From Roseibaca sp. Y0-43 (lineage in GTDB: Bacteria > Pseudomonadota > Alphaproteobacteria > Rhodobacterales > Rhodobacteraceae), in NCBI RefSeq assembly GCF_020667835.1, contig NZ_JAFMPR010000010.1:1-64000 (forward strand): 64,000 nucleotides of DNA. The letters are read 5' to 3'. Position 1 is the stretch's first letter; every line of letters starts with the position of its first letter. The position numbers were made by a program, and so were the translations under genes. Of the stretch, positions 1 to 64,000 are shown one piece after another. The notes beneath the pieces were generated by a model, which had not been told where the DNA came from, did no database searches, and saw nothing but the letters and a program-made list of their open reading frames with translations.

Positions 1-173
1 CCCATGCAACCTCGTCTCCCGTCATGATAACCAACCAAACCTCAGCTCAGCCAGCTAACCAACCGCGTCCCCGCCGCCGGTGAAGCGCTATCTAGAGGAG
101 TCGTTCGGCCCACGCAACAGGAAAATGAAACAAATCCATGAAAAACTTCGTACCGCTTTCTGGGCGTGCGATT

Positions 174-187
174 TTGATTTAGATCAC
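174..187. promoter_or_regulatory. Candidate FnrL/FNR binding site upstream of the DUF302 gene
   Basis: TTGATTTAGATCAC fits the FNR/FnrL consensus TTGAT-N4-ATCAA with one mismatch, at the last base. A possible -10 box (TAGTCT) lies at 209-214, which would put the transcription start near 221. The motif centre (180.5) would then lie at about -41, the usual position for an activating FNR site. The site is inferred from sequence only; single matches of this length also arise by chance. Confidence 0.4.
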
Positions 188-248
188 GGCAGGAAAAGAA
201 GAGTTTTGTAGTCTTCTTTGCGTGAACGCTTACAGGAAGGAATACGAG

Positions 249-689
249 ATGTTTTACAAAGCGCTTGGGCTGAGCGCCGCGCTGGCCCTCGCCAGCCCCG
301 CTTCTGCCGATGGGTTCTTCACCTTCGAGGCCGAAGGCTCTTTCGATGATGTGGTCTTTGCCGTCGAGATGGCGATTACCGGGCGTGGCCTTGTGATCGA
401 TTCCGTCAACCATATCGGCGAGATGCTGGCGCGCACCAAGGAAGATGTGGGCGGCACCAAGGATCTGTTCGCAGCCGCGCAGGTCATGTCCTTCTGCTCT
501 GCCGACATTTCGCGGCAGGTGATGGAAGCCAACATGATGAACATTCAGTATTGCCCCTATGGCATCTACGTGTTCCAGCCCGCCGAAGAGGGCGCGCCCG
601 TCATGGTAGGTTACCGCGAATATAGCGACCGCTCCATGCAGCCGGTGAACTATCTGTTGCAGCAGATCGTGGCGGATGCGTCGAATTGA
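249..689 (+). CDS. DUF302 domain protein, secreted
   Basis: This encodes a 146-residue protein whose first ~20 residues form a Sec signal peptide (hydrophobic core followed by A-S-A). The mature part resembles the DUF302 fold, a small domain of unknown biochemical role found in periplasmic proteins. Two cysteines are visible (in FCSAD and QYCPYG). The start at 249 was chosen over an in-frame ATG at 222 because AGGAAGGA lies 8 bases upstream and the signal peptide begins there. The gene stands alone, with an FNR-like box upstream and a strong hairpin downstream. Function is unknown; low-oxygen control is a guess from the box. Confidence 0.75.
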   Translation: MFYKALGLSAALALASPASADGFFTFEAEGSFDDVVFAVEMAITGRGLVIDSVNHIGEMLARTKEDVGGTKDLFAAAQVMSFCSADISRQVMEANMMNIQYCPYGIYVFQPAEEGAPVMVGYREYSDRSMQPVNYLLQQIVADASN

Positions 690-732
690 TCGCGGATCAT
701 TCACGCGCAGACACGTTACTTTGACTTGAAAT

Positions 733-765
733 GAAGGGGCGCGCTGGCTTAGTGGCGCGCCCCTT
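733..765. terminator. Terminator-like hairpin after the DUF302 gene
   Basis: A perfect 12-base stem (GAAGGGGCGCGC at 733-744, GCGCGCCCCTTC at 754-765) encloses a 9-base loop. No T run follows, so it may terminate weakly or protect the 3' end of the transcript. Confidence 0.55.
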
Positions 766-864
766 CGCGTCAAGGCAGCTTCCGTAAAAGTTGAGTGCGA
801 TCCAATCCTGACATGTGCCCGTAACCCCAGCGTCATTACGGAAATGACCAATGGAGGTTAAACA

Positions 865-1341
865 ATGTTCAAGACCACTCTGACTGGCGCCGCTGTCGCC
901 CTTGCCCTGTCCACCCCGGCTTTCGCGGATGGCCATGGCAGCAAGACGATCGTTGACATCGCCGTCGAAGATGGCCGTTTCACCACGCTCGTGGCTGCCG
1001 TGACCGCAGCCGGTCTGGCAGAGACGTTGTCGGGCGAAGGCCCGTTCACCGTGTTCGCCCCGACCGATGACGCGTTTGCCGCGCTGCCCGAAGGCACTGT
1101 CGAAGGTCTGCTGGAGGATATTCCGACGCTGACCTCGATCCTGACCTATCACGTTGTTCCGGGCGCGGTCATGTCGGGTGATCTGACCGACGGCATGATG
1201 CCGGAAACCGTGAACGGCCAGACCGTGGAAATCGGTGTGGGCGACGCGGTCACCGTGGATGGTGCGACCGTCATCCTGGCCGACATCGAAGCTTCGAACG
1301 GCGTGATTCATGTGATCGACCAAGTGATCCTGCCCGAATAA
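865..1341 (+). CDS. Fasciclin (FAS1) domain protein, secreted
   Basis: This encodes a 158-residue protein with a Sec signal peptide ending near residue 22 (PAFADG) and then one complete FAS1 domain. The two conserved FAS1 boxes are visible: H1 as [15 protein letters not shown] and H2 as [12 protein letters not shown] near the C-terminus. FAS1 domains mediate adhesion or matrix contact; bacterial single-domain forms are periplasmic or exported. A GGAGGT ribosome site lies 7 bases before the start codon. It is monocistronic, between two hairpins. The partner molecule cannot be told from sequence. Confidence 0.88.
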
Positions 1342-1364
1342 GCACCGGGACAGATCAAACGCTG

Positions 1365-1390
1365 CGGGCGGCCCTTGGGCCGCCCGTTTG
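1365..1390. terminator. Bidirectional terminator between fasciclin gene and hemE
   Basis: CGGGCGGCCC (1365-1374) pairs perfectly with GGGCCGCCCG (1377-1386), followed by TTTG and preceded by AAACG. It sits between two convergent genes and can serve both. Confidence 0.7.
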
Positions 1391-1394
1391 CGTA

Positions 1395-2429
1395 TCAGGC
1401 TTTGAAATTGCGCACCGTCTCTATCATCAGCGCGACATTTTCCGGGTCCGCGTCGGGCGTAATGCCGTGGCCCAGATTGAAGATATGCGGGCCGTTCTTG
1501 AAGGCGGCGACGACCTTGCGGGTTTCATCGACCAGCTCTTGCCCGCCCGTCACCATGTGGCGCGAGGCGAGGTTGCCCTGCACGCAGCCGCCCGTTTGCA
1601 CATTGGCGGCGGCCCATTCGGGCGTGACGGAATCGTCGATTGCCACGCAATCCGCGCCGCTTGCCTTGTGGAAACCGATGTAATTCTCGCCCCCTTCGCG
1701 TGGGAAGGCGATGACGGGAATGCCCGGATGGCGCGCCTTGAGCGCGTCGATGATGCGCTTCGTGGGCGCAAGCGCGTATTTGGCGAAAGCGTCGCCCTTG
1801 AGCGACCCCGCCCAGCTGTCGAAGATCTTGACCACTTCGGCCCCGGCCTTGATCTGCATGGACAGGTATTCGATGGTTGCGTCAGTGATGCGGTCGATCA
1901 GCGCGTCGAACACCTCGGGCGCGCCTTCACGCAGGGCGTGGGCCGGGCCTTGATCCTTGGTGCCGCGCCCGGCGATCATGTAGGTTGCAACCGTCCATGG
2001 CGCCCCGGCAAAACCGATGAGCGTTGTCTCGGGCGGCAATTCGCGCGACAGGATACGCACGGTTTCATAGACCGGGTTCAGTGTATCGTGGATGGCATCT
2101 GTCGGCTTCAGCGCATCAACGCCCGCTTGGTCGGTGATGGTGGACAGGCGCGGTCCTTCGCCGGTGACAAACCACAAATCCGCCCCCAGCGCCTGCGGCA
2201 CCAGCAGAATATCGGCAAATAGGATCGCCGCATCGAACCCGTAGCGGCGAATGGGTTGCAACGTGACCTCTGCCGCCAGTTCGGGATTATAGCACAGCGA
2301 CAGGAAATCCCCGGCCTGCGCGCGGGTGGCACGGTATTCGGGCAGGTAGCGACCGGCCTGACGCATCATCCAGATGGGCGGTGTGGGCAGAGTTTCACCG
2401 GCAAGGGCGCGCAGGATGGTCTTTGTCAT
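1395..2429 (-). CDS. hemE: Uroporphyrinogen decarboxylase
   Basis: HemE removes four acetate carboxyls from uroporphyrinogen III to give coproporphyrinogen III in haem and bacteriochlorophyll synthesis. The 344-residue length is normal for the family. Visible motifs are the N-terminal substrate loop [16 protein letters not shown] with its two arginines, the [10 protein letters not shown] segment with the catalytic aspartate, GFAGAPWT, and the C-terminal NLGHGI with the conserved histidine. It is divergent from hemC across about 108 bases, so the two haem genes may share regulation. No motif for haem or iron control was recognised in that gap. Confidence 0.97.
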
Positions 2430-2537
2430 GTGGTTTTCTCCTTACTCGCCTCTCTCGTCACAAGTCGGGCGCAGGTTGTCAAGTCTGCATGACAGTCTGT
2501 GCTTGAAAGGTGCCATGTGCGGCGCTATGCAAAACGC

Positions 2538-3494
2538 ATGACACATGCACATCCGACCCCCGAACAGCCCCTGAAAATCGGCACGCGCGGCTCTCCGCTG
2601 GCGCTGGCGCAGGCGTATGAAACCCGGCATCGCCTGATGGCGGCACATGGCCTGCCCGAAGCGGCGTTCGAGATCATGGTCATCAAGACCACGGGGGACG
2701 ACCGCACGCTGATCGACGCGGACCGCCCGCTGAAAGAGATCGGGAACAAGGGGTTGTTCACGAAGGAAATCGAAGAGGCGATGGTCGCAGGTCGAATCGA
2801 CATTGCCGTGCATTCGATGAAGGACATGCCGACCGTTCAGCCCGAAGGGCTGACGCTGGGGTGCTACCTGCCGCGCGAGGATACGCGCGATGCCTTCGTG
2901 TCGCACAAGGCGCAAGGGATCGCCGATTTGCCAAGCGGCGCTGTTGTCGGGTCATCGTCCTTGCGCCGCCGCGCGCAACTGTTGAACAAGCGCCCCGACC
3001 TGAAAGTGGTCGAGTTTCGCGGCAATGTTCAAACCCGGCTGAAAAAGCTGCAAGATGGCGTGGCAGATTGCACCTTTCTTGCCATGGCCGGGCTGAACCG
3101 TCTGGGGATGAGCGACATCGCCACCGGCGGGATCGAACCCGAGGATATGCTGCCCGCGATTGCCCAAGGTGCGATCGGGATCGAATGGCGCATCGCGGAT
3201 ACCGCCACCGCGGAGCTGCTGTCGCCGCTGCACGACACGCCCACCGGGCAACGGCTGGCCGCGGAGCGCGCGTTTCTGGCCGCACTCGACGGGTCATGTG
3301 AAACCCCCATCGCCGGGCTTGCGCTGGTCGAGGGCGACGAGATCTGGCTGCGTGGCGAGATCCTGCGGCCTGACGGATCACAAAAACTGGCCACCGAAGG
3401 GCGCGCACCCGTGGCCGATGGCGCCGCCCTTGGCCGCGAACTGGCCGAAGAACTGCGCGGGCGCGCGCCCGCCGGGTTCTTCGACTGGCTTTAA
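2538..3494 (+). CDS. hemC: Hydroxymethylbilane synthase (porphobilinogen deaminase)
   Basis: HemC polymerises four porphobilinogens into hydroxymethylbilane. The 318-residue protein starts with the conserved [14 protein letters not shown] block and keeps the invariant aspartate region (SMKDMP), the arginine pair in SSLRRRAQ, and the cysteine of LDGSCETPI that holds the dipyrromethane cofactor. The ATG at 2538 is preferred to a GTG at 2499, because the extra 13 residues are unlike the family. The stop codon overlaps the end of murC, which runs the other way. Confidence 0.97.
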
Positions 3495-4900
3495 GCCGCC
3501 GCCTTCAGGCGCGGCACCAGCCCGTGTGCCCAGCCCGAAATCGTGCCTGCCCCAAGGCAAACGACCATGTCGCCCGGTTTGGCATGGGCGCGCACCAAAG
3601 CTTCCAGTGCTTCCTCACTGTCCACGGCGTGCACGTTGCGGTGGCCATGCGCGGTCAGTCCCGCCAGCAAGTCATCGCGGCTGGCACCCGCAATCGGGTC
3701 TTCACCGGCGGCATAGACCGGGGCGATCCCCACGACATCGGCGTCGTTGAAGCAGGTGCAGAAATCCTCGAACAGGTTTGACAGGCGGGTATAGCGGTGC
3801 GGCTGATGCACGGCGATCACGCGGCCGGTGCCACCCAGCGCCTGACGGGCGGCGCGCAAGACGGCGGCAATTTCAACCGGGTGGTGGCCGTAATCGTCGA
3901 TGATGGTCACACCATCGACCGTGCCCAGACGTGTGAAGCGACGGTTCACGCCGCCGAACTTGGCCAGCGCGCTACGGATTTCAGCCGGGTTCATCCCCAG
4001 ATGGCGCGCTGCCGCAACGGCGGACAGCGCGTTCGACACGTTGTGATCGCCCGGCATGGGCAGCGAGCAGCCTTCGATGACGCGCCCTTCGTCCTGCAAG
4101 GCGATGTCGAAATGCGCGACGCCCGCGTCATAGCGCAGGTTGATCGCGCGAATATCGGCCTGCGCGTTGAAGCCAAAGGTCACGACACGGCGGTCGGTCA
4201 GCTTGGCCACGAGCGCCTGCACTTCGGGATGGTCGGTGCAGCAGATCGCCAGCCCGTAGAACGGAATGCCGCTGGCGAAGTCGTAGAAGCCTTTGCGCAG
4301 CGCGTCGAAACTGCCCCAGTGTTCCATATGTTCGGGGTCGATATTCGTGACGATGGCGATGGTCGCGGGCAGGCGGTTGAAGCTGCCGTCCGACTCGTCC
4401 GCCTCGACCACCATCCACTCGCCTTCGCCCGCACGGGCGTTCGAGCCGTAGGCGTGGATCACGCCGCCATTGATGACGGTCGGATCAAGCCCGCCTTCGT
4501 CCAGAAGTGCGGCAACCATCGTTGTCGTGGTCGTCTTGCCATGCGTGCCCGCGACCGCGATGTTCGAGCGCAGGCGCATCAGTTCGGCCAACATCTCTGC
4601 CCGGCGCACGACAGGCAGGCCCGCCTGCCGCGCAGCCTGCAATTCGGGGTTGTCGGGCTTGATCGCGGTCGAGACGACGATCACCGCCGCGCCGTCGATA
4701 TTCTCGGCCCGCTGGCCCACGAATACCTCTGCCCCAAGGCTTTCCAGCCGCTGGGTGATGGCGCTGGCCTTCAGGTCAGACCCCTGCACGCGGTAGCCAT
4801 GGGTCATCAGCACTTCCGCGATGCCCGACATGCCAATGCCGCCGATCCCGATGAAATGGATGGGGCCAATATCGGTGGGCAGCTTGGTGGCGGGGCTCAT
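3491..4900 (-). CDS. murC: UDP-N-acetylmuramate--L-alanine ligase
   Basis: MurC is a cytoplasmic ATP-dependent ligase adding L-alanine to UDP-MurNAc, the first peptide step in peptidoglycan building. The 469-residue protein has the N-terminal nucleotide-binding [13 protein letters not shown] loop, the Mur ligase P-loop [11 protein letters not shown] near residue 115, and the C-terminal ligase domain with IIDDYGHHP. Its start overlaps the murG stop by four bases (ATGA), so translation is probably coupled. It is the last gene of the ftsW-murG-murC block. Confidence 0.97.
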
Positions 4901-5997
4901 GGGCGGTCCTTTCGGGCTAGTGCCTCGACCAGTTCGGTCAGGCGCTCTGTGGCATCCGCGCGGCCTGCGCCAAGCGCGGCCTGCGCCATTTGCGCGGCGG
5001 CGTTTGGATTTGCAAGGATGGAATGCAGGCTATCCGCCAGCGCGGGCACGGTGAACTGGCTTTCGGGAAAGACCACGGCGGCATCAACCGCGCCCAGCAT
5101 CCGCGCATTGGCGGCCTGATGATTGGCGGCGGCGGCGGCATAGGGCACCAGAATGGACGGGCGGCCAATGACGGAAATATCGGCCACCGAGGACGCGCCC
5201 GCGCGACTGATGACAAGCTGGCATTCCGACAGGCGGCGCGGAATATCGGCAAAGAATGGGGCGATTTCGGCGCGGACATTGCCAGCCTCGTAGGCGGCGA
5301 TGACGCGCTCCATATCTTCTTCGCGGGCCTGATGGGCCACCGTCAGGTTGCGCTTTATGTCATCGGGCAAGGCGCTGATTGCATCCGGCACCACATCGGA
5401 CAGGATGCGCGCACCCTGAGAGCCGCCGATCACCAACAGGTCCATCGGGTAGTCGCCCGGCGCGATATAGCCTGCGCCCGCGCGCTCCAGCACAGCGGCG
5501 CGCACCGGGTTGCCGGTAAACTGCGCATCCAGCCCGTCCGCGCCTTCGGTCGGCCACGTGCCGCAGGCCAGCACGTTCACCCGCCGCGCGAATAGATGGT
5601 TCACCCGGCCCAAAACGCCATTTTGTTCATGGATCATACGCGGCACGCGCAACAGCCACGCCGCGCCCAGCGCCGGGATGGACGGATACCCGCCGAAACC
5701 GACAACGGCCTTGGGCCGGTCGAACACCATCCCCAGCGCCGCGCCCAATATACCCGTGGCCAGCTTGAACGGCACCTTGATCTTGTCCATCAGCCCACCA
5801 CGCGCGAAGGTCGCGGCGCTGACGGTTTCAATGCGCACCGCCTCGGGAAAGCCGCCTGCGTAGCGCGCGCCGCGTGCATCGGTCGACAGCTTCACCCGCC
5901 AGCCGCGCGCCAGAAGCGCCTCTGCCAGCGCCTGCGCGGGGAACATATGCCCCCCTGTGCCCCCGGCCGCGATCAGGATAAGCGGTGCCTTGGCCAT
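4897..5997 (-). CDS. murG: UDP-GlcNAc--undecaprenyl-PP-MurNAc-pentapeptide GlcNAc transferase
   Basis: MurG adds GlcNAc to lipid I to form lipid II on the inner face of the cytoplasmic membrane. At 366 residues it has normal length. The N-terminal glycine-rich loop [17 protein letters not shown] and the C-domain signature [20 protein letters not shown] are both present. It lies between ftsW (18 bases upstream) and murC (4-base overlap), which is the usual order of the division and cell-wall cluster. Confidence 0.97.
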
Positions 5998-6015
5998 GAT
6001 TGCCCCCTGCCCTAG

Positions 6016-7179
6016 CTAGCCGCGCCGCGAGAGGATCTCGCCGATCTCGCCCTGCGGGCGTTGGCGCGTCAGTGCCAGAAGCATACCGATTGCGATACCC
6101 GTCGCAAGCAGCGACGACCCGCCATAGCTGACCAGCGGCAAAGTCATGCCTTTCGAGGGAAGCAGCCGCACCGCCACGCCCATGTTTATCATGGCCTGCA
6201 GGCTGAACACGACCGCGATGCCCGTGCCCGCCAGGCGAATGAACATGTCCCGCTCGCGCATCAGCCGGAACAGCGAGCGCAGCAGGATCGTGGCGTATAG
6301 GCCGATGATAAAGACCACAAGGATTAGCCCGTATTCTTCTGCCGCGACCGCGATGATGAAATCGGTATGCGCATCGGGCAGCGACCATTTCACCCGCCCT
6401 TCGCCCACGCCCGCGCCGAAGAAACCGCCCTCGGAGATGGCGTTTTGCGCGTAGCCCATCTGCGTGCGGGGATCGACCTCTGCGGCCAGAAACCCGTCGA
6501 TGCGGCGGGCGAAATGTTCCGAATTGTTGTAAGCGACATAGCCGCCCGCAATGACCAGCAGCGCCAGACCCGTCAGAAGCAAGATCGGTGCGCCCGCTAC
6601 GAAATACATCACGATCCAACCGGCGGAAATCAGCGCGGCCTGCCCGAAATCCGGCTGGATGACCAAAAGCCCGACCACCAGCAGCACGACCCCAAATGAA
6701 ATCGCACGCCCCGGTGGTCCACCCACATCGGCGCTGGCGGCCATCAGCCATGCGACAAAGACCGCCAGAAGCGGCTTCATGAATTCCGACGGCTGGATAG
6801 ACCCGACCCCGAAGCTATACCACCGCACCGCGCCCTTGCCGAAATCGGTTCCAAGGAAGGGCAGCAGGATCAGCGCGGCCAGCGTCAGAAGGAAACCCAC
6901 GGTCGCGAAGCGGCGGATTTTCTCGGGCGAGGCCATGGAGATCAGCAGCATCGCCCCGATCCCAAGCCCGCCGAAAAACACCTGCCGCTGAACGTAATAG
7001 AACGGGTCCAGCCCGTTGCGCTGCGCCAAGGGGGGCGACGCCGCCAGCCCCAGCAAGATGCCGACCGCCATAAGCAGCAGCACCGATGTCAGCGTCATCT
7101 TGTCGATCGTGCGCCACCAGCGCGGAAGAATCGGATCGACCACGCGCAATGGCGTGGTGCCGTAGACCATTTCCGTCAT
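6016..7179 (-). CDS. ftsW: Lipid II polymerase / division protein FtsW (SEDS family)
   Basis: FtsW is a septal peptidoglycan glycosyltransferase of the SEDS family. The 387-residue protein has about ten membrane segments, the KGAVRWYSFG and PSEFMKP motifs, and the C-terminal SLVSYGGSSLLA-like block (here PLVSYGGSSLLATG). The ATG at 7179 is chosen over one at 7257 because the longer version adds 26 polar residues not typical of FtsW. It begins the operon that continues into murG and murC. Confidence 0.95.
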   Translation of the reverse strand: MTEMVYGTTPLRVVDPILPRWWRTIDKMTLTSVLLLMAVGILLGLAASPPLAQRNGLDPFYYVQRQVFFGGLGIGAMLLISMASPEKIRRFATVGFLLTLAALILLPFLGTDFGKGAVRWYSFGVGSIQPSEFMKPLLAVFVAWLMAASADVGGPPGRAISFGVVLLVVGLLVIQPDFGQAALISAGWIVMYFVAGAPILLLTGLALLVIAGGYVAYNNSEHFARRIDGFLAAEVDPRTQMGYAQNAISEGGFFGAGVGEGRVKWSLPDAHTDFIIAVAAEEYGLILVVFIIGLYATILLRSLFRLMRERDMFIRLAGTGIAVVFSLQAMINMGVAVRLLPSKGMTLPLVSYGGSSLLATGIAIGMLLALTRQRPQGEIGEILSRRG

Positions 7180-7272
7180 TTGGCTGTCCTGCTCGGGTTG
7201 CCTGATTTGCCCGTTTTCCGGGTCTGTGGCCAACCCTACCGCGAAACCCCGCGCCAATCCAGCCCAAAGGCG

Positions 7273-8382
7273 TCAGATCGGCGCAAAGCCGCGATCAGAA
7301 ATCGCCATGGCGCGCCCGGTCTGGGCAGAGGCCTGCGCGGCCATCCCCATCAGCACGGCCCAGACGCCATCTTCCAGCCCAACCTCGACCGCGCCCTGCC
7401 CGCGCACCACATCGGCAAAGCGGGCATGTTGGTAATAGGTCGATCCATTGTGATCGCCTGCCGCCAGAAGCGCCGGATCGACCGGAATTTCCATCGCGCG
7501 TGGTCCTTTGGGACTGCGGGGGCTTTCAATCAGTTGCGGCACCGGCGGCGCGCCCAGATGCGCGGGCCAGAACCGCCCCGGCCCCGGAACAAGGCACTCG
7601 ATCTTGCCCTTGGGGCCAACGGTGGAAATCTCCTCCTGGTAGCGCGCGCCTTCGGCGAACATGCACAATTCCAGCATGGCCCGCGCGCCGCGTTTGAAAT
7701 CGACGATCACATAGGCATTGTCCCAGATATCGGGCGTCTGGCCATCGTAGCTTTCATCCAGATGGTTCACATCCTGCCCGCCCGACGCGACAACGCGCAC
7801 CGGGTCATCTTGCAGGATATGGCGCATCAGGTCGAAGAAATGACAGCATTTCTCGACCAGTGTGCCGCCCGTTTGGGCATTGAAGCGGTTCCAGTCGCCC
7901 ACCTTTTCCAGAAAAGGAAAACGGTGCTCGCGGATGGTCAGCATCCTGATCCCGCCGGTCACCCGCTCTGCGGCGTCGATCAGCGCGGCCACGGGCGGCA
8001 TGTAGCGATACTCCATTGCCACCCAGACTGGCGCGGACAAGTTCAACGCGCGCACACGCTCCAGATCGGCCGGGTCGGTGAACAGGGGCTTTTCCACCAG
8101 AACCGGGCGCGGGCTGGCCTGCGCGATCTGTTCCAGCTGGGGCAAATGCAGATGGTTGGGGCTGGTGATGACCAACGCCTCGACCGCCGGGTCTGCCAGA
8201 AGCGCATCAACACTCTCGACGAAGCGCGCATCGGGGGCCAATCGGGCGGCCTCTGCCCGCATCCCCGCATCCGGCTCATAGATGACACCCACATGCGCGC
8301 CCTCGATCAGCGCGATGTTGCGCAAGTGTTCCTGTCCCATCATGCCACAGCCGATCATGCCGTAACAAATTGCCTTGCTCAT
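7273..8382 (-). CDS. Gfo/Idh/MocA-family NAD-dependent protein, possible sulfoquinovosidase or sugar dehydrogenase
   Basis: This 369-residue protein has an N-terminal Rossmann domain (GCGMMGQEH, then EKP near residue 118) and the C-terminal Gfo/Idh/MocA sheet domain. The usual catalytic block appears as GGTLVEKCCHFFD, keeping lysine, histidine and aspartate. It is the last gene of an operon with a SmoC-like monooxygenase, a SmoB-like reductase and a sugar ABC transporter. No GH31 sulfoquinovosidase (SmoI) is present. Members of this superfamily include NAD-dependent sulfoquinovosidases (family GH188), so it may open sulfoquinovosyl glycerol. A plain sugar dehydrogenase remains possible. Confidence 0.7.
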   Translation of the reverse strand: MSKAICYGMIGCGMMGQEHLRNIALIEGAHVGVIYEPDAGMRAEAARLAPDARFVESVDALLADPAVEALVITSPNHLHLPQLEQIAQASPRPVLVEKPLFTDPADLERVRALNLSAPVWVAMEYRYMPPVAALIDAAERVTGGIRMLTIREHRFPFLEKVGDWNRFNAQTGGTLVEKCCHFFDLMRHILQDDPVRVVASGGQDVNHLDESYDGQTPDIWDNAYVIVDFKRGARAMLELCMFAEGARYQEEISTVGPKGKIECLVPGPGRFWPAHLGAPPVPQLIESPRSPKGPRAMEIPVDPALLAAGDHNGSTYYQHARFADVVRGQGAVEVGLEDGVWAVLMGMAAQASAQTGRAMAISDRGFAPI

Positions 8383-8392
8383 TGCCGTTTCC

Positions 8393-9100
8393 TTATTTCA
8401 AACGCGAGACATAACGCGCCACATTCGGGTCAAACCACGTTTCCGACACTTCCGCGCGCTGGTTGTCCTGCGACCAGCTTGTCCGCTGGATATGGGCCGC
8501 CACGGCACCGGGCCGCAGGCCAAAAGCGGGGGGCGCAAAGTCGGGGACAATCGCGGTGCCGATCCGGTCCTCGGCCCGCGCGATCCACAGGCCCAAATGC
8601 GTGCGGTAATGCAAATACAAGGATTGCGACAGATCTTCGGCGCGCAATGCACGTGCATAAGATCCGTCCAGCCAGATCTCCTCGACCGCCGCAGGCTGCC
8701 CGGACAGCAACCGCAAGCGCCGAATACGATGCGCGTCGTCCGAACGTCCGAAATCCGGTAAATGCGCGGGCTTGGGCAGGCGCGCCACGTCCAGAACCTG
8801 CGCCGAGGGCAACCCACCGCCAGCGACCAGTTCCAACCGGAACAGCGCGTAAATGCTGTCCACCTCCGGCTGCGCCCGGATATAGTTTCCGGACCCCTGC
8901 ACGCGCTCCAGCAAGCCCTTGTCGGCCAAATCCTGCAACGCTTTGCGCAGGGTGCCCACGGCCACGCCCAGATCGGCGGCCATCTCGCGCTCTGGCGCAA
9001 GACGCGCGCCATCCATCAACCGCCCGGCGGCAATATCGCGGATCAATAGCTCGCTGATCTGCTGGTAGCGCGGCAGGGCACCGCTGGGCGCATTGGACAT
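8393..9100 (-). CDS. GntR-family (HutC/UTRA type) transcriptional regulator of the sulfoquinovose-like operon
   Basis: This encodes a 235-residue regulator with an N-terminal winged helix (residues ~10-75, recognition helix [12 protein letters not shown]) and a C-terminal UTRA ligand-binding domain. Regulators of this kind bind sugars or similar small molecules and usually repress their own operon. The ATG at 9100 was chosen because it follows the ATPase stop by five bases and begins just before the conserved PRYQQISELL. Its recognition helix is identical to that of the regulator at 47942-48661, which controls another sulfonate region. Confidence 0.88.
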   Translation of the reverse strand: MSNAPSGALPRYQQISELLIRDIAAGRLMDGARLAPEREMAADLGVAVGTLRKALQDLADKGLLERVQGSGNYIRAQPEVDSIYALFRLELVAGGGLPSAQVLDVARLPKPAHLPDFGRSDDAHRIRRLRLLSGQPAAVEEIWLDGSYARALRAEDLSQSLYLHYRTHLGLWIARAEDRIGTAIVPDFAPPAFGLRPGAVAAHIQRTSWSQDNQRAEVSETWFDPNVARYVSRLK

Positions 9101-9105
9101 GGCGC

Positions 9106-10215
9106 TCAGCCCACCGCCTCGCCCAGACGCAGGCGCGGCTGCGCGACGCCATCCTGGCGGAACACATGGCACAGGTCGGGCTGCACGCCCAAGACCACCG
9201 GCGCGCCGCGCCCGAGCGCGGTCTGGCCGGACATGTGCACCGTCACCTCCACACCGTCAGGCCCGCGACAATACAAGTAACTCTCGCCGCCCAACTGCTC
9301 GACATTCTCGACCGTGGCCGCGATGCCTGGTTCGCCCTCGGCGACCGGGTGCAAATGCTCGGGGCGCACACCAAGGTCCACCTTGTTGCCGGGGTTCAGG
9401 CCGCGCCCATCGACATGGGCCACCAATTCGCGCCCGGACGGATCGCGCAACCGCGCGCCTTGCCCGTCAGCCTCAACCACCTCGCAGGCAATGAAATTCA
9501 TCCGGGGAGAGCCGATGAACCCCGCCACGAACTTGTTCGCGGGCCGGTTATACAGCTCGATCGGCGCACCCTGCTGCTCTATCCGCCCATCGCGCAACAC
9601 GACGATCCGGTCCGCCATGGTCATCGCCTCGACCTGATCGTGGGTCACATAGATCATCGTATTGCCAATGCGCCGATGCAGCGCCGCGATCTCGCCGCGC
9701 ATCGTCACGCGCAACTCGGCATCGAGGTTCGACAAGGGCTCGTCGAACAAAAACACCTTCGGCTCGCGCACAACCGCGCGCCCGATGGCCACGCGCTGGC
9801 GTTGGCCGCCCGACAGCGCCTTGGGCTTGCGGTCCAGATAGGGCTCCAGCTGCAACATGCGCGCGGCCTCGGCCACGCGGGCGTCAATTTCGGCGCGCGG
9901 CATGCGGATATTCTCCAACCCGAAGGCCAGGTTCGCGCGCACACTCATATGCGGGTAAAGCGCGTAGGTCTGGAACACCATCGCAAGCCCACGTTCGCTG
10001 GCGCGCTGGTCATTCACCCGGTCTCCACCGATCAGCAGATCGCCGCCGGTTATATCCTCCAGCCCCGCAATCATCCGCAGAAGCGTCGACTTCCCGCAGC
10101 CCGACGGCCCGACAAAGACGCAGAATTCACCATCCGCGATCTCCAGGTCCACCCCGTGGATCACCCGCACCGCACCATATTCCTTGACGATGCCCTTCAA
10201 CGACAGCCCGGCCAT
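9106..10215 (-). CDS. Sugar ABC transporter ATP-binding protein (MalK/UgpC type)
   Basis: This 369-residue ATPase powers the importer made by the two permeases upstream in the operon. It has Walker A (GPSGCGKST), the signature [12 protein letters not shown], Walker B (VFLFDEP) and the switch histidine in YVTHDQ. A C-terminal TOBE/OB domain follows, as in MalK and UgpC. The family serves carbohydrate uptake; the neighbouring monooxygenase suggests sulfoquinovose or sulfoquinovosyl glycerol as cargo. Confidence 0.92.
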   Translation of the reverse strand: MAGLSLKGIVKEYGAVRVIHGVDLEIADGEFCVFVGPSGCGKSTLLRMIAGLEDITGGDLLIGGDRVNDQRASERGLAMVFQTYALYPHMSVRANLAFGLENIRMPRAEIDARVAEAARMLQLEPYLDRKPKALSGGQRQRVAIGRAVVREPKVFLFDEPLSNLDAELRVTMRGEIAALHRRIGNTMIYVTHDQVEAMTMADRIVVLRDGRIEQQGAPIELYNRPANKFVAGFIGSPRMNFIACEVVEADGQGARLRDPSGRELVAHVDGRGLNPGNKVDLGVRPEHLHPVAEGEPGIAATVENVEQLGGESYLYCRGPDGVEVTVHMSGQTALGRGAPVVLGVQPDLCHVFRQDGVAQPRLRLGEAVG

Positions 10216-10230
10216 GCGCCCTCCCCTCTT

Positions 10231-10292
10231 TCATCCTTGCCCCAAATATCCTGGGGGAGTCGCGCATCCGCGCGACGGGGGCAAAGCCCCCC
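10231..10292. repeat. Intergenic repeat element, copy 1
   Basis: The stretch reads TCATCCTTGCCCCAAATATC, CTGGGGGAG, a short GC-rich hairpin (GTCGCGC ... GCGCGAC), then GGGGGCAAAGCCCCCC. A related copy lies at 19301-19343. Similar intergenic sequences recur in Rhodobacterales genomes, to my knowledge. It separates the ATPase gene from the permease gene inside one operon and could act as an RNA hairpin. Confidence 0.6.
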
Positions 10293-10318
10293 AAACAATA
10301 GCCTTGCGCCGCAGGCGC

Positions 10319-11362
10319 TCATTTTACGCCAGACTGGGCAATGCCCTGCGTGATGTATTTCTGCAAAAATGCGAACACGATGGTTATCGGCAACAACGTC
10401 AGCACCGTCATCGCCAACAGGTTCGACCAGCTTGTCTGCAACTCACCCTGAAAGCTGTTCAGCGCCAGTTGCAGCGTGAACACCTCTGACCGGTTCAGCA
10501 CGATCAACGGCCAGAGGAATTCGTTCCACCGCCACATGACCGAGAAGATCACCAGCACCGCCAGCGCAGGCGCGGACAGGGGCAGCACGATTTTCCAATA
10601 GACCTTCCATTCGCTTGCATTGTCCATGCGCGCGGCATCCAGCAGGTCATCGGGAATCGTCAGCATGTATTGGCGCAGCAGGAACACGCCCGTCGGCGTG
10701 GCAATCGCGGGCCAGATCACACCCCAATGGCTGTTGACCATGCCCATTTCGGATATGACCAAAAACAGCGGCACCAGCGTGATCGTCGGCGGGATCATCA
10801 ATGTCGCGATAATCAGCACGAAGACCGCGTTACGCCCGGTGAACTTGTATTTCGCCAGCGCGAAAGCGGCCATCGAGTTGAACAGCACCGTCAGGATCGT
10901 GGCGACGACCGTGATGAAGGTCGAGTTCCAGAAGTACAGCATGAAATTGAACCGCGAGAAAACGTCGGTATAGTTCTCGGTCGCGATGCCGAATTCGCGC
11001 AGCGGTTCGCGGTCGCTGATCGCCACGTTCAGCCGCTCGCTTGGGTTTGCCGGGTCCACCATCTGCGCATTCAGCCCGATGCGGCGCACCTGCGCCAGCT
11101 CGCGGCCTGCGTGCTCTCCTGCGGTGACGGTGAACATCTGCAAAGGCTGGTCAAACCCCTCGACCATCCGCTCTATCGGGGCGAGCGGCAGGAACTTGGG
11201 CGGGTATTCCTGAAGCGCGGCTTCTGTCTTGAAGCTGGACAGCACCAGCCACAGCACCGGACCCAGCATCAGGAACACGCCCAAGCCCAGAAATCCGAAG
11301 GCCATCCAGTCGGTCAGGTCGAACCCATGGCGCCCGCGCCGCCCGATCAGCCAGCCAAACAT
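10319..11362 (-). CDS. Sugar ABC transporter permease (MalG type)
   Basis: This encodes a 347-residue inner-membrane protein with about six membrane segments. The EAA-type loop that contacts the ATPase is visible in DAARMDNASEWKVYWKIVLP. The segment between the first and second membrane helices is enlarged (about 100 residues, with the AGEHAGRELAQVRRIG stretch), which is more than in a basic MalG. Its start overlaps the stop of the partner permease by one base (TGATG). Substrate is inferred from the operon. Confidence 0.9.
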   Translation of the reverse strand: MFGWLIGRRGRHGFDLTDWMAFGFLGLGVFLMLGPVLWLVLSSFKTEAALQEYPPKFLPLAPIERMVEGFDQPLQMFTVTAGEHAGRELAQVRRIGLNAQMVDPANPSERLNVAISDREPLREFGIATENYTDVFSRFNFMLYFWNSTFITVVATILTVLFNSMAAFALAKYKFTGRNAVFVLIIATLMIPPTITLVPLFLVISEMGMVNSHWGVIWPAIATPTGVFLLRQYMLTIPDDLLDAARMDNASEWKVYWKIVLPLSAPALAVLVIFSVMWRWNEFLWPLIVLNRSEVFTLQLALNSFQGELQTSWSNLLAMTVLTLLPITIVFAFLQKYITQGIAQSGVK

Positions 11363-12348
11363 CAGTTATCCCCCGATTGTTTGCGCGTGGCCGCAAGCTG
11401 GATAATGGTCAGCACGAACAGCACGCCCGCCATCAGAAGCGACGCCGCCGCCGCCAGCCCATAGAGGCGCGGACGGGTCGAGAAACCCACGTCATAGATA
11501 TATTGGATCAGCAGCGTCGTGGCAGACCCCGGCCCGCCGCCGGTCAGGACGTAAATCTCGTCAAAGGCCTGCACCGCGCGGATGACCGACAGCACCATGA
11601 CGACCAGCATCGTCGGCATCAACAGGGGCAGGGTAATGCGCCAGAGCTGCCGCCAGCGGGGCGTGCCGTCCATCTCGGCGGCCTCGTAGACGTCCGAGGG
11701 GATGGATTGCAGACCCGCGAGCAGGATCAGCACATAGAACCCCATGTTGCACCAGATCGACACGAAGACGACCCAGAAGAAGGCCCAGTCGGCTTCCAGC
11801 AGCCAGTTGATCGTGCCGAAGCCCGCGCCTTCAAGGCCTGCGTTCAGCACACCGTTGCGCTGCAAGATCCATTTCCAGATCAGCGCCACGACCACCGGCG
11901 ACAGCAGCACCGGGTAGAAAAACACCGCGCGGAAGAAGCCGCGCAGCACGATGTCGCGGTTCAGGATAAGGGCCGTGATGAGCGAGAAGAGGATCATGAA
12001 GCCGACCTGCATCAGCACGAACCAGCCGGTATTGCCGACAGCGCGCCAGAACAGGTCCCGGTGGCAGGAATTCGGGTCGAAATAGCTTTCGCAATCCAGA
12101 AGGCTCGCAAAATGCTCTGTGCCGACAAAGGGCCGATCCGCCAGGATGATGCGGTCGCCGCCCGTGGTGGCGAAGACGAAATTCAGGATGATCGGCAGGA
12201 AGGTGAACAGCCCGAAGATGACAAGGTTGGGCAGCAGGAAAACCCACGCCACCCGGCTTTGGCCGAACAGCTTTTGAAGGGCCAGCATGGGGCGTTCCAA
12301 CAGGTTGAACGCGCCTTCATAGGCTTGGACAGCCGCCGTTTTCAACAT
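11362..12348 (-). CDS. Sugar ABC transporter permease (MalF type)
   Basis: This encodes a 328-residue inner-membrane protein with about six membrane segments and the permease loop EAAEMDGTPRWRQLWRITLP that docks to the ATPase. A periplasmic loop of about 50 residues follows the first helix and carries two cysteines (LDCESYFDPNSCHRD), which could form a disulfide. It lies downstream of the binding-protein gene across a hairpin, and pairs with the MalG-type permease. Confidence 0.9.
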   Translation of the reverse strand: MLKTAAVQAYEGAFNLLERPMLALQKLFGQSRVAWVFLLPNLVIFGLFTFLPIILNFVFATTGGDRIILADRPFVGTEHFASLLDCESYFDPNSCHRDLFWRAVGNTGWFVLMQVGFMILFSLITALILNRDIVLRGFFRAVFFYPVLLSPVVVALIWKWILQRNGVLNAGLEGAGFGTINWLLEADWAFFWVVFVSIWCNMGFYVLILLAGLQSIPSDVYEAAEMDGTPRWRQLWRITLPLLMPTMLVVMVLSVIRAVQAFDEIYVLTGGGPGSATTLLIQYIYDVGFSTRPRLYGLAAAASLLMAGVLFVLTIIQLAATRKQSGDN

Positions 12349-12376
12349 GTCGCCTTCCCTTCATGGCCCGGCAAGG

Positions 12377-12409
12377 GACCGGCCCGCCCCATGGGCAGGC
12401 GAACCGGTC
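12377..12409 (-). terminator. Hairpin between binding-protein and permease genes
   Basis: GACCGG (12377-12382) pairs with CCGGTC (12404-12409), with an inner CGCC/GGCG pairing. Hairpins at this place in ABC operons often cause partial termination or protect the upstream message, giving more binding protein than permease. Confidence 0.5.
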
Positions 12410-12432
12410 AGGTCGATCGCGACAAGCGCGTG

Positions 12433-13692
12433 TTACTGCGCAATCGCCTCTGCGATGTCGGCATCCAGGCGGGCCAACGCATCGTCCAGCGACAGCTCGC
12501 CCACGATGGCCTGCGTGATGCGCGCGGGCGTTGCGGTGTAGATGGCGCGGTTATTGGCATAGCCCTGCAACGCATAGGCACTGTCCGCAAAAGTCGGGAT
12601 AGAGGCTGCGAAAGTCGTCAGCGCCGCTTTCACATCATCGCTGACATCTTGGTACTCGATCCCTTGTTCTTGCAGCACGGAATTGGCCGGAATGTTGCGG
12701 GTCTGCGCCAGAACGGCGGCCTGCACATCGTCGCGCGCCATGAATTCCATCAGCTTGCCGACGGCTTCGGGGTGTTCGGTCTGCTTGAAGCCGACGATCC
12801 CCGCGCCACCCGGCATACCCGTGCAGGCGACGGGCCCACAGATACCGCCCGTGGCAACCCAGTCGAATGCGTCGCCAATATCGCGACCAAAGCGGCCGAT
12901 CTGCCAGCTACCCGAATAATACATTACCAAATTCGCGTTGATGAATTCGGCCGCCGCATCCTGGTAGGTGCCGCCACCCGCGCCTGCCCAGACATCACGC
13001 GCCAGCGTGCCGTCTTCGTGCCACGCGACGAATTGCTCGGCGAAGCTGCGGAAGCCGTCATCGACCAAGATCGGGTCGCCGTTTTCATCGAAATAGGCAG
13101 CGCCATAGGACATGGCCGGCCCAGCGAAGCGGTGGCCGGTGCGGTCGATTGCCATTGCAAAGTCGACGCCCACGGCATCGCGCACGGCGCGGCTGGCTTC
13201 CGCCCATTCCGCGAATGTCGCGCCCGGTCCGGGCATCTCTACACCTGCTTGGTCGAACAGGGTCTTGTTGGCAAAGCCGCCCGTCGCGGTCAGCTGGTCC
13301 ACGATGTTGTAAATACCGTCGGCATTATTGTCGCCCACGCGCGCCCATGCCAGCGATTGGCCGTAACGCGCTTCAATCGCAGCGGGGTCGGACACATAGG
13401 GGCGCACATCCAGCATGAAGCGCGCCAAGCCGCCATAGTCGGTCACGCGCGCAAGGTCCGGGCCTTCGCCCACTTCCAGCTGCACCGGAAGCGATTCGAT
13501 GATCGACTGATACGGCACCTCGTCCACCACCACGGTGATGCCGGGGTTCTCGGCCTCGAACGCGGGCATTTGCGACGCCCAAGCGGCGCATTCGGTGCCA
13601 TCCTGATAGCACATGAAACGCAATTCCTGCGCGCTGGCCGCGCCTGCGGCCAAGATCAGCCCTAGGGTCGTCGTTGTCAGTGTGGTTTTCAT
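12433..13692 (-). CDS. smoF: ABC transporter sugar-binding protein, SmoF-like
   Basis: This encodes a 419-residue family-1 extracellular solute-binding protein with a signal peptide (cleavage after AGAASA, about residue 21). It captures the ligand in the periplasm and delivers it to the permeases. Two adjacent ATGs are possible; 13692 gives the better spacing from GGAGG (six bases), while 13695 would leave three. In the sulfoquinovose pathway of Agrobacterium the equivalent protein SmoF binds sulfoquinovosyl glycerol. The same role here is inferred from the neighbouring monooxygenase and reductase, not from ligand residues. Confidence 0.8.
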   Translation of the reverse strand: MKTTLTTTTLGLILAAGAASAQELRFMCYQDGTECAAWASQMPAFEAENPGITVVVDEVPYQSIIESLPVQLEVGEGPDLARVTDYGGLARFMLDVRPYVSDPAAIEARYGQSLAWARVGDNNADGIYNIVDQLTATGGFANKTLFDQAGVEMPGPGATFAEWAEASRAVRDAVGVDFAMAIDRTGHRFAGPAMSYGAAYFDENGDPILVDDGFRSFAEQFVAWHEDGTLARDVWAGAGGGTYQDAAAEFINANLVMYYSGSWQIGRFGRDIGDAFDWVATGGICGPVACTGMPGGAGIVGFKQTEHPEAVGKLMEFMARDDVQAAVLAQTRNIPANSVLQEQGIEYQDVSDDVKAALTTFAASIPTFADSAYALQGYANNRAIYTATPARITQAIVGELSLDDALARLDADIAEAIAQ

Positions 13693-13727
13693 CATTGTCC
13701 TCCCTTGATGAAAGTCCGGCCTTATGG

Positions 13728-14627
13728 TCAGGGCACCTCTTGCCCCGCCGCCGCGGTCCAGAGTTCGAACCAGTCCTCGCGTGTCAGCGTCACTTTCGCG
13801 GCATCCCCGATGCGCGCGATCCGCTGTAGCGAATTCGTGCCCAGCACCGGCAGAATGCGGGCCGGATGTGCCAGAAGCCACGCTACCGCGACCGCGTCCA
13901 TACCCACCCCTTGCGCTTTTGCGTGCCGTTCCAGATGCGGGCGCAAGCGCATGGCCGCGTCGCCCTCTCCGAACAGCGCGCCGCCGCCCAAGGGCGACCA
14001 TGCCATCGGGGGCAGGCCAAGCTTTTGCAGATGTGCCAGATCGCCATTCGTGAACGCGTCCCGCGCCAGTAGGCTGATCTCGATCTGGTTGGTGCAAAGC
14101 GGCGTCGTCATGGCAGATTGCAGCAAATCCCAATCCCATGGCCGGAAATTCGACACGCCCACGGCGCGCAGCTTGCCTTCGGCTACCAATGCATCCAGCA
14201 CCGCGCCGGTTTCCTGATGGTCCATCAGCGGGTCGGGGCGGTGGATCAGCAACAGGTCAATCCGGTCGGTCGCCATATTGCTGAGCGACGCCTCGACCGA
14301 GGCGCGGATATGCGCGGCGCTGGTGTCGTAATACTTCACCCGCGCCGAGGCATATTTGCCGATCGGGGCCACGATGTCGCATTTCGTGACCAGTTCCACC
14401 TTGTCGCGCAGGCCGGGGCTTGCACGAAATGCCGCGCCGAGCAACGCCTCTGCGCCATAGTCGCCATAGATGTCGGCCTGGTCCATGGTGGTGATGCCTT
14501 GGGCCAAGCACGCCTCGACCTTAGCTTGCACATGGGCGGGGCTGGTGTCGGCGTCATCGCCCAGCCGCCACATGCCATAGACAAGTCGCGACAAGGACAA
14601 GCTGTCGGTCAGATCAACACGTTCCAT
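13728..14627 (-). CDS. smoB: Aldo/keto reductase, SmoB-like 6-oxo-glucose reductase
   Basis: This 299-residue TIM-barrel reductase belongs to the YdhF-like aldo/keto reductases. The catalytic tetrad regions are visible: DQADIYGDYG (Asp, Tyr), the lysine of VTKCDIV, and the histidine of LLIHRPDP. In the sulfo-SMO pathway SmoB reduces 6-dehydroglucose, left after sulfite is cut off, to glucose using NADPH. The N-terminal block LVYGMWRLGDDADTSP agrees with what I recall of SmoB. Its start overlaps the monooxygenase stop by one base, which supports a shared pathway. General reductase function is certain; the substrate is inferred. Confidence 0.8.
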   Translation of the reverse strand: MERVDLTDSLSLSRLVYGMWRLGDDADTSPAHVQAKVEACLAQGITTMDQADIYGDYGAEALLGAAFRASPGLRDKVELVTKCDIVAPIGKYASARVKYYDTSAAHIRASVEASLSNMATDRIDLLLIHRPDPLMDHQETGAVLDALVAEGKLRAVGVSNFRPWDWDLLQSAMTTPLCTNQIEISLLARDAFTNGDLAHLQKLGLPPMAWSPLGGGALFGEGDAAMRLRPHLERHAKAQGVGMDAVAVAWLLAHPARILPVLGTNSLQRIARIGDAAKVTLTREDWFELWTAAAGQEVP

Positions 14628-15784
14628 CAGACACGCTCCCCCACGCCCAGGGGCGTTGCCGGTGTTTCACTTGGCACGCGGCCATATTCATGCGGCAGCG
14701 AGCAGGTCGCCAGATTCGGCATGACCAACCGCCCGAATTGCTGGCATTCGTCCAGATGCGGATAGCCAGAAAAGATGAAGGCACGGATGCCCATCTTACG
14801 GTAACGCTCCAGCTTCGACAGCACCTGATCGGCGCTGCCCACAAGCGCCGCGCCACAGCCGGAACGCGCGCGACCCACGCCTGTCCAAAGGTTCGGTTCG
14901 GTATAGCCGAACTGGTCGGCCAATTCGCGCGCGCGCGCCTGATGTGACACGCCCAGACTGCCGCTGTCATGCGCGCGTTCGCGGATCAGGCGGCCATACT
15001 CGTCGTCCAGTTTGCTGACCAGATGGTCGGCGTATTCGCGCGCCTCTGCTTCGGTATCACGGACGATGACATGCACCCGCAGCCCGTAATCCAGCGTGCG
15101 GCCATGCGCCTCTGCCCTTGCATGGACCGCGCGCATCCGCTCGGCCAGTTGATCCTCGGTTTCGGGCCACATAAGGTAGACGTCGCATTGCGCCGCGCAC
15201 AGCTCTAGCGCATCGGGCGAATAGCCGCCAAAATACAGAAGCGGTCCGCCGTTTTGCTGGTAGGGCTTGGCGGGCGCGGTGGGCACGCCCTTGAACTGGT
15301 AGATCTCGCCCTCGTGGTTGATCTCGTCCCGTTCCCACGCCTGCCGCAGGATCTGCACCACCTCATGGCTGCGTTTGTAGCGATAGGCGCTGTCGGCCAC
15401 TTCGCCCGGAAAATCGGAACTGATGACATTCAGCGTCAGCCGACCTTTGAGCATGTGATCCAAGGTCGCCACGGTGCGGGCGAGCATGATGGGCTGCATC
15501 TCTCCGCAGCGAATGGCGGCCAGCATGTTGATCCGTTCCGTGACCTGACTGCCCGCCGCGACGAAACTGAGCGTGTCTTGCCCCACCTGATAGCTGGACG
15601 GGCACAGGATGTTGCGGAACCCCTGCGCTTCGGCGGATTTCAGAATGTCGCTACAATGCGCCCAACTGGACCGCAGCGCGCCATCTGGAACACCAAGAAA
15701 CTGGTAGTCATCCGAACAGAGCGCGGCGAACCACGATATTTCGGCCGCCTCCAGATCGCCCGAAGTGACGGGAACGATGGTCAT
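14627..15784 (-). CDS. smoC: FMNH2-dependent sulfonate monooxygenase, SmoC-like (sulfoquinovose monooxygenase)
   Basis: This 385-residue protein is an LLM-class flavin monooxygenase of the SsuD group, which splits C-S bonds with FMNH2 and oxygen to release sulfite. SsuD-family features include the N-terminal EISWF strand, the CPSSYQVGQDTLSF segment, the RCGEMQP region and the RSGCGAALVGS loop. The gene leads an operon holding a SmoB-like reductase and a sugar importer, so sulfoquinovose is a better substrate guess than simple alkanesulfonates. A GGAGGA site lies six bases before the ATG. No flavin reductase (SmoA) is encoded nearby, so FMNH2 must come from elsewhere. Confidence 0.82.
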   Translation of the reverse strand: MTIVPVTSGDLEAAEISWFAALCSDDYQFLGVPDGALRSSWAHCSDILKSAEAQGFRNILCPSSYQVGQDTLSFVAAGSQVTERINMLAAIRCGEMQPIMLARTVATLDHMLKGRLTLNVISSDFPGEVADSAYRYKRSHEVVQILRQAWERDEINHEGEIYQFKGVPTAPAKPYQQNGGPLLYFGGYSPDALELCAAQCDVYLMWPETEDQLAERMRAVHARAEAHGRTLDYGLRVHVIVRDTEAEAREYADHLVSKLDDEYGRLIRERAHDSGSLGVSHQARARELADQFGYTEPNLWTGVGRARSGCGAALVGSADQVLSKLERYRKMGIRAFIFSGYPHLDECQQFGRLVMPNLATCSLPHEYGRVPSETPATPLGVGERV

Positions 15785-15826
15785 GTCTTCCTCCCATGCG
15801 GCCTGTTATGCGGCCACTTGAGACGG

Positions 15827-15855
15827 ACCGTAGCAAAGCGGATTTTGTAAATCAA
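15827..15855 (-). promoter_or_regulatory. Predicted promoter of the sulfoquinovose-like operon
   Basis: On the minus strand TTGATT (15855-15850) and TACGGT (15832-15827) are spaced by 17 bases, placing the start about 36 bases before the monooxygenase ATG. A direct repeat ATCAAT, at 15851-15856 and 15862-15867 (11-base period, one helix turn), covers the -35 box and could be a regulator site. Confidence 0.45.
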
Positions 15856-15911
15856 TAATGTATCAATTTGGCCGGGCAGAAAAATGCTTGCGATCTCAGA
15901 GCGGCCCATTT

Positions 15912-15928
15912 ATTAGAATAATTCTAAT
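15912..15928. promoter_or_regulatory. Irr-type iron control element (ICE-like box)
   Basis: ATTAGAATAATTCTAAT is an inverted repeat with 8-base arms around one centre base. It contains TTAGAA-N3-TTCTAA, matching the iron control element bound by the haem-sensing regulator Irr in alphaproteobacteria (TTTAGAA-N3-TTCTAAA). It ends 14 bases before the ZIP transporter start, a position that suggests repression. Confidence 0.6.
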
Positions 15929-15942
15929 TTAAGAGAATCGCC

Positions 15943-16683
15943 ATGACTGAGCCTACCCTCCTGATCGTCTTCATCGCGGCCCTTGTTACCGCCCTGGCCA
16001 CCGGCCTTGGCGCGCTGCCGCTTTTGGCCGCGCGCTCTATGTCGGGGCGCGCACTATCCATGGGCAACGCGCTGGCGGCGGGTCTTATGCTGGCAGCAAG
16101 CGCGACGCTGGTGATGGAAGGGTTCGAATTGTCCGGCCCGCGCACCATCGGCGGCATCGTTCTGGGTGTCTTTGCCATCTGGCTGGTCAAGAAACTGCTG
16201 GACCGCCAAGGGGAAGTCAGCCTGGGCGACATGCAGGGCGCCGACGCCATGAAAGTGCTGATGATCATGGGGGTCATGACCGCGCATTCCGCCGCCGAAG
16301 GCATTGGTGTGGGTGTGGCCTTTGGCGGCGGCCGCCCGCTGGGTGACCTGATTACGATTGCAATCGCCCTGCATAACGTGCCCGAGGGGCTGGCGATTGC
16401 GTTGGTGATGGTGCCGCGCGGCGCAAGCGTGGCCAAGGCGGGCTGGTGGGCAATCGTGTCGTCGCTGCCGCAGCCCTTGCTGGCGGTCCCGGCCTTTCTG
16501 TTCGTGCTCTATTTCGCGCCAATCCTGCCCGTGGGCCTGGGCCTCGCAGCCGGGGCAATGCTGTGGATGATCTTCTCGGAACTCTTGCCAGAGGCGCAGG
16601 AAGATGCCGACAACTCGACCGTCGCCGTGGTCGTCACATTGGCCTTCGCCGCGATGATGGCCGCGACGCTCGTTCTGGGCTGA
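15943..16683 (+). CDS. ZIP-family metal transporter
   Basis: This encodes a 246-residue inner-membrane protein with about eight membrane segments. The two metal-site helices of the ZIP family are clear: HSAAEGIGVG near residue 110 and HNVPEGLAIA near residue 145, each pairing histidine with glutamate. ZIP proteins move zinc, iron or manganese toward the cytoplasm. An Irr-like box overlaps the region just before the ribosome site, so iron or haem status may control it. The gene stands alone between the sulfonate operon and rlmH. The metal is unknown. Confidence 0.88.
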   Translation: MTEPTLLIVFIAALVTALATGLGALPLLAARSMSGRALSMGNALAAGLMLAASATLVMEGFELSGPRTIGGIVLGVFAIWLVKKLLDRQGEVSLGDMQGADAMKVLMIMGVMTAHSAAEGIGVGVAFGGGRPLGDLITIAIALHNVPEGLAIALVMVPRGASVAKAGWWAIVSSLPQPLLAVPAFLFVLYFAPILPVGLGLAAGAMLWMIFSELLPEAQEDADNSTVAVVVTLAFAAMMAATLVLG

Positions 16684-16691
16684 TTAGCGCC

Positions 16692-17162
16692 TCAATCCCG
16701 GTGATAGGGGCTTCCCGACAGGATGGTGGCCGCGCGGTATATCTGCTCGGCCAGCATGACGCGGGCCAGCATATGCGGCCAGACCATATGTGACAGCGAC
16801 AAAACCGAATCGGCCTGCGCGCGAAACTCCGGGTCCAGCCCATCCGCCCCGCCGATCACAAAGGCCAAGTCACGCGCACCACGGTCGCGCACATCTGCCA
16901 TTAACCGCGCAAAATCGGGCGAGGTCATGAGCGCCCCGCGCTCATCCAGCGCCACGACATGCGCGCCTTCGGGGATCGCGCGCGCCAGAAGCGGCGCTTG
17001 CGCGGCAGGTGTCGCGGCCTTGCGCTCGTCCAACTCATGCTCTTCGCAGGGGCCAAGCGACAAGGGCCGCCCCGTGCGATTGAAACGCGTCAGGTAGTCG
17101 TCGATCAGGTCGCGCTCCGGCCCCTTGCGCAGGCGGCCCATGGCGCAGATATGCAGCTTCAT
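16692..17162 (-). CDS. rlmH: 23S rRNA (pseudouridine-1915-N3)-methyltransferase
   Basis: RlmH methylates pseudouridine 1915 of 23S rRNA on the assembled 70S ribosome. The 156-residue SPOUT-class protein starts with MKLHICAMGRLRKGPE and shows the SAM-binding knot (FVIGGADGLDPE) and the C-terminal LAEQIYRAATILSGSPYHR block. It lies directly downstream of rsfS, a pairing conserved in many bacteria. Confidence 0.96.
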   Translation of the reverse strand: MKLHICAMGRLRKGPERDLIDDYLTRFNRTGRPLSLGPCEEHELDERKAATPAAQAPLLARAIPEGAHVVALDERGALMTSPDFARLMADVRDRGARDLAFVIGGADGLDPEFRAQADSVLSLSHMVWPHMLARVMLAEQIYRAATILSGSPYHRD

Positions 17163-17171
17163 TCCAAGCGG

Positions 17172-17666
17172 TCAGGCGCCCGCGCGCCCGATATCCTGCC
17201 ACATCTTTTCAAGCTGATAGAACTCGCGCACTTCCGGGCGGAAGATATGCACAACCACATCGCCCGTGTCGATCAGCACCCAGTCGCCGGTATCCTTGCC
17301 CTCGACCCGCGCCGACAGACGAAAGGTTTCCTTCAGCCGGTCCATCAGCTTTTGCGCCATCGCCGCAACCTGCCGTGTCGACCGGCCAGAGGCGATGACC
17401 ATCGTGTCCGCCATCGCCGATTTCCCCCGCAGGTCGATCTGCACGACATCTTCCGCCTTGTCATCGTCCAGCGAGGACAGGACCAGTTTCAGCAATGCCT
17501 CGCTTGTCACGGGCGTGGTTGCTTCAGGGCGGGCCGCAAGCGCGGGCGTATCGACGTAAGACAGGGCAAGACCTCCAGAGTTTGCTACCCGTTCAAGATA
17601 GCAGTTGCGGGGCGTTATCTCAATCACCGGGGGCTGTGCAATGCACTTCGTGATGAAGAAATGCAC
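17172..17666 (-). CDS. rsfS: Ribosome silencing factor RsfS
   Basis: RsfS binds protein uL14 of the large ribosomal subunit and blocks subunit joining in starvation. The conserved core begins at TSEALLKLVLSSLDDDKAED and includes VIDLRGKS-like IDLRGKSAMAD and the DWVLIDTGDVVVHIF block. The start is unclear. The ATG at 17666 adds about 50 residues not typical of the family. The only good ribosome site, GGAGGT at 17576-17571, sits six bases before an in-frame CTG at 17564, and a GTG at 17510 has no good site. The true protein is probably shorter than listed. Confidence 0.9.
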   Translation of the reverse strand: MHFFITKCIAQPPVIEITPRNCYLERVANSGGLALSYVDTPALAARPEATTPVTSEALLKLVLSSLDDDKAEDVVQIDLRGKSAMADTMVIASGRSTRQVAAMAQKLMDRLKETFRLSARVEGKDTGDWVLIDTGDVVVHIFRPEVREFYQLEKMWQDIGRAGA

Positions 17667-17889
17667 ATATTGCGGACCGTTGCCATATCGCCCGCAACCA
17701 AGTATCTAGCGCGTCATGTATCGGTTTTTCGACATGACAGATCACGCGCGCCTGCCCCAGCGCTTCACGCATGAGAACCGCTCGGTTCTGGCGCGACTGC
17801 GCTGACCCGTGCCTGCGCGCAGGCCACGCCCTTGCGCCCGCGCGCCCGAAAGCCACGCAAAGACTTCGCTTTTTTCGAAAGATACAGCC

Positions 17890-19299
17890 ATGCCAAAGAC
17901 CCTCTATGACAAGATCTGGGATGCCCATGTCGTGCACGAAGACGCCGACGGCACCTGCCTTTTGTATATCGACCGCCACCTGGTGCACGAAGTGACCAGC
18001 CCGCAAGCCTTCGAAGGGCTGCGCATGGCGGGCCGCAAGGTGCGCGCGCCGGAAAAGACCATCGCCGTGCCCGACCATAACGTGCCCACCACCCCAGACC
18101 GCGAAAACGGCATCGAGAATGCCGAATCGCGCATCCAGGTCGAAGCACTGGACCGCAACGCCCGCGACTTCGGCGTGAACTACTACCCGGTCAACGATAT
18201 TCGTCAGGGCATCGTGCATATCGTCGGCCCCGAACAGGGCTGGACGCTGCCGGGCATGACCGTGGTCTGCGGCGACAGCCATACGGCAACCCACGGGGCC
18301 TTTGGCGCGCTCGCCCACGGCATCGGCACATCGGAAGTGGAACATGTTCTGGCCACGCAAACGCTGATCCAGAAGAAATCCAAGAACATGAAGGTGGAAA
18401 TCACCGGCTCCTTGCGGCCGGGTGTGACCGCCAAGGACATCACCCTGTCGGTTATCGGTGCCACCGGCACCGCGGGCGGCACGGGCTATGTCATCGAATA
18501 TTGCGGCCAAGCCATCCGCGAACTGTCGATGGAAGGGCGCATGACCGTTTGCAACATGGCCATCGAAGGCGGCGCGCGCGCAGGTCTGATCGCCCCCGAT
18601 GAAACCACCTTCGCCTATGTCAAGGGCCGCCCCCATGCGCCCAAAGGCGCGCAATGGGAAGCCGCGCTCGCATGGTGGAAAACGCTCTATTCGGACGATG
18701 ATGCGCATTGGGACAAGGTCGTCACCCTGCGCGGCGAAGACATCGCGCCGGTCGTCACCTGGGGCACCTCGCCCGAAGACGTGCTGCCCATCACCGCGAC
18801 CGTCCCCGACCCCGCAAGCTTCTCGGGCGGCAAGGTCGAGGCCGCGCGCCGTGCGCTCGACTATATGGGGCTGAAAGCGGGCCAGAAGCTCAGCGACATC
18901 GAGATCGACACCGTCTTCATCGGCTCTTGTACGAATGGCCGGATCGAAGACCTGCGCGCCGCCGCTGAAATCCTGAAAGGTCACAAGATCAAGGTCAAAC
19001 GCGCCATGGTCGTGCCCGGATCGGGCCTTGTGCGCGCGCAGGCCGAAGAAGAGGGTCTGGCGCAGATCTTCATCGACGCTGGCTTCGAGTGGCGCCTCGC
19101 AGGCTGCTCGATGTGCCTCGCCATGAACCCCGATCAGCTTCAGCCGGGCGAGCGCTGCGCCGCCACCTCGAACCGCAATTTCGAGGGCCGCCAAGGCCGC
19201 GGGGGCCGCACACATCTCATGTCGCCCGCCATGGCCGCCGCGGCTGCCATCACCGGACGCCTGACCGATGTGCGCGATCTTGCGACCGAACCGGCCTGA
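17890..19299 (+). CDS. leuC: 3-isopropylmalate dehydratase large subunit
   Basis: LeuC with LeuD isomerises 2-isopropylmalate to 3-isopropylmalate in leucine synthesis. The 469-residue aconitase-like protein has the catalytic HGAFG region and the 4Fe-4S cysteines in IGSCTNGR and GCSMCLAMN. The start at 17890 begins with the family-typical [13 protein letters not shown]; an upstream in-frame ATG at 17809 would add 27 atypical arginine-rich residues. The 223 bases upstream hold a short inverted repeat (AGAACCG/CGGTTCT, 17774-17789), but I see no clear leucine leader peptide. Confidence 0.97.
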
Positions 19300-19300
19300 T

Positions 19301-19343
19301 TTCATCCTTGCAAAAATATCCTGGGGTCCGGGGCAAAGCCCCG
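19301..19343. repeat. Intergenic repeat element, copy 2
   Basis: This is a shorter relative of the element at 10231-10292: TTCATCCTTG, AAAATATCCTGGGG, then the hairpin CCGGGGC-AAA-GCCCCGG. It lies between leuC and leuD inside the operon, so the hairpin will be in the leuCD message. Confidence 0.6.
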
Positions 19344-19365
19344 GATGCGTCCGGAGGAGAGACCC

Positions 19366-19971
19366 ATGGAAAAATTCACCACACTGACAGGCGTCGCGGC
19401 CCCGATGCCGCTGGTCAATATCGACACCGATATGATCATTCCCAAGCAGTTCCTGAAAACGATCAAACGTTCAGGGCTGGGCAAGAACCTGTTCGATGAG
19501 ATGCGCTACGACAATGACGGAAACGAAATTCCCGATTTCGTGCTGAACCAGCCGGCCTATCGCAACGCGCAGATCCTTGTCGCGGGCGACAATTTCGGCT
19601 GCGGCTCGTCGCGCGAGCACGCGCCGTGGGCGCTTCTGGATTTCGGCATCCGCTGCGTCATCTCGACCAGCTTTGCCGACATCTTCTACAATAACTGCTT
19701 CAAGAACGGCATTCTGCCCATCGTGCTGCCGCAAGACCAGGTCGACGCCCTGATGGACGACGCCCGCAAGGGCGAGAACGCGCGCATCACGGTCGATCTG
19801 GACTCCCAGACCGTCACCGGGGCCGATGGGTCGGTTTACGCCTTTGAGATCGACTCGTTCAAGAAGCATTGCCTGCTGAACGGGTTGGATGACATCGGCC
19901 TCTCGCTCGAGAAAGTAGCGTCAATTGATGCTTTCGAGGCGCAGGCCGCCCAGTCACGCCCCTGGGTCTGA
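19366..19971 (+). CDS. leuD: 3-isopropylmalate dehydratase small subunit
   Basis: LeuD carries the swivel domain that completes the LeuC active site. At 201 residues it has normal length and shows [13 protein letters not shown], the [15 protein letters not shown] motif and [17 protein letters not shown]. The ATG at 19366 follows GGAGGAG by seven bases; an earlier in-frame ATG at 19345 lacks such a site. It is the second gene of leuCD and is followed by a strong terminator. Confidence 0.97.
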
Positions 19972-19995
19972 GCTTTGATTTTTCGCGATTTTCTG

Positions 19996-20025
19996 GCGGC
20001 ATCCCTTTGGGGTGCCGCTTTTTTT
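19996..20025 (+). terminator. Rho-independent terminator of leuCD
   Basis: GCGGCATCCC (19996-20005) pairs with GGGGTGCCGC (20009-20018) around a TTT loop, with one G-T pair, and is followed directly by seven T. Confidence 0.9.
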
Positions 20026-20118
20026 CCACAAATTTGATGCAAAGGCGCGACAGTTCGACCTCGAAATTGCCCAAAGCCTTACCGATAGTCGGCATAGCAC
20101 TTGCTAGGGTGACTAGAA

Positions 20119-21078
20119 ATGGGCAACATTGTGTCAAGAATAAGGCAAGTCCGGGCGAACGGGCTGCTGGACAAGATCAAAGACCTGCGGGCAACGACCC
20201 CGCAAAAGGCATCGAGGCGAGGCAGTCGAACGTCCATGTCACATGTGGCACAGTGTTTCTTGCGCGGCATTCTGGTCGCAGTGCTGGTATTGCTGCCAGC
20301 GGTGCTCTTGCCCGGTGTGTCCCAGGACGTGGCCCAAGCCGTCACGCTGATCGCGCTGATTGCCGGGGCCGTTGTCATGGCGGAGTATGCTGCGGCCTAT
20401 CCCGGACTGATAGAGTTTCGCGACGCCAAGCCCTATAATCGCCTGCGCTTTGCCATGCTGGCGCTGGTCGTTCTGGTGTTGACCCTGTTCCAGCGCGAAA
20501 TCGCCAGCGGCCAGCCGGGCAGCTTGTCGGCGGTGGCATTCTGGCTTGCCGGCGCGTTCGATTTTGCCTTCAGCCCGATCCGGATGCTGGCCCTGTCCTT
20601 GCCCGAAGGGCTGCCCATCGCGCACCTGATAAACGTGATGGCAAGCGCCTCGCTGGCCTTCGTCACCAGCCTGCTGGGATTGTTAGGGTTTCTGGCTGCG
20701 ATGGTGCTCGGCTACTGGCCGTCGAAGGGAAGCACCTTCAATGTCTGGATCAACCTGCCGAATTTCGACCCGACCAAAGGGGTCGATGTCGTGCAACGTC
20801 TGGAACGCGATGCCCAGATTAACGTCTTGTTAGGGGTTATCCTGCCATTCTCGCTTCCGGTTCTGTTGCATGTGTCCAGCCTGCTGGTTCAGCCGCTGAC
20901 CTTTGAAACCGGTTTGACGATGGTATGGGGGATGGCCGTCTGGGCGTTTATTCCGATCAGCCTTATCACGCGGGGCGTGGCGATGTATCGGGTGGCACAG
21001 CTTATCCGCGCTCAGCGCCGTCGCATCGCAGAGGAAGAGGCCGCCGTGCCCTTGCCCGCGCGCTCTGCCTATTCCTGA
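20119..21078 (+). CDS. Conserved membrane protein of unknown function
   Basis: This encodes a 319-residue protein with a basic N-terminus of about 40 residues and then roughly six membrane helices (near 45-70, 75-95, 112-132, 180-212, 250-275, 285-305). The C-terminal tail is basic ([13 protein letters not shown]). I do not recognise a named family. It is followed by, and overlaps, the EEP-fold gene, and I believe this pair recurs in related bacteria. The role is unknown. Confidence 0.7.
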   Translation: MGNIVSRIRQVRANGLLDKIKDLRATTPQKASRRGSRTSMSHVAQCFLRGILVAVLVLLPAVLLPGVSQDVAQAVTLIALIAGAVVMAEYAAAYPGLIEFRDAKPYNRLRFAMLALVVLVLTLFQREIASGQPGSLSAVAFWLAGAFDFAFSPIRMLALSLPEGLPIAHLINVMASASLAFVTSLLGLLGFLAAMVLGYWPSKGSTFNVWINLPNFDPTKGVDVVQRLERDAQINVLLGVILPFSLPVLLHVSSLLVQPLTFETGLTMVWGMAVWAFIPISLITRGVAMYRVAQLIRAQRRRIAEEEAAVPLPARSAYS

Positions 21079-22142
21079 CCTTTTGCGCCACCACCTCGGT
21101 GGCGCAGACGGGTCGGACCGGGCAGGCAGATGCGATCCGCATCGCCTTTTGGCGCGTAGATCTGCACACGCGCGGCCCCGGAGAGGCGCTTGCCCAGATC
21201 CGTGACCGCCGCCCCAATGCGGCAGCCCTTGCACAGGTCATCGCCACGCTATCGCCCGATATCATGGTGCTGTCAGGCGTCGATTACGACATGCAGGGCC
21301 ACACGCTGAGCGCCCTGCGTGATCTTGTGGCCGAGGCTGGCGTCACCTTCCCCCATCTTTTCGCGCCACAGCCCAATGCGGGCTTCGACAGCGGTCTGGA
21401 CCTCAATCGCGATGGCCGGGCGCACGGCCCCGATGACGCGCATGGCCATGGCGACTATGCGGGCGAACGGGCACTCGCGGTCATGTCGCGCCACAAGCTG
21501 AACCTGCCCAAGCTGCGCGATTTCACCGGCTTCCTGTGGCGCGATTTGCCCGATGCCCTGCTCTATGGCGGGATGGGCCCCGCTTTGGCCGGGCATCACC
21601 GCCTGTCGAGCGTGGCCCATTTCGAGCTGCCCGTGACCCTGCCGGGGGGGCGCGAACTGGCGTTGCTGATCTATCAGGCCGGCCCGCCCGTCTTCGGCGA
21701 TCACCCCGACCGAAATCGCAACCGCAACCATGACGAAACCGCCTTCTGGACGCGTCTTCTGGAGGGCGCATTGCCGGTGCCACCGCCGCCCGCCTCCTTC
21801 GTGCTGATCGGAGGCAGCAATCTGGACCCGTTCGACGGCGACGGACGAAACAGCGCCATGCGCGATTTGCTCGCGCATCCGGCGCTGCAAGACCCGCGGC
21901 CCGCCAGCCCTGGCGGTGCCGCCCACGCAGACCCCAACCATAACGGCCCGCCGCACCTCGACACGGTCGCCTGGGATACCGAGCAAGGCAATCTGAGGGT
22001 GTCTTACATCCTGCCCTCTGCCAAGCTGACCGTGACCGGCGCAGGCGTGTTGTGGCCACTGGCAGACGACCCGCTAGATGCGGTGCTGGCCGAAACCGGC
22101 ACGCTGCACAAACCCGTCTGGGTGGATATCGCGGTTAATTGA
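20925..22142 (+). CDS. Endonuclease/exonuclease/phosphatase (EEP) family protein, secreted, start uncertain
   Basis: The mature part (from about base 21100) is an EEP-fold protein: [14 protein letters not shown], the [18 protein letters not shown] segment, [11 protein letters not shown] and [13 protein letters not shown] are typical of the bacterial secreted group. The glutamate usual after the 'DVLALQE'-type strand is absent, so catalysis may differ. A signal peptide ([19 protein letters not shown]) is visible, but no ATG, GTG or TTG lies in frame just before it. The nearest, ATG 20925, overlaps the upstream gene by 154 bases. Initiation at a non-standard codon coupled to the upstream stop is possible. 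Confidence 0.65.
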
Positions 22143-23013
22143 GCAGCCCGGCATGGCGCATGGCCGCGTCCATGCGCGCCTTGGCCGTGTCGGTCAGTCC
22201 CAGAAGCGGCAAGCGCACCTCTTCACGGCAGCGCCCAAGCTGGGACAGGCCGTATTTTGCACCCACCAGCCCCGGCTCTGCAAAAATGGCCACGTGCAGC
22301 GGCATCAGGCGGTCATGGATTTCCAGCGCGCGGGCATAATCGCCCGCCAGCGTCGCCTCTTGAAATTCCGAGCAAAGGCGCGGCGCGACATTGGCGGTCA
22401 CGGAAATGCAACCCACCCCGCCTTGCGCGTTGAAGCCCGGTGCGGTCGCGTCCTCGCCCGAGAGCTGAAGGAAATCGGGACCGCAGGCCATGCGTTGCAG
22501 GCTGACGCGCTCCAGCTTGCCGGTGGCGTCCTTCACCCCGATGATGCGCGGCAATTCGGCCAGCCGCGCCATGGTGTCGGGCATCATGTCGACCACAGAG
22601 CGACCGGGAATATTGTAGATGATGATCGGCAGATCGCAGGCATCATGCAGAGCGCGGTAATGCGCGATCAGACCCTCTTGCGTGGGCTTGTTGTAATAGG
22701 GTGTGACCACAAGGGCCGCATCTGCGCCGACCTCTTGCGCGTGCCGCAGGAAACCAATCGCTTCGATCGTGTTGTTCGACCCGGCACCGGCAATCACCGG
22801 AACGCGGCCCGCCGCGGCGCGCACGACTTCCTCGACCACGCGCTTGTGTTCGTCATGGCTGAGGGTGGGGCTTTCGCCGGTCGTGCCCACCGGCACCAAG
22901 CCATGAGAGCCTTCGGTAATCTGCCATTCGACCAGCGCGTGAAGCGCGTCGATGTCCAGCGCATTATCCTTGAGCGGCGTGACCAAAGCCGGAATGGAGC
23001 CTCTGATCTGCAT
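22135..23013 (-). CDS. dapA: 4-hydroxy-tetrahydrodipicolinate synthase
   Basis: DapA condenses pyruvate and aspartate semialdehyde in lysine and diaminopimelate synthesis. The 292-residue protein has [14 protein letters not shown], the catalytic tyrosine in [13 protein letters not shown] and the Schiff-base lysine in GVKDATGK. The ATG at 23013 follows GGAGAG by five bases; the longer frame from 23091 is not family-like. Its end overlaps the convergent EEP gene by eight bases. Confidence 0.96.
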
Positions 23014-23109
23014 GTGCCTCTCCTTGATCTTGCGCGATTGTGTGTTGCCGATAGGCTGTTGGCGGTTAGAACGATGCAAGGGCATTTTCAAGGTCTAAAG
23101 AGGTTTTTC

Positions 23110-25080
23110 ATGCCAAAGCGTGCGCAATCGGTCTGGCTTGCAACCTGGCTTGCGGGGGCGCTGGCGCTTTCTGCGGTGCCGCTTTCGGCACAGCAGACAC
23201 CGCCGCCGTCGCGCGAAGCCGGGCTTTTGGGCACTGCGTTCAGCGCGGGGGCCAGCGGCAACTGGGACGAGGCGCGCAGCATCGCCAGCCGGATCGGACC
23301 GGATGCGCGCACGCTGGTGGACTGGCAAGCCCTGCGCGCGGGCGAGGGGGATTTGCCAGATTTCGCCCGCTTTCTGGACGACCACGCACATTGGCCGCTG
23401 GCGCGCAGCCTGCAACGCAACGCCGAAGACAAGCTAGCGGGGGCCGATGCCGCCACCGTGCGCGCGTTCTTTGCCAACCGCCAACCGATAACCGATGACG
23501 GCAAGCTGGCCCTGACATTTGCGCTGGCAGACACCGACCGCGCCGCAGCCGAAGCCTTGGCGCGCGATCTGTGGCTGACTGCGCCCCTGTCCGAAACCGC
23601 AGAGGCGCGATTGCTGGCCAGCTTTGGACCGAGCTTGCAAGACCTGCACGCCGCGCGGGTCGATGCGCTATTGTGGGAAGGCGAACGCAGCGCGGCAGAG
23701 CGCAACCTGACCCGGCTGGATGCAAGCCAAGCTGCCCTAGCCCGCGCGCGTATCGCGTTGCAGGCGCGCCAATCGGGCGTGGACGCGCTGGTCGCCGCCG
23801 TGCCGGACGCGTTGCAGCGCGATCCGGGCCTTGCCCGCGACCGGTTCGACTTTCGCTATCGCTTTGTCAGCCGCGAGAGCGCGGCCGAGTTGATGTTGTC
23901 GCAGTCGCGCGCGCCCGAAGGGCTGGGCCGCGCCGAGGCTTGGGCGCAACGGCGCATCGTTCTGGTGCGCGGGGCCATGGCAGATGGCGATTACGAACGC
24001 GCCTATGCGCTGGCCACGCCGCACGGGCTGGACGACGGGATCGCCTTTGTCGATCTGGCCTTTCTGGCCGGGTTCATCGCGCTTGAATACCTGAACAAAC
24101 CCGCCGAGGCGCTGGAGCATTTCCGCGCCCTGCGCGTGCGCGTGTCCAGCCCGATTTCGCTTGGGCGCGCGGGCTTTTGGGAGGGGCGCGCGCATGAACG
24201 GCTGGGCGACGCGATTTCGGCGCAAGCTGCTTATGAATTCGCCGCCGAACACCAGACCGCCTATTACGGTCAGCTTGCCGCCGATCGGCTAGGCCTGACG
24301 CTTGACCCTATGCTTATTGACGGGCCAAGCTACCCCGATTGGCGCGACACCGCGCTTGCGCAATCCGAACTGCTGCGCGCGGCGCAACTGCTGTATGACA
24401 GCGGCGACTGGTATGAAGCACGCCGCTTCCTGATGCATCTGGCCGAACAGCTGAGCACAGAGCCAGAGCTGGGTGCGCTCAGCGACCTTGCACTGGCTTG
24501 GGGCGAGCCGAATTTCGCGCTGAAGATCGCCAAGATCGCGGTCCAAGAGGGCATCGTTTTGCCGCGCGCCTATTTCCCCGTGCCGCAAGACGAGCGGCGC
24601 GGCCTGACGGCGCCCGATGATCTGGTTCTGGCCGTCACGCGGCGCGAGAGTGAATTCGACCCCCGCGCCCGCAGCCGCGCCGATGCGCGCGGATTGATGC
24701 AGCTTCTGCCCGGCACGGGCGAGATGATGGCGCGCAAGCTGAACGTGGCCTTCTCCCCCTCTGACCTGACGCAAGACCCCGTCCTGAACATGCGCCTTGG
24801 CGCGGCCTACCTGTCGCAGCTGCGCGACGAATTCGGCCCCTCGCTTGGGTTGGTGGCGGCAGGCTACAACGCCGGTCCCGGCAGGCCACGGTCATGGGTG
24901 GGCGAGATCGGCGACCCGCGCAACCCGCAGGTGGATTTCGTGACATGGGTGGAACGCGTGCCCTTCGCGGAAACCCGCAACTACATCATGCGCGTGGCCG
25001 AATCGCAGGTGGTGTATCGCAGCCGACTGGCGGGCAGCCCCCAGCCTATCGAGCTGGAAAGCCTGATCCGGGGGCGCTAA
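23110..25080 (+). CDS. Soluble lytic murein transglycosylase
   Basis: This 656-residue periplasmic protein starts with a signal peptide (cleavage near ALSAVPLSAQ). A long helical superhelix (about residues 30-490) resembles the U-domain of Slt70, and the C-terminal SLT domain (about 505-640) holds the catalytic glutamate in RRESEFDPRARS, then GLMQLLPGTG and AAGYNAGPGR. It cleaves glycan strands to 1,6-anhydro-muropeptides. AAAGAGG lies six bases before the ATG at 23110; a much longer open frame upstream is not coding. It is divergent from dapA and ends overlapping the convergent sulfotransferase gene. Confidence 0.93.
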   Translation: MPKRAQSVWLATWLAGALALSAVPLSAQQTPPPSREAGLLGTAFSAGASGNWDEARSIASRIGPDARTLVDWQALRAGEGDLPDFARFLDDHAHWPLARSLQRNAEDKLAGADAATVRAFFANRQPITDDGKLALTFALADTDRAAAEALARDLWLTAPLSETAEARLLASFGPSLQDLHAARVDALLWEGERSAAERNLTRLDASQAALARARIALQARQSGVDALVAAVPDALQRDPGLARDRFDFRYRFVSRESAAELMLSQSRAPEGLGRAEAWAQRRIVLVRGAMADGDYERAYALATPHGLDDGIAFVDLAFLAGFIALEYLNKPAEALEHFRALRVRVSSPISLGRAGFWEGRAHERLGDAISAQAAYEFAAEHQTAYYGQLAADRLGLTLDPMLIDGPSYPDWRDTALAQSELLRAAQLLYDSGDWYEARRFLMHLAEQLSTEPELGALSDLALAWGEPNFALKIAKIAVQEGIVLPRAYFPVPQDERRGLTAPDDLVLAVTRRESEFDPRARSRADARGLMQLLPGTGEMMARKLNVAFSPSDLTQDPVLNMRLGAAYLSQLRDEFGPSLGLVAAGYNAGPGRPRSWVGEIGDPRNPQVDFVTWVERVPFAETRNYIMRVAESQVVYRSRLAGSPQPIELESLIRGR

Positions 25081-25919
25081 CCGCCAAGGCCAGCCCAATG
25101 CGGCGGGTGCGGGTCGGCCAGCCTTTGATTCAGCGCAGCCAGGTCCAGCGCGCGGTCGGGCAGGACCGTTGCCGGGTCGAACGCCCGATAGCCGAACAAG
25201 TCGAAATCCCAACGGTAAATTTCATGCACCAGATGCAGGGTCAGGTCATCGAAATAGCTGTCCAAGGGCAGGTCGGGCCGGGCCGAGACATTGAACTGGG
25301 GCAAAGCCATCGGGCGGCGGTCAGGCGGCAGCTTGGCCAACACGGGTGCGACCCCATCCGCAAAATGCTCGACATGAAACAGGTGGTCGAAGGGCAGGCC
25401 ATTGACCGTGAAGGACCGCAAATGCTGCGCCTGCGGGGTCCAGTGCCGGTCGAACCAGAAGCGGTCACGGTTGCGCAACGTATCCCGCAGGAACAGCACG
25501 AAGCGCCTGAAACCGGGGCGCGGGTCTGCCCCCTCTGACAAATCCGCCCCGTAATGCTGCATCAGAATGGCACGCAGATTGCCACGGTAATAGCTGCCAT
25601 CGCGCTGCGTGGTGCAAACCTTGTCATGGTAGCAGGCCACGAGACGCGCATAGGGGTTGCGGATGGCCGAGAACACGAAACGGTCCGGGCGGGCAATGGC
25701 GTCGGCAAAGGCAGCAGAGGGCCATTTCACCACGTCTTCGGTCGCGTCATGCACATCACCCGCGAAGAACCGGCCATGATCGGCATGGTGCATTAGCTGG
25801 CCAAGCGTGGAACAGGCGGCCTTGGGCACTTCGCGGTAGATCAGCCCGGTCGCGCGGCTGGCCCAACCGCCTGCAAAGCGGCCGGGGTATAGGCTCATGC
25901 CACTGGCTGGCCGCTGCAT
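25077..25919 (-). CDS. Sulfotransferase family 2 protein
   Basis: This 280-residue protein carries the two PAPS-binding motifs of carbohydrate-type sulfotransferases: a 5'-phosphosulfate loop in YREVPKAACSTLGQL and the 3'-phosphate motif in FSAIRNPYARLVACY. It should move sulfate from PAPS to an acceptor such as a polysaccharide or lipid. The start at 25919 was chosen for GAAAGGGG upstream; the longer frame to 25976 lacks one. No neighbour names the acceptor, though the mannose genes manC-manB lie about 0.8 kb away. Confidence 0.82.
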   Translation of the reverse strand: MQRPASGMSLYPGRFAGGWASRATGLIYREVPKAACSTLGQLMHHADHGRFFAGDVHDATEDVVKWPSAAFADAIARPDRFVFSAIRNPYARLVACYHDKVCTTQRDGSYYRGNLRAILMQHYGADLSEGADPRPGFRRFVLFLRDTLRNRDRFWFDRHWTPQAQHLRSFTVNGLPFDHLFHVEHFADGVAPVLAKLPPDRRPMALPQFNVSARPDLPLDSYFDDLTLHLVHEIYRWDFDLFGYRAFDPATVLPDRALDLAALNQRLADPHPPHWAGLGG

Positions 25920-25998
25920 GATCGCCCCTTTCCTCGGCCCTTCCCTATGATAGGTGAAGCGCGTAACCTGCCCCAAACCGACACCGTCCGAGGATCCG

Positions 25999-26382
25999 AT
26001 GCCCTATTCATACGACGACCAGAACATTTTCGCCAAGATATTGCGCGGTGAGATTCCCTGCAAAAAGGTGGCCGAGAGCACGCATTGCCTGGCTTTCCAC
26101 GACATCGCGCCGCAAGCCCCGCAGCATGTGCTGGTCATTCCCAAGGGCGCCTATGTCACCTATGACGACTTCGCCCAGAATGCGAGCGATGCCGAGATCG
26201 CCGATTTCACCCGCATGTTGGCCAAGGTCTGCGCGCAACTGGGCGTCTGCCCGACAGAAGGCGAAGGCGGGTATCGCCTGATTTCGAACGCAGGGCCGGA
26301 CGCCAACCAGGAAGTGCCCCACCTGCATGTGCATATCCTTGCTGGCACGAATATTGGCCCGCTGACCGCGAAGCGCACTTGA
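25999..26382 (+). CDS. HIT family nucleotide-binding protein (HinT-like)
   Basis: This 127-residue protein has the histidine triad HLHVHIL near its C-terminus and the N-terminal NIFAKILRGEIPCKKV block of HinT-type proteins. These hydrolyse purine nucleoside phosphoramidates such as AMP-lysine. The ATG at 25999 follows GAGGATCC. It is divergent from the sulfotransferase gene and followed by the tRNA-Cys gene. Confidence 0.93.
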   Translation: MPYSYDDQNIFAKILRGEIPCKKVAESTHCLAFHDIAPQAPQHVLVIPKGAYVTYDDFAQNASDAEIADFTRMLAKVCAQLGVCPTEGEGGYRLISNAGPDANQEVPHLHVHILAGTNIGPLTAKRT

Positions 26383-26407
26383 CGCGACGCCAGCAAGCCA
26401 ATACTTG
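26379..26407 (+). promoter_or_regulatory. Predicted promoter of tRNA-Cys
   Basis: TTGACG (26379-26384) and TACTTG (26402-26407) are 17 bases apart. The start would be near 26414, five bases before the tRNA. The -35 box overlaps the stop codon of the HIT gene. Confidence 0.45.
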
Positions 26408-26418
26408 CAGCGTCCAGA

Positions 26419-26492
26419 GGCGAGTTGGCGGAGTGGTTACGCAGCGGATTGCAAATCCGTGTACACCGGTTCGATTCCGGTACTCGCCTCCA
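26419..26492 (+). tRNA. tRNA-Cys (anticodon GCA)
   Basis: The acceptor arms GGCGAGT (26419-26425) and ACTCGCC (26482-26488) pair fully. The discriminator base is T, as expected for tRNA-Cys, and CCA is encoded (26490-26492). The anticodon stem GCGGA/TCCGT encloses TTGCAAA with GCA at 26451-26453. The T arm CCGGTTCGATTCCGG is standard. Confidence 0.97.
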
Positions 26493-26728
26493 GCCCCTCA
26501 AACACCCGCGCATTCGAAAGATTGGTCGCTCATCTGGGCTGGCTGAACGCGATTGCGTATAAGTCTTTAGCGATGGCGTTCCGCCACGCTCTTGGTCGCA
26601 CGGGCCGCGCGCGGCCTTGTGCAAGTTTGGGTTGACTAGACCCGCATAAAGACGCTTTCATTCAACTTCAGGTTACACGCCCACAAGGCTGCGTCACTTG
26701 CGCGCTCGCCCCGAAACTGGATGAAGCC

Positions 26729-28162
26729 ATGCTGATACATCCTGTCCTGCTCTGCGGCGGATCTGGAACACGGTTATGGCCGCTGTCGCGAAAGTCTTAT
26801 CCGAAGCAATTCACACCGATCATGGGGGAGCGTAGCTTGCTGCAAAGCTCTGCCCGGTTGGTATCGGGTCCGGGCTTCGCCGCCCCCACGATTGTCACCG
26901 CCGCCGATTTTCGCTTCATTGTCACGGAACAACTGGCCGAGATCGGCATCGAGCCCGGCGCCATCTTGCTGGAACCTTCGCCTCGCAATACCGCGCCAGC
27001 GATCTTGGCCGCAGCCCTTTCCCTTGGCGACGACAGCCTTGTGCTGGTTACACCATCCGATCATGTCATTCCCGACCCCGACCGGTTTCGCCAAACACTC
27101 TTGGCCGGGGTGCCCGCCGCGCGGCAAGGGCAGCTTGTCACATTCGGCATAAAACCGGACCGGGCGGAAACCGGCTATGGCTGGCTGGAACTGAACACAA
27201 GCATCGACGACCTGTGCCATCCGGTGCCCCTTGCGTTGCAGCGCTTTGTCGAAAAGCCCGACGCGATCACGGCTCAGACCATGCTGGCCACTGGTCGGCA
27301 CTTGTGGAATGCCGGGGTCTTTCTGTTCCGCGCCGATGCGATGATCCGCGCCTTTCAGACCTACCAGCACCGGATGCTGGCCGCGGTGCAAGATGCGCTT
27401 GCCGCCGCCACCCCGGACCTGGGTTTCACCCGGCTGGGTGCCGCCGCGTGGGACGCGGCCCAAGACATCTCGATTGACTATGCCGTCATGGAAAAGGCCG
27501 ACAACCTGACGGTCATTCCCTATGGCGGCGAATGGTCCGACCTTGGCGGATGGGAGGCGGTCTGGCGCGAAAGCGTACCCGATGCCCATGGCGTGGTGAC
27601 AACCGGTGCCTCTCTGGCAATCGACTGCCGCGACACGCTGCTGCGCTCTGAAACAGAGACCATGCAAATCGTGGGCATCGGGCTGGACAATATCGTTGCC
27701 GTTGCCATGCCCGACGCGGTCCTGGTCGCACACAAGGATTGCGCGCAAGACGTCAAACAGGCCGTGAGCGCGCTGAAGCGGCAACGTACCCCGCAGGCGG
27801 AAACCCTGCCCCGCGCCTATCGACCATGGGGCTGGTATGAAAGCCTTGCACTGGGCCCGCATTTCCAAGTCAAACGCATCCATGTCCATCCCGGTGCGGC
27901 CCTTAGCCTGCAATCGCACAAACACCGCTCAGAGCATTGGGTCGTGGTGCAGGGCACCGCCAAGGTCACGGTGGATGACGAGATCCGGATCGTCACGGAA
28001 AACCAGTCCGTGTTCATTCCGCTCGGGGCCGTGCACCGGCTGGAAAACGCGGGCAGCCAGCCCATGGTCCTGATCGAAGTGCAAACCGGCAGCTATCTGG
28101 GCGAAGATGACATCATTCGTTACGATGACGTTTATGCCCGCGCGCTGTCCGCGCCGGACTGA
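26729..28162 (+). CDS. manC: Mannose-1-phosphate guanylyltransferase / mannose-6-phosphate isomerase
   Basis: This 477-residue bifunctional enzyme makes GDP-mannose. The N-terminal nucleotidyltransferase domain (about 1-340) has the GGSGTRLWPLSRKSYPKQF signature and FVEKP. The C-terminal cupin (about 350-470) carries the isomerase metal site in LQSHKHRSEHW. The stop overlaps the manB start (ATGA), so both steps are co-translated. GDP-mannose feeds surface polysaccharide synthesis; no glycosyltransferases lie beside it here. Confidence 0.95.
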   Translation: MLIHPVLLCGGSGTRLWPLSRKSYPKQFTPIMGERSLLQSSARLVSGPGFAAPTIVTAADFRFIVTEQLAEIGIEPGAILLEPSPRNTAPAILAAALSLGDDSLVLVTPSDHVIPDPDRFRQTLLAGVPAARQGQLVTFGIKPDRAETGYGWLELNTSIDDLCHPVPLALQRFVEKPDAITAQTMLATGRHLWNAGVFLFRADAMIRAFQTYQHRMLAAVQDALAAATPDLGFTRLGAAAWDAAQDISIDYAVMEKADNLTVIPYGGEWSDLGGWEAVWRESVPDAHGVVTTGASLAIDCRDTLLRSETETMQIVGIGLDNIVAVAMPDAVLVAHKDCAQDVKQAVSALKRQRTPQAETLPRAYRPWGWYESLALGPHFQVKRIHVHPGAALSLQSHKHRSEHWVVVQGTAKVTVDDEIRIVTENQSVFIPLGAVHRLENAGSQPMVLIEVQTGSYLGEDDIIRYDDVYARALSAPD

Positions 28163-29583
28163 TGGGGCCGAAATTCGGAACATCGGGGCTGCGCGGGCTG
28201 GTGGCGGATTTGACGCCAGAGCGTATAGAGGCGCATGTCTCTGCATTCCTGACGGTCTGCCAAACCGGCGGCAAGCTGTTTGTCGGGCGTGACCTGCGCC
28301 CAAGTTCGGGCCGGATCGCCCAGACCGTGATCGCCCGCGCCTTGGCGCATGGGGTCAGCGTCAGCGATTGCGGCCCCGTGCCGACGCCCGCCCTGGCGCT
28401 TGCGGCGCAAAGCGCCAGCGCAGGCGCGATCATGGTCACGGGCAGTCACATTCCCGCAGACCGGAACGGGCTGAAATTCTACACCCTCCAAGGCGAGATC
28501 ACCAAGGCAGAGGAATCCGCGATTTCGGCCGCATTGGGCAGTCGCGCGACATCTTTGGCGCGCGGCGTATTGCATCGCCATGATGCACTTGCGCCCTTCA
28601 TGGCGCGCTATTGCACCGCCTTTGGCACGCAGGCTCTGGCCGGGCGCAGACTGGTGGTTTGGTCTCATAGCGCGGTCGGGCGCGATATTTTGGTCGACAT
28701 CTTGCGCAGCTTGGGCGCAACCGTCACAGAGGTCGCGCGCGCGGATCATTTCATCCCGGTCGATACCGAAGCAGTCGCGGACACCGACCGCGCCTTTCTG
28801 CAAGAGATCGCGCGACTACATAGATGCGACGCCATCCTCTCGACCGATGGCGACAGCGACCGCCCGCTGATGACCGATGAAACCGGCAAGCTGGTGCCCG
28901 GTGACATCCTTGGCCAGATCGCGGCGCAATACCTTGGCGCCGATACGGTCGTCACGCCCATCACCTCGAATAGCGGGGCAGAGCAGAAGGGCTGTTTCAG
29001 ATCGGTGATCCGCACGAGAATCGGCTCTCCCTACGTGATTGCGGGCATGGCGGGCGCGGCGGGGCGCGTTGCGGGATACGAGGCCAATGGCGGCTTCCTT
29101 CTGGGCTATGGCGCCCAAGGCCCGGCTGGCCCGCTGCCTGCGCTCATGACACGCGACAGCTATTTGCCGATGATCGCGGCGCTTGTGGCGGCTGGCCCAA
29201 AGGGGCTGGCTGCCCGCGTCGCGGCAGAGCCTGCGCGCTTTACCGCCAGCACGCGGCTGGAACAGGTGCCGACTGCCATGTCGGCGGCGCTTGTGGACCG
29301 GCTGCGCACCGCGTCCGATGTGCAAGCGGCCCTCGTAGCCAGTCTTGGCCAAGATACGGTAAGCGATGTCACGACCATCGACGGGCTGCGCCTGACCTTG
29401 GGCAAGGGGCGGATCGTGCATCTGCGCGCGTCGGGCAATGCACCGGAACTGCGGCTCTACACAGAGGCAGAGACCGAACGCACCGCCAATGACCTGCTTG
29501 CCCGGCTGCATCGCACGATCGCCGACATGCTTGCGGCAGACAGCTCTCCAGCCCTGCGCCGCGCCACACCCCGAACCGGGTGA
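28162..29583 (+). CDS. manB: Phosphomannomutase (alpha-D-phosphohexomutase family)
   Basis: This 473-residue enzyme converts mannose-6-phosphate to mannose-1-phosphate, the substrate of ManC. It has the N-terminal FGTSGLRG motif, the phosphoserine loop in VTGSHIPADRNG, the Mg-binding DGDSDRP loop, and a C-terminal phosphate-binding block (LRASGNAPELRLYTEAE). The phosphoserine loop reads TGSHIP where classical enzymes have TASHNP. The overlap with manC supports mannomutase rather than glucosamine mutase activity. Confidence 0.9.
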   Translation: MGPKFGTSGLRGLVADLTPERIEAHVSAFLTVCQTGGKLFVGRDLRPSSGRIAQTVIARALAHGVSVSDCGPVPTPALALAAQSASAGAIMVTGSHIPADRNGLKFYTLQGEITKAEESAISAALGSRATSLARGVLHRHDALAPFMARYCTAFGTQALAGRRLVVWSHSAVGRDILVDILRSLGATVTEVARADHFIPVDTEAVADTDRAFLQEIARLHRCDAILSTDGDSDRPLMTDETGKLVPGDILGQIAAQYLGADTVVTPITSNSGAEQKGCFRSVIRTRIGSPYVIAGMAGAAGRVAGYEANGGFLLGYGAQGPAGPLPALMTRDSYLPMIAALVAAGPKGLAARVAAEPARFTASTRLEQVPTAMSAALVDRLRTASDVQAALVASLGQDTVSDVTTIDGLRLTLGKGRIVHLRASGNAPELRLYTEAETERTANDLLARLHRTIADMLAADSSPALRRATPRTG

Positions 29584-29622
29584 CAGGTTGCCAGCGCCGC
29601 CTTTTTGCGCGATGCCAGCGGA

Positions 29623-30660
29623 ATGTCGGATGATCTGAAACAGGCTTTGCGCAAGGCAGCGCTGGAATTCGGGTTCACGGCCTGCGCCGTGACGCATCCG
29701 AATGCCATTCCAGACGCGCCGCAAAGGCTGCGCGCCTTTGTCGAGGCTGGCCACCATGGCCAGATGGGCTGGATGGCCGAGCGCATGGAATGGCGCGGCA
29801 ACCCCGCCGCGCTTTGGCCTCAGGCACGCAGCATCATCATGCTGGCCGAAGCCTATACCCCCGATCACAACCCGCTGGACCTGCTAGAGCAGCGCGAGGC
29901 GGGCGTGATCTCTGCCTATGCGCAGGGGCGCGATTACCATGATGTGGTCAAGAAACGGCTGAAACGGCTGGGCCGCTGGTTGATCGAGCAGGCGGGCGGC
30001 GAGATCAAGGTCTTTGTCGATACGGCACCCGTCATGGAAAAGCCCTTGGCAGAGGCGGCGGGTTTGGGCTGGCAGGGCAAGCACACCAACCTTTTGTCGC
30101 GCGAGTTGGGAAACTGGTTCATTCTTGGTGCCATTTTCACCACTCTTGACCTGCCCCCCGACACGCCGGCGCAAGGGCATTGTGGCAGTTGCCGCGCTTG
30201 TCTGGACATTTGCCCGACAGGTGCCTTTCCAGCGCCCTACCAGCTGGACGCGCGGCGCTGTATTTCCTACCTGACGATCGAGCATCACGGCCCCGTGCCC
30301 GAAGAGTTGCGCGCCAAGATGGGCAATCGCATTTATGGATGTGACGATTGCCTTGCGGTCTGCCCTTGGAACAAATTCGCCACTGACGCGCGAGAGGTGA
30401 AATATGCCGCCCGCGACGGCATGATCGCGCCAGACCTTGGCGAGCTGGCACGGCTGGATGACGCCGCCTTCCGCGCGCGGTTCTCCGGCTCTCCCATCAA
30501 GCGGATCGGGCGGGGGCGCTTCGTGCGCAACGTGCTTTACGCCATTGGCAATTCCGGCAGCCCCCGGCTGAAGCCCGTCGCGCAAGCCCTCTGCAATGAC
30601 GCCGACCCTGTTGTCGCAGACGCGGCCCAATGGGCGGTGGCGCGGTTATCGTCGCGCTAG
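29623..30660 (+). CDS. queG: Epoxyqueuosine reductase
   Basis: QueG performs the last step of queuosine tRNA synthesis, reducing epoxyqueuosine with a cobalamin and two 4Fe-4S clusters. The 345-residue protein has both ferredoxin-like motifs, [15 protein letters not shown] and [11 protein letters not shown], and the family block [17 protein letters not shown]. The ATG at 29623 is preferred to a TTG at 29605. It stands alone after manB. Confidence 0.95.
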
Positions 30661-30666
30661 GGCGGA

Positions 30667-31749
30667 TCAGCCCTGCCAATCCGCGCTTTGCATTTCGCGC
30701 AGGCGGCTGGCTGTGCGTTCGAATTCAAAGGCGCCGGTGCCCTCGGTATATAGCTTTTCCGGCTCTGCCGCCGCAGAGGCGATCAGGCGCACACGCCCCT
30801 CGTAAAGCGCATCTACCAGCGTGACGAAACGTTTGGCCTGATTGTAATTGCCGGAAGATAGCTGCGGAATGTCATCAAGGATCAACACGCGCAGCGCCTC
30901 TGCAATGGCAAGATAGTCGGCCGCGCCCGAGGGCTGGCCGCACAGCTCCCAGAACGATGCCCGGCCCACGCCGTTATGCGCCTTGGGGATGACCACGTCA
31001 CGGCCCGTGACCCGCAGACGCAATTCATGGCCCGGATCGTGGCCGGTCAGGTCGTCCCAAAGCTGGTCCAGCCGCGCGCGGGCCTGTGCGCCCGACGGGG
31101 CGAAATAGACCTGTGCGCCCGCCAGTCGATGCTGGCGGTAATCGGTTTCCGATTCCAGGTGGTGCACGACCATGCGGGCCTTCAGCATGTCGATAAAGGG
31201 CAGGAACAGCGCGCGGTTCAGCCCGTCTTTATACAGATCATCCGGCGGGCGGTTCGAGGTGGTCACAATCGCCACGCCCGCATCCATCAGCCGCTCGAAC
31301 AAGCGGCCCACGACCATGGCATCGGTGATGTCGGTGATCTGCATCTCGTCAAAGGCCAGCAAGCGCACCTGCGCGGCCACTGCATCGGCCACCGGGGCCA
31401 GCGCATCTTGCGTGTTGGCTTGGCGGGCCTTGTGCATACCCGCGTGGATTTCCTGCATGAAGGCGTGGAAATGCACCCGCCGCTTGGGAACATCGCCCGC
31501 ATGGGCCACGAACAGGTCCATCAACATGGATTTGCCACGCCCCACCCCGCCCCACAGATATAGCCCTGGCACAGGTGCGGGCTTGGCGCGGCCAAACAAC
31601 CCCCTCAGCCCGCCAGCCTTGGCCGCGGGCTGTGCCAGATGCTCCAGGATCGGCTGGAACAATGGCAGGGCCGCGCGCTGTGCCGGGTCGGGGCGCAGCG
31701 TGCCGTCTTCGATCTTGCGGTCGTAAAGCGCGGTCAGCGTGTCGGTCAT
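30667..31749 (-). CDS. zapE: Cell division protein ZapE (AFG1-family ATPase)
   Basis: This 360-residue P-loop ATPase of the AFG1/ZapE family has Walker A in GGVGRGKSMLMDLF and Walker B in RLLAFDEMQITD, then the arginine-finger region TSNRPPDDLYKDGLNR. In E. coli ZapE acts at the constricting division ring. The start at 31749 (MTDTLTALYDRK) is family-like; the open frame runs further to 32631 but that part is antisense to sseA. It is convergent with queG. Confidence 0.93.
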   Translation of the reverse strand: MTDTLTALYDRKIEDGTLRPDPAQRAALPLFQPILEHLAQPAAKAGGLRGLFGRAKPAPVPGLYLWGGVGRGKSMLMDLFVAHAGDVPKRRVHFHAFMQEIHAGMHKARQANTQDALAPVADAVAAQVRLLAFDEMQITDITDAMVVGRLFERLMDAGVAIVTTSNRPPDDLYKDGLNRALFLPFIDMLKARMVVHHLESETDYRQHRLAGAQVYFAPSGAQARARLDQLWDDLTGHDPGHELRLRVTGRDVVIPKAHNGVGRASFWELCGQPSGAADYLAIAEALRVLILDDIPQLSSGNYNQAKRFVTLVDALYEGRVRLIASAAAEPEKLYTEGTGAFEFERTASRLREMQSADWQG

Positions 31750-31851
31750 CCCAGAGTGAATACGCCAAGGGGCAGCCCGCGAAAAGCCCCGCTTGCCAGT
31801 CTGCACCTGCCTCGGTAGGTGTAAACAAGCACGATAGCCAAGGGGGCAAAC

Positions 31852-32697
31852 ATGGACGATCCGAAAACGCTGGTTTCTACCGAATGGCTGGCCGCGCATT
31901 TGTCCGACCCCGATCTGCGCGTGCTGGATGCAAGCTATTACATGGCCGCGACCGGGCGCGACGCGAAAGCGGAATATGAGCGCGCGCATATCCCCGGTGC
32001 GCGTTTCTTTGATATTGACGACATCAGCGACCACCGCTCTGCCCTGCCCCACATGGCCCCCCCGGTCGAGAAATTCATGTCGCGCACCCGCGCCATGGGC
32101 GTGGGCGATGGGCATCAGGTGGTGGTCTACGACGGCTCTGGCCTGTTCTCGGCCGCGCGCGTGTGGTGGATGTTCCGGCTGATGGGTAAAACCGACATCG
32201 CCGTGTTGGATGGCGGTTTTCCGAAATGGCAAGCCGAAGGCCGCCCGGTCGAAGATATGCCCCCCGTCCTGCGCGAACGCCACATGACCGCGCAGCGCCA
32301 GCCGCATCTGGTGAAGGATGTCAGCCAGGTCGCCGCCGCGATCAAGCTGCGTGACTGGCAAATTCTGGACGCCCGCAGCCCCTCGCGCTTTCGCGGCGAC
32401 GAACCAGAGCCGCGTGAAGGCTTGCGCTCGGGCCATATGCCGGGCGCGCTGAACCTGCATTATGCCGAATTGCTGAATGCCGATGGCACCATGAAGCGCG
32501 GCGACGCGCTGCGCGCGGCGTTCGAGGGCGCGGGCGTCGATCTTGACCGCAAGGTGATTACCACCTGCGGGTCGGGCGTGACGGCGGCGATCCTGTCGTT
32601 GGGGCTGGAAATTCTGGGCCACCGCGACCACGCGCTTTATGATGGGTCATGGTCGGAATGGGGTCTGTTCCCAGACCTGAAGGTGGAACAGGGATGA
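31852..32697 (+). CDS. sseA: 3-mercaptopyruvate sulfurtransferase
   Basis: This 281-residue protein has two rhodanese domains (about 5-130 and 155-275). The active loop is CGSGVTA, the mercaptopyruvate sulfurtransferase form rather than the CRKGVT form of thiosulfate rhodanese. It moves sulfur from 3-mercaptopyruvate to an acceptor such as thioredoxin or cyanide. Its stop overlaps the start of the GNAT gene (ATGA). Confidence 0.93.
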   Translation: MDDPKTLVSTEWLAAHLSDPDLRVLDASYYMAATGRDAKAEYERAHIPGARFFDIDDISDHRSALPHMAPPVEKFMSRTRAMGVGDGHQVVVYDGSGLFSAARVWWMFRLMGKTDIAVLDGGFPKWQAEGRPVEDMPPVLRERHMTAQRQPHLVKDVSQVAAAIKLRDWQILDARSPSRFRGDEPEPREGLRSGHMPGALNLHYAELLNADGTMKRGDALRAAFEGAGVDLDRKVITTCGSGVTAAILSLGLEILGHRDHALYDGSWSEWGLFPDLKVEQG

Positions 32698-33254
32698 CCA
32701 CCTACCGCGCCGGGGAAACAGTTCCCTACACTGTCACATTCTTGGAAATGACCGAACGGCCAAGCTATGACTGGCCGCACACCCCGACAGCCATGACAGG
32801 CGCGCTGCTGCGTGCCGAAGCGCCGCCCGTCTGGTATTTCCGCGCGCTCTATGATGCGGTTGGCCGCGACTACGCCTGGACAGACCTGCACGCCAGCGAG
32901 GATGCAGAAATCGACGCTTGGCTGAAGAAGCCAGAAGTCGCGCTTTATTCGCTGATCGACAAGGGCTGGCCGCACGGCTTCTTCCTGCTGGATTGGTCGG
33001 CGGGCGAGACATGCGAGCTGTGCTATTTCGGGTTGGTGCCCGGCGTTGTCGGGCGTGGCTTCGGGTCGTGGATGCTGCGCACCGCGATCCTGACGGCTTG
33101 GGCGCAAGACGGGGTCGGCAAGCTGACGGTCAACACCTGCACGCTCGACCATCCGCGCGCGCTGATCCAGTACCAGCGGCACGGGTTTTCCGTGGTCCGG
33201 CGCGAGGACCGCACGCGCCTTCTGACCCGCGACTGGACCAAGGCACAGGACTAA
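32694..33254 (+). CDS. GNAT family N-acetyltransferase
   Basis: This 186-residue protein has the GNAT acetyl-CoA loop region in VPGVVGRGFGSWMLRTAI and the following strand and helix with NTCTLDHPRALIQYQRHGF. The acceptor is unknown. The start at 32694 overlaps the sseA stop by four bases, so the two are co-translated; the next gene follows by four bases. Confidence 0.87.
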   Translation: MTTYRAGETVPYTVTFLEMTERPSYDWPHTPTAMTGALLRAEAPPVWYFRALYDAVGRDYAWTDLHASEDAEIDAWLKKPEVALYSLIDKGWPHGFFLLDWSAGETCELCYFGLVPGVVGRGFGSWMLRTAILTAWAQDGVGKLTVNTCTLDHPRALIQYQRHGFSVVRREDRTRLLTRDWTKAQD

Positions 33255-33258
33255 ACCT

Positions 33259-34446
33259 ATGTTCGAAACCCTGCCCGCCCCCAAGATGGACGGCATCATC
33301 GCGCTGATGCAGGCCTATGCCGAAGACCCGCGCGCGGATAAGATCGACCTTGGCGTGGGGGTCTATCGCGACGCACAGGGCCGCACCCCGGTCATGCGCG
33401 CGGTCAAGGCCGCAGAGGCGCGGATACTGGCCGAGCAGGACAGCAAAAGCTACCTGTCGTTGGCGGGGGACGCTGCGTTTCTTAACGCGATGGAAGGGCT
33501 GCTTCTGGGCGGTGCCGTGCCCAGCGCGCGTGTGGCTGCCGTGGGCACGCCGGGCGGCACGTCGGCGGTGCGCCAGATTTGCGACTTGGTTGCCAAGGTG
33601 CGCCCCGGCACAACCGTCTGGGTCAGCGCGCAGACATGGCCGAACCACGGCCCGCTGATCGCAGCGGCGGGGTTGCAGGCGCGGCCCTACCGTTATCTGG
33701 ATGCGGACGCGGGCGCGCTTGACCGCGACGGCATGTTTGCCGATCTGGGGGCCGCGCAACCCGGCGAGGTGGTTCTGCTGCATGGCTGCTGCCACAACCC
33801 CACGGGCGTGGACCTGTCCCCCCAAGACTGGGCAGAGGTCGCCGCCCTTCTGGAGAGCACAGGCGCCACCCCCTTCGTGGACATGGCCTATCAGGGCTTT
33901 GGCGAAGGGCTGGATGCCGATGCGGGCGGGTTGCGCCATCTGGCGGCGCGTTTGCCCGAAGTGCTGATCGCGGCCAGTTGTTCCAAGAATTTCGGCCTCT
34001 ATCGCGACCGGGTGGGCATTGCGATGGCGGTTGTGCCCGAAAACAACCGCGCGAGCCTTGCGACGTCGCTTGCGGGCCTGAGCCGCCAGAGTTTCGCCTT
34101 CCCGCCCGACCATGGGGGCCGCGTGGTCAGCACCATCCTGGGCGATCCGCTGCTGCGCGCCCAGTGGCAGGAAGAACTGGACGAGATGCGCAGCCGCGTG
34201 CAAACCAACCGCCGCGCGCTGGCCGATGCGCTGCGCGCGGCAACCGGGTCCGACCGCATGGGCAGCGTAGCCGCGCAACAGGGCATGTTTTCCATCCTGC
34301 CGCTGTCAGAGGCGCAGGTGACACAGCTGCGCGAAGAGCATGGCATCTACATGCTGTGGGACGGGCGGGTGAACATGGCGGGGCTGGACCCGTCGCGCGC
34401 GGGCGATGTTGCGCGCGCGGTGGCGCAGGTGATGCGCAGCGCGTGA
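33259..34446 (+). CDS. Aromatic/aspartate-type aminotransferase (class I, PLP)
   Basis: This 395-residue fold-type I aminotransferase resembles TyrB and AspC. It has DLGVGVYRDAQGRTPVM, the GTPGGTSAVRQ cofactor loop, CCHNPTGVD, and the PLP lysine in AASCSKNFGLYRDRVG. It would move amino groups between aromatic amino acids or aspartate and 2-oxoglutarate. It is the third gene of the sseA-GNAT-aminotransferase run and ends at a pair of hairpins. Confidence 0.9.
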   Translation: MFETLPAPKMDGIIALMQAYAEDPRADKIDLGVGVYRDAQGRTPVMRAVKAAEARILAEQDSKSYLSLAGDAAFLNAMEGLLLGGAVPSARVAAVGTPGGTSAVRQICDLVAKVRPGTTVWVSAQTWPNHGPLIAAAGLQARPYRYLDADAGALDRDGMFADLGAAQPGEVVLLHGCCHNPTGVDLSPQDWAEVAALLESTGATPFVDMAYQGFGEGLDADAGGLRHLAARLPEVLIAASCSKNFGLYRDRVGIAMAVVPENNRASLATSLAGLSRQSFAFPPDHGGRVVSTILGDPLLRAQWQEELDEMRSRVQTNRRALADALRAATGSDRMGSVAAQQGMFSILPLSEAQVTQLREEHGIYMLWDGRVNMAGLDPSRAGDVARAVAQVMRSA

Positions 34447-34451
34447 CACGC

Positions 34452-34472
34452 GCCCCGGGCTTGACCCGGGGC
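34452..34472. terminator. Terminator-like hairpin after the aminotransferase gene
   Basis: GCCCCGGG (34452-34459) pairs perfectly with CCCGGGGC (34465-34472) around CTTGA. No T run follows. It lies between two convergent genes. Confidence 0.5.
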
Positions 34473-34481
34473 CTTGCGGTC

Positions 34482-34503
34482 AACCGGGCCTATGCGCCCG
34501 GTT
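34482..34503 (+). terminator. Terminator hairpin overlapping the end of ubiG
   Basis: AACCGGGC (34482-34489) pairs with GCCCGGTT (34496-34503), followed by TTA. It serves the plus-strand genes and overlaps the last codons of ubiG on the other strand. Confidence 0.55.
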
Positions 34504-35233
34504 TTACCGACGCCGTCACGTAATTCACCGACAAGTCGCGCTCGGACAGCGACCAGTTCCACCGGATTTTGTCGAACACGAACCCGGTGCGGTCCACCGG
34601 CTCCAGCCCCGCACGGCGGATCAGGTCGTATAGCTCATCCGGCGTGATGAACTTGGCCCAGTCATGCGTGCCCTTGGGTAGCCAGCGCATGACATATTCC
34701 GCGCCGATGATCGCCATCAGGTAGCTTTTCGGGTTGCGGTTCAGGGTCGAGCAGACCATCAGCCCGCCCGGTTTCAAAAGCTGCTGACACGCCGTCAGAT
34801 AGGCCAGCGGGTCGGCCACATGTTCGACCACTTCCATGTTCAGCACGACATCGAACTGCTCGCCGGCTGCCGCCATATCCTCGGCCGTGGTGTGGCGGTA
34901 GTCGATCTGCAAGCCTTCCTGTTGCGCATGAATTTGCGCCACCGGAATGTTGCGCTCTGCGGCATCGGCGCCGACCACCTCTGCCCCAAGCCGTGCCATG
35001 GGTTCCGACAGCAACCCGCCGCCGCAGCCAATATCCAGCAGGCGCAACCCTTCGAAGGGCACGGGCGCGGTCAGGTCACGGTCAAATTCGGCGGCAATCT
35101 GGCGGGTGATATAGTCCAGCCGGCAGGGGTTGAGCATGTGCAGCGGTTTGAACTTGCCGTTCGGATCCCACCATTCGGCGGCCATCGCCTCGAATTTCGC
35201 CACCTCGGCAGGGTCAATCGTGGTTATGGTCAT
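34490..35233 (-). CDS. ubiG: Ubiquinone biosynthesis O-methyltransferase
   Basis: UbiG makes the two O-methylations in ubiquinone synthesis with SAM. The 247-residue protein has motif [19 protein letters not shown], the NPCRLDYI block typical of UbiG, and [11 protein letters not shown]. The ATG at 35233 follows GAGGGG; the longer frame to 35329 adds a non-family tail. It is divergent from pip with a CTATATAG -10-like box at 35283-35290 between them. Confidence 0.95.
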
Positions 35234-35298
35234 GGTCCCCTCGGTTTTTTCCAACTGCCCCATGGCGGGCGACTGAGCCGATCTATATAGTTTCGCAC

Positions 35299-36282
35299 AT
35301 GGACAAGCCAGTCGGACACGATAACGCACATAGGGGGCTTTACCCTTATATCGAGCCTTACGACCAGCGCCTGCTGGACGTGGGCGATGGCCATCGTGTT
35401 TATGTCGAACAATGCGGCAATCCAGACGGTCTGCCCGTGGTGGTTCTGCATGGCGGCCCCGGTGGCGGGTGCAGCCCGACCATGCGCCGCTTTTTCGACC
35501 CCGACCATTACCGCGTCGTGCTGTTTGACCAGCGCGGTTGCGGGCGCTCGAAGCCCTCGGCCTCGACCCATGCGAACACCACCGCGCATTTGCTGGCCGA
35601 TATAGAGCTGATCCGCGAGGTGCTGGAGATCCCCCGCTGGATCGTCTTCGGCGGGTCTTGGGGGGCCACCTTGGCGCTGGCTTACACCCAAGCGCAGCCC
35701 GAGCGCGTGGCGCATGTCGTGCTGCGCGGGGTGTTCATGGGCACGCGCGCCGAACTGGACTGGTTTTATGGCGGCGGGGCCGCACGGTTCTTCCCCGAAC
35801 TCTGGGCACAATTCATCCGCCCCATCCCCGAAGACGAGCATCACGACCTGATCGCGGCCTATGCCCGCCGGCTGTTCAGCGGTGACATTCACGAAGAAAA
35901 CCGCTTCGCCCGCGCATGGACACGCTGGGAAAACGCGCTCGCCTCGATAGAGACGCGCGGGCTGGTTGGGGGCGACGCCCCAAGCGATTACGCCCGCGCC
36001 TTTGCCCGGCTGGAGAATCACTATTTCTCGAACGGGTGCTTTCTGGGCGACGATGGCGCGCTGATGGATGGGCTGTCGAAAATGGCGAATGTGCCGGGCA
36101 CCATCGTGCAGGGGCGCTATGACATGATCTGTCCGCCCACCACCGCGTGGGAATTGCACCGCAACTGGGGCCGCTCGCGGCTGGAAATGGTCGGTATGTC
36201 AGGACACGCGCTGTCAGAGCCCGCGATTGCCCGCGAATTGGTGCGGGTCATGAACCAGCTTCGCGACTTGGTTTCAGCCTGA
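35299..36282 (+). CDS. pip: Proline iminopeptidase (peptidase S33)
   Basis: This 327-residue alpha/beta hydrolase removes N-terminal proline from peptides. The oxyanion loop [10 protein letters not shown], the nucleophile elbow [10 protein letters not shown], the acid region GRYDMICPP and the catalytic histidine in SGHALSEP are all present and in family order. It is monocistronic and divergent from ubiG. Confidence 0.94.
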
Positions 36283-36285
36283 TCT

Positions 36286-36300
36286 ATAAGTTCAGGTTAT
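36286..36300. promoter_or_regulatory. Weak OxyR-like dyad upstream of katG
   Basis: ATAAGTTCAGGTTAT matches 6 of 8 fixed bases of one OxyR half-site (ATAG-N7-CTAT). The second half-site expected next to it is not convincing. It lies about 80 bases before katG. Confidence 0.2.
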
Positions 36301-36348
36301 CAATTCGATCAGAACAAAAAACTATTCCTGATCCGCCCCACATGTTAG

Positions 36349-38544
<2,196 letters not shown>

Positions 38545-38563
38545 GCTGACCGGAAACCAAACG

Positions 38564-38592
38564 AAAAGGGGCGCCGCGTGCGCCCCTTTTTT
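38564..38592 (+). terminator. Rho-independent terminator of katG
   Basis: AAAAGGGGCGC pairs with GCGCCCCTTTT around a short loop, ending in a run of six T (38587-38592). The A-rich left arm allows it to work on the minus strand for the convergent gene too. Confidence 0.88.
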
Positions 38593-38600
38593 CTATTCGC

Positions 38601-39248
38601 CTAAAGGCCTAACAGGGCGGGCAACTCATCCATCGACCGGAACAGACGCGCGCCTTCTGCCGCGAGTCTTGGCCCGTCACCTTCGGGCGCGTAGCCGAAA
38701 CACCGCATCCCGGCCGCCTGCGCTGCCCGCGCGCCGGTGGGGCTGTCCTCGACCACGACGCAATGCGCCGGGTCTGCCCCCAGTGTTCTGGCAGCGTGCA
38801 GGAACAGGTCCGGCGCGGGTTTCGGCACGCCCACATGCTCGACCGAGAACATCCGCCCTTGCAGCCGCGCCCATGTCTCGGGGTGCTGGCCCAAGGTGAC
38901 GCGCATCTTGGCGACACGCCCGTTCGACGCCACGCAATAGCCGATGCCAGCATCATCAAGCCGGTCCAGCACCGCCACGACACCGGGCATCAGCTTCGTG
39001 CCCTTGGCCAGACGTTCGTAAAGCCGGGCGTAGAAATCCTCTACCCAGCCCTCGGGCAGATCGGCCCCCATGCCACGCGCCTTTTGTGCAACGCCTGTCA
39101 GGGTACCGCCGATGAAATGCTCGGTCGCTTGCGCTACGCTCATGTCCAGCCCGTAGATAGCCAGCTCGTCGCGCAAGAAATGCATCATCACCGGCTCGCT
39201 ATCGACCAGAACGCCGTCGCAGTCGAAAATCACCAGTTTCGGGGTCAT
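38601..39248 (-). CDS. HAD-family hydrolase (beta-phosphoglucomutase-like subfamily)
   Basis: This 215-residue protein has the HAD nucleophile motif IFDCDGVLVDSEP, the cap-domain helix block, the serine motif VASNG, and VVEDSPTGARAAQAAGM with the magnesium aspartates. It dephosphorylates or isomerises a small phosphate ester, but the substrate cannot be told. Its start overlaps the rsmD stop by four bases. Confidence 0.88.
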   Translation of the reverse strand: MTPKLVIFDCDGVLVDSEPVMMHFLRDELAIYGLDMSVAQATEHFIGGTLTGVAQKARGMGADLPEGWVEDFYARLYERLAKGTKLMPGVVAVLDRLDDAGIGYCVASNGRVAKMRVTLGQHPETWARLQGRMFSVEHVGVPKPAPDLFLHAARTLGADPAHCVVVEDSPTGARAAQAAGMRCFGYAPEGDGPRLAAEGARLFRSMDELPALLGL

Positions 39249-39808
39249 GGGGTATAATCCAGCATGGTTACATAAGTGTCGCCGTAGCGGCGCTGATCGA
39301 CCATCGCAAAGCCTTGGGGCGCAAGCTGCGGGGCGCTTTCCTCCCAGACAATGCGCGCGCCGGGGGCCAGCCAGCCGCCCGCCACGGCGGATGCCAGCGC
39401 CTTTTGCCCCAAGCCCTTGCCATAGGGCGGATCAAGGAACACAAGGCCAAAGCCCGCGCCGTGGTTTGCGCCCAGTGTCGTTGCATCGCGGCGGAACACC
39501 TTGGTGCGGCCCATGGCGCGCATCTTCTCTATGTTCTCGCGCAAGAGCGCGCGGGCCGCCGCGCCATCGTCGATGAAACAGGCGAAGATGGCCCCCCGCG
39601 ACAGCGCTTCCAGCCCCAGCGCACCGGTGCCCGCGAACAGGTCCAGCACGCGGATACCGTCCAGCGCAATCGCATCGGCACCGTTGATAAGCAGGTTGAA
39701 CATCGCCTCGCGCACGCGGTCGGATGTGGGGCGCAGATGCGCCCCAGCATCGCCCGCGCCGACATCGGCCAAGATCAGACCGCGAGATGTGCCGCCGATG
39801 ATCCTCAT
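39245..39808 (-). CDS. rsmD: 16S rRNA (guanine-966-N2)-methyltransferase
   Basis: RsmD methylates G966 of 16S rRNA with SAM. The 187-residue protein starts MRIIGGTSRG, has the SAM loop LDLFAGTGALGLEALSRGA and the catalytic FLDPPYGKG motif. Its start overlaps the stop of the upstream FAD oxidoreductase, and its stop overlaps the start of the HAD gene, so all three are translationally coupled. Confidence 0.94.
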   Translation of the reverse strand: MRIIGGTSRGLILADVGAGDAGAHLRPTSDRVREAMFNLLINGADAIALDGIRVLDLFAGTGALGLEALSRGAIFACFIDDGAAARALLRENIEKMRAMGRTKVFRRDATTLGANHGAGFGLVFLDPPYGKGLGQKALASAVAGGWLAPGARIVWEESAPQLAPQGFAMVDQRRYGDTYVTMLDYTP

Positions 39809-41007
39809 GCCTGCAACAACGCTTTCAGGTCGCTCGCGGGATCAGCCAGCGCGGCGGGGTCGGGGGTGATCCCTTGTTCGATCATGCGTTTGCCGACCAT
39901 GTAGGCGCGCGGATCGCCCAGCGCATCGACCGAGATCAGGCTGTCATCCTTAAAATACCAATGGCTGCGCGCGGGCGCTTCTCGCACCACCACGCGCGTG
40001 TAGCCCGCGTTCAGACCTGCGATTTGCAGCTTCATGTCGTATTGGTCCGACCAGAACCACGGCATGGGCGCATAATCGCGGCCCGCGCCCAGCATGTTGT
40101 CGGCCACGCATTCGGCTTGGTCTATGGCATTCTGCACGCTTTCCAGCCGCAAGCGCCCGCCCTGCCACGGGAAAGACGCGCAATCGCCAGCCGCCCAGAT
40201 CGCGGGGTCGCTGGTGCGGCCCTGCGCGTCGGTGGCGATGCCGTTGTCCAGTGTCAGACCGGCGCTTTCGGCCAGATCGGTCGCGGGCGCGATGCCGATG
40301 CCGACGATCACGAAATCGGCGGGGAGCGCGGTGCCATCCGCCAATGTGACACCCGTCACCCGCTCGGTGCCGTCAATGTGCGCAAGGGCCGTTTCGGTCA
40401 GAATACGCACGCCGTGGCGTGCGTGCAGGGCATGGACGGCCTCGGCGGTTTCCGCCGCCGCCACGCGCGCCAGAATGCGCGGGGCCATTTCCAGCACGGT
40501 CACATCCAGCCCGCGCTTCGCGGCCACCGCCGCCGCCTCCAGCCCGATATAGCCACCGCCCACGATGACGACGCGCGCGCCCTCGCGGAATTCGGACGCC
40601 ATCGCATCGACATCGGCCAAGCCGCGCACGGTATAGACGCCGGGCAAGGTGCCGCCGATGCTGGCAGGCAAGTGGCGGGGAATGGACCCGGTAGTCAGCG
40701 CAAGCGCATCATATGGCAAGACTTCGTCGCCCAGATGCACCTGCTTCGCGGACCGGTCCAGCCCTGTCACCCGCGCATCGGTGCGCAGCGTAATCCCCTG
40801 ATCCGCGTAAAAGCTTTCCGGCCGCAGGAACAGCCGTTCCAACGCCATGTTGCCCAGCAGATAGGCCTTGGACAAGGGCGGGCGCTGATAGGGTGGCACG
40901 GGTTCTTCGCCCAGAAGCGTGATCAACCCGTCGAACCCTTTGGCGCGCAAACGGGCCACCAGCGATGCCCCTGCCTGCCCTGCGCCCACGACAACAATTC
41001 TGTCCAT
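39805..41007 (-). CDS. FAD-dependent pyridine nucleotide oxidoreductase (ferredoxin reductase type)
   Basis: This 400-residue protein resembles putidaredoxin and rubredoxin reductases. It has an N-terminal FAD loop VVVGAGQAGASLVARLR, the PYQRPPLSKAYL block, an NAD loop VVIVGGGYIGLEAA and the second FAD motif IWAAGDCASF, then the C-terminal reductase domain. Such enzymes pass electrons from NADH to a small iron-sulfur protein of a monooxygenase. No ferredoxin or P450 gene lies nearby. It is divergent from the peroxiredoxin gene. Confidence 0.88.
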   Translation of the reverse strand: MDRIVVVGAGQAGASLVARLRAKGFDGLITLLGEEPVPPYQRPPLSKAYLLGNMALERLFLRPESFYADQGITLRTDARVTGLDRSAKQVHLGDEVLPYDALALTTGSIPRHLPASIGGTLPGVYTVRGLADVDAMASEFREGARVVIVGGGYIGLEAAAVAAKRGLDVTVLEMAPRILARVAAAETAEAVHALHARHGVRILTETALAHIDGTERVTGVTLADGTALPADFVIVGIGIAPATDLAESAGLTLDNGIATDAQGRTSDPAIWAAGDCASFPWQGGRLRLESVQNAIDQAECVADNMLGAGRDYAPMPWFWSDQYDMKLQIAGLNAGYTRVVVREAPARSHWYFKDDSLISVDALGDPRAYMVGKRMIEQGITPDPAALADPASDLKALLQA

Positions 41008-41089
41008 CCTGACCTTGCCCCTCTGGCCCAAACCGTGGCGAACCCTATATCGGTGGGAAAGCGAAACACAACCAACAGAGGGATGGATT

Positions 41090-41578
41090 ATGTCAGTCAA
41101 AGTCGGAGATACGCTGCCAGAGGCCACGCTGTCGCGCATCGGTGCGGACGGGCCGGAACAGGTCGAGCTGTCCAGCCTGACCAAAGGCCGGAAAGTCGTG
41201 ATCTTCGCCGTGCCCGGCGCGTTCACGCCGACCTGCCATTCGGCCCATGTGCCCAGCTTCATCCGCACCAAGGACCAGTTCATGGCCAAGGGCGTCGATG
41301 AAATCATCTGCATCTCTGTCAACGACGCCTTCGTGATGAAGACATGGGGCGAGGTGACGGGTGCGAATGACGCGGGCCTGACCCTGCTGGCCGACGGCAC
41401 GGGCGCGTATACCAAGGCGCTTGGCCTGAATTTCGACGCGCCGCCCGTGGGGCTGATGGGCCGCTCGAAGCGCTATGCAATGCTGGTGGAAGATGGCGTC
41501 GTCAAAGTTTTCCTGCCTGAAGAAAGCCCCGGCACCTGCGAAATCTCGGGTGGCGAGGCGCTGCTCGCGGCAATCTGA
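41090..41578 (+). CDS. Peroxiredoxin (Prx5 type)
   Basis: This 162-residue thiol peroxidase has the catalytic cysteine in VPGAFTPTCHSAHVP and family blocks ISVNDAFVMKTWG and YAMLVEDGVV. It reduces peroxides with glutathione or glutaredoxin. GAGGGATG lies before the ATG at 41090; the open frame reaches further back but the added residues are not family-like. Its stop overlaps the next start by one base (TGATG). Confidence 0.93.
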   Translation: MSVKVGDTLPEATLSRIGADGPEQVELSSLTKGRKVVIFAVPGAFTPTCHSAHVPSFIRTKDQFMAKGVDEIICISVNDAFVMKTWGEVTGANDAGLTLLADGTGAYTKALGLNFDAPPVGLMGRSKRYAMLVEDGVVKVFLPEESPGTCEISGGEALLAAI

Positions 41579-42747
41579 TGGCGGATGGCGGGGCGCTTTC
41601 GGTCACGCTGATCTCGTCCCTGGCCGAGATATCGGCGCAGGATTGGGACGCCTGCGCCTGCCCCGAGGCCGCAGATGGCCGCCCCGCCGACCCGTTTACC
41701 ACGCACCGTTTTCTGCACGCGCTGGAAGCGTCGCGCTCTGTCGGCACCGGCACGGGGTGGGAGCCGCGCCATATTCTGGTCGAACAGGATGGCGCGCTGA
41801 TCGCAGTCGCGCCGCATTACGTGAAATCGCACAGCCAAGGCGAATATATTTTCGACCATGCCTTCGCCCAAGCCTACACACGCGCGGGCGGTAGCTATTA
41901 CCCCAAGCTGCAAAGTGCCGTGCCCTTCACGCCCGCAACGGGTCGGCGCTTCCTGTGCAAACCGGGGTGTGAGGACGCAGGCACAGCCACCATTTTGCAG
42001 GCCATGGCGCAGGTGGCGCGCGACAATCGGCTCTCCTCGGCCCATGTCACCTTTTGCACAGCAGAAGAAGCCGCCCGCGGGGCCGAGCACGGGTTCCTGC
42101 ATAGGGTGACAGAGCAATTCCACTGGGAAAACTCCGGCTATGGCAGTTTCGACGATTTCCTCGGTGCGCTTTCGTCACGCAAGCGCAAAACCATCCGCAA
42201 GGAACGCGCCACGGCGCAGGGTTTCGGCGGCGAGATCCGCGCCTATACCGGCAATGACCTGCGGCCAGAGCATTGGGATGCCTTCTGGGAATTCTACCAG
42301 GATACCGGCGCGCGCAAATGGGGCACGCCTTACCTGACGCGGGCGTTTTTCGACATCGTGCAAGACACCATGCGCGACGATGTGCTGCTGGTTCTGGCAG
42401 AGCGCGAGGGCGCACCCATCGCGGGTGCCTTGAACTTCATCGGGCGTGACTGCCTTTATGGTCGCTATTGGGGTTGCGTCGAGGATCATTCCTGCCTGCA
42501 TTTCGAGCTGTGCTATTATCAGGCGATGGATTTCGCCATAGCGCAGGGTTTGACGCGTGTCGAAGCGGGCGCGCAAGGCACGCATAAACTGGCGCGCGGC
42601 TATATGCCCAGCGAAATACACTCGCTGCACCATTTCCCCGAACCGGGATTTCACCAAGCGGTCGCGCGCTACCTGCGCGAGGAACGCGCGGCGATTGACT
42701 ACGAGATGTCGACGCTGGCGAATTTCGCGCCCTTCCGCAAAAGTTGA
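41578..42747 (+). CDS. GNAT/FemAB-like family protein (PF04339 type)
   Basis: This 389-residue protein has the family block DYGSFDDFLGALSSRKRK-like GYGSFDDFLGALSSRKRK near residue 190 and the C-terminal ARKWGTPYLTRAFF and VEAGAQGTHKLARGYMP segments. It belongs to a group of proteins with the FemAB/GNAT acyltransferase fold and no settled function. The overlap with the peroxiredoxin gene suggests a common transcript. The acceptor is unknown. Confidence 0.82.
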   Translation: MADGGALSVTLISSLAEISAQDWDACACPEAADGRPADPFTTHRFLHALEASRSVGTGTGWEPRHILVEQDGALIAVAPHYVKSHSQGEYIFDHAFAQAYTRAGGSYYPKLQSAVPFTPATGRRFLCKPGCEDAGTATILQAMAQVARDNRLSSAHVTFCTAEEAARGAEHGFLHRVTEQFHWENSGYGSFDDFLGALSSRKRKTIRKERATAQGFGGEIRAYTGNDLRPEHWDAFWEFYQDTGARKWGTPYLTRAFFDIVQDTMRDDVLLVLAEREGAPIAGALNFIGRDCLYGRYWGCVEDHSCLHFELCYYQAMDFAIAQGLTRVEAGAQGTHKLARGYMPSEIHSLHHFPEPGFHQAVARYLREERAAIDYEMSTLANFAPFRKS

Positions 42748-42756
42748 GAGGTTTTC

Positions 42757-43044
42757 ATGGCAGAGAAACTGACGGATCGCGCCGCGTTGGAGCCGCTTCT
42801 GGCCAATGGCTGGACCTTGGTCGACGGGCGCGACGCGCTGGAAAAGACCTACACATTCGCCAATTTCATCGACGCCTTCGGCTGGATGACCCGCGCGGCC
42901 ATCGTGGCGGAAAAGATGAACCACCACCCGGAATGGTTCAACGTCTACAAGACCGTGCGCGTCACCCTGACCACGCATGACGCAGGCGGGCTGAGCGCGC
43001 TGGATGTGAAACTGGCCGAAGCCATGGATCGGCTGGCGGGCTAA
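42757..43044 (+). CDS. phhB: 4a-hydroxytetrahydrobiopterin dehydratase (PCD/DCoH)
   Basis: This 95-residue protein has the pterin dehydratase signature [20 protein letters not shown] with the active histidines. It regenerates pterin after aromatic amino acid hydroxylation, but many bacteria keep it without phenylalanine hydroxylase, and none is seen in this window. It lies nine bases after the FemAB-like gene. Confidence 0.93.
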
Positions 43045-43087
43045 GTTTCCGCTCGCCAAGTGGCGCGTTTCGCCCTATCGCGGGGCC

Positions 43088-44173
43088 ATGGACGATTACA
43101 CGATTTTCATGGCCTGCCTGCCGGGGTTCGAGCCGCTTCTGCTGGCAGAGGCGCAAGAGCTTGGCTTGCGCGGCGCGAAGGCATTGGCGGGCGGCGTCGA
43201 GGTTTCGGGCGGTATGGCAGAGCTGGCCCGCGCCAACCGCGAAAGCCGCATCGCCAGCCGCGTGCTGTTGCGTATTGGCGAATTCCGCGCGCTGCATCTG
43301 GCGCAGCTGGACAAACGCGCGCGAAAGCTGCCTTGGGCCGACTGGCTGCGCGCGGATGTGCCGGTGCGGGTTGAAGCGAGCTGCACCAAGTCGCGCATCT
43401 ACCACCAGAAAGCCGCCGCACAGCGGATAGAGCGCGCGATTGCCGATCTTGTGGGCGCGCCAATCTCTGCGGACGGGCTGCGCGTGATGCTGCGGATCGA
43501 CGACGATCTGGCGACCATCTCGCTCGACACATCGGGCGAAGGGCTGCACAAGCGCGGCTTCAAGCAATTCACCGGCAAAGCGCCCTTGCGCGAAACCATG
43601 GCCGCCGCGTTCCTGCGGCAGATGGGCTATGACGGCAGCCAAGCGGTGCTGGACCCGATGTGCGGGTCGGGCACTTTCGTGCTGGAAGCAGCCGAGATCG
43701 CCGCCGGTCTTGCACCGGGCCGCGCACGCGGTTTCGCCTTTGAACAGTTTGCAGCCGCCCGCGATCTGCCCCCGCAACCGGCACCCAACCGGGTGCCTGA
43801 ACGTCGTTATTTCGGCTTTGACCGCGACCAGGGCGCAATCCAGGGCGCACGTGCCAACGCGGAACGCGCGGGCCTGTGCGACTGGACCAGCTTCACTTGC
43901 CAGCCGGTCAGCGCGCTCACGCGCCCCGATTGCGCGCCGGGGCTGGTCATGGTCAACCCGCCCTATGGCGGGCGTATCGGCAATATCGGGCAGCTTTACG
44001 GGCTATATGCCAGCTTGGGCAAAGTGCTGGCCGAGCAGTTTCAAGGCTGGCGCGTGGGGCTTGTGACAACCGAGGCCAAGCTTGCCCATACCACGGGGCT
44101 GAAGCTGGAGGCCGGCGCGCCCATCCCGCATGGCGGCATGAAGGTGCGCCTGTTTCAATCAGGCGCTCTGTAA
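43088..44173 (+). CDS. THUMP-domain class I RNA methyltransferase (RlmL-like)
   Basis: This 361-residue protein has an N-terminal ferredoxin-like/THUMP region (about 1-155) and a C-terminal SAM domain with LDPMCGSGTFVLEAAEIA and the N6/N2-type catalytic motif NPPYGGRIG. It is like the N-terminal half of E. coli RlmL, which makes m2G2445 in 23S rRNA; the C-terminal RlmK half is missing, as in many alphaproteobacteria. Exact target is inferred. It is convergent with suyZ. Confidence 0.88.
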   Translation: MDDYTIFMACLPGFEPLLLAEAQELGLRGAKALAGGVEVSGGMAELARANRESRIASRVLLRIGEFRALHLAQLDKRARKLPWADWLRADVPVRVEASCTKSRIYHQKAAAQRIERAIADLVGAPISADGLRVMLRIDDDLATISLDTSGEGLHKRGFKQFTGKAPLRETMAAAFLRQMGYDGSQAVLDPMCGSGTFVLEAAEIAAGLAPGRARGFAFEQFAAARDLPPQPAPNRVPERRYFGFDRDQGAIQGARANAERAGLCDWTSFTCQPVSALTRPDCAPGLVMVNPPYGGRIGNIGQLYGLYASLGKVLAEQFQGWRVGLVTTEAKLAHTTGLKLEAGAPIPHGGMKVRLFQSGAL

Positions 44174-44190
44174 GCCCCGCGCGACCCCGG

Positions 44191-45201
44191 TCAGATCGGG
44201 TGGAACAGCAGCAAGGTGCCGAGGGCGAGGGTCAGCAGCACCAACGTCTCTATCACGACAATCGCCATATGCCCCGGCCCAACGGCGCTCAATGCCTTGA
44301 GCGAGGTCTTGACGCCCAGCGCGGCAATCGCCGTCACAAGGCAGATGCGCGACGCGGTATTGACCTGCGTGACCAAGGCCTCTGGCAGATCGACCGCGCT
44401 GCCAAGGCCAACGAGTGCCAAGAACAGCACCATGAACCAGGGCAGAAGTGCCACGCGCCCTTCGCCCTGCCCTGCTCCGCTGGCGCGCAGCACCAGCCCG
44501 ATGACAACCAGCACCACCGGCAGCATGGCCACGCGGAAGAGCTTGGTAATGGTCGCGGTTTCGCCCGCCGTGTCGGACACGGTAAAGCCCGCGCCAACGA
44601 CTTGGGCCACGTCATGGATGGTGGCCCCGATCAGAAAGCCCTGTTCGACCTCGGAAAAGCCCAGCGCGCCGAACAGAAGCGGATAGGCCACCATCGCCAC
44701 CGTGGACAGCGCGGTCACGGCCATGACGGTAAACAGCGTGTTGCGTTCCGTCTTGTCGTTATGCGGGATGACGGCAGCAATGGCCAAGGCCGCCGACGCC
44801 CCGCAAATCGCGACAGAGCCGCCCGTCAGCAGCGCAAACCGCCATTGCCGCTTGAACAAGGGGGCCGCGATGAAGCCCGTCGCAATCGTCGCGGCAATAA
44901 GCCCGACCAAGAGCGCCGCACCCGACAGGCCAATCTGCGCAAGATCTTCGAGCGCGATACGAATGCCCAACAAGCCGACACCCAAGCGCAGCACGAATTT
45001 CGCGGCGAAATCCACGCCCGCGCGGCAGGGGCCGCTTTCATGCATGAAGTTGAACGCCATGCCCAACAACAGCGCGAACAGCATGACCGGCGCGCCGTAA
45101 TGCGCACCCAGAAAGCTGGCGGCGGCGGCGATGGTCGCGCTCAGTAACAGCCCCGGCAAAAGCGGTTTGGCATGGGCGGGCAAGTCGGCAAGGTTGGGCA
45201 T
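44191..45201 (-). CDS. suyZ: YeiH/PSE-family membrane exporter, probable SuyZ sulfite/sulfate exporter
   Basis: This 336-residue protein has about ten membrane segments and belongs to the putative sulfate exporter family (YeiH, PF03601). Family blocks are visible in LRLGVGLLGIRIAL, GGSVAICGASAALA and the ATIHDVAQVVGAG segment. SuyZ of Paracoccus pantotrophus, next to suyAB, is placed in this family. Here too it is the last gene after suyB, so it probably expels the sulfite or sulfate released from sulfolactate. It follows suyB after 71 bases holding a hairpin. Confidence 0.85.
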   Translation of the reverse strand: MPNLADLPAHAKPLLPGLLLSATIAAAASFLGAHYGAPVMLFALLLGMAFNFMHESGPCRAGVDFAAKFVLRLGVGLLGIRIALEDLAQIGLSGAALLVGLIAATIATGFIAAPLFKRQWRFALLTGGSVAICGASAALAIAAVIPHNDKTERNTLFTVMAVTALSTVAMVAYPLLFGALGFSEVEQGFLIGATIHDVAQVVGAGFTVSDTAGETATITKLFRVAMLPVVLVVIGLVLRASGAGQGEGRVALLPWFMVLFLALVGLGSAVDLPEALVTQVNTASRICLVTAIAALGVKTSLKALSAVGPGHMAIVVIETLVLLTLALGTLLLFHPI

Positions 45202-45222
45202 TATGGGCTTTCCGCATGAATA

Positions 45223-45252
45223 CGGGGCGCACGAGGGTAGACGCGCGCCCCG
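45223..45252 (-). terminator. Hairpin between suyB and suyZ
   Basis: CGGGGCGC (45223-45230) pairs with GCGCCCCG (45245-45252) around a 14-base loop. It may reduce read-through into suyZ. Confidence 0.45.
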
Positions 45253-45272
45253 ATACCGTCAGTCGCCTGCGA

Positions 45273-46454
45273 TCAGGCGGAACGATAGAGCTTCGTCATC
45301 GAGAACTCGCGATGACCCAGCGCCTCGGCGCAGGTCAGGCGACCGTTGGCGGTGCGCTTGATCATCTCGATCAGCGCGTCGCCCGCCTGGTCGATGGTCA
45401 TGTCGCGCCGCAACACGCCGGTTACGTCCACGTCGATATGCTCGGACATGGTGCGCAGCGTGCGCGGATTGCCAGAGATCTTGATGACCGGCACGATCGG
45501 GTTGCCAACCACGTTGCCCTGCCCGGTGGGGAAGGTGTGGATCACATAGCCTGCCGCCGCCATCAGCGTCACGCATTCCGCCGCCGCAGAGGACGTGTCC
45601 ATGAAATACAGACCGTTGCCCTTGGACGGTGCTTCGGCCGGTTCCAGCACGTCGATATAGGTCGAGGTGCGGCCAATCTTCTCAAGGTTGCCGAGCGCCT
45701 TTTCCTCGATCGTGGTCAGACCGCCAAGGATGTTGCCCTTGGTGGGCTGGCTGTCGGACAGGTCGTTGGTCTTGTGCGCCTCGATCACGTCATCGGTATA
45801 GGCCTGCCAGGTCTTGCGGAACTTCGCCGCCGCTTCGGGGTTGGCCGCGCGCTTTTCGCAGATATGTTCGGCCCCGGTGATTTCCGAGGTTTCGCCGAAC
45901 ACGCCATACAGACCATGCGGCAACAGCTTGTCATACATGTTTCCGACAGTCGGGCAGGAGGACAGGCCCGTGGTGGTGTCGGATTCACCGCATTTGGTGG
46001 AGACCCACAGATCGGTCACGGGGCAGTCTTCTTTCTGAAGCTCGGTCGCCCACTGGACATATTCCTTGGCCTTCCAGCTTGCGCGGCGGATGGTCTCGAA
46101 ATCGCCGTTCTGCTCGATCCAGAAGCCTTCGACGGGCTTGCCGGTCTTGGCAATGCCGTCAACGATGATCTTAGTCCATTCCGGTTCAATGCCGATGACC
46201 ACAACGGCGGCCACGTTGGGGTTTGCGCCGGTGCCGATGATGGTGCGGAAATGCAGGTCCAGATCCTCGCCGAACTGCAAACGGCCATAAGCGTGCGGAA
46301 TGGCCATGGTGCCTTTGACATTGTTCGCCACGGCCTCGCAGGCCGCGTTGGAAATGTCGTCCACCGGTAGGATCAGCACGTGGTTGCGCACACCCACGCG
46401 GCCGTTTTCACGCCGCCAGGCCTTGATCGTGTCTTGAGAAAAATCGAATGCCAT
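45273..46454 (-). CDS. suyB: (2R)-3-sulfolactate sulfo-lyase, large subunit
   Basis: SuyB with SuyA splits 3-sulfolactate into pyruvate and sulfite in the cytoplasm. The 393-residue protein belongs to the altronate/galactarate dehydratase family (UxaA C-terminal part). Family motifs include [37 protein letters not shown] and [20 protein letters not shown]. Altronate hydrolase is the main alternative. The separate small subunit, the SuyZ-type exporter, ComC and the HpsN-type gene nearby all favour sulfolactate. Confidence 0.9.
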
Positions 46455-46466
46455 GGTCGGTCCCCC

Positions 46467-46763
46467 TTACCAGCGCTTGGTTTTCAGATTGTGGGTGTGG
46501 ACATGTCCGCCGACCTCTGCCGGGCCCACCATGCGACCGATGTCCTCGCCGTATTTGATGACCGTGTCGCCCTCGGCCAGGTCTTTCAGCGCGACCTTGT
46601 GACCGATGGGAATATCGGCCTTGGCGGTCAGGCGGAAATCGCTGTTATCCTCGGTGCAGACGCACAGCATATCGGTGCCGGCGGTCAGGCCCTCGACCAC
46701 GACAACGCCGACATTGTCGACCTTGTCATGGACAAGCAGCTGGGGGTGGGTGTTTGCGGTCAT
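46467..46763 (-). CDS. suyA: (2R)-3-sulfolactate sulfo-lyase, small subunit
   Basis: This 98-residue protein is a stand-alone SAF domain like the N-terminal part of altronate dehydratase. It has LLVHDKVDNVGVVVVEGL, then DIPIGHKVALKDLAEGD and ends HVHTHNLKTKRW, which agrees with SuyA of Paracoccus as I recall it. It forms the lyase with SuyB. Twelve bases separate it from suyB and 27 from comC. Confidence 0.9.
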   Translation of the reverse strand: MTANTHPQLLVHDKVDNVGVVVVEGLTAGTDMLCVCTEDNSDFRLTAKADIPIGHKVALKDLAEGDTVIKYGEDIGRMVGPAEVGGHVHTHNLKTKRW

Positions 46764-46790
46764 GTCCTCTCTCCCTTTTAGATGAGGTGT

Positions 46791-47789
46791 CTAGCCACGG
46801 GCGAGGCCCGTGAGCGTGTCGTAAAGCTGTTGCGGGATGTCGATCTGGTCGGCGCGGCTTGCCCGCTCGGCCATGCGGCGCGCACCCGGCAGGCGGGCGC
46901 CATCCTGCGACTCAATCGCGGCGAAGATCGCCTCGGCCCGGTCGGTGAAACCGGGGGCAAAGCGTGCGGGATCCAGCACCAGCATGAAATGCGCAAGGTT
47001 CGGGGCTGGCCCCTTGTCGTCGAACAGCGAGCTGGCTTGATACGCGAAATGCGCGCCTGCAAGACCAGCGGTCAGCAGTTCCACCATCAGTGCCAGCGCC
47101 GCGCCCTTGGCCCCGCCCGACGGCACCATCGTGCCCGCCATGGCGGCATCGGCATCGGTGGTCGGGTTGCCATCCACGTCCAGCGCCCAGCCTTCGGGAA
47201 TAGCCTGACCCGCCTTCTGCGCCAGCATGACCTTGCCGCGCGCGACATGGCTTAGCGACAGGTCGATCAGCAGCGGATCGCCCTTTGCGCGCGGCGCTGC
47301 AAAGGCGATGGGGTTCGTGCCATAAAGCGGCTTGTTGCCGCCCCAAGGGGCCATCGCGGCGGGCGCATTGGCGAAGGCCAGCGCGATTAGCCCCTCGCGG
47401 GCGAAAGGTTCCACCGCTTGGCCCGCCACTCCAAAATGGTGCGAGCGGGTAACGCTGACAGCAGCGACTCCCAGCTCGGCCACGACATCGCGGGCCGCTT
47501 GGGCGGCGGCGGCAATCGCGGCAAAGGCCAGCCCCAGCCCCGCATCAACGCGGATGACGGCGCCGTCACGCTCAACCGTTGGCGCGGCGTCGGCCACCAC
47601 TTTGCCCGCGACCATCTGCGCCGCGTAAAAGGGCGCGCGGGCCAACCCGTGCGAGGGCAACCCTTCCTGTTCTGCCATCACCAAGGCCTGCGCGGCCGGT
47701 GCGGCCAGATGCGCGGGCATTCCCGCCTTGGCGAACACATCGACCACCAATTGGCGCGCGTCGGCAAGGCTGAGGGTGGTCGTTGACAT
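46791..47789 (-). CDS. comC: Ldh-family oxidoreductase, probable sulfolactate dehydrogenase ComC
   Basis: This 332-residue NAD(P)-dependent enzyme is of the malate/L-lactate dehydrogenase (Ldh_2) family, distinct from Rossmann-type dehydrogenases. The catalytic SHHFGVAG and the GTNPIAFAAP cofactor block are visible. ComC interconverts (R)-sulfolactate and sulfopyruvate; here it is joined to suyAB. Two starts are possible. The ATG at 47789 leaves a 41-base leader behind the predicted promoter; that at 47819 would leave about ten bases. Neither has a strong ribosome site. Confidence 0.85.
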   Translation of the reverse strand: MSTTTLSLADARQLVVDVFAKAGMPAHLAAPAAQALVMAEQEGLPSHGLARAPFYAAQMVAGKVVADAAPTVERDGAVIRVDAGLGLAFAAIAAAAQAARDVVAELGVAAVSVTRSHHFGVAGQAVEPFAREGLIALAFANAPAAMAPWGGNKPLYGTNPIAFAAPRAKGDPLLIDLSLSHVARGKVMLAQKAGQAIPEGWALDVDGNPTTDADAAMAGTMVPSGGAKGAALALMVELLTAGLAGAHFAYQASSLFDDKGPAPNLAHFMLVLDPARFAPGFTDRAEAIFAAIESQDGARLPGARRMAERASRADQIDIPQQLYDTLTGLARG

Positions 47790-47836
47790 GGGGCGGGGTT
47801 CCGATTCTCGTACCGTCATTCTCTGACTTCACTTCT

Positions 47837-47865
47837 ATATAGTTTATATGATAAAGTAAGGTCAA
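47837..47865 (-). promoter_or_regulatory. Promoter of comC-suyAB-suyZ with internal operator-like dyad
   Basis: On the minus strand TTGACC (47865-47860) and CTATAT (47842-47837) are spaced by exactly 17 bases, close to the alphaproteobacterial consensus CTTGAC-N17-CTATAT. A perfect dyad TTTAT-ATG-ATAAA (47843-47855) fills the spacer and could bind the divergent GntR regulator. Confidence 0.7.
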
Positions 47866-47941
47866 TGGCCTTACCGCTTTCTCGTTGGGTTTTCTGCATC
47901 TAGCAGGTAAAAACATGAAATCGTATTATTCGGAGGTGTCG

Positions 47942-48661
47942 ATGTCTTTGCGCCCGGTTTCTCAGCCGCTCCACCAGCAGTTGCGCGACCTCATGCTGGC
48001 GCGCATCGAATCCGGCGAATGGTCGCCCGGCACGTTCCTGCCGTCAGAGACCCGGCTGGCCGAGGAATACGGCGTGGCCGTCGGCACATTGCGCAAGGCG
48101 CTGCTGGACATGGCCGCCGAAGGGCTGGTGCAGCGCAGGCAGGGCAAGGGCACGGTCGTGTCCAGCCATGACAGCGACGCGGTGCTGTTTCGCTTCTTCA
48201 ATCTGCGCCGCGCCGATGGCACCACCTTTCACCCTGAAAGCCGGGTTCTGGACCGCACCCGCCGCCACGCCACCCCAGACGAAGCCAATGCGCTTGGTCT
48301 GGCCCCCGATGCGATGGTGATCTGCATCACCCGCGTGCGCGATGGCGACGGGGTGCCGCTGATCTATGAACATATCGTGCTGGATGCCGCCCGCTTCGGC
48401 AGCCTGCTGACCACGCCGGACCCGCTGCCGAACACGCTGTATCAGCTATATCAGACCGAATTCGGCGCCAGCGTGTTCCGCGCGCGGGAAAAGGTCACGG
48501 CCTGCGCCCCCTGCCCGGACTGTGCACGCGAACTGGGAATACCGGCGACCAGCCCGGTTTTGCGCGTGCATCGCGTGGCCGTGGATTACAACGGTGCCCC
48601 GCTGGAATTACGGATTTCCCACATCAATACCAGCGCCGTGCATTACCATGCCGAAGTCTGA
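47942..48661 (+). CDS. GntR-family (HutC/UTRA type) regulator of the sulfolactate operon
   Basis: This 239-residue regulator has a winged helix (about residues 5-75; recognition helix [12 protein letters not shown]) and a UTRA effector domain. The ATG at 47942 follows GGAGGT by five bases; earlier in-frame starts lack this. It is divergent from comC-suyAB-suyZ across a promoter with a dyad, so it probably represses that operon until sulfolactate or DHPS is present. Its recognition helix is the same as in the regulator at 8393-9100. Confidence 0.88.
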
Positions 48662-49121
48662 CCCGGTGATCTATGTCGATGCCGATGCCTGCCCGGTCAA
48701 ATCGGAGGTCGAGCGCGTCGGCACCCGGCACCGCGCGCGGATGGTGATCGTCTCGAACGGAGGGATAAGGCCATCGCAAAACCCATTGGTCGAAACCATA
48801 ATCGTCAGCGCGGGCGCGGATGAGGCCGACAAATGGATCGCAGAGCGCGCCGGGGCGGGCGATGTGGTCGTGACAAACGACATTCCCTTGGCTGCGAAAT
48901 GCGTGGCGTCGGGCGCGCAGGTGTTGCGGCATGACGGGTCAGAGCTGTCAGAGGCCAATATCGGCAGCACTCTGGCCACGCGCGACCTGATGGCCGATGT
49001 CCGCGCCGCCGATCCGTTCCATCAAGGTCGCGGGCGCAGCTTTTCCAAGGCCGACCGCTCGCGGTTTCTGGACGGGTTGGAACGGGCGATGCAGCGGGCG
49101 AAACGTGGGCAGGGACGTTGA
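48648..49121 (+). CDS. YaiI/YqxD family protein (UPF0178, DUF188)
   Basis: This 157-residue protein starts with [17 protein letters not shown] and has [15 protein letters not shown] and a basic C-terminus with [14 protein letters not shown]. The fold is related to PIN-like nucleases but the role is unknown. It overlaps the end of the GntR gene by 14 bases, so it is translated from the same transcript, though it has no known part in sulfonate use. Confidence 0.9.
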
Positions 49122-49258
49122 GCGCAATCGGCGGGCCGGGGGACTGCCGAAACGACAGAAGTTCGGCCGCGATTTATGGCAGCCAAATCCGACAACGCGC
49201 AGTGCTGAGTGATTGGCCGATCAAATCGGCAGGCCGCGGGACGGCCCGCCGATTGCGC
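49122..49258. repeat. Long-range inverted repeat with nested hairpins (possible structured RNA)
   Basis: GCGCAATCGGCGGGCCG (49122-49138) pairs perfectly with its complement at 49242-49258. Inside lie GCCGAA/TTCGGC (49146-49151, 49162-49167), GATTT/AAATC (49171-49175, 49185-49189) and GCCGAT-CAA-ATCGGC (49216-49230). The closed structure fills the gap between the convergent yaiI-like and hpsP-like genes. It could be a complex terminator or a structured RNA. Confidence 0.6.
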
Positions 49259-49288
49259 GGCGGGCTTCGCCCTTGTTCCGCGCTGTCC

Positions 49289-50281
49289 TTATGACACCAC
49301 CTGCAACACGATCTTGGCCGCATCCACCCGCCCCGAATCCAGATCCGCAAAGGCTTGCGGGCCGTCCTGTAGCGCGCGGGTTTCGACCCAGCCCAATGCG
49401 CCCAAAGCGCCCGCCCCAAGGGCAGCCAAGGCATCGGCGAAGTCTTGCGGCGTGTAGCAATACGATCCGGTCACGCAGATTTCCTGTAACGTGATGCGGC
49501 GGATGTCATAACCCTCTTGCCCCGGCAAAAGCCCTACATGCACGATCACCCCACCGGGCCGAACAAGACGCGAGGCATCGGCGCGGGTGGCTTTGGCACC
49601 CACCGCGTCGATCACCAGATCGAACGCATCCGCGCCGGGGTCATGGCGGGTGGGGTCGAACGTGTCTATCCCCGGCTCTGGCGCGAGGGTCGCGCGCCGC
49701 CCGGCATGGGGTTCGGCCACGTGAATGCTGGCCGCACCCATATGCCGTGCAACCAAGGCGGCGGCAACGCCGATCGCGCCCGCACCCTGCACCAGCACGC
49801 GCGGGGCCGCTTGGCCCAACCGCTCCAGCCCGATGCGCACCGCGTGCCATGACACCGCCACGGGTTCGGCAAGTGCGGCGTCGCGCATGGACAGCCGGTC
49901 GGGAATGGGCAACAGGTTGCGTTCCGGGATGGAGACGTATTCGGCAAACGCGCCCGGTCGCGGCGGCATGGAGATGATCGCGCGCGTGGGCGACAAATGC
50001 GGGCGGCCCGCGATGGCAGCAGGGCAGGACGGGTCCACCACCAGCGGGTTGATGGCCACCGCCTGCCCCTTGCGCGGCCCCTCGGCCACGATCCCCGCCG
50101 CTTCGTGCCCCAGCACCAAGGGCGCGGGACGGCGGTCGTCATAGCCATGATAGGCGTGCATGTCGGACCCGCAGATGCCCACGGCACGGACCGCGACCAG
50201 AACCTCGTCCTCGGCAGGCACCGGCGCAGGCAGCTCGGTCAATTCCATCTGGTTCGGCCCGGTGTAAAGTAGCGCGCGCAT
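49289..50281 (-). CDS. hpsP: Zinc-type alcohol dehydrogenase, HpsP-like (DHPS 2-dehydrogenase)
   Basis: This 330-residue medium-chain dehydrogenase has the catalytic zinc ligands in VGICGSDMH and GHEAAG, and the NAD loop VQGAGAIGVAAALVA. The structural-zinc lobe, normally four cysteines, is reduced here to VDPSCPAAIAGRPHL with one cysteine. HpsP oxidises one enantiomer of DHPS to sulfodihydroxyacetone, which HpsO can reduce to the other. The role comes from its place after hpsN and hpsO; sugar-alcohol dehydrogenase is the alternative. Confidence 0.78.
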   Translation of the reverse strand: MRALLYTGPNQMELTELPAPVPAEDEVLVAVRAVGICGSDMHAYHGYDDRRPAPLVLGHEAAGIVAEGPRKGQAVAINPLVVDPSCPAAIAGRPHLSPTRAIISMPPRPGAFAEYVSIPERNLLPIPDRLSMRDAALAEPVAVSWHAVRIGLERLGQAAPRVLVQGAGAIGVAAALVARHMGAASIHVAEPHAGRRATLAPEPGIDTFDPTRHDPGADAFDLVIDAVGAKATRADASRLVRPGGVIVHVGLLPGQEGYDIRRITLQEICVTGSYCYTPQDFADALAALGAGALGALGWVETRALQDGPQAFADLDSGRVDAAKIVLQVVS

Positions 50282-50290
50282 GGTCTGTCC

Positions 50291-51045
50291 TTATTTCGCG
50301 GTAAAGCCGCCATCGACGAAAAGCGTCTGCCCGGTAATGTAGCCCGACGCGTCAGAGCACAGGAACACCGTCGCCCCAAACAGGTCTTCCAGCTTGCCGT
50401 TGCGGCCTATCGCGGTGCGTGCCGCATTGGCGGCGGCAAGGTCGGGGTTGCCAAAAACCGGGGCCGTCAAAGGCGTGGGAAAGAAGCCCGGTGCGATGGC
50501 GTTGCAGGTGATACCCTTGGCGGAAAACTCTTCGGCCATGGCGCGGGTCAGTTGCACAACGCCGCCCTTCGCGGCCCCATAGGGCGCGGAATTGGCGAAG
50601 GCACGCACCGATTGCAGCGATGCGATGTTGAGCACCCGCCCCCAGCCGCGCGCCGTCATGCCGGGCGCCAAATGCTGCACCAACAGGAACGGCGCCCGCA
50701 GGTGCAGCGCCATGTGCAGATCGAACGCCTCTGGCGTGACTTGGTCGTAGGGCTGGCGCAGGTTCACGCCGGCCGCATTCACCAGAATGTCCACCTCGCC
50801 CGCCGATTGCGCCAGCCCTTCCAACGCAGCCGCATCGGCCAGATCGGTCGGGTGGGCGCTGGCGGTAATCCCGTCTGCGGCCAGCTCGGCCACCGCAGAT
50901 TCCAGCTTGTCGGGCGCGCGGGCGGCAAGGGCCACGGACGCCCCGGCCAGACCCAGCGCGCGCGCCATGGCCAGACCGATGCCCGAATTGCCCCCCGTGA
51001 CCAGCGCGCGCCGACCGCTCAGGTCGAACAGATGCGCCAGACGCA

Positions 51046-51046
<1 letters not shown>
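50291..51046 (-). CDS. hpsO: Short-chain dehydrogenase, HpsO-like (DHPS 2-dehydrogenase)
   Basis: This 251-residue classical SDR has the cofactor loop [15 protein letters not shown], and the catalytic serine and YxxxK in [20 protein letters not shown]. In DHPS users such as Cupriavidus pinatubonensis and Roseovarius nubinhibens an SDR (HpsO) and a zinc enzyme (HpsP) together turn over the enantiomers of DHPS. Its start shares one base with the hpsN stop. Gluconate 5-dehydrogenase-like activity is the alternative. Confidence 0.8.
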
Positions 51047-53731
<2,685 letters not shown>

Positions 53732-53741
53732 GGAAGCCCCC

Positions 53742-54248
53742 TCAGTCGAACAGCTTTTCGCCGGTGAATGGCGGCTCGTCCCGGCGCAGGCTGCCGATGT
53801 CGCGCCAGATGGATTGCAACAGGCGCGCCGTGACCATGCTGAAGCCGATGGGCACAGCCAGCAGGAAATACACCTTCGACACGCGCAGCCCGTCAGTGAC
53901 AGACCCGAACCGCATGGATGTTTCGACCGCGTGCCACGACCAGATCACCACGGCCACCGCGACGGCCAGCATGATAAGATCTCCCAGCAGATACAGCAGC
54001 GTTTGCGCCCGGTGGGGCAGCGCGTGAAAGATCACGTCAATACGGATATGCGCACGGTCTTTGATTGCGGCGGATGCCCCGATCCAGACAAGGTAGATGA
54101 AAGAATAGCGCACCAGCTCTTCGCCCCAGATGGACGAATAGGCCAGCACTTCACGGCGGATCACCTCGACCACCATGGTCGTCACAAGCAGCATGTAGAA
54201 GAAGAGCAATGCCCAGCGTTCGGCATTGCGGTCCAATGCGCGCAGCAT
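53742..54248 (-). CDS. TRAP transporter small permease (DctQ type)
   Basis: This 168-residue protein has four membrane helices and the DctQ block WGEELVRYSFIYLVWIGAS followed by DRAHIRIDV. The start at 54248 gives the normal size for the family; the open frame to 54626 runs back through the binding-protein gene on another frame. It lies 10 bases before the large permease. Confidence 0.92.
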   Translation of the reverse strand: MLRALDRNAERWALLFFYMLLVTTMVVEVIRREVLAYSSIWGEELVRYSFIYLVWIGASAAIKDRAHIRIDVIFHALPHRAQTLLYLLGDLIMLAVAVAVVIWSWHAVETSMRFGSVTDGLRVSKVYFLLAVPIGFSMVTARLLQSIWRDIGSLRRDEPPFTGEKLFD

Positions 54249-54288
54249 GGCCGGTCCCTTTCGGTCGCTATCTGGTCGGGGTGAAGGG

Positions 54289-54314
54289 GCCGGCGGGCGG
54301 TTGGGCCCGCCGGC
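54289..54314 (-). terminator. Hairpin between TRAP binding protein and small permease genes
   Basis: GCCGGCGGGC (54289-54298) pairs perfectly with GCCCGCCGGC (54305-54314) around GGTTGG. It probably limits read-through or stabilises the binding-protein message. Confidence 0.6.
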
Positions 54315-54322
54315 GCGATGCT

Positions 54323-55477
54323 TTAAGCGTCGTGCACCGGGATACCGGCATAGGTATCGGCCGCTTCGGCCAGACCGTTGAACGTATCCATGTCGCCCGC
54401 GAGTTCGGTCTTGAAGTTGTCCCACTCGCTGCGCTGGTAGCCCACGGTTTCGCGCCATTCGTTCAGCTGATCTTCGCTCAGGCTGTGGAACTGCACGCCA
54501 GCCTTGCGCATTTCGGCCATGGCGTAGTTGCGCGCCGAAGGCACCTTCGCAAGGTTCTGCATCATGGTGATGCGGCCCGCTTCCTCGATCCCGTCCTGCA
54601 CGTCCGAGGGCATGGAATTGAACCATTCCAGGTTCATCGAATAGACTTGGCTGTCGGGCACCGGCTGGTTGAAGGTGACGTGGCTGAGGATGTCGCGGAA
54701 GCCGAACACGTTCAGCGCGCCCACGGACGGGTCAAGACCATCGGCCACGCCCTGGGTGATCGCGGACGGGGTTTCGCCCCAAGCTACCGGCGTCGGGTTT
54801 GCGCCCGCCATCGAATAATACTGCTGCAACATCTGCGAGCCGGGCACGCGGAATTTCACGCCAGCCAGATCGGACGGCACCAGAACCGGGTTCTCGATCC
54901 CCTTGCGCAGCGCAATGACGCGCGGGTCGATGACGATATAGAACAACGGCTTGAAGCCGCGCTCTTCGACCTTGGGGTGAACGTTGTTGATCCAGGTGTC
55001 CGAGTTCACAAGGTTCACGAAGCGCTGGTTCGAGCCGCACAGATAGGGCAGGTTGATAAGGTCCACGACCGGCGCGAAGGGCGCGAAATTCGACAGCGAG
55101 TGCTGCGCGCACTGGATCGCACCATTCTGCACACCGCTGACCAGCTCGCCACCAGAGCCGAGCTGACCGCCGGGGGCAAGACGCACATAGACCTTGCCGT
55201 TGGTGGCGTTCTGGATGTTTTCCTTCAGGTCCAGCTGCATGATCGGATAGCTGCGGGTCGCGCCCAACACATAGGCGGTCGCGATGGTCATGACATGTTC
55301 GGCGGCGGCCTGGCGCTCGCGCTCTTCGGCGGCGGTCTGCGCTGCGGCTTCGGACGACCACAAAGTGCCGGCGGCCCCCGCGACAACGGCGGCGGTAAAG
55401 CTGCCGGTCGTGGCAAGTTTCAGGAAATTGCGGCGCTCCGCACTTTCCAGCTCCATGCGAGTTTTCTTGTCCGTCAT
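54323..55477 (-). CDS. TRAP transporter substrate-binding protein (DctP type), probable DHPS binding
   Basis: This 384-residue periplasmic protein has a twin-arginine signal peptide (ERRNFLKLATTGSFTAA, cleavage near EAAAQ). The DctP fold is supported by the YPIMQLDLKENI region, GGELVSGVQNGAIQCA, and the binding arginine region GVKFRVPGSQMLQQYY. Export by Tat suggests folding before transport. AGGAGA lies six bases before the ATG at 55477. Ligand DHPS is inferred from hpsN, hpsO and hpsP in the same operon. Confidence 0.88.
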   Translation of the reverse strand: MTDKKTRMELESAERRNFLKLATTGSFTAAVVAGAAGTLWSSEAAAQTAAEERERQAAAEHVMTIATAYVLGATRSYPIMQLDLKENIQNATNGKVYVRLAPGGQLGSGGELVSGVQNGAIQCAQHSLSNFAPFAPVVDLINLPYLCGSNQRFVNLVNSDTWINNVHPKVEERGFKPLFYIVIDPRVIALRKGIENPVLVPSDLAGVKFRVPGSQMLQQYYSMAGANPTPVAWGETPSAITQGVADGLDPSVGALNVFGFRDILSHVTFNQPVPDSQVYSMNLEWFNSMPSDVQDGIEEAGRITMMQNLAKVPSARNYAMAEMRKAGVQFHSLSEDQLNEWRETVGYQRSEWDNFKTELAGDMDTFNGLAEAADTYAGIPVHDA

Positions 55478-55502
55478 GACCTGTCTCCTCCCTAGATATT
55501 GG

Positions 55503-55700
55503 TCAGTTTTTCTTGCGCTCGTGCGCTTCGCGCCCAAGGCTGCCAGCGGCAAAGCACAGCACCGCGATGCCCAGCAAAATCGCTTCCTGCTTCAGGCTGA
55601 TGACCGGGCTGCGCGTGCTGGCCGCGTAAACCACATGCCCGAAATACCCGGAAAACAACGTCAGCGACGCCAACAAAGCCAGATTATCCCATCGTGGCAT
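55503..55700 (-). CDS. Small membrane protein of unknown function leading the TRAP operon
   Basis: This encodes 65 residues with two likely membrane helices (about 8-28 and 38-56) and a basic, charged tail GREAHERKKN. The ATG at 55700 follows GGGAGG by six bases. It is the first gene of the TRAP-hpsNOP operon, ending 25 bases before the binding-protein start. I do not recognise a family. It might assist the transporter or sense the membrane; both are guesses. Confidence 0.7.
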   Translation of the reverse strand: MPRWDNLALLASLTLFSGYFGHVVYAASTRSPVISLKQEAILLGIAVLCFAAGSLGREAHERKKN

Positions 55701-55740
55701 GATGCCTCCCCTCATGCGTGCCGCGTCATGTCCTTGCTTG

Positions 55741-55754
55741 TGTAAACGCTTACA
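55741..55754. promoter_or_regulatory. LacI-type operator, proximal to TRAP operon
   Basis: TGTAAACGCTTACA matches the LacI-family operator form with a central CG and TGTAA/TTACA arms. It lies 40 bases before the start of the small membrane protein, downstream of the likely -10 box, a blocking position. Confidence 0.65.
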
Positions 55755-55781
55755 TACCGACCCCCACGAGTCAAACAATTT

Positions 55782-55796
55782 CTATATAGTTTACAT
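55782..55796 (-). promoter_or_regulatory. Likely -10 region of the TRAP-hps operon with a TTTACAT half-site
   Basis: On the minus strand CTATAT (55789-55784) is a good alphaproteobacterial -10 box, preceded by ATGTAAA. No good -35 hexamer is found 16-18 bases upstream, so an activator may be needed. The 17 bases at 55780-55796 match 47833-47849 at 16 positions. Confidence 0.5.
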
Positions 55797-55828
55797 AAAA
55801 TAATTGAATGGCGGCGGCGGCGCGTGGT

Positions 55829-55843
55829 ATGTAAATTTTACAT
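55829..55843. promoter_or_regulatory. LacI-type operator, proximal to the regulator gene
   Basis: ATGTAAATTTTACAT is a perfect inverted repeat with 7-base arms around T. It ends 16 bases before the LacI-type gene start, suggesting autoregulation. Its centre is about 88 bases from the operator at 55741-55754, so a DNA loop is possible. Confidence 0.6.
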
Positions 55844-55859
55844 TTTGCAAGGCAGCACC

Positions 55860-56888
55860 ATGCCAAAACGTTCAAAACCCACGCTTATTGATATCGCTGC
55901 CGCGTGCGACACCTCTATCGCGACGGTCTCGCGGGCCTTGTCGAAACCGGGGCTTGTGCAACCCGAAACTCTGGAACGGGTACGCTCTGTGGCCGCCAGC
56001 ATGGGGTATGTGCCCAACCGCCGGGCGCGCGCGCTGGTCTCGGGGCGCTCGAACACGGTGGGGGTGGCGGTGCCCACGCTCAACAGCCCGATCTTTTCCG
56101 CAACGCTGCAAGAAATGCAGAAAGCGCTTTCGGCCAATGGCTACCAACTGCTGATCGCTTCGCATGAATACGACCCCGCCGCCGAAGCGGCGGCGCTGTC
56201 GCAGCTCATCTCTCATGGCGTGGATGCCTTGGTCGTGGTGGGCGGTATGCGCCCACAATCGACATGGTCGCTGATCGACAGCGCCGAAATTCCGCTGATC
56301 CAGCTTTGGGAAGGGCGCGAGGGGTTCGACCAGGTTCGGGTCGACAACCATCTGGCAGGCGACCTTGCCGCACGCCACCTGCTGGAGCTTGGGCATACGC
56401 GCATTGGCGTCATCTGCGGCCATCGCGCGATGAATGACCGGCAGGCGGCACGGGTCGAGGGGGTGCGCCGCGCGCTGGGTGATGCGGGGCTGGACCTGCC
56501 CGCTGCGCTGATCTCGGAGCAGACGCCAACGATCATGGCCGGGCGGGCGGGCTGCGCGGAATTGTTGGCACACGACCCGCGCCCGACCGCGCTGATCGGC
56601 GCGATGGATATGCTGGCGATGGGGGCCATGCTGGAAGCTCAAGCGCGCGGCATATCCGTGCCGGGTGACATGTCGATCATCGGGATCGACAATATCGACG
56701 TCTCGGCGCATCTGTCGCCCGCGCTGACCACGGTCGAGATTCCGGCCACTCGTATTGGTGCCGAAGCCGCCGCAATGGTCCTGCGGCGGCTGGGCGATGA
56801 AAGCTTGGAATGTGAGAAACTGCTCTTGCCGATCAGCCTGGTCCTGCGCCAATCGACCGCCGCCTACCCCATGCGTTCCGACGCGTAA
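55860..56888 (+). CDS. LacI-family transcriptional regulator of the TRAP-hps operon
   Basis: This 342-residue regulator has the LacI helix-turn-helix (TLIDIAAACDTSIATVSRAL), the hinge YVPNRRARALVSGRS and a periplasmic-binding-like effector domain. It resembles GntR/IdnR-type members that sense sugar acids. It is divergent from the TRAP-hps operon with operator-like palindromes between. The ATG at 55860 follows AAGG; a start at 55824 would place coding over the palindrome. It ends overlapping convergent purU by 25 bases. Confidence 0.9.
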   Translation: MPKRSKPTLIDIAAACDTSIATVSRALSKPGLVQPETLERVRSVAASMGYVPNRRARALVSGRSNTVGVAVPTLNSPIFSATLQEMQKALSANGYQLLIASHEYDPAAEAAALSQLISHGVDALVVVGGMRPQSTWSLIDSAEIPLIQLWEGREGFDQVRVDNHLAGDLAARHLLELGHTRIGVICGHRAMNDRQAARVEGVRRALGDAGLDLPAALISEQTPTIMAGRAGCAELLAHDPRPTALIGAMDMLAMGAMLEAQARGISVPGDMSIIGIDNIDVSAHLSPALTTVEIPATRIGAEAAAMVLRRLGDESLECEKLLLPISLVLRQSTAAYPMRSDA

Positions 56889-57748
56889 GAGCCGGGCGAT
56901 GCCGGGAACACGACCGTCTTGTTCCCGTTCAGGAACACGCGGCGGTGGATATGCGCATGGATCGCGCGGGCCAGAACCTGGCTTTCGACATCGCGCCCAA
57001 GGCTGACATAGTCGCCAGCAGATTGCGCATGGGTCACGCGCACCGTGTCTTGCTCGATGATCGGACCTTCGTCCAGATCGGCCGTCACATAATGCGAGGT
57101 CGCGCCAATCAGCTTCACGCCGCGCTCGAACGCCTGCTTATAGGGGTTCGCCCCCTTGAAGCTGGGCAAAAAGCTGTGGTGGATGTTGATGATCCGCCCC
57201 GACATCTTGCGGCACATCTCGTCGGACAGAACCTGCATGTAGCGCGCCAGAACGATCAGTTCGGCGCCGGTATCCTCAACCACCTCCATTATGCGGGCCT
57301 CGGCTTGCGGTTTGTTGGCCTTGGTGACGGGAATGCAATGGAAGGGAATGTCGTGGTTCACGACCACCTTCTGATAGTCCATGTGGTTGGAAATCACCGC
57401 CACGATGTCGATGGGCAACGCCCCGATCCGCCAGCGATAGAGCAAATCGTTCAGGCAATGCCCGAAACGCGACACCATGATGATGACCTTCATGCGCGCC
57501 TTCTCGTCATGAAAGGCAAACTCCATGCCAAAGCGCGCACCGATTTCGGCAAAGGCGGCTTGCAAGCTGTCCAGCGTGGCATCCTGCTCGCTGGTGAAGC
57601 TGACGCGCATGAAAAAGCGGCCGGTTTCGATGTCGTCGAATTGCGAACTGTCGCGGATATTGCAGCCATGCTCTGCCAGAAACCCGGCAATGGCGGCCAC
57701 GATCCCACGAGCGCTTTCGCAGGCAACGGTCAAGGCGAAGCTTTGCAT
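56864..57748 (-). CDS. purU: Formyltetrahydrofolate deformylase
   Basis: PurU hydrolyses 10-formyl-THF to formate and THF, balancing one-carbon pools. The 294-residue protein has an N-terminal ACT domain (about 5-80) and a formyltransferase-like domain with VSRFGHCLNDLLYRW, ISNH, the catalytic INIHHSFLPSFKGANPY block and a late aspartate region (TADLDEGPIIEQD). AGGAAA precedes the ATG at 57748; the open frame reaches 58039 but the added part is not family-like. Confidence 0.94.
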   Translation of the reverse strand: MQSFALTVACESARGIVAAIAGFLAEHGCNIRDSSQFDDIETGRFFMRVSFTSEQDATLDSLQAAFAEIGARFGMEFAFHDEKARMKVIIMVSRFGHCLNDLLYRWRIGALPIDIVAVISNHMDYQKVVVNHDIPFHCIPVTKANKPQAEARIMEVVEDTGAELIVLARYMQVLSDEMCRKMSGRIINIHHSFLPSFKGANPYKQAFERGVKLIGATSHYVTADLDEGPIIEQDTVRVTHAQSAGDYVSLGRDVESQVLARAIHAHIHRRVFLNGNKTVVFPASPGSYASERMG

Positions 57749-57852
57749 GTGTTTTCCTTTTTCCTGCCCCGGCGGGCGCATCACGGCTTCACTATCAATC
57801 ACGCCCTGAATTTCCCAGCGGGTGAAATGCGACACCACACCGGGCTTTTCCG

Positions 57853-57874
57853 GCGCAACCGCAAAAGGTTGCGC
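57853..57874 (-). terminator. Terminator-like hairpin after the murQ-GntR operon
   Basis: GCGCAACC (57853-57860) pairs perfectly with GGTTGCGC (57867-57874) around a six-base loop. No T run follows on the minus strand. Confidence 0.45.
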
Positions 57875-57905
57875 GCGATTGGCCGGTTGCGTTCGGCAGG
57901 ATCGG

Positions 57906-58640
57906 TTAAAGCTCGCGCAATTCGCTGACGAAATCGTAGCGGTCGCCGCGATAGGCAGAGCGGGTGAATTCCACCATCGTGCCGTCGCGCAGGTAGCCGC
58001 GCCGCTCGATCCGCAGGATCGCGGCACCGGGCGGCACACACAGATGCCCCGCCTCTTCCTCTGTCGCCAACGATGCGGTTATCCGCTGCAAACCGGTCAC
58101 GGGCTTGTTGCCAAGCCGGTCAAGCGCTTCGTAAAGCGAGCTTGTCACTTGGCCCAGATCGGGCAGGAAGCGCGCGGGCACGGTTGCCTGTTCCAGCGCC
58201 AAGGGTTCGTCATTGGCGGTGCGGATGCGCAGGAAGCGCGCCACTTGCGATGCCACGGGCAGGCCAAAGACCAGCACTTCCTCGGGCGAGGCGGGCGCAA
58301 GCACGCGCTCCAGCCAGACCGACCCCGGCGCCATGCCTCGGCGCGCAAGGTCCGCCGAGAAGCCCGCCAGAAGCGCCGAGGGCTGCTCTATCCGCGGGGC
58401 GACGAAGGTGCCTGATCCCTGCTTGCGCGACAGAACCCCCTCGCGCATCAGAAGTTCCAATGCCTTGCGCACGGTGACGCGCGACACATCCAATTGCTCT
58501 GACAGGTGGCGCTCGGACGGCAGCGCTTCGCCGACCGCGAACGCGCCGCTGCGCACCTGCTCGCGCAATAGCGCGGCCAAGCGCACATAAAGCGGGGTCG
58601 CATCTGATTTGCCCGACAGCAATTCGGGCCGCAATGTCAT
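57906..58640 (-). CDS. GntR-family (HutC/UTRA type) regulator of the amino-sugar-like operon
   Basis: This 244-residue regulator has a winged helix (recognition helix DVSRVTVRKALE, then VLSRKQGSGTFV) and a UTRA domain (about 85-240). It is like NagR/YvoA regulators that sense amino-sugar phosphates. Its start overlaps the murQ-like stop (ATGA), so it is the last gene of the ABC-murQ operon and likely controls it. The recognition helix differs from the two sulfonate-region regulators. Confidence 0.88.
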   Translation of the reverse strand: MTLRPELLSGKSDATPLYVRLAALLREQVRSGAFAVGEALPSERHLSEQLDVSRVTVRKALELLMREGVLSRKQGSGTFVAPRIEQPSALLAGFSADLARRGMAPGSVWLERVLAPASPEEVLVFGLPVASQVARFLRIRTANDEPLALEQATVPARFLPDLGQVTSSLYEALDRLGNKPVTGLQRITASLATEEEAGHLCVPPGAAILRIERRGYLRDGTMVEFTRSAYRGDRYDFVSELREL

Positions 58641-59515
58641 ACCCGTGCCCCGTCGACATGGCGCAGCACGCCCTGCGCCTTGTCCAGCGCGGCATGGGCG
58701 GCTGCCAGATCATAGCCTTGGGCAACCAGAACGGCGGGTTTTATCTTCCAGCCCGTCATCTCCAGCGCAGCTTGGGCGGCAGCGTTATCGACCTGTGCGA
58801 GGCGCGCCACCATGCCCGTGGCGCGGCCACGCAACTTAATGTTCTGGGGCCGCATGTTCACCATCAACCCGCGATGCACATGACCCAGCCGCAGCATGAT
58901 CTGCGTGGACAGCAGGTTCAGAATGGCCTTTTGCGCCGTGCCCGCCTTCATGCGGGTGGACCCGGCCACGGCCTCTGCCCCGGTTTCGGCAACCATGCCA
59001 TGCTCTGCCACCGTGCAAATCGGCGCGCCGGGATTGCACGAAATTCCCACGGTCAGTGCGCCCGCCGCGCGCGCGGCGTCCAGCACAGCGACTGTAAAGG
59101 GAGTGCGCCCGCTGGCGGCAAGGCCGATGACCACGTCAACCGGGCCGATGCCGGCCTTCGCGACCTGCGCGCGGCCATCCTCGGCATTGTCCTCTGCGCC
59201 CTCAATGCCCAGCATCAGCGCCTGCTCCCCACCCGCGATCAGATACAGCGTGCGCGATTCGGGCCAGTCATAGGTCGGCCCCAGTTCGATCCCGTCCTGC
59301 ACAGCGACCCGAATGGACGTGCCCGCGCCCGCATAGACCAGCCGCCCGCCCGCGCGCAGACGCGGCACCGCTGCGGCCACCACATCGGCCATCGCGGGCA
59401 ATGCGGGCGCGATCGCGGCAATCGCGGCCATCTGCCCTTCGAGCATGGCGCGCAGCGCGGTCGCATCGTCCCAAGTGTCAATCTCGCGATAGCGGGGGTC
59501 GGCGTATTCGGTCAT
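58637..59515 (-). CDS. murQ: N-acetylmuramic acid 6-phosphate etherase-like SIS protein
   Basis: MurQ removes the lactyl ether from MurNAc-6-phosphate to give GlcNAc-6-phosphate and D-lactate. The 292-residue protein has a SIS domain with GAGTSIRVAVQDGIELGPT, ASGRTPFTVAV and the family block GAEAVAGSTRMKAGTAQK. The first loop differs from the usual GTSGRLG form, so the exact substrate may differ. It lies between a GntR regulator and a sugar ABC transporter; no kinase to make the phosphate is seen in this window. Confidence 0.82.
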   Translation of the reverse strand: MTEYADPRYREIDTWDDATALRAMLEGQMAAIAAIAPALPAMADVVAAAVPRLRAGGRLVYAGAGTSIRVAVQDGIELGPTYDWPESRTLYLIAGGEQALMLGIEGAEDNAEDGRAQVAKAGIGPVDVVIGLAASGRTPFTVAVLDAARAAGALTVGISCNPGAPICTVAEHGMVAETGAEAVAGSTRMKAGTAQKAILNLLSTQIMLRLGHVHRGLMVNMRPQNIKLRGRATGMVARLAQVDNAAAQAALEMTGWKIKPAVLVAQGYDLAAAHAALDKAQGVLRHVDGARV

Positions 59516-59526
59516 GGTCTGGTCCT

Positions 59527-60537
59527 TCAGGCAGGGGCCGGGTGCAGGCGCTGCCCGTTATCGTCGAAATAAAAGGCACGCGCCATGTCGGGGCGCATGA
59601 TGACCTGATCGTTGACGGCATAGCTATGCTCGCCAAACAGCCGCACCGTGACCAACCCATGCGGGTCGGCCTTGACGTAAACCAGCGTCTCGCCGCCCAA
59701 ATGTTCCACATGGCTGACACGGCCCGCGATCCCGTCGCCCTCTGTGGCCAGTTGGATATGTTCAGGACGTATGCCCACCGATTTGCCCGCCGCGCCCAGC
59801 GCGCCCGCGTTCAGGAAATTCATCTTGGGGCTGCCGATGAACCCTGCCACGAATTCGTTGGCGGGGTTGTTATACAGCTCCATCGGGGCACCGACCTGTT
59901 CGATGCGCCCGTCGCGCAGCACCACGATGCGGTCGGCCAGCGTCATCGCCTCGACCTGATCGTGGGTGACATAGATCATCGTCGCGCCAAGCTCGCGGTG
60001 CAGGTTCGCGATCTCTATCCGGGTTTGAACGCGCAACGCGGCATCAAGGTTTGACAGCGGTTCATCGAACAGGAACAGCTTGGGCTTGCGCACGATGGCG
60101 CGGCCAATGGCCACGCGCTGACGTTGCCCGCCCGACAATTCGCCGGGGCGGCGGGTCAGGTAGTTTTGCAGATCCAACATGCCTGCCGCGCGGTCCACCG
60201 CCGTGGCGATCTCTGCCTTGGGCTGGCCCGCCTGCTTCAGCCCCAGCCCCATATTGTCGCGCACGTTCAGATGCGGATAAAGCGCGTAGCTTTGGAACAC
60301 CATCGCGATTTCACGCTGCGAGGGGGGCGTGGTGTTCACCAACTGCCCGTCGATCAGGATGTCGCCAGAGGTTATGTCCTCCAGCCCCGCGATCATGCGC
60401 AAGAGCGTGGATTTCCCGCAGCCCGACGGGCCGACAAAAACGCAGAATTCACCATCCTGCACCTCCAGGTTCACATCGCGGATCACATCGACCGAGCCGA
60501 AGGATTTGCAGGCGTTTTCAAGTTTCAGCTGTCCCAT
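59527..60537 (-). CDS. Sugar ABC transporter ATP-binding protein (MalK/UgpC type)
   Basis: This 336-residue ATPase has Walker [10 protein letters not shown], signature [12 protein letters not shown], Walker B LFLFDEP and YVTHDQ, with a C-terminal regulatory OB domain. It powers the importer of the permeases further up the operon. The sequence is a close relative of the ATPase at 9106-10215 by eye, so the two importers belong to the same family. Confidence 0.92.
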
Positions 60538-60544
60538 ATTATCC

Positions 60545-61573
60545 TCAAGGCTTCAGGCGCACGGGCTGGCCGCTGCGCACGCTTTCATCTGCGGCAAGGC
60601 ATATCGCGACCGAGCGGACGGCATCGGAAACATGGCGGCTAAGGTCATGGTCCTCGGTGATCGCCCTTGCCATTGCGGCGGCCTGACGATCGCACAAGCC
60701 TTGGTGGCCGGGGCTGTGGGCGAAATCGCGCAGGGTTTCCCCTTGCCCCGTGGGCGCGACGATCAACTGGTCAGCGGCGGTGTGCCCTTCGACATCGGCA
60801 GAGCCCACGCCAATCGGTGCGCGCAAGCTGACCGCGCCGCCGGGGCTGACCACGTCTTTCACGAAATGGGCGGTTTCCGACATCATCGGTCCCCAGCCTG
60901 CTTCATACCAGCCGCAAGAGCCGTCCTCGAACAGCACCTGGAAATGGCCGTAATTATACATCTCGGGCGCGATCTCATTCGACAGGCGCAGGCCCATGCC
61001 GCGCACTTCCACAGGCGCGGCGTCGGTGATCTGGCACATCACATCGACATAATGCACCCCACAATCCACGATGGGCGGCGTCGATTGCATCAGCGCCTTG
61101 TGGATCTCCCACGCCGGACCGGTGGAACGTTGGTTCAGGTTCAGCCGGAACACGTAAGGGCCGCGCAGCGCGCGGGCCTCTGCGATCAGCGCCTGCCATG
61201 TCGGGTGGTGGCGCAGGATATGGCCGACCATCAGCTTGCGTCCCGTGTCCTGCGCGACCTGCGCCACGCGCTCGCAATCGGCGACCGTGGTGGCAAGCGG
61301 TTTTTCCACGAAGACATGCGCGCCCGCTTGCATCGCCTTGATGGCCAGATCGGCATGGCTGTCGGAATAGGTGGCGATGGCGACCATATCGGGGTTCAGC
61401 CGCGCTAGGGCTACGTCGAAATCGCGCTCTATAGGCAGATGCGCCAAGGCATCGGGCAAGGCCACATCGCTGCGGTTGACCAGCCCGACCACGTCAAAGG
61501 CCGGGTCGGTTGCATAGGCCAAAGCGTGGCTTTGCCCCATCTGCCCAAGCCCCACGACAAGAACCCGGATCAT
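60545..61573 (-). CDS. Gfo/Idh/MocA-family oxidoreductase
   Basis: This 342-residue protein has an N-terminal Rossmann domain ([12 protein letters not shown]) with the [11 protein letters not shown] motif, and a C-terminal substrate domain with [14 protein letters not shown]. It probably oxidises or reduces a sugar ring with NAD(P). It lies between the permeases and the ATPase; its start overlaps the permease stop. The substrate is likely the sugar imported by this operon, unknown as yet. Confidence 0.87.
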
Positions 61574-62421
61574 TTGACCGCCCCTTTCGTGATGCCCCGG
61601 ATCAGTTGCCGCGAGAAGATCAGATACAGCACCACCACCGGGAAGATCGCGAGCGACAGTGCCGCCAGCACCGCGTTCCAGTCGGTCACGTATTGGCCAA
61701 GGAAGATCTGGCTGCCCAGCGTCAGGGTCTTGGTGGCTTCACCCGGAGCAAGGATCAGCGGGAACCATAGGTCGTTCCAGATCGGGATCATGGTGAACAC
61801 CGCCACCGTCGCCATGGCGGGCCGCACCAAGGGCAACGCGATGGTGAAAAAGATGCGGTATTCGCTCAGCCCGTCGATGCGCGCGGCGTTCTTCAGGTCA
61901 TCCGACACCTGCCGCATGAATTCCGACAAGATGAACACCGCAAGCGGCAAGCCCTGCGCCGTGTAGACCAGCACCAAGGATGTGAGCGTGTTCACAAGCC
62001 CGGCGGCGACCATGATCTCCAGAATGGCGACGGTCCCAAGCCGAATGGGGATCATGATGCCCAGCGCCAGATAGAGGCCCATCAGCAGGTTGCCCCGGAA
62101 GCGGTATTCGGCCAACGCGAATGCCGCCATCGCCCCGAACAGCAGAACGAAAAACAGCGACGCGACCGTCACGATCAGGCTGTTCTGAAAATACAGCAGG
62201 AAATTTCCCTGCTCCAACACGGTCTGAAACCCAATGGGGTCGAAGGTTTCCGCCGTCGGCAGCGCCAGCGGGTCGTTGAAGATCGCGCGGCGTTGCTTGA
62301 CCGAGTTGATGAGGATCAGGAACACCGGATAGAGCGCGAGGATCGTATAGGCGATCAAGATGGCATGGGCGGCGGCGGTCCGGCCCAGATTGCCGCGTGC
62401 GGATGTGAATGGATTGCTCAT
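61570..62421 (-). CDS. Sugar ABC transporter permease (MalG type)
   Basis: This 283-residue inner-membrane protein has six membrane segments and the ATPase-docking loop NAARIDGLSEYRIFFTIALP. It pairs with the MalF-type permease, nine bases upstream. The stop overlaps the next gene start by four bases. Confidence 0.92.
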   Translation of the reverse strand: MSNPFTSARGNLGRTAAAHAILIAYTILALYPVFLILINSVKQRRAIFNDPLALPTAETFDPIGFQTVLEQGNFLLYFQNSLIVTVASLFFVLLFGAMAAFALAEYRFRGNLLMGLYLALGIMIPIRLGTVAILEIMVAAGLVNTLTSLVLVYTAQGLPLAVFILSEFMRQVSDDLKNAARIDGLSEYRIFFTIALPLVRPAMATVAVFTMIPIWNDLWFPLILAPGEATKTLTLGSQIFLGQYVTDWNAVLAALSLAIFPVVVLYLIFSRQLIRGITKGAVK

Positions 62422-62430
62422 GCCCGCCCC

Positions 62431-63360
62431 CTAGAACTGATACCGCCGCAGGCGCGTCTGCACCCCGAACAGGTAGATCGACACGCCCACAAGGATGATC
62501 GCGAACATCACGGTCGCCACGGTCGCGCCCATATGCGGGTCGCCCAGTTGCAACTGGAACCCGAAGAAGGTGCGGAACAGGAACGACCCCAGAATGTCGG
62601 TGGTGAAATTCGGCCCCGCCAGCGCGCCTTGGGTGACATAAATCAGGTCGAACGCGTTGAAATTGCCGACGAAGGTCAGGATGGAAATGATGCCGATCGT
62701 GGGCAGGATGAGCGGCAGCTTGATCTTCCAGAATTGGCTGGCGCCCGTGATGCCGTCCATTTCGGCGGCTTCCAAGACCTCGTCCGGGATGGACAGCAGC
62801 GCCGCGTAGATCAGCATCATCGGGATGCCGACGAATTGCCAGACAGAGATCAGCGCCAGCGTCGTCAGCGCCGATTCCTCCAGCCCCAGCCACGGCGCGA
62901 ACCAGTCGCCCAAGCCCAGCGCATCCATGAAGGTGGGGGCCACGCCCCACAAGGGCGACAGGATCAGCTTCCAGACGAAGCCCACGATCACGAAGCTCAG
63001 AATCGCCGGGATGAAAATGGCCGTGCGGTAAAAGGCGGCAAAGCGCAGTTTCGGCGTAGATAGAATAGCCGCCAGCGCAATGCCGATGGGGTTCTGCACC
63101 AGCATGTGGATGATGAAGAACCACAGGTTGTTCCAAGTCGCGTTCCAGAAACTGTCGGACCAACGCGGGTCGCCGAACAAGGTCTGGAAATTTGCCAAGC
63201 CCACGAAAACGCGCGTGCCATCCTCTGCGCGGGTGAACAGCGACAGGTTCAGCGTGCCGAAGAGCGGGATAATCATGATCGCGGTGTAGATCAGCACGGC
63301 AGGTGCCAGAAACACGACGATATGCCAACGGAACGGCCTTTTGCGGGCACGGTCGGACAT
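62431..63360 (-). CDS. Sugar ABC transporter permease (MalF type)
   Basis: This 309-residue inner-membrane protein has six membrane segments, an N-terminal cytoplasmic basic stretch (RARKRPFRWH) and the loop EAAEMDGITGASQFWKIKLP. It is the first permease after the binding protein, separated from it by a hairpin. Confidence 0.92.
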   Translation of the reverse strand: MSDRARKRPFRWHIVVFLAPAVLIYTAIMIIPLFGTLNLSLFTRAEDGTRVFVGLANFQTLFGDPRWSDSFWNATWNNLWFFIIHMLVQNPIGIALAAILSTPKLRFAAFYRTAIFIPAILSFVIVGFVWKLILSPLWGVAPTFMDALGLGDWFAPWLGLEESALTTLALISVWQFVGIPMMLIYAALLSIPDEVLEAAEMDGITGASQFWKIKLPLILPTIGIISILTFVGNFNAFDLIYVTQGALAGPNFTTDILGSFLFRTFFGFQLQLGDPHMGATVATVMFAIILVGVSIYLFGVQTRLRRYQF

Positions 63361-63390
63361 GGGGCAACCTATGGGCTAAATTGCAAAGAC

Positions 63391-63415
63391 GGGCAGCCCT
63401 GCGACCGGGCTGCCC
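63391..63415 (-). terminator. Hairpin between binding protein and permease genes
   Basis: GGGCAGCCC (63391-63399) pairs perfectly with GGGCTGCCC (63407-63415) around a seven-base loop, directly after the binding-protein stop codon. Confidence 0.6.
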
Positions 63416-63424
63416 AAGGCAGGT

Positions 63425-64000
63425 TTACTGCTGCGGCGCGTACCAAGAGGCCAGACCGCTTTGCATCTGCTCGGCCGCCTCTGCCGGGGTCTGGCTGCCC
63501 CGGATCACGTTGGCGGATGTGCCCCAGCTTTCGTTCGACAGGTTCGGCGTTCCGCGCGACAGGATCTGGTGGAACGGTCGGATCGAGCTTTCGCATTCGC
63601 CGCGCCAGCTGATGAATTCCTGCGCCAGCGGGTCTTCCAGCGACACCTCGGCATTCGACAGCGGGAAGAAGCCCGGAACGGCATTGGCGAACAGATTGGC
63701 GAATTCGCTGCTGCCCAGCCAGTTCAGGAACACGCGTCCCGCTTCGGCATTTGGCGACGCCGCGTTCAGGCCCATGCCCATGTCGGTATGGTCAGAGATA
63801 TAGCAGGTGTCGCCCGCATTCTGCACCGGCGGCGGGAAAGCCCCCATCTCGAAATCGGCCTGCGCGCGGAAGCCCGCGATTTCCCACGACCCGGACGGAT
63901 AGATCGCGGCACGGCCCAACGTGAACAGGTTCTGGCTGTCCGGGTAGCTTTGCGATTCGAACCCGCGGCCCAGATAGTCGGACCAGCGCGCCAACTGCTC
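63425..64000 (-). CDS. ABC transporter sugar-binding protein, C-terminal part (cut by window end)
   Basis: The last 191 residues of a family-1 solute-binding protein are seen; the N-terminus lies beyond the window. Typical parts are GRAAIYPSGSWEIAGF and MGMGLNAASPNAEAGRVF, which match the C-lobe of sugar-binding proteins. It heads the operon with two permeases, a Gfo/Idh/MocA protein, an ATPase, a MurQ-like protein and a GntR regulator. An amino sugar or muramic acid derivative is a fair guess for the ligand. Confidence 0.85.
   Translation of the reverse strand, partial: EQLARWSDYLGRGFESQSYPDSQNLFTLGRAAIYPSGSWEIAGFRAQADFEMGAFPPPVQNAGDTCYISDHTDMGMGLNAASPNAEAGRVFLNWLGSSEFANLFANAVPGFFPLSNAEVSLEDPLAQEFISWRGECESSIRPFHQILSRGTPNLSNESWGTSANVIRGSQTPAEAAEQMQSGLASWYAPQQ

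Follow-up and report, generated by a model that had tools for sequence, protein, structure and literature searches.

Organization of the operon

The locus analysed here raised the question of whether eight genes on one strand of Roseibaca sp. Y0-43 serve the use of sulfoquinovose (SQ), a sulfur sugar abundant in the membranes of plants and algae. Production of SQ is put at about ten billion tons a year in PMC10755693. The operon occupies positions 7273-15784 (minus strand) of the window, by which we mean the whole stretch of 64,000 nucleotides that was analysed, and contains smoC, smoB, a four-gene sugar ABC importer, a GntR/UTRA regulator and a Gfo/Idh/MocA protein. It most likely imports and breaks down SQ, and we give a probability of about 0.93 to its being a sulfo-SMO (sulfo-ASMO) operon for the use of SQ and SQ glycosides. 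The pathway is already known and established, so that the main gain from the locus is one more likely user, a Roseibaca-like genome; the locus itself is distinguished by the rearrangement of its genes, a less usual type of importer and a conserved DNA element that precedes it.

Open reading frames and Pfam domains placed all eight genes where the preliminary description had put them, on one strand and in the families it had named. The domains found were a luciferase-like monooxygenase, an aldo/keto reductase, SBP_bac_1, two BPD_transp_1, an ABC ATPase with TOBE_2 and OB_MalK, GntR with UTRA, and GFO_IDH_MocA. Pfam and NCBIfam supplied superfamily or weak names only, naming neither SmoC, SmoB nor GH188. 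The genes had also been described as joined by 1-base overlaps, which was overstated: this holds at two of the seven junctions (smoC/smoB at 14627 and permease 1/permease 2 at 11362), and the remaining five are gaps of about 32, 84, 103, 5 and 10 bases, as calculated from the gene coordinates. Two other loci (L034 and L035) carry the eight genes in identical order, with 83-96% protein identity per gene, a conservation of gene order that is far beyond chance. L035 belongs to Roseibaca ekhonensis CECT 7235, which is listed under the same genus.

Monooxygenase, reductase and a possible source of reduced flavin

The gene smoC (14627..15784, minus strand) encodes a predicted FMNH2-dependent sulfoquinovose monooxygenase of 385 aa. 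The protein scored 756 bits against 7olf and 749 bits against 7oh2, both of which we take to be SmoC chains although the PDB table names them otherwise (7olf is labelled 'Methanesulfonate sulfonatase'), and 202 bits against SsuD (1nqk, 1m41). It is 83.9% identical over 384 aa to the SmoC of an Agrobacterium tumefaciens contig (L052), the binding protein of which matches the PDB entry 'Sulfoquinovosyl glycerol-binding protein SmoF'. Against the SsuD equivalog TIGR03565 it reached 248 bits, the cut-off being 518. By these scores the enzyme is a SmoC-type flavin monooxygenase distinct from SsuD, and an SsuD/alkanesulfonate identity is rejected; closer similarity to SsuD was the result that the preliminary description had expected to refute its reading. 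The sulfonate-binding residues checked, as it had also suggested, were present, but they are common to SsuD and so do not discriminate, a point that we counted against the sulfo-SMO explanation.

The neighboring smoB (13728..14627, minus strand) encodes an aldo/keto reductase of 299 aa, predicted to be a 6-oxo-glucose (6-dehydroglucose) reductase. It scored 447 bits against 7bby/7bbz, presumably SmoB structures, with the next best match at 224 bits (7twz) and YdhF at 212 bits (1og6), so that the reductase was not closer to unrelated aldo/keto reductases either. Identity to the SmoB of the same Agrobacterium contig was 66.9% over 299 aa. The scores of the two enzymes against structures and the comparison with the Agrobacterium locus thus bear out the sulfo-SMO reading that had been proposed for this operon. 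As defined in PMC13372026, a sulfo-SMO-positive genome has both SmoB and SmoC, with matches within 10 ORFs; here the two genes adjoin.

An operon for general alkanesulfonate (Ssu) or methanesulfonate desulfonation, scavenging sulfur, would agree with the place of SmoC in the SsuD group and with the PDB label of 7olf. It is nevertheless extremely improbable, given the distance of the monooxygenase from the SsuD cut-off, the sugar-type families of the importer, and the linkage to SmoB and to a GH188 sulfoquinovosidase (see below). For the sulfo-SMO operon, homologous characterised enzymes suggest a conversion of SQ to glucose and sulfite: SmoC, with FMNH2 and O2, would cleave the C-S bond to give sulfite and 6-oxo-glucose, and SmoB would turn the latter into glucose, which would enter central metabolism.

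No smoA was found in the operon, which also counts against this explanation. Clusters without SsuE presumably rely on other flavin reductases, according to PMC9594981, and the missing smoA therefore does not exclude membership of the sulfo-SMO group. A smoA-like flavin reductase is encoded on contig 53 (G000:C53:92764-93267) and shares 53% identity over 150 aa with a smoA that adjoins smoB in another locus (L116); this protein, or another reductase, may supply the FMNH2. The sulfite released may be handled by four TauE-family proteins and one Oxidored_molyb protein, candidates that lie in the genome and not in the operon.

A predicted GH188 sulfoquinovosidase

The Gfo/Idh/MocA gene (7273..8382, minus strand), which the preliminary description had left unexplained, is predicted to encode an sqgA-like, NAD+-dependent GH188 sulfoquinovosidase of 369 aa. 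Its product scored 534 bits against 8zn9 and 381-383 bits against the published SqgA structures 8qc2/8qc3, far above the next best match (54 bits). The residues described for ArSqgA are K107, Y136, E189, H193 and H321, with sulfonate contacts R166, L170 and K172 (PMC10755693). Mapped by hand on the alignment to the PDB chain (chain number minus 13), all have kept equivalents in the window protein (K98, Y125, E177, H181, H311, R154, L158 and K160), and the mapped residues are invariant in all 69 loci with a match. Glu163 of the same paper maps one place off, on a valine, with E152 as the neighboring glutamate in this protein, and was left out of the count. The bound NAD+ would oxidise C3 of the glycoside, after which elimination of the aglycone, addition of water and re-reduction would yield free SQ.

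GH188 has already been published in sulfo-SMO clusters of the Roseobacter clade (PMC10755693). Among 104 smoC loci the hydrolase was GH188 in 69 and GH31 in 28, both in none and neither in seven. A search of the genome for a GH31 sulfoquinovosidase gave no match at E <= 0.001; the search did give matches in 6 of 14 control genomes.

We also considered whether the operon might serve a different 6-sulfo sugar or glycoside, such as sulfofucose or a beta-linked sulfoquinovoside, and not SQ from sulfolipid. One characterised GH188 enzyme does take both alpha- and beta-SQ glycosides (PMC10755693), and the binding protein of the importer differs from SmoF. Against this, the sulfonate- and hydroxyl-binding residues of the GH188 protein match the published SQ complexes and the SmoC shares 84% identity with the Agrobacterium-type enzyme, which makes such a substrate highly improbable.

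The ABC importer

The importer consists of a solute-binding protein (12433..13695; PF01547), permease 1 (11362..12348; PF00528), permease 2 (10319..11362; 347 aa, with PF00528 covering residues 165-341 only) and a MalK/UgpC-type ATPase (9106..10215; PF00005, TOBE_2 and OB_MalK), all on the minus strand. The ATPase passed the UgpC subfamily cut-off (471 bits against 432), and the Pfam and NCBIfam families are those of sugar importers, as had been claimed. The binding protein is rejected as a relative of SmoF at the sequence level: the best alignment gave 22.8% identity over 189 aa (E 0.025), and SmoF was absent among its seven PDB matches. This, too, was weighed against the sulfo-SMO explanation.

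That an unrelated sugar importer has landed in the operon, SQ entering by another route, is unlikely. Of the 38 family genomes with a binding protein of the window type (E <= 1e-60), 11 had it within 15 kb of smoC; in the other 27 it was not near smoC, which favours an unrelated importer and counts against our explanation. TRAP was, moreover, the commonest importer in the classed smoC loci (36/104). However, the same ABC type lies 2-9 kb from smoC in 27 of 104 loci, which include Rhizobiaceae and a Tagaea; when the seven loci fetched for carrying that ABC are set aside, the count is 20 of 97. Relatives of the binding protein at 44-47% occur in the smoC locus of several Rhizobiaceae. In addition, two distant copies of the window-type binding-protein gene (G112 and G183) have the 22-bp element described below upstream. 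We therefore regard the ABC system as the probable importer of the operon, with SQ-glycerol and/or SQ as its putative cargo. It offers a candidate importer class different from both SmoF and TRAP.

The regulator and a conserved 22-bp element

The regulator (8393..9100, minus strand) is a GntR/UTRA protein of HutC type (PF00392 and PF07702). Its start is most likely the ATG at 9100, which follows the stop of the ATPase gene by 5 bases; the upstream GTG at 9172 is less likely. Regulator homologues were found in 97 of the 104 smoC loci.

In front of smoC lies a conserved 22-bp element, a putative promoter-operator, AATTGATACATTATTGATTTAC (also written AATTGATACANNATTGATNTAC; 15847..15868, minus strand), in which the half-site ATTGAT occurs twice in direct orientation, 11 bases apart. 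At up to 3 mismatches it is a single copy both in the window, where 0 are expected, and in the 3.03-Mb genome. With up to 4 mismatches allowed it precedes smoC in 99 of 105 upstream regions (that of the window is among them). Of the family genomes, 73 of the 88 that have smoC carried a looser form of it, against 1 of the 110 that lack smoC. These exceptions, 15 smoC genomes without the element and one genome (G040) with the element but no smoC, count against the explanation. We found no description of the element in the literature that could be searched.

Five of the eight stray copies of the element stand beside GH188, smoA, smoB or the window's ABC type, which supports this ABC as the importer. 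A search upstream of the remaining window genes, and of the smoA homologue of this genome, gave nothing better than 9 mismatches. Two absences were counted against the explanation: near the contig-53 flavin reductase there was no good copy, the best having 10 mismatches, and 28 of 30 window-type binding-protein genes checked had none directly upstream; the window's own is among the 28, as expected for a gene inside an operon.

A candidate -35 (TTGATT; 15850..15855, minus strand), read from the sequence and from conserved columns, falls within the second half-site. It is separated by 17 bases from a candidate extended -10 (TGC TACGGT; 15827..15835, minus strand), in which TGnTA is conserved in columns 34-38 of the 99-row upstream alignment. 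This overlap and spacing would suit a strong core promoter with no regulator site, but the first half-site (AATTGATACA) is placed upstream of the -35 and varies about as little as the second, and the element is almost confined to smoC genomes; a core promoter alone is thus rather unlikely. From its context the GntR/UTRA protein is the candidate to bind the element. This protein probably represses the smoC promoter through the element, which overlaps the candidate -35, and would be released by an SQ-type ligand.

On balance we lean towards a wider reading, in which a single GntR/UTRA regulator and a single 22-bp direct-repeat element form an SQ regulon kept across Rhodobacteraceae and Rhizobiaceae. 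Its members would have been reshuffled (GH31 or GH188; SmoF-ABC, TRAP or a third ABC; attached or detached smoA), unlinked SQ genes could be located by means of the element, and the ABC of the window type would form an importer class of its own for SQ(-glycosides). In many related bacteria the element marks the same set of genes; it is very specific, points to pathway genes outside the main cluster and allows a direct test of the regulator.

Comparison with known clusters

The smo cluster of Agrobacterium, reportedly the subject of Sharma et al. 2022, shares with the window SmoC, SmoB, a GntR regulator, an ABC sugar importer and the element upstream of smoC (L052). It has a GH31 enzyme and SmoF, whereas the window has GH188 and a binding protein without significant similarity to SmoF. 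Sulfo-SMO clusters of the Roseobacter clade with GH188 (PMC10755693) share SmoC, SmoB, a GntR-type regulator and GH188, and likewise have no GH31. In 92 of the 104 smoC loci gntR adjoins and diverges from smoC; in the window, by contrast, the operon's genes are all on one strand, an ABC importer takes the place of TRAP, and the operon has no smoA. Rhabdonatronobacter sediminivivens (L037/L114) shares the gene order and the ABC type, with the binding protein and permeases at 84-86%. Unlike the window, it has kept a smoA homologue, on the opposite strand between the ATPase gene and gntR, and a second copy of the element lies between smoA and gntR.

The operon most likely encodes a sulfoquinovose monooxygenase pathway

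The operon comprises eight minus-strand genes, from 15784 to 7273. By family match they encode, in order, a luciferase-like monooxygenase (smoC), an aldo/keto reductase (smoB), the solute-binding protein, two permeases and MalK/UgpC-type ATPase of an ABC importer, a GntR/UTRA regulator (most likely start ATG 9100, from sequence) and a Gfo/Idh/MocA protein. The 1-base overlaps of the preliminary description were found at two of the seven junctions only; given this regulator start, the remaining gaps were about 5 to 103 bases.

An Agrobacterium tumefaciens contig (locus L052) served as anchor for naming SmoC and SmoB. The PDB entry matched by its binding protein is 7nbz ('Sulfoquinovosyl glycerol-binding protein SmoF'); besides this SmoF-type protein, the contig carries a GH31 protein, two permeases, an ABC ATPase, a GntR regulator, SmoC, SmoB and a SmoA homologue. 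The window monooxygenase aligned end to end with 7olf and 7oh2 (756 and 749 bits, versus 202 bits for SsuD) and was 83.9% identical (384 aa) to L052 SmoC. The reductase scored 447 bits to 7bby/7bbz, the next chain (7twz) reaching 224 bits and YdhF 212, and was 66.9% identical (299 aa) to L052 SmoB. PDB labels these entries 'Methanesulfonate sulfonatase' (7olf), 'Alkanesulfonate monooxygenase' (7oh2) and 'Aryl-alcohol dehydrogenase' (7bby); we take the first two to be SmoC and the third SmoB. Both assignments thus hold by score and identity, closer to SmoC than to SsuD and to SmoB than to other aldo/keto reductases, and the earlier proposal of a sulfo-SMO system was correct. Residues W206, R236, H238, Y341 and H343 of SmoC, which we take to be the sulfonate site of Sharma et al. 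(2022), were found in all 104 related loci, as well as in the window. However, SsuD aligned to the window SmoC shows identical letters at all five, and they therefore indicate the sulfonate site rather than the sugar.

The family of the Gfo/Idh/MocA protein had been recognised, but its role as a sulfoquinovosidase overlooked. It matched 8zn9 ('Oxidoreductase, putative') at 534 bits and the SqgA structures 8qc2/8qc3 at 381–383 bits, the next chain scoring 54. Passages of PMC10755693 describe the SqgA enzymes as GH188 NAD+-dependent sulfoquinovosidases and name their active-site and sulfonate residues. The window protein retains K98, Y125, E177, H181 and H311 of the active site and R154, L158 and K160 of the sulfonate site, and these were invariant in 69/69 loci with a match (numbering was transferred by hand on the structure alignment, and the paper's Glu163, one place off, was excluded from the count). 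With these residues retained, the GH188 assignment means that the operon can probably use sulfoquinovose (SQ) glycosides; a GH31 match was sought in the same 3.03 Mb genome (G000) and not found. By analogy with homologous characterised enzymes, GH188 would perform NAD+-dependent hydrolysis, SmoC oxygenolytic C-S cleavage and SmoB reduction to glucose, whilst what the importer carries, how the regulator acts and where the sulfite goes are inferred from context. Since GH188 is near-universal in marine Roseobacter-clade sulfo-SMO clusters, according to passages of PMC10755693, this kind of operon has already been published, and the locus is a further example of it with an uncommon layout.

Gene content and layout in relatives

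SmoC was present at E ≤ 1e-100 in 88/198 family genomes. We compared 107 loci: 80 named loci, 20 regions hand-picked from the 88 smoC genomes and 7 fetched for a window-type ABC importer (binding protein not SmoF-like) near smoC. Because the 80 are the best of the SmoC match list, the sample is skewed to close SmoC. Removal of duplicates (L113, L114, L116) left 104 loci, classed by best tblastn scores with TRAP, flavin reductase and GH31 reference proteins verified by Pfam. GH188 was found in 69 loci, GH31 in 28, both in none and neither in 7. TRAP importers occurred in 36 (34 with GH188, 2 with neither hydrolase), SmoF-type ABC in 19, all with GH31, and window-type ABC in 27 (24 with GH188, 3 on short contigs), or 20/97 after excluding the seven fetched for it; no importer was recognised in 22.

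In 92/104 loci gntR adjoins smoC divergently. Four of the 104 (L034, L035, L037 and L178) have gntR and GH188 co-stranded with smoC, and the one-strand layout lacking smoA in the locus was seen in the window, L034 and L035. The Rhabdonatronobacter locus L037 shares the window's gene order but has a smoA homologue between ATPase and gntR. The nearest species-named relative in these searches was Roseibaca ekhonensis CECT 7235 (L035, SmoC 95% identical), two MAG contigs being closer (97 and 96%).

Elsewhere in G000, a flavin reductase (C53:92764-93267) is 53% identical (150 aa) to the smoA of L116 and 62% to the L037 homologue (genome G037). Because comparable reductases occur in 154/198 genomes, we can only infer that this is the working smoA. 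The sole Oxidored_molyb match of G000 (C44:242559-243026, L185), with a Mo-co dimerisation domain, looks like a SoxC preceded by a SoxB-like gene, so sulfite might enter a Sox system.

Eight loci (L042, L045, L048, L059, L066, L082, L093, L178) hold smoC, GH188 and window-type ABC, and a SmoB homologue was absent from them at the score used; a ninth, L110, is truncated where its contig stops. Downstream of the ABC genes in the two loci inspected, L045 and L059, come a KduI-like gene (matched by Pfam in L045) and a gene for an 826-aa protein; the L045 copy of this protein matched nothing in Pfam or NCBIfam and nothing meaningful in the PDB. Alternative handling of 6-oxo-glucose is possible in these loci.

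A 22-bp element precedes smoC

Counting of 8-mers found AATTGATA in 91/105 upstream regions, one from each of the 104 loci and one from the window. The window element, AATTGATACANNATTGATNTAC, matches exactly at 15847-15868, with no second copy in the window at ≤3 mismatches (100 shuffles gave an expectation of 0) or elsewhere in the genome. It lies upstream of smoC at ≤4 mismatches in 99/105 regions, the other six having at least 7; plain shuffles gave 4 mismatches in 2/2100 and never fewer. The element ends 41–89 bases before the smoC start codon (62 in the window), and sequence upstream of it is poorly conserved. A TGnTA block starts 11 bases downstream and, with TTGATT in the element's second half, forms a candidate promoter with 17-base spacing.

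The looser pattern AATTGATACANNATTGATNNAC (≤1 mismatch) was found in 74/198 family genomes: 73/88 with smoC and 1/110 without. The reversed pattern, used as control, gave one match in total. The Fisher value of 9e-38 is a rough guide only, because the genomes are related and the pattern derives from overlapping loci; the independent part of the association is the element's rarity in genomes without smoC. Of 80 sites, 72 lay ≤1.5 kb from smoC. The other eight were upstream of GH188 genes distant from smoC (G112, and G151, where the site is reversed), ahead of a window-type ABC operon (G112), between smoA and gntR (G037), upstream of smoB in a cluster without smoC (G040), and beside other or unrecognised neighbours (G032, G115, G112 contig 6). 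At 2 mismatches, weaker sites stand ahead of the G183 window-type ABC and the L052 ABC ATPase. Among the 30 of 38 window-type binding-protein genes checked, the element was directly upstream in G112 and G183 only, the other 28 showing at least 6 mismatches.

The G040 cluster (L197, G040:C37:3000-15000) holds the element, smoB, smoA, TRAP, gntR and GH188 together; smoC was absent from its expected place and, at E ≤ 1e-100, from the genome. In one region of G112 (L202, G112:C6, 4169-8695), a copy is flanked on one side by a glycerol-3-phosphate oxidase/dehydrogenase-like gene (DAO, DAO_C) and on the other by the gene of a periplasmic sugar-binding protein; hydrolysis of SQ-glycerol would release glycerol as a by-product. 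Two Sulfatase-family genes (L203, G112:C8, 1533-4337) are divergent from the window-type ABC operon that has the element ahead.

According to passages of PMC4494728, direct repeats serve as binding sites for certain HutC-type GntR proteins, so a direct repeat like that of the element is a plausible site for the operon's GntR/UTRA regulator. Among the papers listed in a limited search, none dealt with sulfo-SMO cluster regulation, so the element may yet be described in print; it is the part of the locus possibly new to a specialist.

Operon flanks

The operon directly adjoins ftsW-murG-murC, names assigned by reading (flanks 3491-7257 and 15943-16683). Of four further Mur-ligase matches, three (likely murE, murF and murD) lie at G000:C54:54988-59671 and the last on contig 51. 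The cluster of cell-wall genes seems to be divided at ftsW. L034 and L035 also have ftsW and a ZIP gene as operon flanks. In the window, a TTAGAA-TTA-TTCTAA palindrome (15913-15927), which resembles an iron-control (Irr/ICE) box, ends 15 bases ahead of the ZIP metal-transporter gene (15943), and similar palindromes are present in the L034 and L035 upstream regions.
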